The notes under the pieces: generated by a model
What the model was told of the DNA's origin: nothing
Seen by the model: the letters and a program-made list of their open reading frames with translations, nothing else
Database searches by the model: none
Position numbers and translations under genes: made by a program
Assembly (NCBI RefSeq): GCF_022829285.1
Contig: NZ_JAKSYI010000023.1
Span: forward strand, 1-64,000
Origin: Methylobacterium sp. J-078
GTDB lineage: Bacteria; Pseudomonadota; Alphaproteobacteria; Rhizobiales; Beijerinckiaceae
Length of the DNA stretch: 64,000 nt
Reading direction: 5' to 3'
Shown: positions 1 through 64,000 of the stretch, piece by piece
How positions within the stretch are numbered: the first letter of the stretch is position 1
Layout of the letters: each line of letters opens with the position of its first letter

Positions 1-310
1 CCGGGATGTGGCTGCCGGTGACCATCACCGCGCAGGCGCCGCGCCGGAGCGCTTCCAGGGCCAGGGCCGGCGTCGGCAGCGCGCCGCAATCGACGGCCGT
101 GAAGCCGGCTCCCGCCGCGGCGGCGGCCACCGTCGCGGCGATGCCGGGGCTGCTGTCGCGCAGGTCCCGCCCGATCACGACGGTGCGGCCGGTGCCGGTC
201 GTCGCCGCGATGGAGCGGAAGAAGGCGCTCGCATAAGCGTAGCTCGGCCACCCCACGAGGTCCGTCACCAGCCCACGCAGACCGCTCGTCCCGAATTTCA
301 AGCTGCTCAT
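1..310 (-). CDS. Phosphohexomutase (phosphomannomutase/phosphoglucomutase family), N-terminal part
   Basis: The first 103 residues of an alpha-D-phosphohexomutase; the gene runs off the left edge of the window. It opens with GTSGLRG, the usual N-terminal substrate-contact motif, followed by GRDLRDSSP and then VMVTGSHIP. The last holds the active-site phosphoserine loop (TxSHxP), with Ser near residue 100. The family interconverts hexose-6- and hexose-1-phosphates for exopolysaccharide, LPS or glycogen precursors in the cytoplasm. Whether the substrate is mannose, glucose or glucosamine phosphate cannot be told from this fragment. The ATG at 310 gives the canonical short N-terminus before GTSGLRG. 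Confidence 0.85.
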   Translation of the reverse strand, partial: MSSLKFGTSGLRGLVTDLVGWPSYAYASAFFRSIAATTGTGRTVVIGRDLRDSSPGIAATVAAAAAGAGFTAVDCGALPTPALALEALRRGACAVMVTGSHIP

Positions 311-478
311 GAGATGTCCTGTGAGAGGGGCGCGACGCGGTGCCGGGGAAGCGTCGGCAGCGCTTCTATAAAGGGCTGCCGGATTCTCCAAATGTTTGCC
401 CGTTCGTCGTATGAAGTCTCGGGTCGACACCGAACCGGCCTCCACCGAGGCAGTTCGAGACCATCGCCCGGAGGTGCC

Positions 479-705
479 ATGCGACAATCGCTGGGGATCG
501 GCTGACCACGCGGGACAGGGCGCGTGAAGCCTGTTTCCTGAACGGGCGGGAGCCGGACGAGTTGGTGGCCGGCGTCATCGTCGATGCCGCCGGCCGGCGG
601 CACTGGTGTCGGAAGGCGCGCTGGCGTTGGTACGCCGATGCGGTGACGACTGCGACCCCCGCGCCGGTCGAACATCAGGACAACGGGCTGGGTGTCGAGG
701 TGTGA
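479..705 (+). pseudogene. Small cytoplasmic protein gene with a probable single-base frameshift
   Basis: A strong ribosome binding site (GGAGG, 471-475 region) precedes an ATG at 479, but that frame stops after 8 codons. A neighbouring frame is open from about 415 to a TGA at 703-705 and encodes a protein-like sequence (DRAREACFLNGREPDELV, then RRHWCRKARWRWYADAV) with no usable start of its own. Adding one G to the GGGG run at 493-496 joins the ATG to this frame and gives about 75 residues. Either the gene has a real deletion in a homopolymer or the sequence has an error there. I recognise no family with certainty; short Trp/Arg-rich proteins of this look are frequent in Methylobacterium (recollection, not searched). 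Confidence 0.45.
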
Positions 706-905
706 GACCCGGTCATGGGATGTTGACGAGCCCCTGAGCGAGGCGGCGATGTCTCACGCGATGCGGGTGTTCCGATCGTAGGTGACACTGACACGGGCGT
801 GTCCGTCGCGGGCGCGGGACGAGAGGCTATCCAGCATTCCGGTCCGCCGCCGTCGAGCCTGCGGCCATCCGATCCGGCCGCGACCAGTCCGGTGCCGGTC
901 GTGCC

Positions 906-1340
906 TCAAGATGCCGCCACCACCGTCAGCAGCGTCCCCTCCACCCCCGTCACCCGCACCCGCGCGCCCAGCGGTGCGTCCGGGCCGGTGACGCGCCAGA
1001 GGGTGTCGTTGACGCGGATATGCCCTTCGCCCGCCACGATCGGGGCCGCGAGCGGGTAGTCGCGCCCCACCAGCCCCTGGGCGCCCTGGTTCAGGGTGTT
1101 CGCCGCCCGGCTCCGCCGGCTCGCCACCACGGCGAACAGCACGGAGAGGATGCCGAAGAGCAGGATCTGGCCCTGCCAGGGCATCGGCACGAGGAGGATC
1201 TGCAGCCCCGTGACCAGGGCGGCGAGGCCGAGCCAGAGCAGGAACACGCCGGAGGCGACGAGCTCCGTCCCCATCAGCACGAGACCGATCAGGATCCAGG
1301 TCCAGGCGGGTCCGATCGCCTCCACGAACGACGCGATCAT
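906..1340 (-). CDS. NfeD-like membrane protein
   Basis: A 144-residue protein with three to four hydrophobic helices in the first 75 residues (WTWILIGLVLMGTELV, LLWLGLAALVTGL, ILLFGILSVLFAVVA). A C-terminal OB-fold-like beta domain follows (GLVGRDYPLAAPIVAGEG, then RVTGVEGTLL). This is the short NfeD form without the ClpP-like protease domain. NfeD proteins partner with SPFH/stomatin proteins in membrane-domain organisation or quality control. The ATG at 1340 overlaps the stop of the upstream SPFH gene by 4 bases (ATGA), so the two are almost certainly co-translated. Confidence 0.88.
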   Translation of the reverse strand: MIASFVEAIGPAWTWILIGLVLMGTELVASGVFLLWLGLAALVTGLQILLVPMPWQGQILLFGILSVLFAVVASRRSRAANTLNQGAQGLVGRDYPLAAPIVAGEGHIRVNDTLWRVTGPDAPLGARVRVTGVEGTLLTVVAAS

Positions 1341-2317
1341 CGGGCGCCGCCCCCGACATTCGGCGGCAATCCGCTGCTCTTGCGGGCCGGCGCGCCCTCG
1401 CCGAAGACGCTGCGGGTGATCTCGGCGATGCCGCCGAGCGTGCCGGCGAGCGCGGCCGCCTCGATCGGCACCACCACCACGCGCTGGTTCGGGGCCGTGG
1501 CGATGGCCTTGACCGCCTCCACGTACTTCTCGGCCACGAGGAAGTTCGCCGCCGCGATGTCGCCCTTGGCGATGGCCTCGCTCACGAGCTGGGTCGCGCG
1601 CGCCTCGGCCTCGGCTCCGCGCTCGCGGGCCTCCGCATCGCGGAACGCCGCCTCCTTGCGGCCCTCCGCCTCCAGGATGGCGGATTGCTTGCGCCCCTCC
1701 GCGCGCAGGATCTCCGCCTGCCGGTGCCCCTCGGCCTCCAGCACGGAGGCGCGCTTCTCGCGCTCGGCCTTCATCTGGCGGGCCATGGCGCCGGCGAGGT
1801 CGGCGGGGGGCACGATGTCCTTGATCTCGATGCGGGTCATCTTCACGCCCCAGGGCGAGGCCGCCGCATCCATCACCCGCAGCAGGCGCTCGTTGATCTC
1901 GTCGCGGTGCGAGAGCAGCTGGTCGAGGTCCATCGAGCCGACGACCGTGCGGATGTTCGTCATGGTCAGCGTCATCACCGCGACCTCGAGCTTCGAGACC
2001 TCGTAGGAGGCCCGCGCCGCGTCGAGCACCTGGTAGAACACCACCGCGTCGATCCGGACCCCGGCATTGTCGCGGGTGAAAGCCTCCTGGCTCGGCACGT
2101 CGATGACCTGCTCCATCACGTTCACCCGCCGGCCGATCCGCTCGACGTAGGGCGCGATGAGGCCGAGCCCGGATTCTAGGCTGCGATGGTACTTGCCGAA
2201 GCGCTCCACCGTGTAGACGTGGCCCTGCGGCACGATGTTGATGCCGATGGCGAGCGTCACCACCACGAGGGCCACCAGCACCACGGCCGCCACGCTCACA
2301 CCCACGGATAGATCCAT
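1337..2317 (-). CDS. SPFH/stomatin (slipin, QmcA-like) membrane protein
   Basis: A 326-residue protein with one N-terminal transmembrane helix (about residues 7-28) and then the SPFH/Band 7 domain (NIVPQGHVYTVERFGKYHRS, VPSQEAFTRDNAGVRIDAVV, LRVMDAAASPWGVKMTRIEI). A long Ala/Glu/Arg-rich coiled coil follows (about 190-260), with repeated EAEGRKQ-type heptads. Family members oligomerise into membrane rings or cages and cooperate with NfeD partners, which matches the overlapping downstream gene. The ATG at 2317 gives the expected short cytosolic or periplasmic tail before the helix. Confidence 0.92.
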   Translation of the reverse strand: MDLSVGVSVAAVVLVALVVVTLAIGINIVPQGHVYTVERFGKYHRSLESGLGLIAPYVERIGRRVNVMEQVIDVPSQEAFTRDNAGVRIDAVVFYQVLDAARASYEVSKLEVAVMTLTMTNIRTVVGSMDLDQLLSHRDEINERLLRVMDAAASPWGVKMTRIEIKDIVPPADLAGAMARQMKAEREKRASVLEAEGHRQAEILRAEGRKQSAILEAEGRKEAAFRDAEARERGAEAEARATQLVSEAIAKGDIAAANFLVAEKYVEAVKAIATAPNQRVVVVPIEAAALAGTLGGIAEITRSVFGEGAPARKSSGLPPNVGGGAR

Positions 2318-2452
2318 GCTCCGAGCCCCCGATGCCCCGAATCCCGATATCCGTGGGCATTGACACCGGCGGGCGGGGCGGATGCAAGCGGCGGGCGGCC
2401 CCCGTGCGGGATAGCGTTGCCGCTTGGTGTCGGGTCGTGCGCGGCGCCGCCC

Positions 2453-3826
2453 TCAGCGCGCCCAGACGCCGAGGCGCTCGGCGCGGGCATGGTCTTCGGC
2501 CGCCACGAGGTCGGGCGTCGCCTCCGGCGAGGCGCGGCCGCCGCCGTTGAACAGCACCACCTCGGAGAGGTCGCGCCCGTCCACCGCGCAGAGCCGGGCC
2601 TCGCTGCCCGCCACAGGCCGGCAGGTCACGGTGCGCCCGGCCAGGTAGCGGGTGAGTTCGTCGGCTTGGCCCCCGCGCACCCATTCGACCCCGAACAGCC
2701 GCACCAGCTTGCCGGCGACGCGCAGGGTCGCGGTGTCGATGACCTCCACCGGACCGGTGAGTTCGTTGGCGCGGGCGGGCTTGGGCTGATTCTCCTCGGG
2801 CAGGGCCGGGCTCATGTCGGGCGCGCTCGGCGGATTCCCGGCGGCGGCCGGCGGCTGGACCTGCGCCTGGCTCCGGGTCTCGGGTGCGGACGCCTCCTCC
2901 TCGGTGCCGTTCCGGCCGCCGATGGCCGTCACGAGGGCGACGAGGGCGACGCCGCCGAGGATGAGGCCGAGGGGGAGCGCACGGCGGGAGAGGGCATCGC
3001 GCAGGGTGTTACGGTCGCGGGCGACGTCGCGCAGCCGCGAGGTGGTGTCGGCGATCCGGCCGCGCGCGTAGCCGCTGAGACCGCGCGTGCCCTCCCGCAG
3101 GCGATCCAGGGCGCGCGCGGACCGGCCCGGCTCGGCCGGGGCGCGGGCCTCGAGGGGCGCGGCCGCAGGATCGGAGACGGCCGCCCGCTGCGGCCTCAAG
3201 GCGGCCGCCCGCTCGGAGATCGCGGTGGATATGGCCTGGGCCGTCGTCCGGCCGCGCGTGAGCGAGCGCGCCACGAGGGAACGGGCCACGACCGACTGCG
3301 CCCCGACGAAGCGCGCGGTCGCCACACTGAAATCCTCCGCCGGCACGGGCTCGGCCTGGGGCGCGGGCGCGGGCTCCGGCTCGGGCGGCGGCGGCAGGAA
3401 CAGGGCGGGGTGCCGGTCCCGCAGCTCAGCGAAGAGGGCTTCGATCGGCATCGGCACCGTCCGGCCATCGACCTCGGTGAGGAGGCGCGGGGCGCCCGCG
3501 CGATCGACCACGCGGTAGAACGGTGCCTCCGTCAGGGGCGCGAGGGACGCTTCCGCCAGGAGGCTGAGCGTGCGCTCGGCCACGGGATACGCGTTCTGCC
3601 GGGCGATCTCCTCCGCGATCCGCGCCCGCAGGGCATCGCGACCGGCCGCCGGCGCAGCTTGGTCCCCCTCGTGGGCGGCGGGCGGGGGTGAAGTCCGATC
3701 ATCCAAGACGCGGGACGCTTCCAAGCTGCGAGGCACTTCCAAGACGCGAGGCACTTCCAAGACGTACGCCACTCCGGACCCGGCGTGACGACCGCGCCGG
3801 GCCGAAGCCACGCACCACGATGTCAC
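2453..3826 (-). CDS. Membrane-anchored protein with C-terminal thermonuclease-like domain
   Basis: A 457-residue protein. The N-terminal third is Pro/Ala/Glu-rich and includes a hexapeptide repeat (VLEVPR type) coded by an 18-bp tandem repeat. One transmembrane segment lies near residues 292-310 (LPLGLILGGVALVALVTAI). The C-terminal ~100 residues resemble a staphylococcal nuclease fold (VIDTATLRVAGKLVRLFGV, then CAVDGRDLSEVVLFNGGG and AERLGVWA). The usual catalytic Asp/Glu cluster after the RLxGV strand is not visible (it reads GVEWVRGGQADEL), so nuclease activity is doubtful. The GTG start at 3826 overlaps the preceding gene's stop (GTGA), which supports it despite the low-complexity N-terminus. 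Confidence 0.7.
   Translation of the reverse strand: MTSWCVASARRGRHAGSGVAYVLEVPRVLEVPRSLEASRVLDDRTSPPPAAHEGDQAAPAAGRDALRARIAEEIARQNAYPVAERTLSLLAEASLAPLTEAPFYRVVDRAGAPRLLTEVDGRTVPMPIEALFAELRDRHPALFLPPPPEPEPAPAPQAEPVPAEDFSVATARFVGAQSVVARSLVARSLTRGRTTAQAISTAISERAAALRPQRAAVSDPAAAPLEARAPAEPGRSARALDRLREGTRGLSGYARGRIADTTSRLRDVARDRNTLRDALSRRALPLGLILGGVALVALVTAIGGRNGTEEEASAPETRSQAQVQPPAAAGNPPSAPDMSPALPEENQPKPARANELTGPVEVIDTATLRVAGKLVRLFGVEWVRGGQADELTRYLAGRTVTCRPVAGSEARLCAVDGRDLSEVVLFNGGGRASPEATPDLVAAEDHARAERLGVWAR
3703..3770. repeat. 18-bp tandem repeat, about 3.8 copies, in the 5' coding region
   Basis: Units start at 3703, 3721, 3739 and 3757, each beginning CCAAG; units two and three differ at only two bases. 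The repeat keeps the reading frame of the minus-strand gene and encodes the VLEVPR-like hexapeptides. Confidence 0.85.
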
Positions 3827-4710
3827 GCACCACGTTGACGACCCGCTATAGCGCTCAGCGCGCCGGCGCCATAGCGGCGCAGGACGCGACTGGATTCGGC
3901 GACGATGACCGGGCGCGGTCCGGCGAAGCTGATGGTGAGGGTCAGCTCGGAAACGCCCTGCGAGCGCGCACCGCGGGCCGGGTTGTCGGCGCGAAAGTCG
4001 AACGTGGTCCGCACGATGCAGGTCGCGGTCGCGGCGTTGCAGGCCGTGCGGGTGGCGCCCCCCTGGGCTTCGTAGCGTCGCTCGGGCCAGCGCCGGACGA
4101 ATCGGCGCTTCTCCGCCATGAGGGCGGCGAGGGACAGGCTGCGGCCGTGGAACTGGACGCGCTCGGCGTAGAACCGGGGCGCGGCCGCGACCATGCCGTC
4201 GCCGGAGCCGGAGACGCTGTCGAGGTAGGTGTCGGTGAGGCGGGTCGCGGCGATGGCCCAGGCCGGGAAGTTCGACTCGGACGCGGTGGACGGTGCCATG
4301 GCGGGTGTGCGCGCGATGCGGGGGTGGACGCGCAGGTGCTCGGACGCCGCCTCTTCACGCGATCCTGCGCCGCGCCGGGTCTCGGGAGCCGGGGTGGCGA
4401 GACGGCGCCGGTGCACGGCCATGGGCCGCTCGGGGCGGGCCGTCTCCTTGGCGGCTTCCTGGGTCGCCTCCTTGACCGGCGGGGTCTCGGCCAGGGCGTT
4501 CGGCTGGGAGGATTTCGGTTGGGGCGCCTCGGCGGCCGGGCGGGCGGGGGGCGCCTTCTCGGGCGCCGGTGCCTCGGTCGGCTGGCGCGCCGGAGGATCG
4601 ACCCAGCCCGGACGCGTCTGGGCCTGCGCGAGCCCCGCCGACAGGGCGAGACCGACCAGGGCGGTCGAGCAGGGCAGTCGGAGGCCGTCGAAGCGGGAGC
4701 CGTGGCGCAT
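3823..4710 (-). CDS. Secreted protein of unknown function with Pro/Ala-rich linker
   Basis: A 295-residue protein with a likely Sec signal peptide (hydrophobic LPCSTALVGLALSAGLAQA, cleavage after AQA). A Pro/Ala/Glu-rich linker spans about residues 35-130. A globular C-terminal domain (about 145-290) contains FYAERVQFHGRSLSLAALMAEK, a Cys pair (TACNAATATCIV) and antiparallel-strand-like stretches. The C-terminal domain resembles SnoaL/NTF2-like folds in strand order, but this is only a guess. It is translationally coupled (GTGA overlap) to the thermonuclease-like membrane protein, so the two may act in the same envelope process. Confidence 0.7.
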   Translation of the reverse strand: MRHGSRFDGLRLPCSTALVGLALSAGLAQAQTRPGWVDPPARQPTEAPAPEKAPPARPAAEAPQPKSSQPNALAETPPVKEATQEAAKETARPERPMAVHRRRLATPAPETRRGAGSREEAASEHLRVHPRIARTPAMAPSTASESNFPAWAIAATRLTDTYLDSVSGSGDGMVAAAPRFYAERVQFHGRSLSLAALMAEKRRFVRRWPERRYEAQGGATRTACNAATATCIVRTTFDFRADNPARGARSQGVSELTLTISFAGPRPVIVAESSRVLRRYGAGALSAIAGRQRGA

Positions 4711-5102
4711 GGCACATCACCGGGGTCGCGGCCAGGTTTCGGGATGGAAATGCGGTGTCGGACCGATCGACCGAAGAGAAACGTCGTCCGGCCTCGCTAA
4801 GTTTCCCTGAATCGTGCCGGGTTCCGCAGCCATTGGAGGGAATGTGGGAATAGCGGGCCGGTGTGTCCGCGCGGGCATTGTCATCCGCACGGGCATTGTC
4901 ACCCGCGCGACCCTTGTCATTGCCAAGCCTGCGCCCAACTTGTGGTGCTTCGGGTCCGGGCCCCTCTGGCGGTCGAGGCGTTGACCGTGATGTCGGACCC
5001 TTCCATGCCTTTGCGCTGACGCGGCGCGAGTGCACCGGAGGGTTGAGACCCCATGCTTCATCGTTGCTTCCCGCTGTCCCCGTCCACCCCTGGAGCGTCG
5101 CG
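4711..5102. other. 392-bp intergenic region between divergent genes
   Basis: It separates the secreted protein gene (minus strand) from the lipid kinase gene (plus strand) and should hold both promoters. The only clear structure is a three-unit 18-bp tandem repeat at 4868-4921. I see no RNA gene or convincing protein-coding frame. Confidence 0.5.
4868..4921. repeat. Three imperfect 18-bp tandem repeats
   Basis: Units occupy 4868-4885, 4886-4903 and 4904-4921, each of the form CGCxCGxxCxTTGTCAYY. Units one and two differ at two bases; unit three has diverged further. It lies about 180 bp upstream of the lipid kinase start. Confidence 0.8.
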
Positions 5103-6038
5103 ATGAGCGCCGCGCCGCAGGGTGCTCCACGTAAGGCCCTCCTCCTCGTCAATCCGAAGGCCCGCAACGGCGGCTTCTCCCTGGAGGAGGTGCGCAACGT
5201 CCTGCGCCAGGGGGGCATCACGCCCTTCGAGCCGGAGGGCGATGCCGACTGCACCGCCGTGATCAAGCGCCACGCGCAGGGCTGCGACCTCGTCATCCTG
5301 GGGGGCGGCGACGGCACCCTGAACGCGGCGGCGCCCGCCCTGGTCGAGACCGGCCTGCCGCTCGGCATCCTGCCCCTCGGCACCGCCAACGACCTCGCCC
5401 GGTCCCTCGGCCTGCCGGTGGACCCGGTGGAGGCGGCCCGCCTCATCACCACCGAGGAGGCCCGGCCGGCCGATCTCGGCTGCGTCAACGGACACTACTA
5501 CTTCAACGTGGCCAGCATCGGCTTCTCGGCCGATCTCGCCGGCGACCTCACGGCGGAGTCGAAGAAGACCTGGGGCACCCTCGGCTACGGCATCGCCGCC
5601 ATCCGGGTGCTGCGGCGGATGCGGCCGTTCACGGTCTATATCGAGCACGACGGACAGACCGAGACCGTGCGCACCATCCAGGTCTCGGTGGGGAACGGGC
5701 GCCATTACGGCGGCGGCATGACCGTGGAGGAGACCGCGACCGTCGACGACGGCAAGCTCGATTTCTACAGCCTGGAGGTCGCCCATTGGTGGCGCCTGTT
5801 GATGCTGCTGCCCGCCCTGCGCAAGGGGACCCAGGGCAAGGCCGCCGACGTGCGCGCCTTCAGCACCACGGAGATCGTCGTCAAGACCAAGAAGCCGCGC
5901 CCGGTCAACACCGACGGCGAACTCTCGACCTACACCCCGGCGCACTTCAAGGTTCTGCCGAAGGCCGTGCGGATCATCAGCCCGGCCCCGGCCGCGCGGC
6001 CCGGCGTGGCCGCCGCCGCGCCAGCCTCGGCCGGCTGA
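5103..6038 (+). CDS. Lipid kinase, diacylglycerol kinase (YegS/DgkB) family
   Basis: A 311-residue ATP-dependent kinase of the DAGK catalytic family. Visible motifs are [11 protein letters not shown] near the N-terminus, the glycine-rich nucleotide loop LGGGDGTLN (about residues 66-74), and [14 protein letters not shown], which is diagnostic for this fold. The C-terminal beta-sandwich contains [11 protein letters not shown] and NTDGEL. The family phosphorylates diacylglycerol, phosphatidylglycerol or sphingosine-like lipids at the inner membrane; the substrate here is unknown. The ATG at 5103 sits just after a short spacer from GGAGCG. The tail after residue 295 is Ala/Pro-rich and probably disordered. 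The next gene (TerC) lies 104 bp downstream on the same strand. Confidence 0.88.
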
Positions 6039-6142
6039 GGGGCCAGCGCCGGCCCCCTTTTCGCTTCGCCCTCTCCCTTCCGCTCGACCCGCCTTCGGAC
6101 TGCGCTCCGAAGGTCGGTCCCGTCTCCTGGAACGAGGTCCAC

Positions 6143-6892
6143 GTGGACAGCCTGCTTCAACTCGCCAACAACCCCACCGCCTGGGCGGCCCTCGCCACCC
6201 TCGTGGTGATGGAGGTCGTGCTCGGCATCGACAACCTCATCTTCATCTCGATCATCACCAACAAGCTGCCGCCGGAGAACCAGCAGAGCGCCCGGCGCAT
6301 CGGCATCGGCCTCGCCCTCGTCCTGCGCCTGGGACTGCTCGCCACCATCGCCTACATCGTCGCGCTGACGCAGCCGGTCTTCGCGGTGTTCGGCAAGGCC
6401 TTCTCCTGGCGCGATCTCATCCTCATCGCGGGCGGCCTGTTCCTGCTCTGGAAGGCCACCAAGGAGATCCATCACAGCGTCGACCCGTCCTCCAAGGAGG
6501 CCGATGCCGGCGGGATGCGGCTCGGTTTCGCGGCGGCCATCGGCCAGATCCTCGTCCTCGACCTCGTCTTCTCCATCGACAGCATCATCACGGCGGTGGG
6601 CATGACGGAGCACGTGCCGATCATGGTGATCGCCGTGGTCGCGGCCGTGACCGTGATGCTGCTCGCCGCCGACCCGCTCTCCCGCTTCATCGCTGCGAAC
6701 CCGACCGTGGTGATGCTGGCGCTGGGCTTCCTCATCATGATCGGCATGACGCTGATCGCGGAAGGTTTCGGGGCGCACGTGCCGAAGGGCTACATCTACA
6801 CCGCCATGGCCTTCTCGGCCGGCGTCGAGGGCCTGAACATCCTGGCGCGCCGGCGCAAGCGCGGACAGGCCGGAGCCGCGACCAAGTCCTGA
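6143..6892 (+). CDS. TerC family integral membrane protein
   Basis: A 249-residue protein with seven hydrophobic segments. It carries the two TerC signature acidic motifs, LGIDNLIF (Asp30) and FSIDSII (Asp146), in helices that probably bind or pass a divalent cation. TerC/Alx proteins are linked to manganese export and metal loading of secreted proteins. The start is GTG at 6143, chosen because GAGG lies about 8 bases upstream and the first helix follows directly. A C-terminal basic tail (RRRKRG) should face the cytosol. A stem-loop terminator follows at 6945-6972. Confidence 0.9.
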
Positions 6893-6944
6893 CGGGGGCT
6901 CCGCCCCCAACCGGACGTGGTTAACGTTTTCACGGGAAAACAAA

Positions 6945-6972
6945 GGGCTCGACCGGGAAACCGGCCGAGCCC
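6945..6972 (+). terminator. Stem-loop terminator after the TerC gene
   Basis: Arms 6945-6956 and 6961-6972 pair over 12 positions with one A-C mismatch around a GAAA loop, and TTAT follows. A smaller GGGGGC/GCCCCC hairpin at 6894-6908 lies directly after the stop codon. The convergent acid phosphatase gene ends at 7068, so the structure may serve both directions. Confidence 0.75.
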
Positions 6973-7067
6973 TTATCTCAAGGCCCCGAACTCTTCGTTC
7001 GGGGGCGGGATGCGTTGGCGGGATCCGTTGGAAGGGGCGGTGATTCCCCGGCGACCTGGCCAAAGGC

Positions 7068-7913
7068 TTACAGGATGGGCTCGCGGGCGGCGGCCTCCTC
7101 GCGGGCGCAGACGGCCTGGTCCGGCGCCGTGCCCCCATTCGTGACCAGCTTGCCCAGTTCCGCCCGCGCCTTCTCGAGATCGGCGCGGAAGGCCGAATCG
7201 CCCTGCAGGGCGGCGTAGACGGCGCTGGCGGCGGTGCGGCCGGCCTCGATGTCGCTGACCCAGTGCAGGCCGCAGACGACACGGCTCTCGCCGTAGGACC
7301 GGGCCCGCACGAAGAACTGCGTGGCCTTCTCGGGCATGAGCGCGGCCATGATCGCCGCGTAGGTCCAGGCCTGGGTCGCGTGGCTCGAGGGGAAGCTGAA
7401 GGCGTTGCCCAGTTCGGAGGTCCGCATGACGCAGATCTCCGCGTCGTTGCCCACGAAGGGGCGCAGGCGACGGTAGTGCAGCTTGGGTGCCCGGGTCGCG
7501 CGCGCGATGTCGAGGCGGGCGCGCTCCAGGAGGGTCATCAGGGCCGGCGCCCGTGACTGGTCGATCCGTTGGCCGATGACGCAGGCGAAATCGTCGAGGA
7601 TGGCCGAGGCGCCGTCCGCCACGTCGGTGGTGGCCAAGGCCCAGCGCGGGCCGCCCTTCAAGGAGCGGGTGGCGTTGAAGGCGGCCTTGTCGGCAGCCTC
7701 CGCCGCCGATTGTCCCCGGGGCGGCGGGCTCAGGATGGCGACGGTGTCGGGAGCCTGGGCATCCGTGAGATAGGGTGCGCGGGCCGGCTTGCCCGGCGTC
7801 AGGGGCGCCACCCCGACGGCCGGCGCGGCGGCCGGCTTCTGCGCGGCATCCTGTGCCACGGCCGCCAGGGGCGAGGCGGCGAGGAACGTCAGGACGAGGG
7901 TCAGGCGGGCCAT
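7068..7913 (-). CDS. Class A nonspecific acid phosphatase (PhoN-like, PAP2 superfamily), periplasmic
   Basis: A 281-residue protein with a Sec signal peptide (LTLVLTFLAASPLAAVAQ, cleavage near residue 21). It shows the full bacterial class A acid phosphatase signature. K144 is spaced six residues before R151-P152, PSSH lies at 175-178, and S210-R211 are followed by H217 and D221. These residues bind phosphate and form the phosphohistidine intermediate (family knowledge). Expected function: hydrolysis of organic phosphomonoesters in the periplasm. The ATG at 7913 gives a normal signal peptide; the frame is open upstream but without one. It is a single gene, facing the TerC gene tail to tail. 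Confidence 0.9.
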   Translation of the reverse strand: MARLTLVLTFLAASPLAAVAQDAAQKPAAAPAVGVAPLTPGKPARAPYLTDAQAPDTVAILSPPPRGQSAAEAADKAAFNATRSLKGGPRWALATTDVADGASAILDDFACVIGQRIDQSRAPALMTLLERARLDIARATRAPKLHYRRLRPFVGNDAEICVMRTSELGNAFSFPSSHATQAWTYAAIMAALMPEKATQFFVRARSYGESRVVCGLHWVSDIEAGRTAASAVYAALQGDSAFRADLEKARAELGKLVTNGGTAPDQAVCAREEAAAREPIL

Positions 7914-8072
7914 CGGCGTCTCGGGATCAGAGTTGAGCAAAGAGCATGTGCCTCGAGAGCGTAACACCCTCTTGCAACAGGCATATGGCATTCCTGATCT
8001 GAACGCGGCCCGACTTGATTTCGCTCCCGTTCCAAAGGCCCGGCTTTGTCACCGCACTTCGGTGACGCGACC

Positions 8073-8864
8073 TCAGAGCTTCTGGACGCCCTGCCCGGCG
8101 AGCCGGCGCGCGGCATCCCCGAGACCCGTATGGTCGCGGCCCCCGCTCAGGGCATAGGCGGTGTGGGCGGCGGTCCAGTAGGCGGTCTCGCCGTCGCCCG
8201 GGCTGGTGACCTCGCTCGGGGAACCGGCCATGGCCGACCCGCGGGTGGCGAAGAGCGAGACCTCCCCGAGGGCGCCGGCATCGATCACGACCTCGACGCC
8301 GGCCCCGTTCCGGGCCGGGACGATCTGCACGTCGCGCACGATCCAGTCCGCCGGCAGGTCCGGCAGGGTGATGCCGGTGGCGGCACTGATGCCGTCGCGG
8401 TCGTAGGACCCCACCAGTCCGCGCTGGGACGCAATGCGGGCACGGACCTGCGCGGCCTCACGGGCGTGGCGGGCATCGGCGACGAGGGCCGGATCGACGG
8501 ACGCGGCGAAGGTATCGGGCACGCCGAGGAACGGTCCGTCCGAATGGGCGAGCCAGCCGGTTCCCACCAGGAGCGCGATGACGGCGGCCCGGCGCAGGCG
8601 GTCACCGAACCGGCGCCAGGCGAGGTTGCGGTCGAGACGTCGCGCCGCGACGCGGTTGCGCTCCGGGCCGGGACTGGGCAGCGCGGCGAAGGCCTGGCGC
8701 AGGGCGTCCCGGTCGTGGAGCTCGGCCATGATCAGCGCGGCGGTCTCGGGGTGGCGCGCGAGATGCGCTTCCACGTCGAGGCGGCGAAGGCCCTCGAGCT
8801 GCCCATCGACATAGGCGGTGAGGTCGTTCTCGGTGATCGGATCGATCATCGCTGTCGGTTCCAT
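8073..8864 (-). CDS. Anti-sigma factor, membrane-anchored, partner of the upstream ECF sigma factor
   Basis: A 263-residue protein. The first ~70 residues have the anti-sigma domain look (ENDLTAYVDGQLEGLRRLDVEAHLARHPE), here without the zinc-binding His-Cys-Cys set. A single transmembrane helix follows (AAVIALLVGTGWLAHS, about 103-118) and then a periplasmic sensor-like domain ending LAGQGVQKL. It lies 113 bp downstream of an ECF sigma gene on the same strand, the classic order. GGAG lies 8-12 bases upstream of the ATG at 8864; an in-frame ATG at 8849 is the alternative. It presumably sequesters the sigma factor until an envelope stress signal arrives (inference). Confidence 0.85.
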   Translation of the reverse strand: MEPTAMIDPITENDLTAYVDGQLEGLRRLDVEAHLARHPETAALIMAELHDRDALRQAFAALPSPGPERNRVAARRLDRNLAWRRFGDRLRRAAVIALLVGTGWLAHSDGPFLGVPDTFAASVDPALVADARHAREAAQVRARIASQRGLVGSYDRDGISAATGITLPDLPADWIVRDVQIVPARNGAGVEVVIDAGALGEVSLFATRGSAMAGSPSEVTSPGDGETAYWTAAHTAYALSGGRDHTGLGDAARRLAGQGVQKL

Positions 8865-8977
8865 GGCGTCGGCTCCGGTCAGATACAGGGGGCGCGTCCC
8901 CGGACAAGGAGTCCCGGCCGCGCTTCGGGGATGATCCGGCCCTGTCGGTCCTGGTCCGCCCCGGAATTCATGCGATG

Positions 8978-9610
8978 TCAGGTGTTGCCGATGGCCCGGC
9001 GCAGCAGCGGACCGTCCGGCTCATCCGGCGATACGAGGCGGAGGCGCGGACGCTCGGAGGACAGGCGCCGGCGCCGCTCGGCGACGTCGCCGCCACCCGG
9101 CCGCTCCGGATCGCGCTCGCCCTCCTCGAAGGCCCGCAGCGCGGCCCGGCCGCGTCCGAGGCGGGACATCAGGGTTCCGATCGGAATTCCCAGCACGGCG
9201 GCGGCGTCCGCGTAGGCCATGCCCTCGAGGGTCACGAGATGGAGCGCGGCGCGCTGCTCCTCCGGCAGGGTGAGGAAGGCGCGGCGGATCTGCGCGAGGC
9301 GAACCTGCGCCTCCTGGGAGGGCGGCGTCACCTCCTCGCTCATCTGCACGAGGGCATCGGCGTGGCGGGCCTCGACGCGCTTGCGGCGCTGCTCGTCGAT
9401 GAAGACGTTGTGCAGGACCGTCATCATCCAGGTCCGCAAATTGGTGTTCGGCCGCGAGGCCTGGCCCGATTCGAGGGCACGCACCAGGGCGTCGTGGACG
9501 AGGTCGTCGGCCCGCAGGGTGTCCCGCGTCAGGGCGCGCGCGTAGCGCCGCAGCGGAACGAGCAGGTCGACGATGGAGGCGGGGCCGGGCCGGTTCGGTT
9601 CGGTCGTCAT
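8978..9610 (-). CDS. ECF-type RNA polymerase sigma factor
   Basis: A 210-residue sigma-70 family factor with region 2 (RYARALTRDTLRADDLVHD, NLRTWMMTVLHNVFIDEQRR) and region 4 (LPEEQRAALHLVTLEGMAY, IPIGTLMSRLGRGRAAL). A basic C-terminal extension of about 40 residues follows. It directs RNA polymerase to a small stress regulon and is probably controlled by the anti-sigma factor encoded next. The ATG at 9610 is chosen because it places the first sigma helix near residue 10. A strong AGGAGG lies too far upstream (over 20 bases), inside or next to a duplicated 17-bp unit, so the start is not certain. Confidence 0.88.
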   Translation of the reverse strand: MTTEPNRPGPASIVDLLVPLRRYARALTRDTLRADDLVHDALVRALESGQASRPNTNLRTWMMTVLHNVFIDEQRRKRVEARHADALVQMSEEVTPPSQEAQVRLAQIRRAFLTLPEEQRAALHLVTLEGMAYADAAAVLGIPIGTLMSRLGRGRAALRAFEEGERDPERPGGGDVAERRRRLSSERPRLRLVSPDEPDGPLLRRAIGNT

Positions 9611-9640
9611 GGTTGGGTCAACGTCCGGCCCCCCTCCTTT

Positions 9641-9674
9641 AATCCCCCTCGGGCGCAAATCCCCCTCGGGCGCA
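9641..9674. repeat. Perfect 17-bp tandem duplication upstream of the sigma factor gene
   Basis: Units 9641-9657 and 9658-9674 are identical (AATCCCCCTCGGGCGCA on the plus strand). On the minus strand each unit contains a GAGGGGGA, a Shine-Dalgarno-like string, 30-60 bases before the sigma start codon. Confidence 0.9.
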
Positions 9675-9711
9675 GGAGACTCGGATTCGGGAGTCTGGCC
9701 CGGATCCCGGT

Positions 9712-10824
9712 TCAGCGATAGGTCGCCTCAAGGTCGAGGGTGCAGGTGCGGCCGATCTGATCGTAGTTCTCCGCGATCCAGGCCTGCGCCGCGCCGCGGC
9801 CCTTGTCGCGCAGGCGCTCGAATACCCGCCAGCGGGCATCGAGGCGGGAGGAGGCCTGGTACTCGTCGAGGGCGCCGGTGCCGTCGATCCGGTGGACGTA
9901 CTGGGACTGGTACTCGCCCCGGCCCAGCACGCCCTCCTTGATCAGGTGGTCGACGAAATCGATGGCGCGCAGTTCGCGCATCAGGTTGGCGTTGAAGGTG
10001 ATCTCGTTGAGCCGGTCCTGGATCTCCTGGGGCGTGCGCGGGGTCTCGCGGCGCTCCACCGGGTTGATCTGCACCAGGACGATGTCGCGGGTCTCGGCGC
10101 CGCGATAGAGGGGATAGAGCGGCGGGTTGCCGAGGTAACCGCCGTCCCAGTACGGCACGCCGTCGATCTCCACCGCCTGGAACACGGTGGGCAGGCAGGC
10201 GGAGGCCATGAGGTGGTCGACGTTGAGGGACTCGCGCTCGAACACCGCGAGCTTGCCGGTCCAGACATTGGTGGCGGAGACGAACACGCCGGCGGTCTCG
10301 GCCCCGCGCAGGCGCTCGAAATCCACCTGCGCGGCCAGGACCTTGCGCAGGGGATTGTAGTTCAGCGGGTTCGACGTGTAGGGGCTGGTCCGGAACGCCC
10401 GGCTCCAGAACTCCACCACGGGGTTGTTCGACCAGAACTCGAACACGCCGCTGAACGCCTTGCGCTGCGCCGGCCACAGATCGCCGTCGAGGCTGACCTC
10501 GCGCCAGAACCGCGCCAGGGCCCGGCGGGCCCCCTCGGGCCCGTCCTCGAGCCAGCCGTCGACCATCACGACCGCGTTCATGGCGCCCGCGCTCGCCCCC
10601 GTGATCGCCTCGAAGCCCAGACGCCCGTCCTCGATCAGCGCGTCGAGGACCCCCCAGGTGAAGGCGCCGTGCGCGCCGCCGCCCTGGAGCGCCAGCGCCA
10701 CCGTCTTCTCCGCGCGCGGCCCCGCCATGACGCGCGTACCGGCGGAGGGCTGCATCGGCAGATCGTGTTCGACGGGGACGTCGATGAGCGAATCGACCGG
10801 CGGTTCCTGGTGCGGATCGAGCAT
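9712..10824 (-). CDS. Patatin-like phospholipase with C-terminal DUF3734
   Basis: A 370-residue predicted acyl hydrolase. Visible are the oxyanion loop GGGAHG (about 46-51), the nucleophile elbow GASAG with catalytic Ser (about 77-81), and the DGG motif supplying the Asp of the Ser-Asp dyad (YWDGGYLGNPPLYPL). The C-terminal part (RWRVFERLRDKGRGAAQAWI) matches the DUF3734 extension of this subfamily as I recall it. It is likely cytoplasmic or peripheral, acting on lipids or polyester. The ATG at 10824 is chosen because TTTGGAG lies at the right distance; an ATG at 10851 is possible. It ends shortly before the sigma factor gene on the same strand. Confidence 0.88.
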   Translation of the reverse strand: MLDPHQEPPVDSLIDVPVEHDLPMQPSAGTRVMAGPRAEKTVALALQGGGAHGAFTWGVLDALIEDGRLGFEAITGASAGAMNAVVMVDGWLEDGPEGARRALARFWREVSLDGDLWPAQRKAFSGVFEFWSNNPVVEFWSRAFRTSPYTSNPLNYNPLRKVLAAQVDFERLRGAETAGVFVSATNVWTGKLAVFERESLNVDHLMASACLPTVFQAVEIDGVPYWDGGYLGNPPLYPLYRGAETRDIVLVQINPVERRETPRTPQEIQDRLNEITFNANLMRELRAIDFVDHLIKEGVLGRGEYQSQYVHRIDGTGALDEYQASSRLDARWRVFERLRDKGRGAAQAWIAENYDQIGRTCTLDLEATYR

Positions 10825-11179
10825 GCTGATCTCCAAAGTTTTATGCTGCATCGCAATATATGATGCCGCAAGGCCACAAACAGGCCGGAAGATGCAGCGG
10901 TTCCCTGTCCCGCGCGCAGCCCTGCCCCTCGGACGGCCCCGAAAACTCGACATCGCCGCGCAGATGGGACATGGGAGGAGCCGAATACGATCCAGCACCC
11001 GCTCGCGCCCTCCGGCTCGTCCGGTGACGCAGCGGGCTTGACGCCCGCCCGCCGTCATCTCAGCTAAACGATCGAGGGCGTATTGTTTGCGGCATCGGAA
11101 CGCCGTCACCCGGCCTGAACCGGCCCGGTCGGCGGCTCGACCGTCGCCGGCGGACGTTCCTCGGAGCGCACAGTCAACG
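10825..11179. other. 355-bp intergenic region between the divergent patatin and ispG genes
   Basis: It must contain the promoters for both neighbours. I see no clear sigma-70 boxes, palindrome, RNA gene or coding frame. A short AT-richer stretch at 10835-10865 next to the patatin start is the only compositional change. Confidence 0.4.
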
Positions 11180-12487
<1,308 letters not shown>

Positions 12488-12514
12488 CCCCCGGGCGCAG
12501 CGTCGGCCAGGCCA

Positions 12515-12544
12515 GAACGGCAGCCTCGATCCAGGTTGCCGTTC
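12515..12544 (+). terminator. Stem-loop after ispG
   Basis: Arms 12515-12526 and 12533-12544 form a 12-bp stem with one G-T wobble around a 6-base loop. TCTCAT follows without a real T-run, so termination strength is uncertain. Confidence 0.6.
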
Positions 12545-12685
12545 TCTCATGCTGCGCCGCATGATAGCGTGAACCCAACCGTCCCCCGCCGGCCGACTTC
12601 GTCGGGTCCGGCCCCGGCGTTCCCGCGCGCGGCCTGAAGCCGTGCCGCGAGACGTTGGGCTCGCCACGAGCCTCGATCGAGCCGA

Positions 12686-14638
12686 ATGACGCAGACCGCC
12701 CCTTCGAGCGCGCCCACCGCCAAATCCGAGGGAGCCGGGAGCCCACCCCCCGTCGCCGACGGGGCCGCCGAAACCGCGCGCGCCCACGCGCCCGCGAGCC
12801 TCTGGACCCTCGTCCTCGGCTCCATCGGCGTCGTCTACGGCGATATCGGGACGAGCCCGCTCTACGCCTTCCGCGAGGCCCTGGTCTCGGCCCGCGCCGA
12901 CGGCATCCTGCTGCGCGAGGAGGTCCTCGGGGTCGCCTCGCTGATCCTGTGGGCGCTCGTCCTCATCGTCACCATCAAGTACGTCGTCATCCTGATGCGG
13001 ATGGACAACAACGGCGAGGGCGGCATCCTCTCGCTGATGGCGCTCGCCCGCACGGCGCTCGGCGGCTCTCGCGTGGTGTTCATGTTCGGCCTGCTCGGCG
13101 CCTCGCTGTTCTACGGCGACGCCATCATCACGCCGGCGATCTCGGTGCTCTCGGCGGTGGAGGGCCTGAAGCTCGTCACCCCGGCTTTCGACGCCTACGT
13201 GCTGCCGATCACCATCGCGATCATCGTGCCGCTGTTCCTCATCCAGGTGCGGGGCACCAGCAAGGTGGCGTCCTTCTTCGGGCCCGTCATGGCGGTGTGG
13301 TTCGCCGCCATGGCGCTGGCCGCCCTCCCCCACATCGTCGCCAACACCGACGTGTTCTGGGCCCTGAACCCGTATTACGCGGTGCATTACCTCCTCGGGC
13401 ACGGCACCGGCGCCCTGGTGGCGCTGGGCGCCGTGTTCCTGGCGGTGACGGGGGCCGAGGCGCTGTTCGCCGATCTCGGGCATTTCGGGCGCCGGCCGAT
13501 CCAGATCGCCTGGCTCGGCCTCGTCGGCCCCTGCCTCGTCCTGAACTATTTCGGCCAGGCGGCCCTCGTGCTGTCGAAGCCCGACACCACCGATCCGTTC
13601 TTCCAGCTCGTGCCCGAATGGGGCCTGCTGCCGATGGTGCTGCTCGCCACCGCCGCCACGGTCACGGCGAGCCAAGCCGTCATCACCGGCGCCTTCTCCC
13701 TGTCTCGCCAGGCGATCCAGCTCGGCCTGCTGCCGCGCCTCGAGATCCGCCACACCTCCGAATCGCATTCGGGCCAGATCTACCTGCCGCAGATCAACGC
13801 GCTTCTCATGGTCGGCGTCGTGATCCTGGCCGTGCTGTTCCGCTCCTCGGCGGCCCTGGCCTCGGCCTACGGCATCGCCGTGACGGGCACGATGCTGATC
13901 ACCGCGAGCCTCGCCTTCCTGGTGCTCTGGAAGACCTGGAAATGGTCGCCCTGGGCCGCCGGCCTCGCGATCCTGCCCTTCGCGGCGGTGGAGTTCCTGT
14001 TCCTGCTGTCGAACATGCTGAAGGTGCTCGAGGGCGGCTACGTGCCCCTGCTGTTCGCGGGCGCCCTGGTCGTCATGATGTGGACCTGGGTGCGCGGCGT
14101 CGGCATCCTCATCAACAAGACCCGCAAGACCGACGTGCCGCTGACCGAGCTCGTCGGCATGCTGGAAAAGAGCCCGCCCCACCACGTGCGCGGCACCGCC
14201 GTGTTCCTGACGAGCGACCCCTACATCGCGCCGGCCGCCCTGCTGCACAACCTCAAGCACAACAAGGTGCTGCACGAGAAGAACGTGGTGCTCACCGTCG
14301 AGACCGTGGACACGCCCCGCGCCGCGGAGGCCGACCGCATCCACATCGAGCCAATCGGCCCGCACTTCCACAAGGTCGTGATGAAGTTCGGCTACATGGA
14401 AACGCCGAACATCCCCCGCACCCTGACGCTCCTGAAGAAGCAGGGCTTCAAGTTCGACATCATGGCGACGTCGTTCTTCCTGTCCCGCCGCTCGATCCGC
14501 CCGGCCGCCCATTCGGGCATGCCGCTCTGGCAGGACCGGATCTTCATCACGCTCGCCAAGAACGCCAACGACGCCACGGACTTCTTCCAGATCCCCACCG
14601 GCCGCGTGGTGGAGGTGGGAACCCAGGTGACGGTGTAG
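12686..14638 (+). CDS. kup: Kup-type low-affinity potassium/proton symporter
   Basis: A 650-residue membrane protein with about 12 transmembrane helices and a C-terminal cytosolic domain. Diagnostic strings are [15 protein letters not shown] near residues 48-62 and the K+-pathway helix region [17 protein letters not shown]. Also seen are [20 protein letters not shown] and FFQLVPEW. The length matches the family (about 620-650). It imports potassium across the inner membrane with protons. The ATG at 12686 starts a Ser/Pro-rich cytosolic tail; no strong ribosome site is visible. It stands alone, 198 bp after ispG on the same strand. Confidence 0.96.
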
Positions 14639-14715
14639 GGACCCGCCCGGGGACGACACTTCGCCCCGCCCGGCACCGGGTCCATCGGCGCGCGCGAGCG
14701 TCCGTGGCGTTGCCC

Positions 14716-14982
14716 TCAGGCGACGCGACGCGGGGTTTCGAGACCGCCGCGCAGCGCCAGATCGGCGGGCGCGTCGAGGATCGGCAACGGTGCGGACAGC
14801 CGATGCGACGGGCGCGCGTAATAGGCCCGCAGCAGCGTGGTGCGCGCGAGCAGGTGGGCTTCGAGACGATCGCTCAAGCGTCCCACCGGACCCGTCAGCG
14901 CGTCGAAGCCGGCGGTGAGCACGTGGGCGACCGCGCGCAGGCCGGCTGCGGACAGGTGGGCGACCGGGCGAAGAACGTTCAT
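14716..14982 (-). CDS. Small hypothetical protein, 88 residues
   Basis: Not recognised. It is an 88-residue, Leu/Ala/Arg-rich, probably helical protein beginning MNVLRPVAHLSAAGLRAVAH, with no signal peptide, Cys or metal motif. The ATG at 14982 has GGTCGC just upstream, a weak ribosome site at best. It lies tail to tail with kup (77 bp) and is followed upstream by the SleB-like gene region. Periodicity and amino-acid make-up look like a real small gene, but support is only compositional. Confidence 0.5.
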   Translation of the reverse strand: MNVLRPVAHLSAAGLRAVAHVLTAGFDALTGPVGRLSDRLEAHLLARTTLLRAYYARPSHRLSAPLPILDAPADLALRGGLETPRRVA

Positions 14983-15164
14983 GGCGACCTGCTGTGATCG
15001 GAAAGGCAGGACCGGACATAGCGCAGCGTTTGCCACGGCCTCCGCGACCGAAAGCGGCACGCGGTGCCGGGGAACCGCCCTCGTGAAACGATCCGCTCAG
15101 TGCAGATCGACCGGGCCCGAGGCTCGGGGGCGTCCGCGATCGGATACGGAGCCCGCCGGCCGGC

Positions 15165-15998
15165 TCACGGCCTCGGCAGATTGAGAACCGTCGGCGGGAT
15201 GATCGGCTGTGGGGCGAGGGCCGCGGGCGTCATGGCAACGCGGCTGCGAGCGGGCGTCGTCCGGGCCACCGCAGCGGGCTTCGGTTCGGCCGCGACCCGC
15301 GCCGTGCGAACCGGCTCCGCACGGTGAACCGCCGCCGGGGGCGCCGGGATGGGCGCGGCCTGCGGCGGGGCGGGGTCGACCCGGGGTGGGGCCGGAGCCG
15401 CCACCGGCGCCACGGGCATCATCGGTATCGCTGTGGGCTCGGCGGAGGCGAAGGCCAGGGCGACCGGGGGCGCTGCCTGCTCCACCGCGCCGGGCTTGCG
15501 CTTCTCGTAGAAGGCGTTGCCGCCCGCCACCGCGACGTAGTGCATGTTGTTGTAGGGAAAGTGCAGGCCGGCGGTGTGGAAGTACATGGCCCGGCCGACC
15601 TTGGGGTGGCGCTGGCCGTCGAGCACCGCGTCCGTCACCTCGGCGACCTTCTGGAGTTCCTTGCCCTCCATCTTCCGCGTCAGCACGCCGGGGGCGAACT
15701 GCCGGGGCTGGCCCACCACGGCGCAGATCCCGCCATTCGGGAAGGCCGCCGCTTCGAGCCGGTTCATCACCACCGTTCCGACGGCGAGCAGTCCCTCGGG
15801 GTCGCTGCGGTTCGATTCGAAGTACATGGCCCGGCCGAGGCAATCCCGCTCCTCGTCGGTGGCAGCAATCGCCTTGGCGGCCAGCGTCGACCCCGTGGCA
15901 TTGGGGTTCCCCGCATAGGTGTTGCAACCGGCGAGGCCGGGAACGACCAGGAGAAGGCCCAGGAGAGGCAGCGTCGTCGCCGATCGGGTGTCCTGCAT
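15165..15998 (-). CDS. Lipoprotein cell-wall hydrolase, SleB family
   Basis: A 277-residue lipoprotein. The signal peptide ends in the lipobox LAGC (Cys near residue 24). Residues ~45-165 form a SleB-type hydrolase domain: RDCLGRAMYFESNRSDPEGL, VMNRLEAAAFPNGGICAVV, QFAPG and GRAMYFHTAGLHFPYNN. The Glu in MYFES corresponds to the likely catalytic Glu of this lysozyme-like fold. A Pro/Ala/Arg-rich disordered tail of about 100 residues follows. It probably cleaves or remodels peptidoglycan from the outer membrane. The ATG at 15998 has GAGG about 8 bases upstream; an in-frame ATG at 16031 would only lengthen the signal peptide. Confidence 0.87.
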   Translation of the reverse strand: MQDTRSATTLPLLGLLLVVPGLAGCNTYAGNPNATGSTLAAKAIAATDEERDCLGRAMYFESNRSDPEGLLAVGTVVMNRLEAAAFPNGGICAVVGQPRQFAPGVLTRKMEGKELQKVAEVTDAVLDGQRHPKVGRAMYFHTAGLHFPYNNMHYVAVAGGNAFYEKRKPGAVEQAAPPVALAFASAEPTAIPMMPVAPVAAPAPPRVDPAPPQAAPIPAPPAAVHRAEPVRTARVAAEPKPAAVARTTPARSRVAMTPAALAPQPIIPPTVLNLPRP

Positions 15999-16092
15999 GC
16001 CGCCTCGCTCCACTCCCTCAAGCGTATCCATATGGCTTGCCGGCCAAATGGGTTCGTTTTCGGGCAAGCGCGGCTTTTTGCGGGCGCCGGGC

Positions 16093-16530
16093 TCAGGCCT
16101 CGCGCTCGTAGCGGAAGGCGTCGGCCACGCGCGGCATGCCGATGTGATCGTAGAAGGTGACGGCGTCGGGGGCGGCCGTGAGCAGCAGCGAGGCCTCGGG
16201 CCCGACCGCCGCGCGGGTGGCACCGATGAGGCCCTGCCCGACCTTCAGCCCCTGCGCCGAGCGGCACACGGCCAGATCCGAAAGGTAGGCGCAGAAGCTG
16301 AAATCGGTGAGCGTGCGCGCGACACCCACCAGGGCGCCGTCCCGGCGGGCGGTGACGACGAGGTCGGCTCGGGCCAGCATCCGCCCGAGGCGCGCTAGGT
16401 CGTCGGCCGGGCGACGGGCGGCGAGCCCCGATTCCACCAGGACGCGGCGGAACTCCGCCACGTCGAGGTCCGGCTCGATGCCGTAGGTGATCTGACCCTG
16501 GGCGGGTTGGCCGTCCACGACCGGGCTCAT
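16093..16530 (-). CDS. GNAT-family N-acetyltransferase
   Basis: A 145-residue single-domain acetyltransferase. The CoA-binding region is recognisable as YLSDLAVCRSAQGLKVGQGL, followed by LLLTAAPDAVTFYDHIGM, the usual beta4-alpha3 and beta5-alpha4 elements. The substrate is unknown. It begins 2 bases after the secA stop codon on the same strand, so it is probably co-transcribed with secA, although no functional link is obvious. Confidence 0.85.
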   Translation of the reverse strand: MSPVVDGQPAQGQITYGIEPDLDVAEFRRVLVESGLAARRPADDLARLGRMLARADLVVTARRDGALVGVARTLTDFSFCAYLSDLAVCRSAQGLKVGQGLIGATRAAVGPEASLLLTAAPDAVTFYDHIGMPRVADAFRYEREA

Positions 16531-16532
16531 CC

Positions 16533-19427
16533 TCAGACCGTCAGCGTGCCGTGGCAGTGCTTGTACTTCTTGCCGGAGCCGCAGGGGCACGGCTCGTTGC
16601 GCCCGACCCGGCCCCAGGTGGCAGCGTCCTGCGGGTCGCGCTCGAGAACGGCGGTGTCGGTCGCCATCTCGCGGGCGGCGTAGCCATAGGCGGGGCCGGC
16701 TCCGCCATCGCTGCCCGTGCCGATCCGGCTCATCTCGTTCTCGCCGGTAACGGGGTCGAGGTGCTGGGCGAACATCGGCGGCAGCGCGCCTTGCGCGAAC
16801 GGATCGGGCGCCCCGTCGGCCGGCGCCTCGTCGTACATGATCTCGATGCGCGAGAGCTGCTGGGTCACCTGCTCGCGTAAGGAGGCGACGAGGCCGTTGA
16901 AGAGGTCGAAGGCCTCGGACTTGTACTCGTTGAGGGGATCGCGCTGGGCGACGCCGCGCCAGCCCACCACCTGCCGGAGGTGGTCGAGGGTGACGAGGTG
17001 CTCGCGCCAGAGGTGGTCGAGGGTCTGCAGGAGGACCTGCTTCTCGACGTAGGTCATCACCTCGGGGGTGTTCTTCTCGACGCGCACCCCGTAGGCCTCG
17101 TCCGCCGCCTGGCGCAGGCGGTCGCGCATCTCCTCGTCGGCGATGCCCTCCTCCTTGGCCCAGTCCTCCACCGGCACGTCGAGGTTGAGCACGGTCTGGA
17201 CCCGCTCGCGCAGGCCCTCGATGTCCCACTGCTCGGCATAGGCGTTCTCGGGCACGTGCACGGCCACGAGGTCGTCGACCACGCCGTGGCGCATCTCGTC
17301 CACGGTCTCGCGCACGCTCTCCTGACCCATGAAGTCGCGGCGCTGCTCGAACACGACCTTGCGCTGGTCGTTCATGACGTTGTCGTACTTGAGCACGTTC
17401 TTGCGCATGTCGAAGTTGCGCGCCTCGACCTTCTGCTGCGCCTTCTCGATCGCCTTGTTGATCCAAGGGTGGATGATCGCCTCGCCCTGCTCGAGTCCGA
17501 GGCGGGTCAGCATGCCGTCCATGCGGTCGGAGCCGAAGATCCGCATCAGGTCGTCCTGAAGCGACAGGTAGAACTTCGAGCGGCCGGGATCGCCCTGGCG
17601 GCCGGAGCGGCCGCGCAGCTGGTTGTCGATGCGGCGGGATTCGTGGCGCTCGGTGCCGATGATGTAGAGGCCGCCCGGCAGGGTCTTCTTGCGGCCCGCC
17701 TCCGGGTCGGCGGGCTCGCCAGAGGCCAGCACCTTGCCCCGGTTCTCCTCGATCTCGGCCTTGATCGCCGCGATGGCGGCCTCGCGCTCGGGGCCCTCGG
17801 CCACCCCCGCGAGTTCCTTCTCGACGCGCATCTCGACGTTGCCGCCGAGTTTGATGTCGGTGCCGCGCCCGGCCATGTTCGTCGCGATGGTGATGGCGCC
17901 GGGCACGCCGGCTTCCGCCACGATGTAGGCTTCCTGCTCGTGGAAGCGGGCGTTGAGCACGGCAAAGCGCTTCGTCACCCGGCCTTCGCGGGCGGCGGCG
18001 TAGACGTCCGTCAGCGCGTTCGGGTCCGAGTAGTCGAGTTGGGTGAAGCCGGACTTCAGCAGCATCTCGGCCAGGTGCTGCGACTTCTCGATGGAGCCGG
18101 TGCCGACCAGGATCGGCTGGTGGCGCGCATGCGCCTTCTCGATCTCGGCGATGATACCGACGTACTTCTCGTCCACCGTCCGGTAGACCTCGTCGTCCTC
18201 GTCGACGCGCTCGACCGCCTTGTTGGTCGGGATGTCGACGACTTCGAGCTTGTAGATCTCGGCGAACTCGTCGGCTTCCGTGGAGGCGGTGCCGGTCATG
18301 CCGGCGAGCTTCGAATAGAGGCGGAAGTAGTTCTGGAAGGTGATCGAGGCGAGCGTCTGGTTCTCAGGCTGGATCGTGACCCGCTCCTTGGCCTCCAGCG
18401 CCTGGTGCAGCCCTTCCGAGTAGCGCCGGCCCTGCATCATGCGGCCGGTGAACTCGTCGATGATCACCACCTCGTCGTTCTTGACGATGTAGTCCTTGTC
18501 CAGGGTGAACAGGGTGTGGGCGCGCAAGGCCAGGTTGACGTGGTGGACCAGGGAGACGTTGTGCGCGTCGTAGAGGTCGCCGTCCTTCAGCAGGTCCGCG
18601 CCGCGCAGGAGGTCCTCCACGAACTCGTTGCCGCTCTCGGTGAGCGAGACCGTGCGCTGCTTCTCGTCGAGGTCGTAATGCTCGCGCTCCAGGTGCGGCA
18701 TCAGGGCGTCGACGGAAACGTAGAGCTCGGAGCGGTCATCCACCGGGCCCGAGATGATGAGCGGGGTGCGCGCCTCGTCGATCAGGATGGAGTCGACCTC
18801 ATCGACGATCGCGTAGTTGTGGCCCCGCTGCGAGAGCTGGGACAGCTCGTACTTCATGTTGTCGCGCAGGTAGTCGAACCCGAACTCGTTGTTCGTGCCG
18901 TAGGTGATGTCGCAGGCGTAGGCTTCCTTGCGCTGGCCGTCGTCGAGCCCGTGCACGATGGTGCCGACGGAGAGCCCGAGGAAGCGGTAGACCCGGCCCA
19001 TCCACTCCGCGTCGCGGGCGGCGAGGTAGTCGTTCACGGTGACCACGTGGACGCCGAGGCCCGACAGCGCGTTGAGGTAGACCGGCAGGGTCGCCACCAG
19101 GGTCTTGCCCTCGCCGGTGCGCATCTCGGCGATGCCGCTCTCGTGGAGCACCATGCCGCCGATCATCTGCACGTCGAAGTGACGCTGCCCGAGGACGCGC
19201 TTGGCCGCCTCGCGGACCGTGGCGAAGGCCGGCACGAGGATGTCGTCGAGGCTCTTGCCGGCGGCGAGCTCGGCCTTCAGCATGTCGGTGCGGGCGCGCA
19301 GGTCGTCGTCCGAGAGCGCGGCGATCTGCGGCTCCAGGGCGTTGATCTCGGCCACACGGGGACGATAGCCCTTCACGCGCCGGTCGTTGGACGAGCCGAA
19401 AATCTTCTTGGCGAGGGCACCGAGCAT
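16533..19427 (-). CDS. secA: Preprotein translocase ATPase SecA
   Basis: A 964-residue motor of the Sec translocon. The Walker A region [11 protein letters not shown] lies near residue 104 and the DEAD-type Walker B DEVDS near 209. Also visible are [33 protein letters not shown], the helical scaffold, and the C-terminal zinc/SecB-binding motif ([13 protein letters not shown]). It drives unfolded proteins with Sec signal peptides across the inner membrane. The ATG at 19427 gives the canonical [12 protein letters not shown] start. Length and domain order are normal, with the usual linker of about 40 residues before the zinc motif. Confidence 0.98.
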
Positions 19428-19658
19428 CGTGAACCTACGGTCGATCGAATAAGTCTGAAGGCGAATGTTGGCCGGGCTTATAGAGGTAAACACGGCACCG
19501 CGCATCCGAAAGAGCCGGCTCCGTCGTCACCCCGGAACGGGGCGGGAACGGGGACCTCATCTCCGGACACGGCACGGCGAATCGGCCGCGCGCCCGAAGG
19601 AGCGGCAGCCTGATTCGCCTCGACGAACGCGGTGGGAGCCGGTTTCGATCCCGGACGC

Positions 19659-19973
19659 TCAGTTGATGAGGCAGAACCCCGTGCCGGTGCCGACGACGCG
19701 CCGATTGGCGCACCAGGAATCGGCGGCGCGGACTTCGCGGGCGGGCGGAGTCGGCGCAGCCAAGGCCTTGACTGGACGCAGGGTGGGATCGGAGGCGGGC
19801 ACGGAAGTGACGGTGGGGGCTGCGGCGATGCTGCCCGTAGAGACTACGGCGGCGCTTCCGATGGTGGCGCTGCGGAATCCGCCCCGCGCTGCGCGTCCTC
19901 GCGCCTCGGCGCCCTGTGCCGCGCCGAGCACCAGGATGAGCAGCGTCGCGCCGATGACCGGGTTGCGTCGCAT
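19659..19973 (-). CDS. Small secreted protein of unknown function
   Basis: A 104-residue protein with a signal peptide (VIGATLLILVLGAAQGAEA) and an Ala/Thr/Ser-rich middle. A short C-terminal segment has two cysteines (WCANRRVVGTGTGFC) that could form a disulfide. GAGGGAG lies 7 bases before the ATG at 19973, so this start is preferred over an upstream TTG at 19988. No family recognised. It lies upstream of secA on the same strand, separated by 231 bp. Confidence 0.7.
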   Translation of the reverse strand: MRRNPVIGATLLILVLGAAQGAEARGRAARGGFRSATIGSAAVVSTGSIAAAPTVTSVPASDPTLRPVKALAAPTPPAREVRAADSWCANRRVVGTGTGFCLIN

Positions 19974-20229
19974 CGTCGTCTCCCTCAAGCCCTCACGGTG
20001 TCGAGCATAGGCATGGGGGCCTTAACGGCGCCTCTCGGGAACCGGCGGCAATCGCGCGAATTCGATCTCGCCGCCGCGCGGCCACGCTTGCCATCGGGGC
20101 GCCCGCACGCCACCTGATGTCGCGGCCAGAACCGCGGCCGCCCTGCCGCCCTCCCCTCTCGACCGTCCCTTGCGATCACCTCCGGCCGGGAAGAGCCGGG
20201 ACGCGGGCGGCGCTCCCAAGGACGCCTCG

Positions 20230-21135
20230 ATGACGATGATCAAGTCCCTCTCGCGCTCGGGCCTCCTGCGCACGGGCGCCGTGGCCCTGGCGCTGGGCCT
20301 GCCCCTGGCCTCGGCGCAGGCGCAGGCGCCGGCCGCGACGCCGGCGGCACCGGCCGCCGCGCCGGTCGCACCCGAGACGGTGGTGGCGAAGGTGAACGGG
20401 TCGGCCATCACCGCGGGCGACCTCGCCATCGCGGCCGAGGACCCGGCCCTCTCCCTGCCGGGCGTCGACGACGCGCAGAAGAAGGCCTTGCTCGTCGACT
20501 ACATGATCGACCTCAAGGTCGGCGCCCAGGCGGCGGACGCCGCCAAGATCGCCGATGCGCCGGACTTCCAGCGCAAGCTCGCCTACTTCAAGGACAAGCT
20601 CCTCCTCGACGAATACCTGGAGCGCGAGGCCAAGAAGGCGGCGACCCCGGAGGCGGCCAAGGCCCTCTACGATCAGACCGTCAAGGCGATGAAGCCCGAG
20701 GAGGAAGTCCATGCCCGCCACATCCTCGTGGAGAACGAGGACGAGGCGAAGAAGATCGCCGCGCGGATCAAGGGCGGCGAGGATTTCGCCAAGGTCGCGG
20801 CCGAGGTCTCCAAGGACCCCGGCTCGAAGACCGAGGGCGGGGATCTGGGCTGGTTCTCCAAGGAGCGCATGGTGGCGCCCTTCGCCGAGGCCGCCTTCAA
20901 GCTCAATGCCGGCCAGGTCTCCGACCCGGTCAAGACCCAGTTCGGCTGGCACGTGATCAAGGTCGAGGAGAAGCGCGTGAAGCCGGTGCCGACCTTCCCG
21001 GAGATGAAGGAGCAGGTGGACCAGTACATCACCCGCAAGGCGCAGCAGGACCTGATCCTGAAGCTGCGCGAGAGCGCCAAGATCGAACGCACGGCCGCGG
21101 CCCCCGCCGCGCCGCCGGCCCCCAAGGCGCCTTGA
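20230..21135 (+). CDS. Periplasmic parvulin-type peptidyl-prolyl cis-trans isomerase
   Basis: A 301-residue foldase. A signal peptide covers about residues 1-33 (GAVALALGLPLASAQAQA), then an Ala/Pro-rich spacer. The N-terminal chaperone helices contain VVAKVNGSAITAGDL. The rotamase domain is at about 160-255: EEVHARHILVENEDEAKK, GGDLGWFSKERMVAPFAEA, VKTQFGWHVIKVEEKR. This is the PrsA/SurA-like PpiC family, which helps secreted and outer-membrane proteins fold. The C-terminal tail is Ala/Pro-rich. Start ATG at 20230; the nearest purine run (AAGGACGCC) is an acceptable ribosome site. A perfect GC hairpin follows at 21163-21190. Confidence 0.92.
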   Translation: MTMIKSLSRSGLLRTGAVALALGLPLASAQAQAPAATPAAPAAAPVAPETVVAKVNGSAITAGDLAIAAEDPALSLPGVDDAQKKALLVDYMIDLKVGAQAADAAKIADAPDFQRKLAYFKDKLLLDEYLEREAKKAATPEAAKALYDQTVKAMKPEEEVHARHILVENEDEAKKIAARIKGGEDFAKVAAEVSKDPGSKTEGGDLGWFSKERMVAPFAEAAFKLNAGQVSDPVKTQFGWHVIKVEEKRVKPVPTFPEMKEQVDQYITRKAQQDLILKLRESAKIERTAAAPAAPPAPKAP

Positions 21136-21162
21136 GGCACAGCATCTTGAGGGCGGACATGA

Positions 21163-21190
21163 CGGGACCGGCCCTCGGCGGCCGGTCCCG
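21163..21190. terminator. Bidirectional stem-loop between convergent genes
   Basis: Perfect 11-bp arms (21163-21173 and 21180-21190, CGGGACCGGCC and its complement) flank a 6-base loop. There is no T-run on either side. The position between two convergent genes suggests transcription termination or transcript 3'-end protection. Confidence 0.7.
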
Positions 21191-21223
21191 CGACGGCGCT
21201 CCGGAGATTCGGAGCGGGCCTTC

Positions 21224-22435
21224 TCAGGCCGCCCGGCGCCAAGCGGGCGGCGCGACCTCGCTGCGGCCACGCCCGTTGCGCTTGGCTTCGTAGAGCGCCG
21301 CGTCCGCCCGGCGCAGGAGCCCGTCGAGGCGGCCGGTCCGCGGCTCGCCGGTCGAGGCGCCGCCGGCCCGGGCCGGCGCGGACTGGGCCGCCGCGAGGCC
21401 GATGCTGACGCTCACGGTGAGCTGGGGCAGTTCGGGCACGCTGATCCGGGCCACGGCCTCGCGCAGGAACTCGGCCCGGATCAGGGCCTGATCCGGCGTC
21501 ATGCCCGTGAGCAGGCAGGCGAACTCCTCGCCGCCCATCCGGCCGAAGAGCGCGTCTCCCGGCAGCAGAGCCTCCATCGTGTGGCAGAACCCGACGAGGA
21601 CGCCGTCCCCGACCGCGTGGCCGTAGGCATCGTTGATGCGCTTGAAATGGTCGAGGTCGAACAGCAGCAGGGTGACGGCCGGGCTCCGCGCCGCGCTCCG
21701 CGCCGCGAGGGCGGCCTCCGCCCGCGCCACGAAGGCCCGGCGGCTGAGGATTCCGGTGAGCGCGTCCGTGTCGGCGGCGAGGCGCTGGAGGTGCTCCGCG
21801 CGCTCCTTGGTCAGGGACATGAACACGAAGGCGATGGCCAGGGTGAACAGCATGCCGACGAGGCACAGGATCGTCAGCCAGGGCGTCTGCAGAGGGTTGG
21901 GCCCGGTCTGCGGCGGGGCCAGCACGGCCAGGGGCACGCGAATCCAGTAGGCCAGCGCGTAGAGCAGCAGCAGGGCCATGCCGGGATAGCGGGAGACCAG
22001 GGGCTCGGACCGCCCGCGCCAGAACTCCCGCGCCGCCAGTAAGCAGAATCCGCCGGCCAGGCTCGAGGCCACGATCACCCGGGCGGGCAGCGATTCGTAG
22101 AAGGCCGGGATCAGGCAGCCGCCGCTCCAGAGCGCGACGGCGACGGCGATCGGCACCCAGCGCGGCGCCCGCCCCTTGAAGGCGCGGGTGCCGGTCCAGA
22201 TCAGGCCGTAGGCGGCGATCATCACGGCGTTGGCGACGACGATCGAGATCCAGTCCGGGATCACGCCCCGCAGCCCGAGCAGGGCCGAGCCCGCCGCGCC
22301 GGAGAGGTGGGCCACACCCCAGATCGCCAGGGCGTGGACGTGGCGCGTCTGGCTCCAGGACAGCAGGAACAGGCTCCCGACCATGAAGGTCAGAATCGTC
22401 GTCACCAGAAGCAGGGTGGTGGCATCGAGCAGCAT
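21224..22435 (-). CDS. Membrane diguanylate cyclase (GGDEF)
   Basis: A 403-residue protein. Six or so transmembrane helices fill the first ~215 residues. The GGDEF domain follows: DALTGILSRRAFV, LLFDLDHFKRINDAYGHAVGD, and FGRMGGEEFACLL with the catalytic GGEEF near 301-305. Active-site signatures look intact, so synthesis of cyclic di-GMP from two GTP is expected. The RxxD product-inhibition site five residues before GGEEF is absent. The membrane half is of the 5-6-helix sensor type, ligand unknown. It stands alone between ppiC and the CNNM gene. Confidence 0.92.
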   Translation of the reverse strand: MLLDATTLLLVTTILTFMVGSLFLLSWSQTRHVHALAIWGVAHLSGAAGSALLGLRGVIPDWISIVVANAVMIAAYGLIWTGTRAFKGRAPRWVPIAVAVALWSGGCLIPAFYESLPARVIVASSLAGGFCLLAAREFWRGRSEPLVSRYPGMALLLLYALAYWIRVPLAVLAPPQTGPNPLQTPWLTILCLVGMLFTLAIAFVFMSLTKERAEHLQRLAADTDALTGILSRRAFVARAEAALAARSAARSPAVTLLLFDLDHFKRINDAYGHAVGDGVLVGFCHTMEALLPGDALFGRMGGEEFACLLTGMTPDQALIRAEFLREAVARISVPELPQLTVSVSIGLAAAQSAPARAGGASTGEPRTGRLDGLLRRADAALYEAKRNGRGRSEVAPPAWRRAA

Positions 22436-22589
22436 CGACCGGTTCCGCCCTCCTCAGCCGCCGTGCCATCCGGGGCCCGCCGCACCGTCTCGCGGCGGCA
22501 TCCCGATCCCTTGGGCCGAGATTACACCAGCCCGGTTACGCTTCGCTAGACATCGCACCCGCATCGGTCACGTTGCCGTGACTTCAATC

Positions 22590-23885
22590 TCAGGTTTCAG
22601 GTTTGCGCGGGCCGGGGTCGAGGGGCGTGATGCGCAGGGCGGTGATCCGGTTGCGGGCCTTGCGCAGCACCTGGAAGCGGAACCCGTGGAAGTTGAAGGC
22701 GGTGCCGGTATCGGGGATGGCCCGGGCCTCGTGGATCACGAGCCCCGCGATGGTGGTGGCCTCGTCGTCGGGCAGATCCCAGTCCATGGCCCGGTTCAGG
22801 TCGCGGATCGGCACGCTGCCGTCGGCATGCACCGAGCCGTCGCCCTGGGGCCGCACGCCGGAGACGGTGACGTCGTGTTCGTCGGCGATGTCGCCGACGA
22901 TCTCCTCCAGGATGTCCTCCAGGGTCACGAGGCCCATCACCTCGCCGTACTCGTCGACCACGAGGGCGAAGTGAGTCTTCTTGGTGAGGAAGGCCTTGAG
23001 CTGGTCGCGCAGGGAGGTGGTGTCGGGCACGAACCACGTCTCCAGGGCCAGGGCCTCCACCTTCAGGCCGGAGGCGTCGCCCCCGGCGGCGTCGAGGGCC
23101 CGCAGCAGGTCCTTGGCGTGCAGCACGCCGACGATGTTCTCGGAGGTGCCCCGCCAGAGCGGCATCCGGGTGTAGGGCGAGGCCAGCACCGCGCGCACGA
23201 TCTCCTCCGAGGGCAGGTCGGCATCGATGGTGCGCATCTTGGTGCGGTGGACCATCACCTCCGAGACCGACAGCTCGGAGAGGTCGAGGAGGCCGCCGAG
23301 CATGTCGCGCTCGGCCTTGGCGACGCCGCCCTCCCGGTGCAGCAGCGCCACCTGGCCGCGGATCTCGTCGCTGGCCGAGAGGATGGTCTGGCGCTCGCCG
23401 ATCCGGACGCCGAAGGGGCGCAGCATCGCGCGCACGAGGGCCTCGATGGCGATGGCGGCCGGCCCGAACAGGGCCACCGCGAACGCCACCGGCCGGGCCA
23501 TGAGGAGGGCCGCCCGATCCGGCGTGTTGATGGCGAGCGTCTTGGGCAGCACCTCGGCGAAGACGATGACGAGCACCGACATCACCCCCGTGGCGTACAG
23601 CACCCCGCTCTTGCCGAAGAAGGTGGTGAGCACGCTCGTGGTGAAGGCCGAGGCGCCGATCGCCACGATGTTGTAGCCGATGAGCATGGCGCCGATGAAG
23701 CGCTCGCGGCTCGCCAGGATGGCGTTCACGAGGCGCGCGCGCGCGTCGCCGGCATTCTCCAGGGCCAGCATCCGGGCCCGCGAGGCGGCCGTGAAGGCGG
23801 TCTCGGCCCCGGCGAAGAAGGCCGAGAGCAGGAGTGAGATCGCCACGATGCTCGCGGCCAGCCAGAGATCGGTATGGGGTTCCAT
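22590..23885 (-). CDS. CNNM/CorC-HlyC family membrane transporter (DUF21 plus CBS pair)
   Basis: A 431-residue protein with three domains. A DUF21/CNNM transmembrane domain spans about 1-190 (SLLLSAFFAGAETAFTAASRARM). A pair of CBS domains spans about 205-335 (RMPLWRGTSENIVGVLHAKD, HFALVVDEYGEVMGLVTLED). A C-terminal CorC_HlyC domain spans about 350-425 (DLNRAMDWDLPDDEATTIAGLV). Family members export or sense Mg2+/Co2+, with the CBS pair binding ATP-Mg. The ATG at 23885 gives the short extracytoplasmic N-terminus. The hybrid kinase gene lies just upstream on the same strand, 67 bp away. Confidence 0.93.
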   Translation of the reverse strand: MEPHTDLWLAASIVAISLLLSAFFAGAETAFTAASRARMLALENAGDARARLVNAILASRERFIGAMLIGYNIVAIGASAFTTSVLTTFFGKSGVLYATGVMSVLVIVFAEVLPKTLAINTPDRAALLMARPVAFAVALFGPAAIAIEALVRAMLRPFGVRIGERQTILSASDEIRGQVALLHREGGVAKAERDMLGGLLDLSELSVSEVMVHRTKMRTIDADLPSEEIVRAVLASPYTRMPLWRGTSENIVGVLHAKDLLRALDAAGGDASGLKVEALALETWFVPDTTSLRDQLKAFLTKKTHFALVVDEYGEVMGLVTLEDILEEIVGDIADEHDVTVSGVRPQGDGSVHADGSVPIRDLNRAMDWDLPDDEATTIAGLVIHEARAIPDTGTAFNFHGFRFQVLRKARNRITALRITPLDPGPRKPET

Positions 23886-23952
23886 GCGCGCCGGTGCCGG
23901 AGGATTGTCTCGCCAGGAAAGCCGTTGATTACCACGGGGCGCGCCGCAGGGT

Positions 23953-26838
23953 TCAGGTCTCCCGCCCCTCGGCGATCAGTTCCCGGATCCGTGCGGCCAG
24001 CGCCTCCATCACGAAGGGCTTCGTCATCACCTGCATGCCGGGCTCCAGGTAGCCGTTGCCCAGCACGGCGTTCTCGGCGTAGCCGGTGATGAACAGCACC
24101 TTGAGGCCGGGGCGCACGACGCGGCCGGCATCGGCCATCTGGCGCCCGTTCATGTCGCCGGGCAGGCCCACATCGGTGACGAGGAGATCGAGGCGCACGT
24201 CCGATTCGAGCACCTTGAGGCCGCCCGCCCCGTCCGCCGCCTCGATGGCGGTGTAGCCGAGATCCTCCAGCACCTCCGTCACCAGCATGCGCACGGTGGG
24301 CTCGTCGTCCACGATGAGCACGGTCTGGCCCTGCTCGGCCCGGGGCGCGTGGGCGAGGTCGGCCTCGCCGTCCCGCTCCTGCGCCGTCCCGTAATGGCGC
24401 GGCAGGTAGAGGCAGACGGTCGTGCCCTGTCCGAGCTCCGAGTAGATCCGGACCTGGCCGCCCGACTGGCGCGCGAAGCCGTAGATCATCGACAGGCCGA
24501 GGCCGGTGCCCTCGCCGATGGGCTTCGTGGTGAAGAACGGGTCGAAGGCGCGGGCGATCACCTCCGGCGTCATGCCGGTGCCGGTATCGGTGACGCACAG
24601 GGAGAGGAACTGGCCCGGCTCGAGGTCGCGCTCCCGGGCGGCGCGGATGTCGAGCCACTTGTTGGCCGTCTCGATGGTGATGCGCCCGCCCTCCGGCATA
24701 GCGTCCCGGGCGTTGATGCAGAGGTTGAGGAGCGCGTTCTCGAGCTGGTTCGGGTCGACCAGGGCGGGCCAGAGGCCGGCCGCGCCCACGACCTCGATGG
24801 TGATCGCGGGGCCGACCGTGCGCCGGACCAGCTCCTCCATGCCGGCGACGAGGCCGTTCACGTTGGTGGGCTTCGGGTCGAGGGTCTGGCGGCGCGAGAA
24901 GGCGAGCAGGCGATGCGTCAGGGCCGCCGCGCGCTTGGCCGCCCCCTGCGCCGCGTTGACGTAGCGGTCGAGGTCGGTCAGGCGCCCCTGCGCCATCCGG
25001 GTCTGGAGGAGTTCGAGGCTGCCCGAGATCCCGGTCAGCAGGTTGTTGAAGTCATGGGCGAGGCCGCCGGTGAGCTGGCCCACCGCCTCCATCTTCTGGG
25101 CCTGGCGCAGGGCGTCCTCGGTGCGGCGCTGGTCGGTAATGTCGCGCCCGATGATGGTGAAGTGCGCGCCGTCGGGCGCGGCCGTCCACATGACGATGCG
25201 CTGGCCGCCGTCCTTTGCGAACACGCGGTCGACGAAGCCGGTCACGGTCTCGCCTGCGGCCAGGCGGCGGACCACCTCCCCCGTCTCAGCATGGTCCGCC
25301 GGGTCGATCAGCACGGCGAAGGGCCGGCTCAGCAGCTCCGCCTCGCTCCAGCCGAGGGTCCGCGCCCAGGCCGGATTGACGGTCTTCAGGTAGCCGTCGA
25401 GGCCGGCGGTGCCCATCAGGTCGGTGGTGGTCTCCCAGATGCGGTCGCGCTCGCGGGTCCGGTGCACGACCTGCCGCTCCAGGCTGGCGTTGAGGCGCGC
25501 GAGCTCGGCGGCGGCGGCCTTGCGGTCCTCGATGTCCGTGTTGGTGCCGACCCAGCGCAGGATGGCGCCGTCGGCCGCGCGGATCGGCTCGGCCCGGACC
25601 AGGAACCAGCGATAGGCCCCGTCCCCGCGCCGGATGCGGAACTCGGCCTCGTAGGGATGGCCGCCGGCCACCGCCTCGCCCCAGGTCCGGATCACGCCCG
25701 CGCGGTCCTCGGGGTGGACGAGGCCGGCCCAGGCCTCGCCCGCGAGGGCGCCGGCCGCCGCGCCGCTATAGACGTGGACCTGATCGTTGAACCAATCGAG
25801 GGCGCCCGCCGGCGAGGCCGCCCAGACGTGGTTGGGCACCACCTGCGCGAAGGCGAGGAACTGCGCTTCGCTGGCCCGCCGGGCGGCGGTGGCGCGGCTG
25901 CGCTCGGTGGCCGCCCGCACGCGCTCGCCGACGTTGCGCATGAAGGCGAGCTCTTCCGCCGACCAGGTCCGGGCGGTGGCGTGGTTGAGGTAGAGGAGTG
26001 CCACGAAGCCGCCATGCTCGGTGAGCGGCATGTTGACGAAGGCCTGCGCGCTGATCGCCTTCAGGGCCTCGGCGCCGGAGGCGGTGCGCGGGTCCGCCTC
26101 CGCATCGACGCAGATCACCGTCTCACCGCGCTTCAGGTCCTCGATGTAGGAGCCGTAATCGCGAAACTGCAGGGTTCCGGCGAGGCTCCGGATGCCGGGG
26201 GCGTTCCAGTCCCGCTCGATCAGGATGGTCTCGGCGACAGGGTCGATGGTGCCGTAGCCGGCCCGGCTGACGCCGAGGGTGGTGCCGAGGATCTCGGAGG
26301 CCGCGAAGGCGATCGCGGCGGTGTCGTCGAGGTCGCGCAGGCGGTCGCCGAGCTCGGCCACCGCGATCCGCCGTGCCTCCGCCGCCCGGCGCTCCTCCAC
26401 GTCGATGGCCAGGACGAAGATCCCATCCACCGCCCCCGCCGCGTCCCGGCGCGGGATGTACTGGATGGCGCAGGCGCGCGGGTTGCCGTGGCGATCCGGC
26501 AGGGCGCCGTCGGCCGCGATGGTCTCGCCGGCGAGCGCCCGGTCCAGGAAGGGGCGGCGCTCGGCGAAGGCCTCGGGGCCGAGCACGTCGCGCACGTGGA
26601 GGCCGACCAGGTCCGCGCCGTGGCGTCCGAACCAGGTCTCGTAGTGCCGGTTGTTGAAGCGGTAGCGGTAGTCCCGATCGATGGAGGCCACGAGCATCGG
26701 CAACGCGTCGGTGACGAGGCGCAGCTCCGCCTCGCGCTGCGCCGCCGGCGGGTCGCGCCGCCGCGCGACCTCGGCCTCCAGGGCGGCCACCCGGCGGCGC
26801 AGGGCCTGGATCTCGAGGCGCTGGGCCTCGTCGCTCAA
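23953..26838 (-). CDS. Hybrid sensor histidine kinase with PAS-GAF-PAS-PAS input
   Basis: About 961 residues. Order: short coiled coil (QRLEIQALRRRVAALEAEVA, 4-23), PAS (about 35-145), GAF (about 150-310), two more PAS domains (about 320-440 and 450-565), then HisKA with phospho-His near 594 (GGLAHDFNNLLTGI). HATPase_c follows (NARDAMPEGG, DTGTGMT, GTGLGLSMIYGFARQSGG), then a C-terminal receiver (VLIVDDEPTVRM, phospho-Asp near 888 in TDVGLPG). There is no transmembrane segment, so it is a cytosolic sensor. The reading frame has no ATG before the coiled coil; TTG at 26838 with GGAG 6-9 bases upstream is the best start. The output partner is not encoded nearby. It lies downstream of aroB on the same strand. 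Confidence 0.9.
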   Translation of the reverse strand: MSDEAQRLEIQALRRRVAALEAEVARRRDPPAAQREAELRLVTDALPMLVASIDRDYRYRFNNRHYETWFGRHGADLVGLHVRDVLGPEAFAERRPFLDRALAGETIAADGALPDRHGNPRACAIQYIPRRDAAGAVDGIFVLAIDVEERRAAEARRIAVAELGDRLRDLDDTAAIAFAASEILGTTLGVSRAGYGTIDPVAETILIERDWNAPGIRSLAGTLQFRDYGSYIEDLKRGETVICVDAEADPRTASGAEALKAISAQAFVNMPLTEHGGFVALLYLNHATARTWSAEELAFMRNVGERVRAATERSRATAARRASEAQFLAFAQVVPNHVWAASPAGALDWFNDQVHVYSGAAAGALAGEAWAGLVHPEDRAGVIRTWGEAVAGGHPYEAEFRIRRGDGAYRWFLVRAEPIRAADGAILRWVGTNTDIEDRKAAAAELARLNASLERQVVHRTRERDRIWETTTDLMGTAGLDGYLKTVNPAWARTLGWSEAELLSRPFAVLIDPADHAETGEVVRRLAAGETVTGFVDRVFAKDGGQRIVMWTAAPDGAHFTIIGRDITDQRRTEDALRQAQKMEAVGQLTGGLAHDFNNLLTGISGSLELLQTRMAQGRLTDLDRYVNAAQGAAKRAAALTHRLLAFSRRQTLDPKPTNVNGLVAGMEELVRRTVGPAITIEVVGAAGLWPALVDPNQLENALLNLCINARDAMPEGGRITIETANKWLDIRAARERDLEPGQFLSLCVTDTGTGMTPEVIARAFDPFFTTKPIGEGTGLGLSMIYGFARQSGGQVRIYSELGQGTTVCLYLPRHYGTAQERDGEADLAHAPRAEQGQTVLIVDDEPTVRMLVTEVLEDLGYTAIEAADGAGGLKVLESDVRLDLLVTDVGLPGDMNGRQMADAGRVVRPGLKVLFITGYAENAVLGNGYLEPGMQVMTKPFVMEALAARIRELIAEGRET

Positions 26839-26876
26839 CGGGGGCTCCGATCCGGCCCGGTCCGCCGGCCGCCCGC

Positions 26877-28031
26877 TCAAGAAGCGCTCAGTTCGTCGTC
26901 GAGGAAGGCGCGCACCTCGGCACCGTCGATGCCCGGGGCGATGAAGCTCTGACCGATGCCGCGGGCCAGGATGAAGGTCAGGGCCCCATCCCGGACCTTC
27001 TTGTCCTGGGCCATCGCCGCCACCAGGGCGTCGGCGTCGCCGCAGCCGCCCGGCACCGCCTGGAGGCGGGTCGGCAGGCCGGCGAGGGCCAGGTGGTTGG
27101 CGACGCGGCCCGCGTCCTGACCCGGGCACAGGCCGAGACGGGCGGAGAAGCGGAAGGCGAGCGCCAGCCCGATCGCCACCGCCTCGCCGTGGACGAGGCG
27201 AGCGGACTCGTAGCCGGTCAGCCGCTCCAGGGCGTGCGCGAAGGTATGCCCGAGGTTGAGCAGGGCGCGCTCGCCGTCCTCGCGCTCGTCGCGCACCACC
27301 ACGCCGGCCTTGGCCCGGCAGCAGATCGCCACCGCCTCGTCGCGCTCGGGCCCGCCCGCGAAGATGCCGGCCCAGTGCGCCTCGCACCAGTCGAAGAAGG
27401 CGGCGTCGTTGATCAGCCCGTACTTGGCCACCTCGGCGTAGCCCGCCCGCATCTCCCGCTCCGACAGGGTGTCGAGGGTGGCGGTGTCGGCGAGCACGAG
27501 GCGGGGCTGGTGGAAGGCGCCGATGAGGTTCTTGCCGTGGCCCGAGTTGATTCCGGTCTTGCCGCCCACCGAGGAATCGACCTGGGCGAGGAGGCTCGTG
27601 GGCGCCTGCACGAAGCGCACGCCGCGCCGCAGGGTGGCGGCGGCAAAGCCCGCCAGGTCGCCGACGACGCCGCCGCCGAGCGCCACCACGAGGTCGTTGC
27701 GCTCCACCTTGTGGGCGAGGAGCCCGTCGCAGACCTCCGCGTAGGTGGCGTAGCTCTTCGAGGCCTCACCCGGGGCCACGGTGACGAGGCCCGAGCGCAG
27801 GCCCGCCGCCTCCAGGCTCTCGCGCAGGCGCGCCCCGTAGAGGGCCGCCACGTTGGTGTCGGAGACGATGACGGCCGCCTTCGCTCCCAGGGCGGCCACG
27901 TGCCGGCCGGCCTCGTCGAGGAGGCCGCGCCCGATCAGGATGTCGTAGGCGCGGCCCTGGTCGAGGGGCACGGCCACGGTGAGGCGGTCGGTCGATGGGG
28001 GACGATCCGTCACTGGGCTGCGATTCTTCAC
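26877..28031 (-). CDS. aroB: 3-dehydroquinate synthase
   Basis: About 384 residues. It makes 3-dehydroquinate from DAHP in the shikimate pathway. NAD-binding and active-site strings are [49 protein letters not shown] and [12 protein letters not shown], with the metal-ligand Glu and His residues present. The GTG at 28031 overlaps the aroK stop (GTGA); a second GTG at 28013 gives a 378-residue protein and lies one 18-bp repeat unit further on. The extra N-terminal residues ([15 protein letters not shown]) are low-complexity and come from a tandem repeat. The operon order aroK-aroB is the common alphaproteobacterial one. Confidence 0.95.
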
Positions 28032-28055
28032 TGGGCTGCGATTCTCGGCTGCGAT
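28011..28055. repeat. 18-bp tandem repeat at the aroK/aroB junction
   Basis: Units 28011-28028 and 28029-28046 (CACTGGGCTGCGATTCTY) differ only at the last base. A 9-base partial copy follows at 28047-28055. The repeat covers the aroK stop and duplicates the GTGA that can start aroB. Confidence 0.9.
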
Positions 28056-28666
28056 GATCCGCTGAGGTAGGCGTCGAGGGCTTCCATGACGTCCTGCACG
28101 ACTCGGTCGTGGGCGACGTCGCGGGAGATCACCGCCACGTCGGCATGGGCGTAGACGGGGTGGCGCTGGGCCATGAGCTGGCGCAGGGTCTCCTCCGGGT
28201 CCTCGGTCTGAAGGAGCGGGCGCCCGCCGCGCTTGCGCACCCGGCGCATCAGGACGTCGAGTTCGGCCTTCAGCCAGATCGAGACGCCGCCCTCGGCGAT
28301 GCGGGCGCGGGTAGTCTCGCGCATGTAGGCGCCGCCGCCGGTGGCGAGCACCATCGGCCCCTCGCGCATCAGGCGGGCGATGACCCGCTCCTCGCCATCG
28401 CGAAAACTCGGCTCGCCGTAGATCGCGAAGATGTCCGGAATCGTGAGCTTGGCCGCCGTCTCGATCTCGTTGTCGGCATCCTTGAACATCAGCCCGAGGC
28501 GCGTGGCCAGGCGCTTGCCCACGGTGCTCTTGCCCGCGCCCATTAGGCCGACGAGCACGATCGAGCGGTGACCGAGGGCACGGCGCAGGCGCAGTTCGAT
28601 CGGCTCGCCGCCGGAGGCGTTCTCCGGCGGGTCGCCCTGGGGGGGCACTTCTGTCATCACGGACAT
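28028..28666 (-). CDS. aroK: Shikimate kinase
   Basis: A 212-residue P-loop kinase that phosphorylates shikimate at the 3-hydroxyl with ATP. The Walker [10 protein letters not shown] is at 40-48. The shikimate-binding Asp/Arg appear in FKDADNEIE and [14 protein letters not shown] in LATGGGAYM, and the lid region RGGRPLLQ. The first ~30 residues are a Pro/Glu-rich extension typical of Rhizobiales AroK. The last residues (SQPRIAAQ) are coded within the tandem repeat shared with aroB. Start ATG at 28666 (a second Met four codons in). Confidence 0.95.
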
Positions 28667-28901
28667 CTACACATCTTCGGGCGGGTCTTAGCGCGTTTTC
28701 CGGTGGGGGCGAAGCGCCGGGCAGCGCGCGCGACGGCGCCCGCACCGGAATGCCACGCCGCCTGTGGCCGCGAAGTCATTGCCATCCGTGCCCGCGCGTG
28801 ATGCAACCCCAAGCTTGCCGTCAGCCGACCTGGCTCCCGAAGCCATCTGGCCCCCGAGGCGCGCTCCACGCTCCAGCGCCGCACGATCGAGGTTCGTCCG
28901 A

Positions 28902-29054
28902 GTGCCGACCCTGTTCCGTTTCCTCGCCACCCTCGTCATCCTGGGCGGACTCGCCTTCGCGGGGATGTTCGCGCTGGCGACCTTCGTGGTGCCGACCCCG
29001 CGCGAGATGAGCGTGACCATCCCGGCCTCGAAACTGCAGCCGCCGAACCGGTGA
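28902..29054 (+). CDS. Tiny single-helix membrane protein upstream of xerD
   Basis: A 50-residue protein from a GTG start at 28902 (GAGG about 10 bases upstream). One transmembrane helix (FLATLVILGGLAFAGMFALATFVV) is followed by a short Pro-rich tail (PTPREMSVTIPASKLQPPN). Its stop overlaps the GTG of xerD by 4 bases. I recall a similar tiny protein between aroK and xerD in many Rhizobiales genomes, which suggests conservation; function unknown. Confidence 0.75.
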   Translation: MPTLFRFLATLVILGGLAFAGMFALATFVVPTPREMSVTIPASKLQPPNR

Positions 29055-30007
29055 CGCGGACGGCGCGCCCCATGGCCGAGCCCGATCCGGACCCGGTTTC
29101 GCCGAACGAGGCCCTGATCCGCGACTACCTCGACATGCTGGCCGCCGAGCGGGGCGCGGCCGCCAACACGCTCGCGGCCTACCGGCGCGACCTCGACGAT
29201 TACCTCGCCGCCCTGACGCGCGGCGGGCACGACCCCGTCGCGATGGAGGCCGCCCCCTTGCGCGCCTACCTCGCCGACCTCGAGACGCGCGGCCTCTCGG
29301 CGGCCTCCGCCGCGCGGCGCCTCTCCTGCATCCGGGGCTTCCACCGCTTCCTCTACGCGGAAGGGCTCGCCGAGGACGACCCGAGCGCGCCGATCGGCGG
29401 CCCGCGCCGGGTGCGGGCCCTGCCCAAGGTGCTCTCGGTGGCGGAGGTGGACCGGCTGCTCACGGTCGCGCGCCAAGGGGCGACGGGAAACGCCGCGGCG
29501 GGCGACGCGCGGGGCACGCGCATGCTCTGCCTCATCGAACTCCTCTACGCCACGGGCCTGCGCGTGTCCGAGCTCGTCGCCCTGCCTCGCGCCGCGGCCT
29601 CCACGAAGGAGCGCTACCTCGTGGTCAAGGGCAAGGGCGGGCGCGAGCGGCTGGTGCCCCTCACGGAGGTCGCGCGGGGTGTCATGCGCGACCACCTCGC
29701 GAATCTCGGCGCCGACGGGCCCTGGCTGTTTCCCGCCGACAGCGAGAGCGGGCATCTCACCCGGCAATCCTTCGCCCGGGACCTGAAGACCGTGGCCGCG
29801 GCGGCCGGCCTGCGGGCCGACCGGGTCAGCCCGCACGTGCTGCGCCACGCCTTCGCGAGCCACCTCCTGCAGAACGGCGCGGACCTGCGCATCGTGCAGG
29901 AACTGCTGGGCCACGCCGACATCTCGACGACGCAGATCTACACCCACGTCCTTGACGAGCGGCTCAAGAGCATGGTCCGCGACCTGCACCCGCTGATGGA
30001 CGCGTGA
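29051..30007 (+). CDS. xerD: Site-specific tyrosine recombinase XerD
   Basis: A 318-residue recombinase that, with XerC, resolves chromosome dimers at dif during division. The N-terminal SAM-like core-binding domain (about 20-105) contains RDYLDMLAAERGAAANTLAAY. The catalytic residues are all present: R171, Lys in the VKGKGGRER hairpin, H262 and R265 in HVLRHAF, H288 in LGHADIS, and the nucleophile Y297 in TQIYTHV. The GTG start at 29051 overlaps the upstream tiny gene (GTGA); an in-frame ATG at 29072 is possible. Its place next to aroK/aroB and the small membrane gene marks it as the housekeeping copy, not an integrase. Confidence 0.95.
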   Translation: MTRTARPMAEPDPDPVSPNEALIRDYLDMLAAERGAAANTLAAYRRDLDDYLAALTRGGHDPVAMEAAPLRAYLADLETRGLSAASAARRLSCIRGFHRFLYAEGLAEDDPSAPIGGPRRVRALPKVLSVAEVDRLLTVARQGATGNAAAGDARGTRMLCLIELLYATGLRVSELVALPRAAASTKERYLVVKGKGGRERLVPLTEVARGVMRDHLANLGADGPWLFPADSESGHLTRQSFARDLKTVAAAAGLRADRVSPHVLRHAFASHLLQNGADLRIVQELLGHADISTTQIYTHVLDERLKSMVRDLHPLMDA

Positions 30008-30017
30008 GGCGCGCGCC

Positions 30018-31220
30018 TCAGGCCTCGGCGTCCTCGTGCAGGGTGTCCTCGATGTAGAGCTGGGCCAGCATCACCTTCGCCACCGCCATGAGGGGCAGCG
30101 CCAGCGCGATGCCCCAGAGGCCGAAGATGACGCCGAGCACGAGCTGGCCGGCGAAGATCGTGGCCGGGGGGATGTCGAGGGCCCGCTTCTGGATGAAGGG
30201 CGTGAGGCCGTAGCTCTCCAGGGCCTGCACCGCGAGGTAGACGCCGAGCGCACCCAGCAGCGCCGTGGTGCCGGAGGCCAGCGAGGCGAGCACGATCACC
30301 ACGCCGGCGATCAGCGGGCCGATGGTGGGGATGAAGGCCAGGAGCCCGGCCTGGAGGCCGAGGATGAGGGCGCCGCCGATGCCTAAGAAGGCGAGGCCGG
30401 CCCAGGTGCAGACGAAGATTACCGCCATGGTGATGAGCTGCCCGAACAGCCAGTGGCGCAGGGTCTCGCCCATGCCGTCGAGGAGGGCGGTGGCGCGGTC
30501 CCGGTGCGCGGGTGGCACGAAGCGCACGAGGCCATCGCGATAGGCCCCCGGATCGGCCGCCACCGAGAGCCCCAGAAAGACGATGACGAGGGCGTTGCCG
30601 AGCGCGCTGAACAGCCCGATGACCACGGTGGCCGCCGGCCCGAGCACGCTGCCGGCATCCGACAGCAGCGAGCCGGGGCTCTTCATGGCCCCGGAGGCGA
30701 GGCCGGCGAGGCCGCCGGGCTTCTGGCTGGACGCACCGGATTCATCGCCCTTGGGTGCCCCATCGGCGCCACCCTTGTTCTCTTCGCTCTTGTTCTCGCC
30801 ACCCTTGTTCTCGCCACCCTTGCCGGGGGCGATCTCGGGCACGTCGATGCCGTAATCCTTGAGCCGGTCCCGCACGGTGCCGGCCTGGGCCGCGACCGTC
30901 TGGCCGAGGTCCCGGCCCTGCTGCACGATCGTGGCGCCGCCGAAGGCGATGAGGGCGAGGGTGAGGCCGGCGAGCACGAGGCTGACGAGGCTGAGGCGCA
31001 GGCCCCGGCCCGCCGGCAGCACCTTGCCGAGGAGCCGCGTCAGCCCGTCGAGGAACACGCCGAGCAGGATGCCGGCGAAGACGAGGAGCAGCGTCGAGGC
31101 CGCCATCCAGGCCAGCGCCAGGACGGCGATGAAGGCCACGACGGCGATGCCGGACACGGCAAGGGACCAGTCGCGCGGGCGCGGGCCGGCGGGCTCCGCG
31201 CTGAGGAAGGGAATGGCCAT
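30018..31220 (-). CDS. AI-2E/PerM family transporter
   Basis: A 400-residue membrane protein with about eight helices in the PerM/AI-2E pattern: a first pair (VVAFIAVLALAWM, LLVFAGILLGVFLDGL), a soluble loop, then GLFSALGNALVIVFLGLSVA, AGLLAFIPTIGPLIAGVVIV and LGVIFGLWGIALALPLMAV. The soluble loop holds a Gly/Lys/Glu-rich insert with KGGENK repeats (about residues 130-160). Some family members act as Na+/H+ antiporters or exporters; the substrate is not predictable. The ATG at 31220 has AGGAG about 12 bases upstream. A GTG at 31298 would add 26 residues and is of interest for the moaE insertion described below. Confidence 0.88.
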   Translation of the reverse strand: MAIPFLSAEPAGPRPRDWSLAVSGIAVVAFIAVLALAWMAASTLLLVFAGILLGVFLDGLTRLLGKVLPAGRGLRLSLVSLVLAGLTLALIAFGGATIVQQGRDLGQTVAAQAGTVRDRLKDYGIDVPEIAPGKGGENKGGENKSEENKGGADGAPKGDESGASSQKPGGLAGLASGAMKSPGSLLSDAGSVLGPAATVVIGLFSALGNALVIVFLGLSVAADPGAYRDGLVRFVPPAHRDRATALLDGMGETLRHWLFGQLITMAVIFVCTWAGLAFLGIGGALILGLQAGLLAFIPTIGPLIAGVVIVLASLASGTTALLGALGVYLAVQALESYGLTPFIQKRALDIPPATIFAGQLVLGVIFGLWGIALALPLMAVAKVMLAQLYIEDTLHEDAEA

Positions 31221-31359
31221 GAACGGGTTGGGCTCCTGGCATGCCGGGTTGGGCACGCGGATTTCGGATGGGTCTCCGGGTCGGCCCGGCCGCGTCACGC
31301 CCGGCCCATCCCCCGGGAGGATGTCGCCAGCTCAGCTTGAGTTCCGTGTCCGGGCGGCG

Positions 31360-31466
31360 CTAAGCAGGTTCGCCTTGGCAAGCCAACGCTTCACCCTGCT
31401 TAGCTCTTCGATATGTCGCAGGTTTTAGCCGCAAAACCGGGGACCACTTTTCCGAAACCTGCTTAG
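31360..31466. mobile_element. MITE-like 107-bp element inserted at the 3' end of moaE
   Basis: Terminal inverted repeats of 11 bp (CTAAGCAGGTT at 31360-31370; complement at 31456-31466) enclose 107 bp. The direct repeat GGCGGCG lies immediately outside on both sides (31353-31359 and 31467-31473), as expected for a 7-bp target duplication. Internal hairpins include GGTTTT/AAAACC at 31421-31438 and a second inward CCTGCTTAG at 31395-31403. There is no coding capacity. The sequence around GCAAAACCGGGGACCACTTT resembles short intergenic repeats I recall from Rhizobiales. Confidence 0.8.
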
Positions 31467-31939
31467 GGCGGCGCGCCGGCCGACCCGTCCCAGCGCGCGG
31501 CGGCTCGGTCGTCCGCCTCCGTCGCCTCCACCCAGGCGCCTGTGGTGCCGTCGGCGAGGTGCTCGCGCTTCCAGAACGGGGCCCGCGTCTTGAGGTAATC
31601 CATCAGGAAGCTCGCGGCCTCAAAGGCCGCGATCCGGTGACTCGAGGCGGTGACCACCAGCACGATGCCCGCGCCGGGCGCCACCAGGCCGTGGCGGTGG
31701 ATCACCCGAACCCCGTGGAGCGGCCAGCGGGTGCGCGCGGTCTCGACCACCCGGCCGATCTCGGCCTCGGCCATCCCGGGGTAATGCTCCAGTTCGAGCC
31801 CCGTGAGGCGGCCGCCCTCGTCGCGGCACAGGCCCGTGAAGGTGACGATGGCCCCGGCCCGGCCGCCGAATTCCTCGGTGAACCGGGCGATCTCGGTGCC
31901 TGCGTCGAAGGGCGCGCTCTGGATGCTGACGTCCGGCAT
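31463..31939 (-). CDS. moaE: Molybdopterin synthase catalytic subunit MoaE
   Basis: A 158-residue subunit that, with MoaD, inserts the dithiolene sulfurs into precursor Z to make molybdopterin. Conserved residues include FTGLCRDEGG, LELEHYPGMAE and RVIHRHGLVAPG. The catalytic lysines K117 and K124 lie in MDYLKTRAPFWKRE. The stop codon (TAA) lies inside the terminal repeat of the element at 31360-31466, so the natural C-terminus has probably been replaced after residue 158. Its ribosome site (GAGGG) is part of a 13-bp duplication. No moaD is adjacent. The molybdenum hydroxylase at 50-53 kb is a plausible user of the cofactor. Confidence 0.95.
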   Translation of the reverse strand: MPDVSIQSAPFDAGTEIARFTEEFGGRAGAIVTFTGLCRDEGGRLTGLELEHYPGMAEAEIGRVVETARTRWPLHGVRVIHRHGLVAPGAGIVLVVTASSHRIAAFEAASFLMDYLKTRAPFWKREHLADGTTGAWVEATEADDRAAARWDGSAGAPP

Positions 31940-31940
31940 G

Positions 31941-31966
31941 GTCTTCCCTCGGAGTCTTCCCTCGGA
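31941..31966. repeat. Perfect 13-bp tandem duplication containing the moaE ribosome site
   Basis: GTCTTCCCTCGGA occurs at 31941-31953 and 31954-31966. On the minus strand each copy carries GAGGGA, so the Shine-Dalgarno sequence of moaE is present twice. Confidence 0.92.
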
Positions 31967-32099
31967 ACGGCGCCCGCCCCCGCCCCGGGGGCGATACGCC
32001 CTTGACGAGGCCCGACGAACCTGCCCTCACGGGCACGGGCGCTCTATGCCCCCGAACGCCCGGCGACACCACCGGGATTCCGTAAGGACGTTTTCCGCC

Positions 32100-33119
32100 G
32101 TGACCCCAGAGCTGATCCTGCCCCATGACGGCGCCCTGCCCGTCTTCTCGGCCCGTCCGGTCTGGTGCGGGCGCGCGAGCACGGTGATCGGCGACGCAAC
32201 CATCGGCGCGCAGGCCTGGCTCGGCGACCACAGCGTCATCCGCGCCGACGGCGACCGCATCGTCATCGGCGAGCGCTTTTGGCTCGGCCACCGCTCCACC
32301 GTGCACATCGCCACCAACACCTACCCGACCCTGGTGGGCGACCGGGTGACCGTGGGCCGCAACGCGGTGGTGCATGCCTGCACGATCGGCTCGGACGTGG
32401 TGATCGAGGACGACGTGATCGTGCTCGACGGGGCGCGCGTGGAGGACGGCGTGCTCATCGAGGCGGGCGCCACGGTGTTTCCCCGGTCGCATCTGGCCGC
32501 GGGCTTCGCCTATGCGGGCAGCCCCGCCAAGCCGGTGCGGGCGATCGGTGCGCCCGAGATCGCCGAGCGGGCCGAGCGCCTGCGCGAGGCCTCCGGCGAC
32601 CTGCCCCCCGCGCTGCCCGCCGACGCGGCGGAGCCGGACCCCAGCGTCTACGTCGCCCGCACGGCGCGCCTGCGCGGCCGCATCGCCCTCGGGGCCGGCT
32701 CCAGCGTGCTGTTCTCCTGCGACCTCCACGCCGAGGTCGGCCCCATCGTGGTCGGCGCCAACACCAACATCCAGGACAACAGCGTGATCCGCACCCGGGG
32801 CGAGGGCGTCGTCCTGGGGCGCGACACCACGATCGGGCACAATGTCCGCCTCGCCGATTGCCGCATCGGCGCGCGCGGCCTCATCGGCATCGGCTGCGTC
32901 GTGGCGCCCGGCACCGTGATCGCCGACGACGTGCTGCTGGCCGCCGGTGCCACCACCGATCCGGGCCAGCTCCTGGAGGGCGGCCACCTCTGGGGCGGGC
33001 GTCCGGCCCGCATCCTCGCCCCGCTCGATGCGGAGAAGCGCGCGATGATGGCCCGGGTGGTCGAGGGCTACGTCGCACACGGGGTGGCCTACCGGCAGGC
33101 GGAGGCGGCACTCGGTTGA
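32100..33119 (+). CDS. Tandem (double-domain) gamma-carbonic-anhydrase-like protein
   Basis: A 339-residue protein made of two left-handed beta-helix gamma-CA-like domains, about residues 20-150 and 180-315. Domain 1: VIRADGDRIVIG, STVHIATN, VTVGRNAVVHACTIG, YAGSPAKPVRAI. Domain 2: VGANTNIQDNSVIRT, TTIGHNVRLADCRIG, WGGRPARI. Aligned to Cam/YrdA, domain 1 keeps His69 and His92 but has Arg87 at the middle ligand. Domain 2 keeps only the middle ligand, His247, with Arg231 and Ala252 at the other two. Normal family members have one domain of 170-200 residues. Start GTG at 32100; no strong ribosome site. It is monocistronic and divergent from moaE. Confidence 0.88.
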   Translation: MTPELILPHDGALPVFSARPVWCGRASTVIGDATIGAQAWLGDHSVIRADGDRIVIGERFWLGHRSTVHIATNTYPTLVGDRVTVGRNAVVHACTIGSDVVIEDDVIVLDGARVEDGVLIEAGATVFPRSHLAAGFAYAGSPAKPVRAIGAPEIAERAERLREASGDLPPALPADAAEPDPSVYVARTARLRGRIALGAGSSVLFSCDLHAEVGPIVVGANTNIQDNSVIRTRGEGVVLGRDTTIGHNVRLADCRIGARGLIGIGCVVAPGTVIADDVLLAAGATTDPGQLLEGGHLWGGRPARILAPLDAEKRAMMARVVEGYVAHGVAYRQAEAALG

Positions 33120-33144
33120 GGCAGGCCTCCACGCCACGGAATCA

Positions 33145-33164
33145 GCTAGAGCGTCGCGTCTAGC
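33145..33164 (+). terminator. Small inverted repeat after the gamma-CA-like gene
   Basis: GCTAGA (33145-33150) and TCTAGC (33159-33164) flank an 8-base GC loop, 26 bases after the stop codon. No T-run; a weak terminator candidate. Confidence 0.35.
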
Positions 33165-33326
33165 ACGCGTAACGCCGATTTCATGGAACTGTAAGGCCAG
33201 AATCGCGCATCGATTTCATGCGCCCGTGCGGCACGGAACTCGCGGCCAGCCTAGCATTCGGCCCGGGAACACCTTTCGCAGAACGCACGTTGTCTGCCCC
33301 CGACGCCGCGCCGCAGAGAGTTATTC

Positions 33327-33581
33327 ATGAAAGCCGTCACCCTCGCCGTCATCGCGACCTTCACCCTCGGGGGCGCCGCCCTCGCCGCCGGCAGCGGCCC
33401 GGGCTCGGCCAACAACGCGCCGGCCCAGGAACTGGAGCAGAACGGGGCGCGGAACGCTTCCCAGTACGGCGAGCCCGCCGACACCGCGCCGGGCCGGGAG
33501 CGGGGCGCGACCACGGGCTCGACCGGCCGTTCCGGCCCTGGCATGAACGAGCCCGTTCCGGGCTCTCCCGCCAGCCGCTGA
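33327..33581 (+). CDS. Small secreted Gly/Asn-rich protein
   Basis: An 84-residue protein with a clear signal peptide (VTLAVIATFTLGGAALAAG, cleavage after ALA). The mature part is about 63 residues, rich in Gly, Pro, Ser, Asn and Arg, without cysteines (QELEQNGARNASQYGEPADT). It looks disordered. Function not recognised. It is followed directly by a strong terminator with a T-run, so it is a single-gene unit. Confidence 0.75.
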   Translation: MKAVTLAVIATFTLGGAALAAGSGPGSANNAPAQELEQNGARNASQYGEPADTAPGRERGATTGSTGRSGPGMNEPVPGSPASR

Positions 33582-33590
33582 AGCGACGAA

Positions 33591-33620
33591 GGGTCCGGAC
33601 TCGTTCCGGGCCCTTTTTTC
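33591..33620 (+). terminator. Rho-independent terminator
   Basis: The stem GGGTCCGGA (33591-33599) pairs with TCCGGGCCC (with one G-T pair) and is followed by TTTTTTCTTT. It lies 10 bases after the small secreted protein gene. Confidence 0.88.
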
Positions 33621-33791
33621 TTTGTCGGTGGCGTGCCGCTCGGACGGCGCCGTGTCCCCCCCCAGGGCCCGCATCCGGATCGCCCCGTCCGTGAAAACCC
33701 GCACGCCGTCCGCGATGGTCCCGATCTCGGTCCGCGCGAGATTCACGCAGGCCGCGCCGGGGTCATCCCGAACGCATTCCGCCACTGCGCG

Positions 33792-34412
33792 TCAATCCAA
33801 GGGGGCCGCGCCGAGGAAGCGGCCGACAAGCAGGCGGGCGAGATCGCGCGGGGATTCGGGCGTCAGCACCGCGAGTTTTCGCGAGGTCGAGAGCGAGGCG
33901 AGGCCGTGCAGGCCCGCCCACAGGGTCGCCACCGCCTGCCGGCGCTCGTCCGGATCGGGGATCATCGGCCGGAGCACGCCGTCGACGAGGTCGGTGGCCC
34001 GGCCGAGGGCCTCCGCATACCAGTCCGGGAAGGCGCTGTCGGGGGCGGCCTGGTGCTCGTACACCAGGCTCCAGACCTGCGGATCGGCGGCGACGAAGGC
34101 GAGATAGGCGTCCGCCAGCGCCAGTGCCTTTTCGCGCGGCGGCGCCGCTTGGGCGACCGCCGCCGTGAGCGTGGCGTGCAGCCGCTCCAGGGTGCGGGCG
34201 TTGACCCGCATCGTCACCGCGTCGAGGTCGCCCACCGCATTGTAGATCGAGTTCGGCGCGTAGCCGATCGTGGTCGCGAGCCGCCGCATCCCGAGGCCGC
34301 GCAGGCCCTCCCGCCGCACCAGCCCCTCCGCCGCCCGGGTGACGAGGTCCAGGAATGCGTCCCGGTCGTGCTCGCCGCGCGGGCCGGTCCCCCGCTTCTT
34401 CGCCTTGGCCAT
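33792..34412 (-). CDS. TetR-family transcriptional regulator
   Basis: A 206-residue repressor-type protein. The N-terminal helix-turn-helix (about 25-70) contains RREGLRGLGMRRLATTIGYA and NSIYNAVGDLDAV; the C-terminal ligand domain has WSLVYEHQAAPDSAFPDW and GLHGLASLSTS, typical of the WHG-type TetR C-terminal domain. The ATG at 34412 is preferred; the frame continues 11 codons upstream. It is divergent from the LplT-Aas gene, with two similar palindromes between them, so it probably represses both genes in response to an acyl or lipid ligand (inference). Confidence 0.9.
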   Translation of the reverse strand: MAKAKKRGTGPRGEHDRDAFLDLVTRAAEGLVRREGLRGLGMRRLATTIGYAPNSIYNAVGDLDAVTMRVNARTLERLHATLTAAVAQAAPPREKALALADAYLAFVAADPQVWSLVYEHQAAPDSAFPDWYAEALGRATDLVDGVLRPMIPDPDERRQAVATLWAGLHGLASLSTSRKLAVLTPESPRDLARLLVGRFLGAAPLD

Positions 34413-34460
34413 GGATCTCCGCCCCGTTCCCGTGCGTCCGCGCACGGGCGCGTCGCCTGG

Positions 34461-34477
34461 ATTGCACGACGTGCAAT
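34461..34477. promoter_or_regulatory. Operator-like perfect palindrome between TetR and aas genes
   Basis: ATTGCACGACGTGCAAT is a perfect inverted repeat with a one-base centre, a size and symmetry typical of TetR operators. It lies 48 bp upstream of the TetR start codon. Confidence 0.8.
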
Positions 34478-34513
34478 ATCACGATTGTGGCCGCAGCGGA
34501 GCAGTCCTAGGTT

Positions 34514-34528
34514 TTGAACACCGTGCAA
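34514..34528. promoter_or_regulatory. Second, degenerate copy of the same operator
   Basis: TTGAACACCGTGCAA matches 12 of 15 bases of the core of the palindrome at 34462-34476. Centre-to-centre distance is about 52 bp, near five helical turns. Confidence 0.55.
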
Positions 34529-34598
34529 AGGACGAGCGGTTCAGAATTTGACGCTACGGCGTGAGCCGGGCAGTCATGCGTCGTCCGAGGAGACTTCC

Positions 34599-37500
34599 AT
34601 GTTTCGTACCTTGATGACGACGCGGCGGTTCGCGCCCCTGTTCTGGTGCCAGTTCTTCTCGGCCTTCAACGACAATTTCCTGAAGAACGCCCTCGTCTTC
34701 CTCATCCTGTTCCAGGTCGGCGGCCCGGGCGGCGGCTCGCCAATGCTGGTGACCCTGGCGGGGGCGGTCTTCATCGGCCCGTTCTTCATCCTCTCGGGTC
34801 TCGGCGGCCAGATGGCCGACCGCTACGACAAGGCGCTCATCGCAAAGCGGCTGAAATTCGCCGAGATCTTCGGCGCGGCCGCCGCAGCGCTCGGCTTCTG
34901 GATGCATTCCGTGCCGGTGCTGTTCGTGGCGCTGGGCCTATTCGGCACGATCGCGGCCCTGTTCGGGCCGATCAAGTACGGCATCCTGCCCGACCACCTG
35001 CGCCGCGACGAGCTCACCGCCGGCAACGCGCTGGTGGAGGCGGCGACCTTCCTCGCCATCCTGCTCGGCACTATCGTGGCGGGCCTCGCCACCGCCATGG
35101 GCGGCGGCGCGCTGGCCTTCAGCTCGATGATCATGGTGTTCGCGGTCCTGTGCTGGCTCTCGGCGCGGGCGATCCCGTCCACTGGCGAGGCCGCCCCGAC
35201 TCTGCGGGTCGATCCCAACGTCGCCCGCTCCACCGGCGCCCTCCTGCGCGACCTCTGGGGCGACACCCGGCTCTGGCGCGGCTCGCTCATCGTGAGCTGG
35301 TTCTGGCTGGTCGGCGCCGTCATCCTGTCGCTGCTGCCCGTCCTCGTGCGCCAGAGCCTCAACGGCTCCGAGACCGTGGTGACGACCCTGCTCGCCGTGT
35401 TCTCCATCGGCATCGCGGTGGGCTCCGGCCTCGCCTCCTGGCTCGCCAGCGGCCGCATCGTGCTGCTGCCCACCCCCATCGGCGCCCTGCTGATGGGCGC
35501 CTTCGGCCTCGACCTCGCCTGGACGGTGGCGCATCTGCCCCCCGTCTCGGGCGATCCCGCGGGGGCCTGGGCCTTCCTCACCACGGGCACGGGCCTGCGC
35601 GTCACCATCGACCTGTTCGGCCTCGCGGTCGCGGGCGGGCTCTACATCGTGCCCTCCTTCGCCGCCGTGCAGGCCTGGACCGACAAGGACAAGCGCGCCC
35701 GCGTCATCGGCGCCGTCAACGTGCTCACCGCCGCCTTCATGGTGACGGGGGCGCTGGGCCTCGCCGCCCTCCAGGGCGCGGGCTGGTCGATGGCAGCACT
35801 CCTCACCCTGCTGGGGGTCCTCAACCTCGTGGCGGGCGTCGTCATCCTCGCGGTGCTGCCCACGAGCCCGTTCCGCGACTTCCTCTCGATCCTGTTCCGG
35901 GCCTTCTACCGCCTGGAGGTGCGCGGCCTGGAGAACGTCGAGAAGGCCGGCCCGAACGCCATCATCGCCCTCAACCACGTCTCGTTTCTCGACGCGCCGC
36001 TGGCCCTCTCGCTCCTCGACCAGGAACCCGTCTTCGCCGTGGACCACGGCATCGCGCAGCGCTGGTGGGTGAAGCCGTTCCTGGCGATGACGAAGGCGAT
36101 GCCGCTGGACCCGACCCGGCCGCTCGCGACCCGCACCCTGATCAACGCGGTCAAGAACGGCGAGACCCTGATCATCTTCCCCGAGGGGCGCCTGACCGTC
36201 ACCGGGAGCCTGATGAAGGTCTATGACGGGGCGGGCCTCATCGCCGACAAGTCCGGCGCCATGGTGGTGCCGGTGAAGATCGAGGGCCTGGAGAAGACGG
36301 TCTTCTCCCGCCTCTCGAAGAACCAGATGAAGCGGCGCTGGTGGCCCAAGGTCACCGTCACGATCCTTTCGCCGGTGGCCCTTACCGTGGACCCGGCCCT
36401 CAAGGGCAAGGCCCGCCGGCAGGCGGCGGGCGCCGCGCTCTACGGAATCATGTCCGACCTCGTCTTCCGCACCGCCGACATCGATCGCGGCCTGATGCAG
36501 GCCCTCATCGACGCGGGCGACCGCCACGGCTGGCGCCGCACGGCCGTCGAGGATCCGATGGGTCGCTTGAGCTATTCCCGCCTGGTGATGGGCGCCAACG
36601 TCCTGGGGCGAAAGCTCCAGGGGCTCGGCGCCCCGGGCAAGCCGCTCGGCGTGATGCTGCCGAACGCCAACGGCGCGGCGGTGACCCTGTTCGCCCTGGC
36701 CTCGGCGGGCCGCGTGCCGGCGATGATCAACTTCTCGGCGGGTGCGGCCAACATCCTGTCCGCCTGCAGGACCGCGGAGGTCGACACCATCCTGACCTCG
36801 CGCGCCTTCATCGAGAAGGGCCGCCTCGGTCCGATGGTCGAGGCCCTCGGGAGCGCGGTATCCCTCGTCTACCTCGAGGATATCCGCGCCGGCATCACCA
36901 CGGGCGACAAGCTCCGGGGCTTCCTCAGCCCGCGCGCGCCCCTGGTGGCCAGGCGCGGCGACGACCCGGCCGCGATCCTGTTCACCTCCGGCTCCGAGGG
37001 GGCGCCCAAGGGCGTGGCGCTCGCCAACCGCAACATGCTTGCCAACACCGCGCAGGTGGCCGCCCGGATCGATTTCGGGCCGAGTGACAAGGTCTTCAAC
37101 GTTCTGCCGGTCTTCCACGCCTTCGGCCTGACGGCGGGCCTCGTGCTGCCCCTGGTCTCGGGCGTCCCGGTCTACCTCTATCCCTCGCCGCTGCATTACC
37201 GGATCGTGCCGGAGCTCATCTACGGCTCCAACGCCACGGTCCTGTTCGGCACTGACACCTTCCTCTCCGGCTACGCCAAGACCGCCCATTCCTACGACCT
37301 GCGCTCCCTGCGCTACGTGGTGGCCGGCGCCGAGGCGGTGAAGGAATCCACCCGCAGGACCTGGGGCGAGAAGTTCGGCCTGCGCATCCTGGAGGGCTAC
37401 GGCGTCACCGAATGCGGTCCGGTGGTCGCCCTCAACACGCCGATGTTCAACCGCTTCGGCACGGTCGGCCGGCTCCTGCCCGGCCAGGACTGGCGCCTCG

Positions 37501-38012
37501 AACCCGTACCCGGAATCGACGAGGGTGGCCGCCTGTCCCTGCGCGGCCCCAACATCATGCTGGGCTACCTGCGGCCCGAGCGCCCCGGCGCGATCGAGGC
37601 GCCGCCGCAAGGCTGGCACGACACCGGCGACATCGTCGCCATCGACGCCCAGGGCTTCGTGACCATCAAGGGCCGCGCCAAGCGCTTCGCCAAGATCGCC
37701 GGCGAGATGGTGTCGCTGGCGAGCGTCGAGACCATCGCGGCCGAGCTCTGGCCGGATGCGCCGAGCGCGGTGGCCGCCGTGCCGGATGCCCGCAAGGGCG
37801 AGCGGCTGGTGCTGTTCACGGAAGCCAAGGACGCGACCCGGGCCGCCTACCAGAGCTTCGCCAAGGGCAAGGGCGCACCCGAGATCGCGATGCCCGCCGA
37901 GGTGGTGGTGCTGGAGCGCCTGCCGATGCTCGGGACGGGCAAGGTCGACCAGGTCAGCGTGGTCAAGCTCGCCCGCGAACGGGCGGCCGGCGAGGCCCCC
38001 GCCGCCGCATGA
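34599..38012 (+). CDS. aas: LplT-Aas fusion: lysophospholipid transporter / acyltransferase / acyl-ACP synthetase
   Basis: A 1137-residue three-domain protein. Residues 1-430 form an MFS transporter like LplT (FWCQFFSAFNDNFLKNALVF). Residues ~440-630 are a PlsC acyltransferase with NHVSFLD (His about 458) and FPEGRLT. Residues ~640-1125 are an AMP-forming acyl-ACP synthetase with LFTSGSEGAPKGVAL near 794, GYGVTECGP and WHDTGDI. Together these flip lysophospholipids inward and reacylate them. E. coli uses two genes for this; the fused form is common elsewhere. GAGGAG lies 8 bases before the ATG at 34599. It is probably controlled by the divergent TetR gene. Confidence 0.95.
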   Translation: MFRTLMTTRRFAPLFWCQFFSAFNDNFLKNALVFLILFQVGGPGGGSPMLVTLAGAVFIGPFFILSGLGGQMADRYDKALIAKRLKFAEIFGAAAAALGFWMHSVPVLFVALGLFGTIAALFGPIKYGILPDHLRRDELTAGNALVEAATFLAILLGTIVAGLATAMGGGALAFSSMIMVFAVLCWLSARAIPSTGEAAPTLRVDPNVARSTGALLRDLWGDTRLWRGSLIVSWFWLVGAVILSLLPVLVRQSLNGSETVVTTLLAVFSIGIAVGSGLASWLASGRIVLLPTPIGALLMGAFGLDLAWTVAHLPPVSGDPAGAWAFLTTGTGLRVTIDLFGLAVAGGLYIVPSFAAVQAWTDKDKRARVIGAVNVLTAAFMVTGALGLAALQGAGWSMAALLTLLGVLNLVAGVVILAVLPTSPFRDFLSILFRAFYRLEVRGLENVEKAGPNAIIALNHVSFLDAPLALSLLDQEPVFAVDHGIAQRWWVKPFLAMTKAMPLDPTRPLATRTLINAVKNGETLIIFPEGRLTVTGSLMKVYDGAGLIADKSGAMVVPVKIEGLEKTVFSRLSKNQMKRRWWPKVTVTILSPVALTVDPALKGKARRQAAGAALYGIMSDLVFRTADIDRGLMQALIDAGDRHGWRRTAVEDPMGRLSYSRLVMGANVLGRKLQGLGAPGKPLGVMLPNANGAAVTLFALASAGRVPAMINFSAGAANILSACRTAEVDTILTSRAFIEKGRLGPMVEALGSAVSLVYLEDIRAGITTGDKLRGFLSPRAPLVARRGDDPAAILFTSGSEGAPKGVALANRNMLANTAQVAARIDFGPSDKVFNVLPVFHAFGLTAGLVLPLVSGVPVYLYPSPLHYRIVPELIYGSNATVLFGTDTFLSGYAKTAHSYDLRSLRYVVAGAEAVKESTRRTWGEKFGLRILEGYGVTECGPVVALNTPMFNRFGTVGRLLPGQDWRLEPVPGIDEGGRLSLRGPNIMLGYLRPERPGAIEAPPQGWHDTGDIVAIDAQGFVTIKGRAKRFAKIAGEMVSLASVETIAAELWPDAPSAVAAVPDARKGERLVLFTEAKDATRAAYQSFAKGKGAPEIAMPAEVVVLERLPMLGTGKVDQVSVVKLARERAAGEAPAAA

Positions 38013-38077
38013 CGCCCCCTGGGGGATCGTCGTCCACAGCCTGCGCGGTCCGTGTTTTGGGACGCCGGGACAAGTAA

Positions 38078-38147
38078 TCTGGACCCAGGGACCAAGCCGG
38101 GCCCTCAACCCCTCCGTGTGATCGCTTATGATGATCCTTGGATCCAG
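38078..38147. repeat. Imperfect 16-bp inverted repeat (70 bp overall)
   Basis: Arms 38078-38093 and 38132-38147 match at 13 of 16 positions; the three differences are transitions. It lies between aas and a small ORF. It could be a REP-like element or a terminator; no target duplication is visible. Confidence 0.5.
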
Positions 38148-38225
38148 AGCCTCCCGAAGGTGCGGGCCCGGGGGTGGGATCGCTCGTCCGCGACGCGGAC
38201 GAGGCCGGATTCCGGATAACCAGCG

Positions 38226-38630
38226 ATGCGCATGATGACCGCCAGGATGATCGCCCAGACACGCAGGATTCGCTCCGACGAGGCCGGACAGGCCAAGGCC
38301 TCCGGCCTCGGCGAGGACGGACGCGAACCGACCGTGCCCGGCAGCCTCGCCCTGCCGTACAACGACAACGCACGCGGGAGCGATGCGCAGGACGACGCAA
38401 CGGGGGCGTCCCGGACGGATCGGCACGCGCGGATGCAGGACCGGGACGACGCCGGCCTTCCGGCACCCTCGCCCAGCGAAGCCTCGAGCCCGCCGTCGCA
38501 GAGCCGGCGGCGCGGCCCCCTCGTCACCCGATGGATCGGCGTCGCGGCCCAGCGTCGGCAGGCCCGGGACCGGGCGGACCGCCTGCGTGATCGGGGAGTC
38601 AGGGACGGTTCGGCTTCGTCGGACGACTGA
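38226..38630 (+). CDS. Hypothetical protein, 134 residues, Arg/Asp/Ser-rich
   Basis: Not recognised. The sequence is hydrophilic and probably disordered, with SLALPYNDNARG near residue 42, a string I associate with small Rhizobiales proteins, and a more basic C-terminal part (LVTRWIGVAAQRRQARDRAD). The ATG at 38226 is one of three nearby Mets; no strong ribosome site is seen. Other frames here are also open because of high GC, so coding status rests on composition and the short conserved-looking strings. Confidence 0.45.
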   Translation: MRMMTARMIAQTRRIRSDEAGQAKASGLGEDGREPTVPGSLALPYNDNARGSDAQDDATGASRTDRHARMQDRDDAGLPAPSPSEASSPPSQSRRRGPLVTRWIGVAAQRRQARDRADRLRDRGVRDGSASSDD

Positions 38631-38697
38631 GATCGCGACCGCCGCCGCGCCGTCGCGCGGGTGGCCCTCGATGAGTCAGGCTCATCGAGGGGCCGTA

Positions 38698-39894
38698 TTA
38701 GACGCCACCCATACCGAGGTCGGTCAGCGCCTCGGCGAGGGCATCCACCTGATCCTGCGTGTGGGCCGCCGAGAACGCCACCCGCAGCCGGGCCGTGCCC
38801 GCCGGGACCGTGGGCGGGCGGATCGCCACTACGAGGAAGCCGCGCGCCTCCAGGGCTGTCGAGAGCGCGAGGGCCGCAGCCGCCTCCCCCACCAGGATGG
38901 GCACGATCGGGCTCGCCGCCTCTGGCAAGCCGAGGCGCGCGGTGAAGCCGCGGGCCAGGGCCAGGGGCCGGGCCGCGCGTTCGGGCTCCGCCTCGACGAT
39001 CTCCAGCGCCCTCAGGGCCGAAGCGGCCGAGGCCGGTGGCAGGCCGGTCGTGTAGACGAAGCTGCGGGCCCGGCTGGTCATCAGGTCGATCACCGCCTGC
39101 GACGCGCAGAGATAGCCCCCATAGGACCCCAGCGTCTTCGACAGCGTCCCCATCTCGAGGGGGGCGCGGGCGCCCGCCTCCACCACGCCGAGGCCGTGGG
39201 CGTCGTCCACCAGGGTCCAGGCCTCGTGCTCCGCCGCGACGGCCAGGATGTCGTCGAGGGGCGCCCGGTCCCCGTCCATGCTGAAGACCCGCTCCGTGAG
39301 GATCAGCGCCCGTTCGTGCCGGCCGCGCCGGGCGCTCAAGATAGCGCGGAGGTGCTCGACGTCGTTGTGCCGGAAGCGCAGCATCGTCGCGCCCGAGATC
39401 TGCGCCCCCGCGAACAGGCAGGAATGGCCGAGGGCATCGACGAGGACGAGGTCCTTCGATCCGGCCAGAGCCGACACGATGCCCAGATTGGCCATGTAGC
39501 CGCTGCCGAAGACCAGGGCGGCCGCCTTGCCCTTGTGCGCGGCGAGCCGCCCTTCGAGCGCCGCGAGCACGGGGTGGTTGCCGGTGACGAGGCGCGAGGC
39601 GCCCGCCCCGGCCCCGTAGCGGGCCAGAGCCTCCTGGCCCGCCGCGATCACGCGCGGATCGTCGGAGAGGCCGAGGTAGTCGTTGCAGGAGAACGACACC
39701 AGAGTCCGCGCGCCCCGGCGGGCGGCGGTGCCGGGACCGCGCTCCGTCTCGACGAGGCGCCGGCGCAGGGCGCGAGCCTCCAGATCGGCGAGGGTCCCGC
39801 GGGCGAAGGCATCGAGGCTGGCGGACGCGGAATCGGCGGTCTCGGAGGTAGCGGTCTTGAAAGCGGAACCGGGCGTGAGGGTCGGCATGGGCAT
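38698..39894 (-). CDS. bioF: 8-amino-7-oxononanoate synthase
   Basis: A 398-residue PLP enzyme of the alpha-oxoamine synthase family that condenses pimeloyl-ACP/CoA with alanine in biotin synthesis. Visible: FSCNDYLGLSDDPRV, GAGASRLVTGNHPV, FGSGYMANLG, the PLP-contact DDAHGLGV (about 230) and the Schiff-base Lys in GTLSKTLGSYGGY (about 252). Starts at 39894 and 39888 (Met-Pro-Met-Pro) are equivalent; the N-terminal 25 residues are variable. No other bio gene is in the window, and related KBL or ALAS activities cannot be fully excluded, though the motif spacing favours BioF. Confidence 0.88.
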   Translation of the reverse strand: MPMPTLTPGSAFKTATSETADSASASLDAFARGTLADLEARALRRRLVETERGPGTAARRGARTLVSFSCNDYLGLSDDPRVIAAGQEALARYGAGAGASRLVTGNHPVLAALEGRLAAHKGKAAALVFGSGYMANLGIVSALAGSKDLVLVDALGHSCLFAGAQISGATMLRFRHNDVEHLRAILSARRGRHERALILTERVFSMDGDRAPLDDILAVAAEHEAWTLVDDAHGLGVVEAGARAPLEMGTLSKTLGSYGGYLCASQAVIDLMTSRARSFVYTTGLPPASAASALRALEIVEAEPERAARPLALARGFTARLGLPEAASPIVPILVGEAAAALALSTALEARGFLVVAIRPPTVPAGTARLRVAFSAAHTQDQVDALAEALTDLGMGGV

Positions 39895-40061
39895 ACCGTC
39901 CGAAGGGGGAGACCGGTCCGGACTTGTCAAGGCGGACCGAGGATCGCCCCGGGTCCCCGGCAGCGGCACCGAAGGCCGGGGCAGTTAACCGCTTCGCAAT
40001 GCGATCCGGCGTAGTTTCCCCGTCAAGGGGCGCTCCACGCTTGGCGCACCGGCACATTCCT

Positions 40062-40093
40062 GGAGAGTCGCGCGCCCGGAGAGCCGCGCGCCT
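40062..40093. repeat. 16-bp tandem duplication upstream of cheY
   Basis: Units 40062-40077 and 40078-40093 (GGAGAGYCGCGCGCCY) differ at two bases. They end 33 bases before the cheY start codon. Confidence 0.8.
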
Positions 40094-40126
40094 CGCACCG
40101 GCCCTTCTGACGGAGCACACCGACCC

Positions 40127-40510
40127 ATGGCCCTCGATCTCGGCATGCCGATCCTCGTCGTCGACGATTATCAGACGATGGTCCGTATCATCCGCAACCT
40201 CCTGAAGCAGCTCGGCTTCGAGGAAGTCGACGACGCCTCCGACGGCACCGCCGCCCTGGCGCGCCTGAAGAACCGCAAGTACGGCCTCGTGATCTCCGAC
40301 TGGAACATGGAGCCGATGACGGGCTACGAACTGCTGCGCCACGTGCGCGCCGACGAGGCCCTGCGCACCACCCCGTTCATCATGGTCACCGCCGAGTCGA
40401 AGACCGAGAACGTCATCGCGGCCAAGAAGGCCGGCGTGAACAACTACATCGTCAAGCCCTTCAACGCCGCGACCCTGAAGAGCAAGATCGAAGCGGTCTG
40501 CGGCGCCTGA
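40127..40510 (+). CDS. CheY-like single-domain response regulator
   Basis: A 127-residue receiver domain only. The acidic pocket D13-D14, phospho-acceptor D58 (VISDWNME), T88 (MVTAES) and K110 (YIVKPF) are all in place. The sequence is close to chemotaxis CheY proteins (LVVDDYQTMVRIIRNLLKQLGF). It should bind the flagellar motor switch when phosphorylated. The gene after it encodes a CheZ-type phosphatase, 49 bp downstream, so the two form a signal-on/signal-off pair. The ATG at 40127 has GACGGAG about 13 bases upstream. Confidence 0.93.
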   Translation: MALDLGMPILVVDDYQTMVRIIRNLLKQLGFEEVDDASDGTAALARLKNRKYGLVISDWNMEPMTGYELLRHVRADEALRTTPFIMVTAESKTENVIAAKKAGVNNYIVKPFNAATLKSKIEAVCGA

Positions 40511-40559
40511 TCGCCGCGCCCCGACCAGATCCCGCAACGAGATCGGAGAGCGGAACGCG

Positions 40560-41093
40560 ATGGCCCTTGCCAAGCAGGTGCGGAAGGCCAACCCCACCCC
40601 GGAGAAGCCTTCCCTGATCCGCGAACTCGTCGAGATCGCGGACTACATCGCCCACATGCGCCGCGAGATCGCCGCGCTCCGCGCCAACGAACTCACCCGC
40701 GACCGCCTGCCGATGGCGCACGAGGAACTCGGCAGCGTGGTGGCCGCCACGGCGGGCGCCACGAATTCCATCATGAACGCGGCCGAGGAGATCCTCGGCC
40801 TGCCAGACGACGGGAACTACCGCGCCGCCGTCGAGGAGCGGATGAACGACATCTTCGAGGCGTGCACCTTCCAGGACATCACGGGTCAGCGCATCTCGAA
40901 GGTCGTCGAGGCCCTGCGCCAGCTCGAGACCCGGCTCTCGCGCTTCGCCAACGCTGTCAAGGCCCGGGACGAGGGCGGCCTCGATCCCGGCGAGGTCGAG
41001 CGTCAGGTCCGCAAGGAGCTCCTGATGCTCAACGGTCCCCAGATCAACGGCCCGGCCGTGGCCCAGGACGAGATCGACGCGCTCTTCGCCTGA
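40560..41093 (+). CDS. cheZ: CheZ-type protein phosphatase
   Basis: A 177-residue, mostly helical protein. The active-site string FQDITGQRISKV holds D106 and the catalytic Q110, equivalent to the DxxxQ pair of E. coli CheZ. The extreme C-terminus AQDEIDALFA is the amphipathic CheY-binding tail joined by a flexible linker. It dephosphorylates CheY-P. GGAGAGCGGAACGCG lies before the ATG at 40560. Direct co-transcription with cheY is likely. Confidence 0.9.
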   Translation: MALAKQVRKANPTPEKPSLIRELVEIADYIAHMRREIAALRANELTRDRLPMAHEELGSVVAATAGATNSIMNAAEEILGLPDDGNYRAAVEERMNDIFEACTFQDITGQRISKVVEALRQLETRLSRFANAVKARDEGGLDPGEVERQVRKELLMLNGPQINGPAVAQDEIDALFA

Positions 41094-41109
41094 GCGCGCC
41101 GCAGACCCA

Positions 41110-42024
41110 TCACCAGACCAAGCGCTCGATCACCGCATCCGGCCGCACCGCCTGGGCGTCGAGCCAGTGCGCGATGTCGCCGAGGCTCGCCTGTTCCGCC
41201 GAGACCCCGAGTTCCTCGGCATGGATGCCGCGCGCCACCAGCAGGTTCGGGATCCCGAAACCGACGGCGCCGGCGATGTCGGTGCGCAAAGCGTCGCCGA
41301 CGGCCAGGACCCGGGCCGCGTCCGGCGGCGTACCTGCATCGAGGGTTCCGGCCATCGCCATGGCCGCCTCGTAGACGGGACGGTGCGGCTTGCCCGCATA
41401 GGCCACCTGTCCTCCCAGCGCCTCGTAGGCCTCCGCGAGGAGCCCGGCGCACGGAATGAGCTGGCCACGGCGCTCCACCACCAGATCGGGATTGGCGCAG
41501 ATCATCGGCACGTCGCGCGCGCGCAACGCCGCCAGGGTCGCGTGGTAATCCTCCGCCGTCTCGCAGGTGTCGTCGAACAGGCCGGTGCAGACGACCCGCT
41601 CGGCCTCTGCTGCCGGCACCAGGGTGAGGTCGAGGTCGGCGAAGATCGGGGCGTCGCGCTCAGGACCGAGATGGTGGATGCGGGCCCCCGGATGCGCGGC
41701 GATCAGGCTGCGGGTGAGGTCGCCCGAGGTCAGGATCGCGTCGTAGGCCGCGCGCGGAATGCCGAACCCGTCGAGGATCTCCCGCACGCCGGGCCAGGGC
41801 CGGGGCGCGTTCGAGACCAGGATCACCCGGCGCGGGCGCCCCGCCCCGGGCAGGGCGCGAAAGCGCATCAGGGCGTCGCTGGCGCCCGGATGGGCGTTGG
41901 TGCCGTCGTGCAGGACGCCCCACACGTCGCACAGGATGAGATCGACCCCCTCGGCGATGGCCGCGAGACCGCGCAGGGTCGGGACGTGTCCCGGCGCGGG
42001 GGAACGGGCGGGCATGTCGGTCAT
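41110..42024 (-). CDS. HAD-superfamily hydrolase, TIGR01459 / NagD-like
   Basis: About 304 residues of class IIA HAD phosphatase. Motif I is LCDVWGVLHDG, motif II LVSNAPRP, motif III Lys in AYAGKPHRPVYEAAM, and motif IV GDALRTDIAGA. This matches the alphaproteobacterial TIGR01459 group (the one with DVWGVLHDG). The natural substrate is unknown. ATG starts at 42015, 42024 and 42051 are possible; 42024 is a compromise. It lies tail to tail with cheZ (16 bp). Confidence 0.88.
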   Translation of the reverse strand: MTDMPARSPAPGHVPTLRGLAAIAEGVDLILCDVWGVLHDGTNAHPGASDALMRFRALPGAGRPRRVILVSNAPRPWPGVREILDGFGIPRAAYDAILTSGDLTRSLIAAHPGARIHHLGPERDAPIFADLDLTLVPAAEAERVVCTGLFDDTCETAEDYHATLAALRARDVPMICANPDLVVERRGQLIPCAGLLAEAYEALGGQVAYAGKPHRPVYEAAMAMAGTLDAGTPPDAARVLAVGDALRTDIAGAVGFGIPNLLVARGIHAEELGVSAEQASLGDIAHWLDAQAVRPDAVIERLVW

Positions 42025-42113
42025 CGGGCGAGCCTGGATCGGGGGGGGCATCGGGCAGAGGCCGACCGGTTAGGCGGGACGCGGGGCAAAATCAAACGCC
42101 GGCCCCGGGGATT

Positions 42114-43580
42114 TCAGCCGGCCCGCCGCAGGAAATCGCGGAACGGGCGGCGCTGCGGCGGAGGCTCCGGGTCCTCGTTCGGCGGCGGGGCGGGCTCCGG
42201 CGCCTCGGGCGGGGGCGCGTTGAGCACCTCGGCGCGCACGACCCGGGCCGGCGCGAAGACGCCGCCCTGCGCCATCGGCACCTCGAGCTCGATGAGGTCG
42301 GGCACGTCCGCCTCGCGCTCGACCCCGTCCGCGACGAGGCGGATGCCGGCCCGCGCGAGGGCCGCGACGAGGTCTTCCAGGGCGATGTCGGGCATGGCCT
42401 GGCGCGAGGACGGCCGCAGCAGGAGGTCGGCGGGCACCTTGACCTGGGAGACGCCCCGGTCGGCGAGCGCCAGGGGATCGAGGCGCAGGTCGAGGGGACG
42501 GTCGAGGATGAATCCGATCCGGCCGCGCAGGTCGGCCAGGGCCCCGGCCTGCTCGCCGTCGAGGCTGCGCCAGCTCGCCTGCGGCAGGGCCAGCATCACC
42601 CGGCCCGACAGGTCCGGCACGCCCTCGACGAGGCGGCCGAGCGAGCGCAGGAAGCCCGGCTCGAACAGCGAGCGCGGCGAGAGCCCGTAGGCCACCGCCG
42701 CCTGGCTGCCGCGCCCGGCGAGATGCCGCGCGATGGTGGCGACGCGCTGCAGGGTGCGGCGATCGAGGTCCGTGGTGCGCCCGTGGCGCTCCAGCACGGG
42801 CACGAAGGCCTCCGGCGCCAGGGTTTCGCCCGACAGGCGCAGGCGCGCCAGGGCCTCGTAGGAGACGACCTTGCGCTGGGGCAGCGACACGATCGGCTGG
42901 AGGTGGACCTCGAGGCCGGCACCGTCGAAGGCGGCGAGGATCGCCGCCTCGCGCTCGGGGTCGTGGTCCGGCGAAAGGGACCGGCCGAGGGCGCGGGGCG
43001 TCCAGGGTGCCGAGGGCGCTACCGGGACCGACACCGAGGCGGGCTCCGGGCGCCGGGAACGCGGGCTCTCGGGTTCGGGCACCGGCGCGCGCGCGGGCAT
43101 CAGCGGGGCGGGTCGAACGGGGATCGGCGCGGGCGGCGGGGCGGCCTTCAGCCCGGCGATCTCGCCGTCCTGCGCGGCCACCACGGCGGCAAGCTCACGC
43201 ACGATGCCGCTGAGGAGGCCGATCTCGGCCGTGACCTCCTCGATCCCGGCACTGAGATGACCGGTATCCGGCGCGGTCGCTCCGGCCGCGCCGGTTCCAC
43301 GCGCATCGGCGGCGCGCACCTGCTGCTCGGCGATGGCGCGGGCCACGGTCTCGATGCGCATCAGGCGCTGGGACAGCACGTCGACCTCGCTCGACAGCTT
43401 GTCGCAGCGTGCGGCGAGGCGGCCCGCGCGCAGCTGCGCGACGAGGCCGAGGATCAGACCGAGGGCGGCGAGCCCGAGGCTCGCGCCGAGGGGCGAGAAG
43501 ACCGCCAGCGGCCCGAGAAGGCAGAGCCCGAGCAGGCTCAAGGCCCAGAGGCTCGTACGCCGGCCGACGATCCGGGCCAT
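42114..43580 (-). CDS. TipF-like membrane protein with degenerate EAL domain
   Basis: A 488-residue protein. Two transmembrane helices (about 10-50: LWALSLLGLCLLGPLAV, LGLAALGLILGLVAQL) are followed by a coiled coil (about 58-170) and a Pro-rich linker. The EAL-like domain is at about 215-455 (VHLQPIVSLPQRKVVSYEALARLR near 242). EAL is present, but the catalytic Asn, Glu and DDFG-type Asp-Asp residues are replaced (VAYGLS, MLALPQ, FILDRPLD). It should therefore bind c-di-GMP or partners without hydrolysis. The layout is that of Caulobacter TipF, a flagellar polarity factor, and cheY/cheZ lie close by. A Pro/Glu-rich tail ends the protein. Confidence 0.82.
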   Translation of the reverse strand: MARIVGRRTSLWALSLLGLCLLGPLAVFSPLGASLGLAALGLILGLVAQLRAGRLAARCDKLSSEVDVLSQRLMRIETVARAIAEQQVRAADARGTGAAGATAPDTGHLSAGIEEVTAEIGLLSGIVRELAAVVAAQDGEIAGLKAAPPPAPIPVRPAPLMPARAPVPEPESPRSRRPEPASVSVPVAPSAPWTPRALGRSLSPDHDPEREAAILAAFDGAGLEVHLQPIVSLPQRKVVSYEALARLRLSGETLAPEAFVPVLERHGRTTDLDRRTLQRVATIARHLAGRGSQAAVAYGLSPRSLFEPGFLRSLGRLVEGVPDLSGRVMLALPQASWRSLDGEQAGALADLRGRIGFILDRPLDLRLDPLALADRGVSQVKVPADLLLRPSSRQAMPDIALEDLVAALARAGIRLVADGVEREADVPDLIELEVPMAQGGVFAPARVVRAEVLNAPPPEAPEPAPPPNEDPEPPPQRRPFRDFLRRAG

Positions 43581-43608
43581 CGAAATACGCGATCCTCGAA
43601 CGCAGCAC

Positions 43609-43658
43609 ACACTTCGGTGCAAAAGACACGTCGGTGCAAAAAACACTTCGGTGACGAG
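43609..43658. repeat. Three 16-17-bp tandem repeats upstream of the TipF-like gene
   Basis: Units begin at 43609, 43626 and 43643, each starting ACACKTCGGTG. The first two are followed by CAAAA; the third diverges after TCGGTG. They lie 29-78 bases upstream of the start codon at 43580. Confidence 0.85.
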
Positions 43659-43847
43659 GCCGGCCGTGCCGGCGCCTCTTTTGTTGCCGAGACGCGCAGC
43701 GTCCACAAGGGACCGGCGAGCACGGTAAACCGATTTTCACGAACTGTGTCCTGCCCTTCGGCGCATCGTCCGGCCGGGGCGCGGCTTGCATCGGACGCCG
43801 CCGGCGCCAAGATGGGCGGCTCCCAACCAGAGCCCGGAGCGAACCTC

Positions 43848-44069
43848 ATGGACGCGACGCCATCGGACCTTCTGATGCAGGTGGAGGGCATGACCTGCGA
43901 CGGCTGCGCGACGGCGGTGCGCCGGGCGATCCAGCGTCTCGACCCCGATGCCCGGGTCGCGGTCGACCTCGATCACGGCCGCGTCGCGGTGACGACCACC
44001 GCCCAGGCCCTCAGCATCGCCGAGGCACTGACCGAGGCCGGATACACGGCCAGCGCCATGACGGGCTGA
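43848..44069 (+). CDS. Heavy-metal-associated (CopZ-like) metallochaperone
   Basis: A 73-residue HMA domain with the metal-binding GMTCDGCATAVRRAI near residues 14-28 (Cys-x-x-Cys). The beta-alpha-beta-beta-alpha-beta pattern continues with VAVDLDHGRVAVTT and LTEAGYTAS. It binds Cu(I) and passes it to partner ATPases in better-studied relatives; no ATPase gene is adjacent here. GGAG lies about 9 bases before the ATG at 43848. Confidence 0.9.
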   Translation: MDATPSDLLMQVEGMTCDGCATAVRRAIQRLDPDARVAVDLDHGRVAVTTTAQALSIAEALTEAGYTASAMTG

Positions 44070-44300
44070 CACAGGCCTGATCCAAAACAAATTTTTACCC
44101 GCAAATTCAAAATTTCCGACGCGCTTTTGCTTGTCCCTTCCCGCAAACTGATGCGATCGATGATGCGTGGCCGCTCGGCCGATCCGCACGGCCAAACGTC
44201 GGCGGATCCGGTCCTGGCGGCGATATGACGAACGCCAGCGGACGGAATCCGGCCTCGCGCCGGCCCGGACGCACAAGAACAATCCGGGAGAAACGCAACA

Positions 44301-45974
<1,674 letters not shown>

Positions 45975-45983
45975 AACCTTCGC

Positions 45984-46018
45984 GGCGGGCACCCTGTCCG
46001 ACCGACAGGGTGCCCGCC
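45984..46018 (+). terminator. Perfect 15-bp hairpin after formate-tetrahydrofolate ligase gene
   Basis: Arms 45984-45998 and 46004-46018 are fully complementary around a 5-base loop. No T-run follows. It begins 9 bases after the stop codon. Confidence 0.8.
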
Positions 46019-46082
46019 GGCGTGATCCGGCGCGCGGACCATGCTAGCCGGAGCGGATGAATTTGCGTCCCGAGCCCCGATC

Positions 46083-46760
46083 GTGATCCCCTGGGCCGTC
46101 CTCGACACCGCCCCCGTCCCGGGCGGGTCCGACCCCTTGCGCCTATTGCAGCGGGGGACCGAATTCTCGATCCAGCTCGGCCACAACGAGCTGATGAACA
46201 GCCGGCTCAGCGGCTCGGAGGAGGCGCTGGCGACCCTGACCGCCGGACGGCTCGGGAGCCGCCGGAACCCGTGCTGGCTGATCGGCGGCTACGGCATGGG
46301 CTTCACCCTGCGGGCCGCCCTCGACGCGCAGCCCGCGGAGGCCCGGATCGTGCTGGCCGAACTCGTGCCGGCGGTGCTGGATTGGGGGCGCGGCCCGCTG
46401 GCGGCGGTGTCGGACGCGGCGCTCTCCGATCCCCGCGTCGCGGCGCGGGTGGCCGACGTCGCCGACGTGATCCGCGCCGGGCGCGGTACCTACGACGCGA
46501 TCCTGCTCGACGTCGACAACGGCCCCGATGGCCTGACGCGCAGCGCCAACGACCGGCTCTACGATGCCGCCGGCCTCGCCGCCGCGCGGGCGGCCCTGCG
46601 TCCCGGGGGCGTGCTGGCCGTGTGGTCGGCCCATCCCGACCCCGCCTTCACTCAGCGGCTGGCGCGGGGCGGCTTCCAGGTCGAGGCCGTCGGCGTGCGC
46701 GCCGGGCGCTCGCGCGGGGCGCGTCACACCATCTGGCTCGCCGAGCGACCGGCCCGGTAA
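46083..46760 (+). CDS. Spermidine-synthase-like class I methyltransferase-fold protein
   Basis: A 225-residue Rossmann-fold protein. An N-terminal segment (LRLLQRGTEFSIQLGHNELMNSR) precedes a nucleotide-binding loop (CWLIGGYGMGFTLRAALDA) and acidic strands (IVLAELVPAVLDW, YDAILLDVDNGPDGL). The C-terminal half is short (LRPGGVLAVWSAHPDPAF). It resembles proteins annotated as spermidine synthase-like, but no polyamine specificity residues can be checked. GTG at 46083 gives the conserved-looking IPWAVLDTA start; an ATG at 46041 would add 14 residues. Confidence 0.75.
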   Translation: MIPWAVLDTAPVPGGSDPLRLLQRGTEFSIQLGHNELMNSRLSGSEEALATLTAGRLGSRRNPCWLIGGYGMGFTLRAALDAQPAEARIVLAELVPAVLDWGRGPLAAVSDAALSDPRVAARVADVADVIRAGRGTYDAILLDVDNGPDGLTRSANDRLYDAAGLAAARAALRPGGVLAVWSAHPDPAFTQRLARGGFQVEAVGVRAGRSRGARHTIWLAERPAR

Positions 46761-46767
46761 CGGAACC

Positions 46768-46983
46768 TCAGGCGGAGGCGGACCGGCGCTCGCGCTGCCG
46801 GCTGAGGCGGGTCGCGCCGTAGATCTCGGCGAGATGCCGCCGGGCGGCCTTGACCGGCGGCGCGTTCCGCTCGTCGCAGGCCGCCGCGATGATGCGCAGG
46901 GCATCGGCCACGCAGCGTTCGAGGCGTGCCTCGGCCGGCCGGCTCGACGGACGGGTGGTGTGGCTGATCTCGGTCTGGTCCAT
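46768..46983 (-). CDS. Small hypothetical protein, 71 residues
   Basis: Not recognised. A hydrophilic, probably helical protein (EARLERCVADALRIIAAACDER, then KAARRHLAEIYGATRLSRQRER) with a single pair of cysteines and a basic end. Start ATG at 46983. It lies tail to tail with the methyltransferase-fold gene, 7 bp apart. Regular amphipathic helices make it likely to be real. Confidence 0.6.
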   Translation of the reverse strand: MDQTEISHTTRPSSRPAEARLERCVADALRIIAAACDERNAPPVKAARRHLAEIYGATRLSRQRERRSASA

Positions 46984-47126
46984 GTCGTGAGCCCCGCATC
47001 GGCGAGCCCGTCCTCTGGCGGAACGGGTCTCGACGGCGAGCATCGACAGGCGGCAGGGCGGCAACATGGCAGCTTGGCCGTAAGCCCCCACGAGGATTGG
47101 CGTATGGGGCCGGGGCCGCCCCACTC

Positions 47127-47441
47127 TCAGTCGCGGCCCTGCCCCTCGTTGAACTTGTCGCGGCAGGTATAGCCGACGAAGCACTTCGGATCGTCCCGCG
47201 TGATCTCCCAGGACGGCTGGGTGGTTTCCGGCAGCGGGCAGAACCCGCCGTCGCGCACGAAGCGCGCGTAAGTCACCGGCCCGGTACTCATGACGATGGC
47301 GCCGGCGCGGGCCACCAGGGCGGAGGCTTCGGCACAGGTCATCGCCCGGGTGTCGGGGCGCGTCTGGGACTGGGCCACGCCCGGCAGGAGCACGGCGCAG
47401 GCGACAAGGGCGGACAGGCTCCGGCGCGAAACGTCCGTCAT
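47127..47441 (-). CDS. Small secreted cysteine-containing protein
   Basis: A 104-residue protein with a signal peptide (LSALVACAVLLPGVAQSQ). The mature domain has four cysteines (MTCAEA, GGFCPLPE, DPKCFVGYTCRDKF), probably two disulfides. The pattern TCAEASALVARAGAIVMSTGP resembles a small periplasmic family common in Rhizobiales (recollection). Function unknown. Start ATG at 47441; a Met just upstream is out of the preferred register. Confidence 0.78.
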   Translation of the reverse strand: MTDVSRRSLSALVACAVLLPGVAQSQTRPDTRAMTCAEASALVARAGAIVMSTGPVTYARFVRDGGFCPLPETTQPSWEITRDDPKCFVGYTCRDKFNEGQGRD

Positions 47442-47539
47442 GATGCGATCCCCCGGCCCGCCCCGGACGGGAGGAACCCGTCCGGGCGGCACGTTGCGGG
47501 CGAGGATAGCCCTCGGGAGCGGTCGCGGCAAAGCCGGAC

Positions 47540-48109
47540 TCACGCCGCCGTGAGGGCGAGGGTGAAATCCACTGCCTCGGTGACGCCCTCCTGCCACAGG
47601 GAGGCCGGGGTCGGACGCGCGAGATGGAGGGCGCCGTCCGCCTCGCCGCCGGTGATGCGCAGGTTGGCGCCGACCTTGGTGGCCAGCCCCCGCATCGGCC
47701 GGTTCCAGGCCAGGCAGCGCACGTGCAGGTCGCGAACGCCACGGTTGCGGGCGGCGGCGGCGATCCGGCGGAAGAGCGCCTGGCCGAGGCCGTTGCGGCG
47801 AAACGCCTTCTCCACCGCGAAGGCGGCCTCCGCCTCCTTGCCGAGAACGAAGCCGGGCGGCGGCGCGGAGGCAGGACGCAATTCGCCGAGGCCCCGCAGG
47901 GAGCCGTCGACGAAGCTGCCGAACATCAGGCCCTCGGCGTTCATCGCGTTGCGGGCGTAGGTGACAGCGGCCGCGTCGCTCAGCGCACCCATGAAGCGGT
48001 TGGCGCGGGTCTCCGGATCGAGCCGCAGGAAGTAGGATTCCACGGCCGGGCCGTCGTTGGGCCACAGGCGGCGGACGATCGGATGCAGGGTCGGATGGGT
48101 ATCGGGCAT
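47540..48109 (-). CDS. GNAT-family N-acetyltransferase
   Basis: A 189-residue acetyltransferase. ESYFLRLDPETRANRFMGAL at the N-terminus is followed by the acetyl-CoA loop AFAVEKAFRRNGLGQALFRRI (Q/R-x-x-G-x-G/A type) and LHVRCLAWNRPMRGLATKVG. A similar N-terminal signature (LDPETRYLRF) is seen in GNATs that act on proteins, but the substrate here is unknown. Start ATG at 48109. Convergent with nothing; divergent from zapE. Confidence 0.85.
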   Translation of the reverse strand: MPDTHPTLHPIVRRLWPNDGPAVESYFLRLDPETRANRFMGALSDAAAVTYARNAMNAEGLMFGSFVDGSLRGLGELRPASAPPPGFVLGKEAEAAFAVEKAFRRNGLGQALFRRIAAAARNRGVRDLHVRCLAWNRPMRGLATKVGANLRITGGEADGALHLARPTPASLWQEGVTEAVDFTLALTAA

Positions 48110-48356
48110 CGGGTGCCGGTCTCCGGTTTCAGGGCGCGCAGGGCGCGCCGGTTCCGGGCGTAGCCTCCCTCAAGGCATGCCAGATGTGGCATCGCTGCCA
48201 ACTTTGTGCAATGCAGCAAAATGACCGGGTGCCGTGGGCCCTGCCCCGGAACGGGGTCCGGGGCTTGATCCGGCGGGATGGCCGCGTCAGACCGGCTTGC
48301 CCGCCGGCCGCCCGATCTCAGTCCCCCGATCCCTTCGCGAACAGGTCGCCCAAACC

Positions 48357-49607
48357 GTGAACGCCCCCTCCTCCTCGGGCCCCGAGCCGTCGAGCCAGGC
48401 CAAGGCCGGCGCCGTGTCCCCCGGTCCGGTCTCCGACCGCTACGAGGCCCTGGTCCGCGCCGCGGCCATCGAGCGCGATCCCGCGCAGATCCACCTCGTG
48501 CGCGCCCTCGACCGCCTGGTGCAGGAGCTCGGCCGGCGCAAGCGTGCCCGCAAGGGCAGCGCCCTCGGCTGGCTGTTCGGCCGGCGGGACGATGCCGCGA
48601 CACCGCCGAAGGGGCTCTACATCTGGGGCTCGGTGGGGCGCGGCAAGACCATGCTGATGGACCTCTTCCACGAGGCCGCCCCCGAGCCGAAGCGCCGAGT
48701 GCATTTCCACGGCTTCCTCGCCGACGCCCACGAGCGCATCCACGCCCACCGCCAGGCCCTGAAGGCCGGCACCGCCAAATCCTCCCCTGGCAAGGGCGAC
48801 GACCCGATTCCCGTGGTCGCCGATGCCCTCGCCGACGAGGCGACGCTGCTCTGCTTCGACGAATTCACCGTCACCGACATCGCCGACGCGATGATCCTCG
48901 GCCGCCTGTTCGGCGCCCTGTTCCGCCGCGGCGTCACCGTGGTGGCGACCTCCAACGTCGAGCCCGACCGGCTCTACGAGGGCGGCCTGAACCGCGCCCT
49001 GTTCCTGCCCTTCATCGCCGAACTGCAGGAGCGCGTGGAGGTGCTGCGCCTCGATTCGCGGACGGATTTCCGACTGGAGAAGCTCGGCGGCGCCTCGGTC
49101 TACCACGTGCCGGCGGATGCGGCGGCGGAGACGGCGCTCGCCGCAGCCTTCAAGGGCCTCACCGGCAAGGCGAAGGGTCGCCCGGCCAATCTCCGGGTCA
49201 AGGGCCACGACGTGCCGGTGCCCGAGGAGACCGGCGGCGTCGCCCGCTTCGCCTTCGCCGATCTCTGCGCGCAGGCCCTCGGCGCCTCCGACTACATGGC
49301 TTTGGCCCGCGCCTTCCACACCGTCATCCTGTCCGACATCCCCGTGATGGGGCCGGACAACCGCAACGAGGCCAAGCGCTTCATCACCCTGGTGGACACC
49401 CTCTACGATTCCCACGTGAAGCTCATCGCCTCGGCGGCGGCCGAGCCGCAGGACCTCTACACCGCCACGGAGGGGCGCGAGGCCTTCGAGTTCGACCGCA
49501 CGGTCTCCCGCCTGATCGAGATGCGGTCGTCCGAATATCTCGCCCTGCCGCACGGCGCCGGTGATTCCGAGGCGTCGGGTGCGAGCACCGGCCTCGTCGA
49601 GACCTGA
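48357..49607 (+). CDS. zapE: Cell division protein ZapE / AFG1-like ATPase
   Basis: A 416-residue P-loop ATPase. The Walker A region GSVGRGKTMLMDLF is near residues 91-104 and is preceded by PKGLYIWG. Then come RRVHFHGFLADAHERIH, Walker B LLCFDEFTVTDIADAMIL and the sensor VVATSNVEPDRLYEGGLNR. ZapE interacts with the Z-ring in E. coli; the mitochondrial homologue (Afg1/LACE1) aids protein quality control. The GTG start at 48357 precedes a Ser/Pro-rich tail of about 25 residues. It is transcribed alone. Confidence 0.93.
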   Translation: MNAPSSSGPEPSSQAKAGAVSPGPVSDRYEALVRAAAIERDPAQIHLVRALDRLVQELGRRKRARKGSALGWLFGRRDDAATPPKGLYIWGSVGRGKTMLMDLFHEAAPEPKRRVHFHGFLADAHERIHAHRQALKAGTAKSSPGKGDDPIPVVADALADEATLLCFDEFTVTDIADAMILGRLFGALFRRGVTVVATSNVEPDRLYEGGLNRALFLPFIAELQERVEVLRLDSRTDFRLEKLGGASVYHVPADAAAETALAAAFKGLTGKAKGRPANLRVKGHDVPVPEETGGVARFAFADLCAQALGASDYMALARAFHTVILSDIPVMGPDNRNEAKRFITLVDTLYDSHVKLIASAAAEPQDLYTATEGREAFEFDRTVSRLIEMRSSEYLALPHGAGDSEASGASTGLVET

Positions 49608-50007
49608 GGCGCCGACAGGCGGTTCTCCTCGCATCCAGGCCTCGGGCGGGTGAGAGAACGCGCGACTCCGCTCTTCGGGTCACACGATCTTCTCCGGCCC
49701 GTGCGCAACGGCACATGAGAGCCGGATCGATGAATCCCTGACGGATGACCGGGCGGGTGTCCGGTTGCGCTGCAACGGACCCAGCGTTTAATTGTATTCA
49801 TTCCGTGGTACGGGGCGTGGGGGCTTCGTGCGCTGCGACGGCTCTCCCGAAGAGCCGGATCCGCCGCCGTGTCTCAGGACCCTTCCGGGGGGCGGCTCAA
49901 CGCCCCCGACGCCCGACATGTGACCCCGACGGCTTCCCGCCGGTTGATGGATTGGCGTGAGCCCGATCCCGACCGGCCCGTGGCCTGATCCATGACAGGA
50001 TACACCG
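49608..50007. other. 400-bp intergenic region upstream of the molybdenum hydroxylase genes
   Basis: It holds the presumed promoter of the iorA/iorB pair. A slightly AT-richer patch (about 49786-49805) is the only feature of note. I find no convincing gene, RNA or palindrome. Confidence 0.4.
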
Positions 50008-50502
50008 ATGATCAAACTGACCGTGAACGGAGCTGAACGCAGCTTCGACGGCGACCCCGACATGCCGCTGCTCTGGTACCTGCGCGACGAGGTCGGGCTG
50101 ACCGGAACCAAGTTCGGCTGCGGGCAGGCCCTGTGCGGCGCCTGCACCATCCACGTGGGCGGCACCGCCGTGCGCGGCTGCGTCACCCCCGTCTCGGCCG
50201 CCGAGGGGCAGGCCGTCGTCACCATCGAGGGCCTGTCCCCCGATGGCAATCATCCGGTTCAGGCGGCCTGGCGCGACCTCAACGTGGCGCAGTGCGGCTA
50301 CTGCCAGTGCGGGCAGATGATGCAGGCGGCCTCCCTCCTCACCGATACCCCGAAGCCCACCGACGCGCAGATCGACGAGGCGATGAGCGGGAACCTGTGC
50401 CGTTGCGGCACCTACCCGCGCATCCGCGCCGCGATCCACCAGGCTGCCGGCAATCCCCCCAAGGGAACCGCACCCGCCGCGAACAAGGGAGATCGCCTGT
50501 GA
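50008..50502 (+). CDS. (2Fe-2S) small subunit of a xanthine-oxidase-family molybdenum hydroxylase (IorA type)
   Basis: A 164-residue subunit with two [2Fe-2S] clusters. The plant-ferredoxin-type cluster uses C38, C43, C46 and C58 ([17 protein letters not shown]); the second uses C96, C99, C131 and C133 ([19 protein letters not shown]). It carries electrons from the molybdenum centre of the partner subunit. It lacks an FAD domain, as in isoquinoline 1-oxidoreductase and related aldehyde dehydrogenases. Its stop overlaps the large-subunit start (GTGA), so the two are co-translated. Confidence 0.93.
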
Positions 50503-52841
50503 TCCACGAAGCTCAGACCATGGCGGATCTCGCCACCCCCACCGTCGAGGCCGGCCCGAGCGCGCTCGCCAATGTCAGCCGCCGCGCCATGCTCGGCGGC
50601 ATGGGCGCCCTCGTGCTCGCCCTGTCCTGGCGGGATCCGGCGCGCGCCGACGACAAGAAGGACGAGCCGAAGAAGTACGGCGCCGATGGCATGCCGCATG
50701 GCTGGCAGGACGACCCGAAGGTCTTCGTGGGAATCGCCCCCGACGGCACCGTGACGGTGACCTGCCACCGCTCCGAGATGGGCCAGGGTGTCCGCACCTC
50801 GGTCGCCCTGGTGGTGGCCGACGAACTCGAGGCCGACTGGGCGAAGGTGAAGGTCGCGCAGGCCTGGGGCGACGAAGCCCGCTTCGGCAACCAGGACACG
50901 GACGGCTCACGCAGCTTGCGCCACTTCTTCCCGCACCTGCGCCACGCGGGCGCCGCGGCCCGCGCCATGCTGATCCAGGCCGCCGCCAAGCAGTGGGGCG
51001 TACCGGCGGGTGAGGTGAAGGCCGAGAACTCGGTCCTCACCCACGCCAAGTCGAAGCGGACCCTGGGCTACGGCGAGGTCGCGGCGGCGGCCGCCGAATT
51101 GCCGGTGCCGGCCCGCGAGAGCGTCGTGCTCAAGAAGCAGGAGGCCTTCCGCTACATCGGCAAGGGCAAGATCGGCCTCATCGACAACCACGACTTCACC
51201 ACCGGCCGGGCGATGTACGGCATCGATACCCGCCTCGAGGGGATGCTCTACGCCCTCGTCGCCCGTCCGCCCGTCTTCGGCGGCAAGGTGAAGAGCGTCG
51301 ACGATTCCGAGGCGAAGAAGGTCGCGGGCGTCGTCAAGATCTTCACCATCGACGCACCCGAGATCCCCTCCGAGTTCCAGCCCATCGGCGGCGTCGCGAT
51401 CATCGCGAAAAACACCTGGGCGGCGATGAAGGCCCGCGACGCCCTCAAGATCACCTGGGACGATGGCCCGAACGCCGGTTACGACTCCGTCGCCTTCCGG
51501 GGCGAGCTGGAGAAGGCAGCGCGCGCGCCCGGCAAGGTCGTGCGCGACCAGGGCGATGTGGCCGGCGCCATGGCCAAGGCCAAGACGAAGCTGGAGGCCG
51601 AGTACTTCGTGCCCCACCTCGTCCAGGCCCCGATGGAGCCGCCGGCCGCCACCGTGCGGATCAAGGACGGGTTCTGCGAGGCCTGGGCCTGCACCCAGGC
51701 GCCCCAGGCGACGCATGACCGGCTGGCCAAGAAGCTCGGCCTCCCCGCCGACAAGGTGCGGGTGAACGTGACGCTGCTGGGCGGCGGCTTCGGCCGCAAG
51801 TCGAAGCCCGACTACGTGCTGGAGGCAGCCCTCTGCAGCCAGGCCGTGGACGGCGCGCCGGTCAAGCTGATCTGGACCCGCGAGGACGACCTCCACCACG
51901 GCTACTACCACACCATCTCGGTGGAGCGGCTGGAGGCCGGGCTCGACGACAAGGGCATGCCGGTCGCCTGGCTGCACCGCTCGGCGGCACCCACCATCGG
52001 CTCGATCTTCGCCCCCGACCCCAAGCACGAGCTGCCCTTCGAGCTCGGCATGGGCCTGACCAACACGCCGTTCGCCGTGCCCAACATCCGCCTGGAGAAC
52101 CCGGCGGCGGACGCCCACGTGCGCATCGGCTGGTTCCGTTCGGTCTCGAACATCCCGCACGCCTTCGCGATCCAGTCCTTCGTGGCGGAACTCGCGCATG
52201 CGGCGGGACGTGACCCGAAGGAGTACCTGCTGGCGCTGATCGGCCCCGACCGGGTCATCGACCCGACCACCATCGGCGACGTCTGGAACTACGGCGAGGA
52301 CCCGGCCCGCTATCCGATCGAGACGGCGCGCCTGCGCAAGGTCATCGAGGCGGCGGCCAAGGGCATCGGCTGGGGCCGCAAGATGCCGAAGGGCACCGGC
52401 CTTGGGCTCGCCGGCCACTACAGCTTCGTCACCCACACGGCGGTGGCGGCGGAGGTGGCGGTCGGCCCCAAGGGCGAGGTGCAGGTCAAGCGCGTGGACA
52501 TCGCCGTCGATTGCGGGCCGCAGGTCAACCCGGAGCGGATCCGTTCGCAGATGGAAGGCGCGGTGGTCATGGGCATGGGCCTCGCGCTTTCGGCCGAGAT
52601 CACCTTCAAGGACGGGCGCGCGCAGCAGAACAACTTCGACGGCTACGAGATCACCCGCATCGACGCGGCGCCGAAGGAGATCCACGTCCACCTGCTGCCG
52701 AACCCGGACTTCAACGCGCCGCTGGGCGGCGTCGGTGAGCCCGGCGTGCCCCCCGTGGCCCCGGCGATCGCCAACGCGATCTTCGCCGCCACCGGCCGGC
52801 GCATCCGGCAATTGCCGATCCGCGATCAGCTGAGCGCCTGA
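50499..52841 (+). CDS. Molybdopterin-binding large subunit (IorB type), Tat-exported
   Basis: A 780-residue catalytic subunit. A twin-arginine signal ([18 protein letters not shown], about 24-41) predicts periplasmic export with the cofactor and small subunit. The molybdenum-binding regions are seen in [35 protein letters not shown] and, near the C-terminus, [20 protein letters not shown] with the catalytic Glu in GEPG. Substrate is probably an aldehyde or N-heterocycle; it cannot be fixed from sequence. GTG at 50499 has AAGGGAG upstream and overlaps iorA; an ATG at 50520 is less likely. No cytochrome c subunit gene follows. Confidence 0.92.
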
Positions 52842-52875
52842 CCGGCAGCTTCCCGCCCCACCACGGGGAGGGTCC

Positions 52876-52910
52876 GGGGCGCGGGACGGTTTCACACCGT
52901 CCCGCGCCCC
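52876..52910 (+). terminator. Perfect 15-bp hairpin after the molybdenum hydroxylase operon
   Basis: Arms 52876-52890 and 52896-52910 (GGGGCGCGGGACGGT and complement) enclose TTCAC. No T-run, but the 15-bp GC stem 34 bases after the stop is a good terminator candidate. Confidence 0.78.
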
Positions 52911-53133
52911 GATTCGTATCCGTCCGACATCATTTCCGCAGAGGCGATGCGCTTTCCGTCGGGCCGGACCCCGTCGCATCGTCGCGCCGATTCGGCCTCG
53001 GTCGACGAACGGTGCTCCTGCGCGCGGTTTTCCGGCTCGCAAAGGGAGCCGGGCATCATTCCCGTGGGTTGACCCCACGACGAAGGCGGCCCCGTGGGGT
53101 CGGCCCAACCTTCCGGATCAAGGACAGCAATCG

Positions 53134-53511
53134 ATGACGCGTTTCGTGTGGCTCGCCGCCGGTCTCCTCGCGGCGGGTGCGGCCCCCGCCCTCGCCTCCC
53201 CCTGCGGCGATCGGATCGCCAAGCTCGAGGGTCCGGTCAAGGATCTGGCCAAGGAGGCGATCTCCGCCAACACCAGCGGCAAGGCCACGGCCAGCGCCCG
53301 GGGCGGCCAGGGTGTCACGGAGAGCGGCGGCAGCCCCTCGGCCGAGGCCGCGTCTCCGGAGAAGTCGGCGGAGGCCGGACAGGGCGGCGACAAGGCGATG
53401 CAGGCGAAGGTGGCCCTCGACGAGGCGCGCACGGCCGACAAGAAGGGTGATGCCAAGGCCTGCGGCGAGGCGGTCGATCGGGCTCAGAAGCAGGTGGACA
53501 GCGCGCCCTGA
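53134..53511 (+). CDS. Small secreted Ala/Gly/Lys-rich protein
   Basis: A 125-residue protein with a signal peptide (FVWLAAGLLAAGAAPALAS). The mature part starts with CGDRIAKLEGPVKDLAKEAI, is low-complexity in the middle, and ends in a helix with one cysteine (KACGEAVDRAQKQVDS). The two cysteines could pair. Coiled-coil-like ends suggest an envelope structural role, but no family is recognised. Confidence 0.75.
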   Translation: MTRFVWLAAGLLAAGAAPALASPCGDRIAKLEGPVKDLAKEAISANTSGKATASARGGQGVTESGGSPSAEAASPEKSAEAGQGGDKAMQAKVALDEARTADKKGDAKACGEAVDRAQKQVDSAP

Positions 53512-53635
53512 GGGCGTCGGGTCCGGTTCTCGATGCCGGGGCTCGGTGACGAGGAAGCGCGGGCCCGGACATCGGGGCCGGGACTGGACACACGGGGCGG
53601 CGGAACCTGTCCGCCCCGCTTCCACGAGCGCACGA

Positions 53636-53863
53636 TCAGGCGCTGACGACGGCGGCGAGAGCGTGGTCGTTGCCGTTCAGGCCGGCGCAGAGATCGTCGA
53701 TCTCGGCAAGATCAAGGGCTTCGCCGGACTCGCTGGCAATCGCATCGATCAAGTGATCCTGATGCGGATTAAAGGGATGCCCCTGCAGCCTATAGAATTG
53801 ATAGTACCGAAGCGCAGCCAGGACAGCATCGCGTTCTCGATCTGTAATGGTAATATTCTGCAT
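53636..53863 (-). CDS. Small hypothetical protein, 75 residues
   Basis: Not recognised. It begins MQNITITDRERDAVLAALRY, continues with YQFYRLQGHPFNPHQDHLID, and ends in an acidic stretch (ALDLAEIDDLCAGLN). Soluble and probably helical. Start ATG at 53863; the frame is open further upstream, but that part looks non-coding. The upstream DNA is AT-richer than the gene. Confidence 0.65.
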   Translation of the reverse strand: MQNITITDRERDAVLAALRYYQFYRLQGHPFNPHQDHLIDAIASESGEALDLAEIDDLCAGLNGNDHALAAVVSA

Positions 53864-54224
53864 GTCGGATTTATTTCCCGTGATTGGTTGCGGGATATCG
53901 AAAAACAACCGCTCTGCGGCGCCGTGAGCTTGAGTGTTGTAAGCGAATTTCGGTGGATTCGTCCACAACCGGAAACCCTTCGTTAGCCATTCGAAGGGCG
54001 GCCGGACACCTTCCTCGCACCCCAAGTCTTTGGTGCGGCGCCGTTTCCGGAACGCGCCCCGGCGCGAGGTTTTTTTTACGGCTCCGCTTGGCGCGAATGC
54101 GATTGACAACGTTTGATAAGGCGGCAACGCAGGCGTGCGGTCACGGCCGCCGGATGCATCAAATTTTCCTTAACTTGCGCGTGTCAGGCTGAGGACTCAG
54201 TCGGCCGCATTCCACTCATGCGGG
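53864..54224. other. 361-bp region with a hairpin and a T-run
   Basis: A CGCGC/GCGCG hairpin (54053-54066) is followed by AGG and eight Ts (to about 54077), which looks like a rho-independent terminator on the plus strand, although no plus-strand gene ends just before it. Otherwise I see no gene; the minus-strand frame here is a non-coding extension of the small gene at 53636. Confidence 0.4.
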
Positions 54225-54443
54225 ATGCCGACCGGCGCGGCCGGGGTCCCTTCCATGCCAAAGACCCGAAGCGACTGCTCACCCAAGGCCGAGGCCACGC
54301 GCTCAGGCCCTCCGCCGCTGAGCGCCGGCATCCGGCGCCATCTCGGACTCAGCCTGCGGACCTTCTACGCCGAAATCCTGTCCGAGCCGCCGGGCGCCCG
54401 GATCGAGGCGCTGCTCGCCCGCCTCGGCAAGCCGCAGCGCTGA
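54225..54443 (+). CDS. NepR-like anti-sigma factor (general stress response)
   Basis: A 72-residue protein (or 62 from a Met at 54255). Its C-terminal half matches the NepR two-helix pattern: LGLSLRTFYAEILSEPPGAR with the LR-x-x-Y and EP core, then IEALLARLGK. NepR binds the ECF sigma factor EcfG and is released by phosphorylated PhyR. No phyR, ecfG or kinase gene is adjacent, so this is an orphan paralogue. The N-terminal half is Pro/Ser-rich and unstructured, as in known NepR proteins. Neither start has a strong ribosome site. Confidence 0.72.
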   Translation: MPTGAAGVPSMPKTRSDCSPKAEATRSGPPPLSAGIRRHLGLSLRTFYAEILSEPPGARIEALLARLGKPQR

Positions 54444-54638
54444 AAGAGTCCGGTCCGACCTCGCCGCCGCCCTGCCAGGGCCTCGCCGCAGTGTGATCCG
54501 TTTACCGCGTTGCACGCGCTTGCGCAGGGGCGCCGCAGGAATTCACTGACGATTCAGGCGATGGCCGTTAGGAGACGGACATCGGATGAGCGCATTCCCC
54601 GCCGCGCTCTCCACCGCGCTCCCTTGCAAAGCAGCCCC

Positions 54639-54719
54639 ATGACCGTGCTCGCCCTCGTCGTCGTCGGCAACATCCTGCTGGCGTCCCTGTTCTCGCTCAT
54701 CGCCGTCGCGGCGGACTGA
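54639..54719 (+). CDS. Possible 26-residue membrane microprotein
   Basis: From the ATG at 54639 the frame gives one hydrophobic helix (VLALVVVGNILLASLFSLIA) ending in AAD. No good ribosome site is seen (CAAAGCAG at about -10). It may be a real small membrane protein or chance. Confidence 0.3.
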   Translation: MTVLALVVVGNILLASLFSLIAVAAD

Positions 54720-55053
54720 GCGGGCAGACCAATCGCGCCGAGGCCTTAAGGCCGGCACGCTCGGATCTTCCAACCCCCCGTTTCGCCCTCTAGCCGCCGC
54801 GCTCGGCGGACGCGCCGCGCCAGGGCTCGGCCTGCGATGATTCGGCTCGCGTGGGTCCGCCATCGCGGTATGGCGTCCCCTATGACGGGATTCGGACACC
54901 CGCCGCCCGCTCCCCTGGCACGCGCTTGGCCAAGCTGCAGGCCCGCGGGCCGTCGATGGCGCTAGCGTGCCAGCATGCACGCCCTGCGCCGCCTGCATCC
55001 CCCGGAACGTGCAGAAATCGCTGAAATGTCCTTTCTATAGAACTACCTTCGCA

Positions 55054-55073
55054 CGAACAGATTTTTCTGTTCG
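55054..55073. promoter_or_regulatory. Perfect 8-4-8 palindrome, possible operator
   Basis: CGAACAGA (55054-55061) and TCTGTTCG (55066-55073) flank TTTT. It lies about 210 bp upstream of the sulfate-binding protein gene. Confidence 0.6.
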
Positions 55074-55191
55074 AAAGCGCCTGCGGAGGGCGTCGTTCTC
55101 CGTCGCAGTAAAATCGTTCCGGATCACCCGGATCCAGGGGAACGAAGCTGCCCGGACCGCCTTATTCTGCCCAGTCGCGACGCTTGACAAT

Positions 55192-55207
55192 GTTCGTTAA
55201 AACGAAC
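55192..55207. promoter_or_regulatory. Palindrome directly after a -35 box in front of the sulfate operon
   Basis: GTTCGTT and AACGAAC flank a 2-base centre. It begins 3 bases after TTGACA (55184-55189) and would lie in the promoter spacer, a position suited to repression. A clear -10 box is not visible. Confidence 0.6.
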
Positions 55208-55280
55208 GAAACCGGCGTCACCGGGGCCCCGAGGCGCATGCTTCCGCTCCGGCTGCGCAAGCCAGATTCGGAGCCCCCCC

Positions 55281-56327
55281 GTGAGCGAGACCTCTTCCCG
55301 GCCCACCGGACGCACCCGCCGCAACACGGTCCTTCTCGGGGCGAGCCTCGCTGCGGCCCTGCTGAGCCCCACCCTCGCCTGCGCCCAGACCGAGCTCCTG
55401 AACGTCTCCTACGATCCGACCCGCGAACTCTACCGGGAGATCAACGCGGCCTTCTCCGAGGAGTGGAAGACCAAGACCGGCGAGACCCTCACCGTGCGCG
55501 CGGCCCATGGCGGCTCGGGCTCGCAGGCGCGCACCGTGATCGACGGCATCCCGGCCGACGTGGTGACCCTCGGCATCCCCTCCGACATCGACGCGATCAG
55601 CCGCATCTCGAAGAAGATCGCCCCCGACTGGCGTACCAAGCTGCCGAACCAGGGCCTGCCCTATACGTCGACGGTGGTGTTCCTCGTGCGCAAGGGGAAC
55701 CCGAAGGGCGTGAAGGACTGGGGCGACCTCGTGAAGCCCGACATCAAGGTCATCACCCCGAACCCGAAGACCTCCGCCGGCGGACGCTGGAACTTCCTCG
55801 CCGCCTGGGGCTACGCGTACGAGCGCGACGGCAAGGACGCCGACAAGGCCAACGCCTTCGTGGGCGAGGTCTACAAGAACGTCCCCGTCCTCGACACCGG
55901 CGCGCGCGGCTCCACCGTGACCTTCGCGCAGCGCGGCCTCGGCGACGTGCTACCCACCTGGGAGAACGAGGCCTACCTCGTCTTCGAGGAATTCGGCCGC
56001 GACAAGTTCGATGTGGTCGTGCCGCCGACCTCGATCTACGCCGAGCCGCCGGTCGCCCTGGTCGACGCCAACGTCGACAAGAAGGGAACCCGCAAGCAGG
56101 CGGAGGCTTATCTCCAGTTCCTCTATTCCGACCGGGCGCAGGCCATCTTCGCCAAGCACCATTACCGCCCGCTGAACCGCGCGGCGGCCAAGCCCGAGGA
56201 TCTGGCGCAGCTGCCCGAACTCAAGCTGTTCAAGATCGAGGACCTGCAGGGCGACTGGGACGAGATCCAGAAGAAGAATTTCGACAACGGGGGCCTGTTC
56301 GACAAGCTGAGCAAGGCGGGGCGCTGA
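55281..56327 (+). CDS. sbp: Sulfate/thiosulfate ABC transporter substrate-binding protein
   Basis: A 348-residue periplasmic binding protein. The signal peptide (RRNTVLLGASLAAALLSPTLACA) is cut near residue 35. Sulfate-binding family strings include LNVSYDPTRELYREINAAF, AHGGSGSQARTVIDG, ADVVTLGIPSDID, NPKTSAGGRWNFLAAWGYA and GDVLPTWENEAYL. It delivers sulfate or thiosulfate to CysT/CysW. GTG start at 55281 with GGAG 7 bases upstream. First gene of the operon sbp-cysT-cysW-cysA. Confidence 0.95.
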   Translation: MSETSSRPTGRTRRNTVLLGASLAAALLSPTLACAQTELLNVSYDPTRELYREINAAFSEEWKTKTGETLTVRAAHGGSGSQARTVIDGIPADVVTLGIPSDIDAISRISKKIAPDWRTKLPNQGLPYTSTVVFLVRKGNPKGVKDWGDLVKPDIKVITPNPKTSAGGRWNFLAAWGYAYERDGKDADKANAFVGEVYKNVPVLDTGARGSTVTFAQRGLGDVLPTWENEAYLVFEEFGRDKFDVVVPPTSIYAEPPVALVDANVDKKGTRKQAEAYLQFLYSDRAQAIFAKHHYRPLNRAAAKPEDLAQLPELKLFKIEDLQGDWDEIQKKNFDNGGLFDKLSKAGR

Positions 56328-56391
56328 CGCGCCCTCCCGCGTTCCCCCTCCCCGGACCGGGAGGGGGCCGAGACCTGAGCAGGACACCACC

Positions 56392-57264
56392 ATGGCCCCG
56401 CCCATCCGCACCGATGCGCCCACGCGCGCCAAACGGCGCTTCCTCCGCCCGAGCGTGATCCCCGGTTTCGGGCTCGCCTTCGGCTACACCCTGACCTGCC
56501 TCGGCCTGATCGTGCTGCTGCCCCTCGCGGCCCTGGTCACGCGCGCCTCCGGGCTCGGCCTCTCGGGGATCTGGGAGGTCGCCACCGATCCGCGCGTGGC
56601 CAGTGCGCTCCGCGTCAGCTTCGGCGTGTCCCTGCTCGCCGCCCTCACCGCCTCTCTGTTCGGCTTCCTCATCGCCTGGGTGCTGACGCGCTACCGCTTT
56701 CCCGGCCGCAAGATCGTGGACGCGGTCGTGGACCTGCCCTTCGCCCTGCCGACCGCCGTGGCGGGCATCGCGCTGGCCGCCCTCTACGCCCCCAACGGCC
56801 TCGTCGGGGCGCAGCTGGCGCGGATCGGCATCGAGGCCGCCTACACGCCGGTGGGCATCTACATCGCCATGGTGTTCATCGGCCTGCCCTTCGCGGTGCG
56901 CACCGTGCAGCCGCTCATCGCCGAGATCGACAAGGAGATCGAGGAGGCCTCCGCCACCCTCGGGGCGGGGCGCGTCCACACCCTGGTGCGGGTGGTGCTG
57001 CCGCCGCTGATCCCGGCGGTGCTCACGGGTTTCGCCCTCGCCTTCGCCCGCGGCGTCGGCGAGTACGGCTCGATCATCTTCATCGCCGGCAACCTGCCCT
57101 ACGTCTCCGAGATCGCGCCGCTCCTCATCGTCATCAAGCTGTCCGAGTACGATTACGGCGGCGCCTGCGCCATCGCCACGATCATGCTCGGCATCTCGTT
57201 CCTCACCCTGCTCGCCATCAACCTGATCCAGGCCTGGAGCCGGCGGAGATTCGGCTATGTCTGA
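56392..57264 (+). CDS. cysT: Sulfate ABC transporter permease CysT (CysU)
   Basis: A 290-residue inner-membrane permease with six helices and the ATPase-contacting EAA loop ([20 protein letters not shown]). Helices include [35 protein letters not shown] and [16 protein letters not shown]. Pairs with CysW to form the sulfate channel. It starts 64 bp after sbp and overlaps the cysW start by 8 bases. Confidence 0.95.
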
Positions 57265-58141
57265 GACCTTCGCACCCGTCGCCCTCGCCGAAGCCCGGCC
57301 CGCCAGCGTCGTCACGGAAGGCCGCTGGATCCGCTGGCTGCTGATCGGGATCGCGATCCTGTTCCTCGCCCTGTTCCTGGTGCTGCCGCTGCTCACCGTG
57401 TTCGCGCAGGCCTTCGCCAAAGGCTTTGCCGCGTATCTCGCCGCCTTCACGGAGGCCGACGCCCACGCTGCGATCCGGCTGACGCTGCTCACCGCGGTCA
57501 TCGCGGTGCCGTTCAACCTCGTCTTCGGCATCATGGCCTCCTGGGCCATCGCCAAGTTCGAGTTCTGGGGCAAGAACCTGCTCGTTACCCTGATCGACCT
57601 GCCGTTCTCGGTCTCGCCGGTGGTCTCGGGGCTGATCTACGTGCTGGTCTTCGGGGCGCAGGGGCTTGTCGGTCCGTGGCTGCTCGAGCATGACGTCCAG
57701 GTCATCTTCGCGGTGCCGGGCATCGTGCTGGCGACCATCTTCGTCACCTTCCCGTTCGTCGCCCGCCAGCTCATCCCGCTGATGCAGGAGCAGGGCACGG
57801 CGGAGGAGGAGGCGGCGCTGACGCTCGGCGCCTCCGGCTGGCACGCCTTCCGCACGGTGACGCTGCCCAACATCCGCTGGGGCCTCCTCTACAGCGTGCT
57901 CCTCTGCAATGCCCGCGCGATGGGTGAGTTCGGCGCGGTCTCGGTGGTCTCCGGCCACATCCGGGGCCTCACCAACACGCTGCCGCTCCACGTGGAGATC
58001 CTCTACAATGAGTACAACTTCGTTGCCGCTTTCGCCGTCGCCTCCCTCCTGGCCGGCCTCGCCCTCGTCACCCTCCTCCTCAAATCCGTCCTCGAATGGC
58101 GCTACGCCGACGAGATCGCCGCGGGTGCCCGGGGTCACTGA
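57257..58141 (+). CDS. cysW: Sulfate ABC transporter permease CysW
   Basis: A 294-residue permease with six helices. The EAA loop reads [20 protein letters not shown]. The C-terminal half holds [20 protein letters not shown], a string characteristic of sulfate permeases. Heterodimer partner of CysT. The ATG at 57257 lies inside the 3' end of cysT, and the 3' end overlaps cysA, so the three genes are tightly coupled. Confidence 0.95.
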
Positions 58142-59189
58142 GCAGGGCGGCTCCACCGCCATCCGCGTCGAGAACCTGTCGAAGACCTTCGACACGGCAG
58201 CCGTGCTGCACGACTTCTCCCTCGACGTGCGGGCGGGCGAGTTGCTGGCGCTGCTCGGCCCCTCGGGCTCGGGCAAGACCACGCTCCTGCGCATCATCGC
58301 CGGCCTCGACTTCCCCGATGCGGGCCGCATCGTGTTCGGCGCCGAGGACGCGACTCGGCTTCCCGTGCAGCAGCGCGCGGTTGGCTTCGTGTTCCAGCAC
58401 TACGCCCTGTTCAAGCACATGAGCGTCGCCGAGAACATCGCCTACGGGCTCAACGCCCGGAAGCGCTCCGAGCGCCCGGCCAAGGCCGAGATCAAGCGCC
58501 GGGTCGGCGACCTCCTCGACCTCATCAAGCTCTCGGGCTTCGCCGACCGCTATCCGAGCCAGCTCTCGGGCGGCCAGCGCCAGCGCATCGCGCTCGCACG
58601 GGCGCTGGCGGTGGAACCCCGCGTACTCCTGCTCGACGAGCCCTTCGGCGCCCTCGACGCGCAAGTCCGAAAGGACTTGCGCCGCTGGCTGCGCGAGATC
58701 CACGACCGCACCGGCCAGACCACGATCTTCGTCACCCACGACCAGGACGAGGCCCTGGAACTCTCCGACCGGGTCGCGGTGCTCGACAAGGGCCGCCTGG
58801 AGCAGGTCGGCACGCCGGACGAGGTTCAGGAGGCGCCGGTCTCCGCCACCGTGCTGAAGTTCCTCGGCGACACCATCGAGGTCGAAGCGATCGCGCAGGG
58901 CGGCGCGGTCCGCGTCGACGGCCGCCTCACACCGGTGCGGGCGCCCGAAGGACTCGTCGGTCCGATCAAGCTCTACGCCCGGCCCTGGCAGCTCCAGTTC
59001 GCCGAGGGCGGCGAGGCCCATCTCCACGGCGTGGTGCGCTCGTCCTACCGGACGCAGGGGCGCCAGCGCATCGAGGTCGACCGGCCCGAGGGCAAGACCG
59101 TGGTGGTGGAGGCCGCCGACACCAACCGCTTCGCCGCCGGCAGCCCCGTGGGCCTGCGGATCATCGGCGGCCACGTCTTCCCGAACTGA
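58125..59189 (+). CDS. cysA: Sulfate/thiosulfate ABC transporter ATPase CysA
   Basis: A 354-residue ATPase. Walker [12 protein letters not shown] (about 45-55), Q-loop [12 protein letters not shown], signature [16 protein letters not shown], Walker [14 protein letters not shown] and the switch His in [12 protein letters not shown]. The C-terminal TOBE-like regulatory domain (about 245-350) fits CysA. The GTG at 58125 overlaps cysW by 17 bases; a weak ribosome site suggests coupled translation. Last gene of the operon. Confidence 0.95.
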
Positions 59190-59256
59190 CGGGAACCCCT
59201 TGCGCTCACGCGCATGATCGGGTGTGACTGCCGCCGTCGAAACGAGGGCGAGCAGC

Positions 59257-59817
59257 ATGTCGGGTGGTCACGGGGCGGGGGGTAGTTCCAACAAGCGCGT
59301 GGCGCTGCTGATCTCGGTGCTGGCGCTGTTCCTGGCGCTGGCCGAGACCCTGGCCAAGGGCGCGCAGACGGACGCGCTGGGCGCCAATGTCGAGGCCTCC
59401 AACCAGTGGGCCTACTTCCAGGCCCGCACCATCCGGGGCACCGTCCTCAAGACGGCCGACGAGACCCTGGCGCTGCTGCCGCCGGAGGTGGCCAATTCCG
59501 AGGCAGTGAAGGCCAAGCGCGCCGAATGGGCCAAGACGATGGCCCGCTGGGACAGCGAGCCCGCCACCGGCGAGGGCCGCAAGGAACTGGCCGAGAAGGC
59601 CCGCCACTCCCAGGAGGTGCGCGACCTCGCCCTCCACCGCTACCACCACTACGAATTCGCCTCAGCCGCCTTCCAGATCGGCATCGTGCTCGCCTCGGCC
59701 GAGGTGATCACGGGGATTTTCGCGCTGGTGGTCGGCGGCGGACTGCTGGGTGTGGCTGGGTTGGCGCTGCTGGGGTTCGGGTTGTATGCTCCGCATACGC
59801 TGCCGTTTTTTCATTGA
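59257..59817 (+). CDS. DUF4337-type membrane protein
   Basis: A 186-residue protein with one N-terminal helix (VALLISVLALFLALAETL), a central soluble region (about 45-125: NQWAYFQARTIRGTVLKTADE) and two C-terminal helices (FQIGIVLASAEVITGIFAL, LLGVAGLALLGFGLY). This layout matches DUF4337 proteins as I remember them. Function unknown. The ATG at 59257 has GAGGGCGAG just upstream; an in-frame ATG at 59224 is less likely. It is the last gene before the AT-rich island. Confidence 0.82.
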   Translation: MSGGHGAGGSSNKRVALLISVLALFLALAETLAKGAQTDALGANVEASNQWAYFQARTIRGTVLKTADETLALLPPEVANSEAVKAKRAEWAKTMARWDSEPATGEGRKELAEKARHSQEVRDLALHRYHHYEFASAAFQIGIVLASAEVITGIFALVVGGGLLGVAGLALLGFGLYAPHTLPFFH

Positions 59818-60120
59818 GGATGCTAATTTACGCCAATTCACCGATCGGATGTTGAACTCACGGGATATTTTAAGCCCAGCGCCGTGGTTCATGACAGCAA
59901 GCGGAATTCGCATAGATGGCTATCTGTGCGCTGTTAAATAAACAAATTTGATCGCAAGCTTTAAAGACGACAGCTAGACAAGCTATACCGGGCAATTGCT
60001 GACCAAGACATTGGAACTCGTCGGAATATTCATAGAAATCACTTAATAGAAATCATTAAGTGGACGCTGCTTTCCGGCGCCCACTTAAAGCTTCCCAGAA
60101 AAACTAACACCGATGATCAA
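59818..60120. other. AT-rich region at the left edge of the glycan island
   Basis: Base composition changes abruptly after 59817. No gene is visible. A stem-loop at 60056-60088 probably ends the minus-strand glycosyltransferase gene. Confidence 0.5.
60056..60088 (-). terminator. 12-bp stem-loop after the glycosyltransferase gene
   Basis: TTAAGTGGACGC (60056-60067) pairs with 60077-60088 with one mismatch, leaving a 9-base loop. It lies 33 bases downstream of the minus-strand stop codon. Confidence 0.65.
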
Positions 60121-60903
60121 TCAGGCATCTAGAGTATATTTTTTGGACTCTTCCAAATAATCTGCGTAAGCCTCTGTATCACGCTGGTAGAGGCTATAGA
60201 GATCTGGACCAAAAATCTGCGTGTCCGACTTTTCGTCTTGATAGACTTTTACATGAATTGGCTTGGGGCCATGGAAATGTAGGATCGGAACATGCGCATT
60301 GAACCCCCAATACGGCTTCCAGTTATAGGCAATATCCAACTTAGACCAACGATCACGATACACCGAATTTAAAGCACCTTGGTCGTCATGGGGAGCCATG
60401 TTGATGATATTGTTCTCGATATGTTGCTCAAGCTCATGACGGGTCGAACGCAGGTTCTGCAGATTCATTAGCATCACGCCGGAATTAAAATAACCCCAGT
60501 CGTCTTGATTAAATTCAGGAGCACAAGCAATAAAATCAGGCCGCTGCCCAAAAGGTTCTGGGTTACTCCGAAACATCACATCAATGTCCGTGTAAAGTAT
60601 GATCTCGTCGCTTCGGTCGATGAGTGGAATGTCACACCGCAGCCAATGGCCGCTGAACATGTCTGTCTCGATCCCCTTTTTCGCCTTCACAATTGGCCAC
60701 AGCAGAGACTTGTGTTCGATGATCTGAACCCCGTTGCGAGCTAGGACTTCAATACGGGCTTCAGCTTCAGGAGACTTGGCGCCATTGTCTACGAGACAAA
60801 TGGGGGTAAGCCGCGTGTTTCGGCGGGCTGAGCTAACAGTAATTTGGATTTGATCCCAGGCATGCAGCAAGCCATGTTCATTAACAGCGAAATACCACTT
60901 CAT
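60121..60903 (-). CDS. Glycosyltransferase, GT8-like fold
   Basis: A 260-residue protein. It shows a GT-A fold pattern with DxD metal motif D106-x-D108 (LYTDIDVMF), FNSGVMLMN (139-147), HDDQGALNSVY (172-182) and the C-terminal HFHGPKP (209-215), which together resemble GT8 galactosyl/glucosyl-transferases. Sugar donor and acceptor are unknown. The ATG at 60903 has AGGA about 8 bases upstream; the open frame upstream of it does not resemble the family. AT-rich codons set it apart from its GC-rich surroundings, suggesting recent acquisition. Confidence 0.78.
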   Translation of the reverse strand: MKWYFAVNEHGLLHAWDQIQITVSSARRNTRLTPICLVDNGAKSPEAEARIEVLARNGVQIIEHKSLLWPIVKAKKGIETDMFSGHWLRCDIPLIDRSDEIILYTDIDVMFRSNPEPFGQRPDFIACAPEFNQDDWGYFNSGVMLMNLQNLRSTRHELEQHIENNIINMAPHDDQGALNSVYRDRWSKLDIAYNWKPYWGFNAHVPILHFHGPKPIHVKVYQDEKSDTQIFGPDLYSLYQRDTEAYADYLEESKKYTLDA

Positions 60904-61111
60904 GATGCTTCCTGAAGGCCTCAACGATGCACACCATACAAATGGGCGCTTCAGGGTATATATCCGAGACCGCGCCGCATTGTCCATAATGCGAGTTTGC
61001 CATCGTATCAAACCACGGATGATCGAACTGGCATCTGAACCAATTTTAGAGCGTGATGCCCTGTCCGGCATCAAGAATCTATGTTAAATAGGATGGAAAT
61101 TGGAGAGTACA

Positions 61112-61174
61112 ATGAAATTATTTATCCAATACAATGTCATAAGCAATGATTTAGATCTTAGTGAAAAATCTTGA
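61112..61174 (+). pseudogene. Possible truncated gene start, 20 codons
   Basis: GGAGAG lies 5 bases before an ATG; the frame reads MKLFIQYNVISNDLDLSEKS and stops. The good ribosome site with an immediate stop suggests the head of a broken gene. No family assignment. Confidence 0.3.
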
Positions 61175-61561
61175 ATGGATACAGAAGCGTTTTCGCGCCG
61201 AACAGAGTTGACATTATTGTTTGCATCTAATTATCCCTTATGGCGCCTTCAATATATCGAAAAAACTCATTAGCAACGTACAATACTAAGATTCCTAATT
61301 GTATTTTAGGAACAGGTCCGCGCATGCATTTGCGCCAAGCGCTGGCATTCTCCTTAGCATCGACGTTGGATCTAATGGTCAAGTCTCAAGTTCAGCATAC
61401 GAGAAGGCAAATATTGGTATCGGCAAGGGGCGGGATTTGCAAGCTGAATTAAATTCAGCGCTTCAGACGCTGATCAGGTACTTGATCTGAACATCGCCGA
61501 AAGAATCGCTTTTGTGAAAAACATGGTGTTTGGAAGATACATCTGACTGAGAGCAGAGGTT

Positions 61562-61698
61562 ATGGTCATGAAAGACATTCGTATCGGTGAAGCTTTTGTG
61601 GTCGCATTGGATTGCTTGTCAGCGCTCATTATCCGGCCAATACTGTGAATCCAGGGATACCTGCTCGTGCTGTATGCGAGAGCATTTATTTAAGTTAA
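61562..61698 (+). pseudogene. Remnant of a hexapeptide-repeat (left-handed beta-helix) acyltransferase
   Basis: One frame reads MKDIRIGEAFVVALDCLSA from 61568; the next frame continues HYPANTVNPGIPARAV and stops at 61696-61698. Together they match the usual end of hexapeptide acyltransferases (IGEGxxVxxxSVVT, PANTVxxGxPAR). A frameshift near 61620 separates them, and the N-terminal coils are missing or unreadable upstream. Confidence 0.5.
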
Positions 61699-61746
61699 AC
61701 GAGACAATCTCTACGAGCCTGCACTTAACATTCGAACGGTAATCCT

Positions 61747-62712
61747 ATGTCAGAGCAAGAAAACCTTCCCCCAATAGGTTACGAACCCCACGGAGGCGGC
61801 GGAATCACAAACCAGAAGATCGCCTTTGTTGGTTTACTGGTTGAGGCACATGCAACAAACCGGCCAGTCGTTCTGCCGCGCTTCAAGATTTTCGATCAGA
61901 TCACCAAGCAATTCCGGCCATTAGCATTCGAAGATGTATTCGAATTTGCACCAATGTCTGATTTCTGTGAACGAAACTCAATCCGAATTGCTCATATCGA
62001 TCCAAAGGATCTACCCGGGGGATACGATGATTACTTTTGGAAAATGCATAGTATTTTCCATAACATCCCCCAAAACAAAAACAATTCAAATGCTGTTTTC
62101 GTGCTCGATGCATTCGAAGCGCTTGTTCCGAGAGTCAGAAATGCTTTCCTAATGAAAATTTTGCGTGAGAAAGTTGTGCAGGACAATCCAGATTTTGCTG
62201 TTGTCCAGTTCCGGATAGAAAAAGATTGGCAAGATCACTGTGAGCAGACACTTGATGCAATCGTTCCATCAAACGAAACAAACTATCTTAAATTTGATGA
62301 TATCCTTGAAAAAATTATACATTCTGAACTAAATACGAAAAAGATTTTTGCTCTTTGTGACGAAAGAGCATTGCCGATTTCGAAGGAGGAGATGAAATCA
62401 GTTGCCCTGGACCGATTTGGCATCTCTATACACTTAAAAAGTGATTATCTGTCTAATTTGGAAATGGAATTACTAACTCCATTACATCTCAGTTTGATTG
62501 ATTTCGAAATTGCGACAGGTGCCGCTCGGTTCGTCGGACTGACACGTTCGACATTTTCTTGTCTGGCAACTCTCGAAAAATATGCACGTGATCGCAGAGA
62601 CGTTCGTCAGCACTATATATATAATTTAAGTGGATCTAAGGTGGTAGAGAGAACAGATAACGGATGTTACTGGGATGCTCATGCTGCAGCGCTAGGCCAA
62701 GGCGCAGGATAA
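61747..62712 (+). CDS. O-fucosyltransferase-like glycosyltransferase (GT65/68-type N-terminus)
   Basis: A 321-residue protein with no signal peptide or helix. GGGGITNQKIAFVGLLVEAH (16-35) followed by NRPVVLPRF resembles the GGxxNQ...A..LNRTLVLP motif of O-fucosyltransferase and NodZ-like GT-B enzymes. Near the C-terminus ARFVGLTRSTFSCLATL resembles their GDP-sugar-binding F-x-G-x-x-x-STFS element. The DNA is AT-rich. Start ATG at 61747; no strong ribosome site. The likely activity is transfer from a GDP-sugar, with acceptor unknown; the family call is moderate. Confidence 0.6.
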   Translation: MSEQENLPPIGYEPHGGGGITNQKIAFVGLLVEAHATNRPVVLPRFKIFDQITKQFRPLAFEDVFEFAPMSDFCERNSIRIAHIDPKDLPGGYDDYFWKMHSIFHNIPQNKNNSNAVFVLDAFEALVPRVRNAFLMKILREKVVQDNPDFAVVQFRIEKDWQDHCEQTLDAIVPSNETNYLKFDDILEKIIHSELNTKKIFALCDERALPISKEEMKSVALDRFGISIHLKSDYLSNLEMELLTPLHLSLIDFEIATGAARFVGLTRSTFSCLATLEKYARDRRDVRQHYIYNLSGSKVVERTDNGCYWDAHAAALGQGAG

Positions 62713-62800
62713 ATTTATGAAAAGGCCTTCCCCACCTGTTGAACAGTATGCGCCATAGCTTGTGATTTTCACTCAGGCCGTTAGAGCCAAGCACTTTACT

Positions 62801-64000
62801 TTAAGGTGTACGACGAATTGCGCGCTGTAGGGCATCAGCCAACGCGTTGTTGGATGTGGAGGAGGTGGCTTTGGAGGGATCTGTCAGTAGGCGGGAGTGC
62901 CCTTGAAACACTTCCGCCTCGGAGCTTTTAGCCACCACCTCCCCCGCCTTCATACTCAACGCGATCCGCTTACGCCCCACATCCACCTCGACCACCCGCA
63001 CCCGCACCACATCCCCGGGCTTCACCACCTCGCGCGGGTCCTTCACGAAGCGGTCGGCCAGCATCGAGATGTGGACCAGGCCGTCCTGGTGGACGCCGAT
63101 GTCCACGAACGCGCCGAAGGCGGCCACGTTGGTGACGACGCCTTCGAGGCGCATGCCGGGCTTGAGGTCGGTGATCTTTTCGACGCCCTCCTGGAAGGTG
63201 GCGGTCTTGAAGGCTGGGCGCGGGTCGCGGCCGGGCTTTTCCAGCTCGGAAAAGATGTCAGTGACGGTGGGCAGGCCGAAGGTCGCGTCGGTGAATTTCT
63301 TGGGGTCCAGGCTCCGTAGAGCGCCCGTGTTGCCGATCATCGCCTGGATCGGCTGGCCGGTGGCGGCGAGGATGCGGCGCACCACCGGGTAGGCCTCCGG
63401 GTGCACGCCCGAGGCGTCGAGGGGGTCGCTCCCGCCGCGGATGCGCAGGAAGCCGGCGGCGAGCTCGTAGGCCTTGGGGCCGAGGCCCGTCACCTTCTTG
63501 AGGGCGGCGCGGCTGCGGAACGGGCCGTTTGCGTCGCGATGCCCGACGATGTTGGAAGCGACCCGCGGTGTCAGGCCCGAGACCCGGGCGAGCAGCGGCG
63601 CCGAGGCGATGTTCACGTCGACGCCGACGCCGTTCACGCAATCCTCCACCACCGCGTCGAGGGAGCGCGCGAGCTTCCCCTCGGCGAGATCGTGCTGGTA
63701 CTGGCCGACGCCGATGGCTTTGGGCTCGATCTTCACGAGTTCGGCGAGCGGGTCCTGCAGGCGCCGGGCGATCGAGACGGCGCCGCGGATCGAGACGTCG
63801 AGGTCGGGCAGTTCCGCGCTGGCATAGGCCGAGGCCGAGTAGACCGAGGCGCCGGCCTCCGAGACCATGACCTTGGTGAGCTTGAGCTCGGGCTGCTTGG
63901 CGATGAGTTCGGCCGCCAGCCGGTCGGTCTCCCGCGAGGCGGTGCCGTTGCCGATGGCGACGAGCTCCACCCCATGCGCCCGGCAGAGCTTGGCCAGAGC
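62801..64000 (-). CDS. tex: Transcription accessory protein Tex, C-terminal part
   Basis: The last 399 residues of Tex; the gene continues beyond the right edge. Seen in order: YqgF-like RNase H fold ([32 protein letters not shown]), helix-hairpin-helix ([37 protein letters not shown]), and an S1 RNA-binding domain ([28 protein letters not shown]). The extreme C-terminus (after SMKAGEVV) is Ser/Ala-rich and less GC-rich; it borders the AT-rich island. Tex binds nucleic acids and affects transcription elongation. Confidence 0.95.

Follow-up and report, generated by a model that had tools for sequence, protein, structure and literature searches.

The gene at positions 32100..33119 (+) of the window, the whole analysed stretch of 64,000 nucleotides, codes for a relative of the gamma-carbonic anhydrases (gamma-CAs) that carries two domains in one chain, and, judged from the sequence, the two domains have probably become specialised halves that together make up one interface active site with a composite Zn site. 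In gamma-CAs, the active site has been described to lie at an interface, one side of which contributes two His residues and the opposite side a third (PMC4519908). The first domain of the double protein (D1) retains the two His residues of one side and the second domain (D2) the single His of the other, and most of the surrounding interface is divided in the same way.

The double protein and its ligand residues

The reading frame starts with GTG, stops with TGA and encodes 339 amino acids. It was assigned on the basis of its translation, of homologues of equal length and start, and of its GC content by codon position (0.753/0.529/0.941), which resembles that of the adjoining genes. Both halves of the protein matched gamma-CA/hexapeptide families. 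On the translation and these matches, the original prediction of a frame with two gamma-CA-like beta-helix domains was right, and the ten residues it had named (R48, D50, H69, R87, H92, N223, Q225, R231, H247 and A252) were all found in place in the translation. An antisense open frame of 505 codons (31620-33137, -) spans the whole gene; it was taken as a high-GC artefact, since its GC by codon position (0.915/0.591/0.704) differs from that of the adjoining genes.

D1 (residues 5-150; 32112..32549, +) is a left-handed beta-helix in which the A-side half-site is kept, and is opened by the N-terminal strand LPYxGxxP of the family, present as LPHDGALP in the window protein. A helix (151-167) and the linker to D2 follow (together residues 151-177; 32550..32630, +), as located by DSSP of an AlphaFold model and by column entropy, the linker being one of the least conserved stretches. 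D2 (residues 178-337; 32631..33110, +) is again a left-handed beta-helix, with the B-side half-site and a C-terminal Tyr helix kept. In a single-chain AlphaFold run with 127 sequences (pLDDT 96.8, pTM 0.94), the two domains were packed confidently against each other. This run superseded a first one with 41 sequences, which gave a pLDDT of 81.9, with low confidence where D2 begins; Foldseek with the first model returned single-domain proteins among the 50 matches listed.

In the databases, homologues are named "gamma carbonic anhydrase family protein" or "Carnitine operon protein CaiE". The window protein scored 174.9 bits against the equivalog NF050158 (CarbAnhydGPos; cut-off 250), a model covering one gamma-CA subgroup, so that the score speaks to this subgroup and not to the family as a whole. 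Scores were also below the cut-offs of the PaaY equivalog TIGR02287 (114 bits, cut-off 319.6) and of the CaiE equivalog NF010150 (82.8 bits, cut-off 305). The gamma-CA fold, a left-handed beta-helix with a C-terminal helix, is present. Three His per domain are not, as D1 has two and D2 has one; taken together, the sequences of D1 and D2 supply three His, the Arg/Asp pair and an Asn/Gln/Asp second shell across one possible interface.

In D1, Arg48 and Asp50 (32241..32249, +), which we take to correspond to Cam Arg59 and Asp61, are each conserved in 395/395 rows of homologues, and are lost from D2 (positions 210 and 212). His69 (32304..32306, +; Cam His81 position) is conserved in all 396 rows having the position, and His92 (32373..32375, +; Cam His122 position) in all 398. 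The third D1 ligand, at the Cam His117 position, is lost: the window protein has Arg87 (32358..32360, +), and the 399 rows show Arg in 193, Ala in 55, many other residues and His once. In D2, the reverse set is found. His247 (32838..32840, +; Cam His117 position) is conserved in 398/398 rows having the position, while the other two ligands are replaced by Arg231 (32790..32792, +; Cam His81 position) and Ala252 (32853..32855, +; Cam His122 position), both at variable positions with His in 27/399 and 66/399 rows, respectively. From a third protein search, with a query from a Ramlibacter MAG, come 62 of the 66 rows with His252. Asn223, Gln225 and Asp226 (32766..32777, +), at the positions of Cam Asn73, Gln75 and Asp76, occur in D2 only and are absent in D1 (61, 63 and 64); N223 is found in 398/399 rows, and Q225, D226 and N227 in 399/399 each. 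The earlier claims that Arg48/Asp50 are retained in D1 and Asn223/Gln225 in D2 were thus borne out.

The 399 homologous rows consist of 351 proteins, the window protein included, and 48 loci, with some genes counted twice. They were drawn from three protein searches (the best 120 of 923, of 1138 and of 661 proteins), one genome scan and three loci of an order-level genome sample. The scan loci were picked by the peptides N-x-QDN and VVHACT, a selection which favours N223, Q225, D226, N227 and H92. Leaving out the pattern-scan loci (354 rows) gave the same outcome, with H69 in 351/351, H92 in 353/353 and H247 in 353/353 rows. In a set of 128 sequences below 70% identity, H69, H92, H247, R48, D50 and Q225 are invariant (128/128) and N223 is found in 127/128; positions 87, 231 and 252 vary widely in the same set.

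The loss pattern, whose fixation among homologues had been proposed as a check, is accordingly fixed in its complementary His set, and positions 87, 231 and 252 drift. It had further been proposed that each domain lost exactly the ligands which the other provides. This is true of the window protein and of the majority of the relatives examined; however, it does not hold for the rows with His252 or His231, nor for two of the 399 rows that carry the full His triad within one domain, P0043 in D1 and L008 in D2. Homologues of this last kind had been named as counter-evidence, and they exist, one for each domain and at positions that otherwise drift, but are too rare to overturn the pattern; they may represent a regain or a relic. 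That the ligands were instead lost independently and at random, leaving a non-catalytic scaffold or a metal-free binder, is very improbable. Such an end point has parallels, as two His are missing from gamma-CAL proteins and an Arabidopsis mutant is complemented by gamma-CA variants without activity (PMC7567890); random loss, however, would not leave one complementary set invariant in 128/128 sequences together with a matching second shell.

Interface division and the proposed site

Residues on both sides of a gamma-CA trimer interface, including an inter-subunit Arg45-Asp61 salt bridge, have been described in PMC8000050. These positions were transferred by constant offsets, and nine D1/D2 pairs were verified by alignment: there, D1 and D2 share alignment columns with single-domain gamma-CAs, including the pairs H69/R231, R87/H247 and H92/A252. 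For the 17 A-side positions, the entropy was 0.75 in D1 and 2.35 in D2, and for the eight B-side positions, it was 0.57 in D2 and 2.06 in D1, with nearly equal values in both domains (1.34 and 1.46) for 79 other positions. An equally strong contrast was obtained in 0 of 20000 position permutations. The faces which lost the site, on the B-side of D1 and the A-side of D2, show higher variability and polarity, and vary more than the rest of the helix, with exceptions at D1 63 (Gly 127/128), D2 207 (Cys 127/128) and D2 249 (Val 124/128).

The division seen for the His also applies to the Arg/Asp and Asn/Gln/Asp of the interface, to the N-terminal strand and to the Tyr helix at the C-terminus. The latter, a B-side element with Tyr324, Tyr/His327 and Phe/Tyr331, is present in D2 and absent from D1. 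Tyr324 and His327 of the window protein (33069..33080, +) take the gamma-PmCA Tyr161/Tyr164 positions by offset; Tyr324 is conserved in 128/128 sequences, and position 327 is Tyr in 120/128 and His in 6/128. Single-domain gamma-CAs served as a control: H-H-H and the Arg, Asp, Asn and Gln are retained in 58/58 of them, and the Asp61 position is Asp in 50 and Glu in the remaining 8. The pattern scan contributed 34 of these sequences, and the other 24 also all have H-H-H. In these single-domain proteins, conservation of the A-side does not exceed that of the other positions (entropy 1.40 versus 1.50), so that the A-side strictness in D1 is partly peculiar to the double family, and the B-side is more conserved (0.66). 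The division runs through most of the interface. Such a pattern would not arise by chance decay and fits a site made once, from the A-side of D1 and the B-side of D2. The proposal that one complete site could form solely at a contact between a D1 and a D2 face is thus supported by a strict complementary conservation which extends beyond the His residues.

For gamma-PmCA, His69 and Tyr164 are a proposed proton-transfer pair (PMC8000050). The corresponding positions 72 (32313-32315) and 327 (33078-33080) are His and Tyr in 250/399 rows. In 100/399 rows, made up of the window protein, 75 first-search rows and 24 Methylobacterium loci, they are Thr and His, and the His has seemingly moved between the domains in the window protein and its 99 near rows. 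This state was dropped as an independent proof of a D1-D2 contact, as the 100 rows may be one event. Coevolution was likewise discarded as evidence of which faces touch: among the top 20 to 200 pairs between the domains, mean-field DCA (392 rows, Neff 193) gave a mild enrichment of 1.7 to 2.7 fold for D1A-D2B and 0 to 1.5 fold for D1B-D2A, with few pairs, a signal too weak to separate the faces.

In the site proposed here, the A-face of D1 would meet the B-face of D2 inside one chain. D1 would contribute His69, His92 and Arg48/Asp50 with the N-terminal strand, and D2 His247 and Asn223/Gln225/Asp226 with the C-terminal Tyr helix. Most likely, one Zn(II) would be held by His69 and His92 from D1 and His247 from D2, and Arg48 and Asp226 would form an interface salt bridge. 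Asn223 and Gln225 would lie within the hydrogen-bond network of the metal-bound water, as described for Cam Asn73 and Gln75 (PMC4519908, PMC5746736). A zinc-bound hydroxide would then attack CO2, or a CoA thioester as in PaaY. The chemistry may be CO2 hydration or that of a PaaY-like Zn thioesterase: PaaY relatives with such a site are reported to perform CO2 hydration, thioester cleavage or both (PMC11110157), and some gamma-CAs or PaaY proteins are described to be devoid of CA activity (PMC7447434, PMC11110157).

The higher variability and polarity of the lost faces suggests that they have ceased to serve as canonical trimer contacts, and the two-domain chain may on its own be the functional unit; the protein is perhaps no longer a trimer. 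It is possible, though less probable than not, that the protein belongs to a larger assembly in which the site may lie between chains, either in larger trimers, as two stacked trimers built from three chains, or together with a single-domain gamma-CA that would be the third member, as in the heterotrimer of plant complex I. Trimers are the form in which gamma-CAs are described in the cited papers; however, the faces which would close the trimer are those that vary more than the rest of the helix, and by geometry a two-domain chain should not be able to alternate in a three-membered ring.

Distribution and gene neighbourhood

In a tree, D1 and D2 each form one well-supported group with a long stem among the single-domain gamma-CAs. 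D1 and D2 as sisters gave an AU p of 0.224, and the tree is compatible with a duplication of one gene; the double may have originated either by tandem duplication or by fusion of two gamma-CAs. Its distribution is patchy, with doubles in 10/119 sampled genomes of the window's family and 7/199 sampled in the order (G000, G008, G049 and G083 belong to both samples). In the genome scan, doubles were found in Methylobacterium, Bosea, Afipia, Piscinibacter and MAGs of other alpha- and betaproteobacteria, with Methylobacterium goesingense as the closest named relative found (99%; L038), and Rhodovulum, Cereibacter and Palleronia were further sources among the proteins listed (best 120 of 1138). One contig, that of locus L083, is labelled as an uncultured planctomycete. 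This label is doubtful, since two genes beside the double share 86 and 88% identity with Piscinibacter genes, and a transfer or mis-binning may be the cause.

The window's genome contains one copy of the double gene and one ordinary single-domain gamma-CA elsewhere. Altogether, a single-domain gamma-CA was found in 5/13 double-bearing genomes, the window's included, as would be expected if it were a third member of the assembly. However, searches found none in the other eight (G008, G083, G035, G038, G102, G073, G188 and G262), where the other matches were weak hexapeptide ones only (E 1e-7 to 1e-3); G102 (84% complete), G038 (510 contigs) and G073 (280 contigs) may hide one. A single-domain gamma-CA as a required partner was therefore rejected. 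Within the window's family, no single gamma-CA was found in 6/10 double-bearing genomes, and where the family genomes lack a double, 108/109 contain a gamma-CA-like match (with a best E of 1.3e-11 or better, scored by match alone). Since no single was found beside the double in most of these genomes and nearly all others of the family have such a match, the double can do without the ordinary gamma-CA and may take its place.

In the window, the double gene is flanked by a divergent MoaE gene and a TetR-type gene, with no sign of a shared pathway. Further downstream, at 34548-38012, lies a fused MFS transporter/acyltransferase/acyl-ACP ligase of known architecture (NF005291, 1798 bits, cut-off 1349). 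The neighbourhood was surveyed at 55 loci with 14 neighbour proteins, the flanks being short at L140, L141 and L081. A predicted 2-hydroxyisobutyryl-CoA cluster was identified beside the double at 12/22 loci outside Methylobacterium (11 without the near-identical pair L074/L075) and at 0/33 Methylobacterium loci. The cluster loci, from alpha- and betaproteobacteria, are L069, L070, L073-L077, L080, L082, L083, L139 and L143. A large subunit of methylmalonyl-CoA-mutase type and a MeaB GTPase are present at 12/12, an AMP-forming ligase at 11/12, a 2-hydroxyacyl-CoA lyase (TPP lyase) at 9/12, a cobalamin adenosyltransferase at 8/12, the B12-binding small subunit at 6/12 (the flank stops short of it in others) and a 3-hydroxybutyryl-CoA dehydrogenase at 5/12. 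The lyase model NF058623 scored above its cut-off in four of five frames tested, the fifth (L080) being a piece of 365 residues; the mutase is named by family alone, and the substrate is predicted from the gene set. The gene set around the double fits the hcl-hcmAB-meaH and lyase-HCL clusters described for the degradation of 2-hydroxyisobutyric acid in PMC7176365, the main text of which contains the words "carbonic" and "hexapeptide" 0 times. In the window's genome, the ligase query, run as a search without a positive control, returned nothing, and the lyase and mutase queries returned distant relatives at best (36% and 44%).

These clusters bear on the function of the proposed site. That it is mainly a PaaY-type Zn-dependent CoA thioesterase, which rescues CoA from hydroxyacyl-CoA or formyl-CoA, and not a carbonic anhydrase, is a serious candidate of slightly less than even probability. 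The 12 of 22 loci outside Methylobacterium tie the double to a mutase/MeaB/ligase/lyase cluster, and PaaY and TrlF, which have the gamma-CA architecture, cleave thioesters (PMC11110157). However, the window protein lies far below both the PaaY and the CaiE cut-offs, the cluster is absent from all surveyed loci of the window's own genus, with the window's genome giving only the empty and distant results above, and the double looks as if it could replace the single gamma-CA in the family. For the lineage with the composite site, it is tentatively suggested, with a probability somewhat short of one half, that it left the trimer to become a monomer with a single zinc site and, in part of its range, was taken into the 2-hydroxyisobutyryl-CoA pathway, as its Zn thioesterase or to supply it with bicarbonate. 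Among the literature matches listed, with subscription papers mostly outside their scope, no report of a gamma-CA gene in 2-hydroxyisobutyrate clusters was found. The tie to the predicted clusters gives a testable role to a cluster member so far without one.

Comparison with known systems

No report of a fused or split-site gamma-CA was found among the literature matches listed, which mostly leave subscription papers outside their scope, and the automatic names, gamma carbonic anhydrase and CaiE, hide a different site design. Because the gamma-CA site lies at the subunit interface, the double family represents a natural experiment in dividing a self-complementing interface site after fusion, in which each half-site is retained in the domain that uses it and mostly free to vary in the other. 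It offers a simple test of whether gamma-CAs need the trimer for catalysis, and a one-site scaffold of which two faces could be changed independently.

The homotrimeric gamma-CAs (Cam, YrdA and the CamH subclass) share with the double the beta-helix fold, the same interface residues and the 2+1 arrangement of His. However, each of their chains carries both half-sites, which results in three sites per trimer, whereas the double splits the halves between its domains and would form one. PaaY and TrlF likewise have the gamma-CA architecture, are Zn-dependent and act in CoA-thioester pathways (PMC11110157). In contrast to the double, they are not fused, PaaY orthologs are described as homotrimeric in the same paper, and the PaaY cut-off is far from being reached.

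A further solved chain with two beta-helices, PDB 3c8v (chain 3c8v_B, a putative acetyltransferase from Desulfovibrio), aligns over both domains of the model and may be another fused pair. It differs in its 461-residue chain and an identity of 17%, the comparison being one of alignment to the model.

The closest precedent for ligand loss that leaves one live interface is the gamma-CA/gamma-CAL heterotrimer of plant mitochondrial complex I, where losses leave one of three zinc interfaces (CA1-CA2 of V. radiata; PMC7447434, PMC7567890). The complementary losses in the sequences of D1 and D2 fit this pattern of a single zinc interface. However, the plant proteins are separate chains, with CAL lacking two His, V. 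radiata CA1 lacking one and no loss mentioned for CA2; there is no strict division of one half each and no fusion, whereas the double appears to have freed its other two faces.

For the transfer of a trimer site into one chain, the nearest precedent is the monomeric dUTPases of herpesviruses, which are about twice the size, form one catalytic site from the motifs of the homotrimer and have been proposed to result from a duplication (PMC8961515). Fold and enzyme are unrelated to the gamma-CAs, and the likeness is one of analogy only. If the reading of a monomer with one site is true, the lineage described here would be the bacterial counterpart of the monomeric dUTPases.
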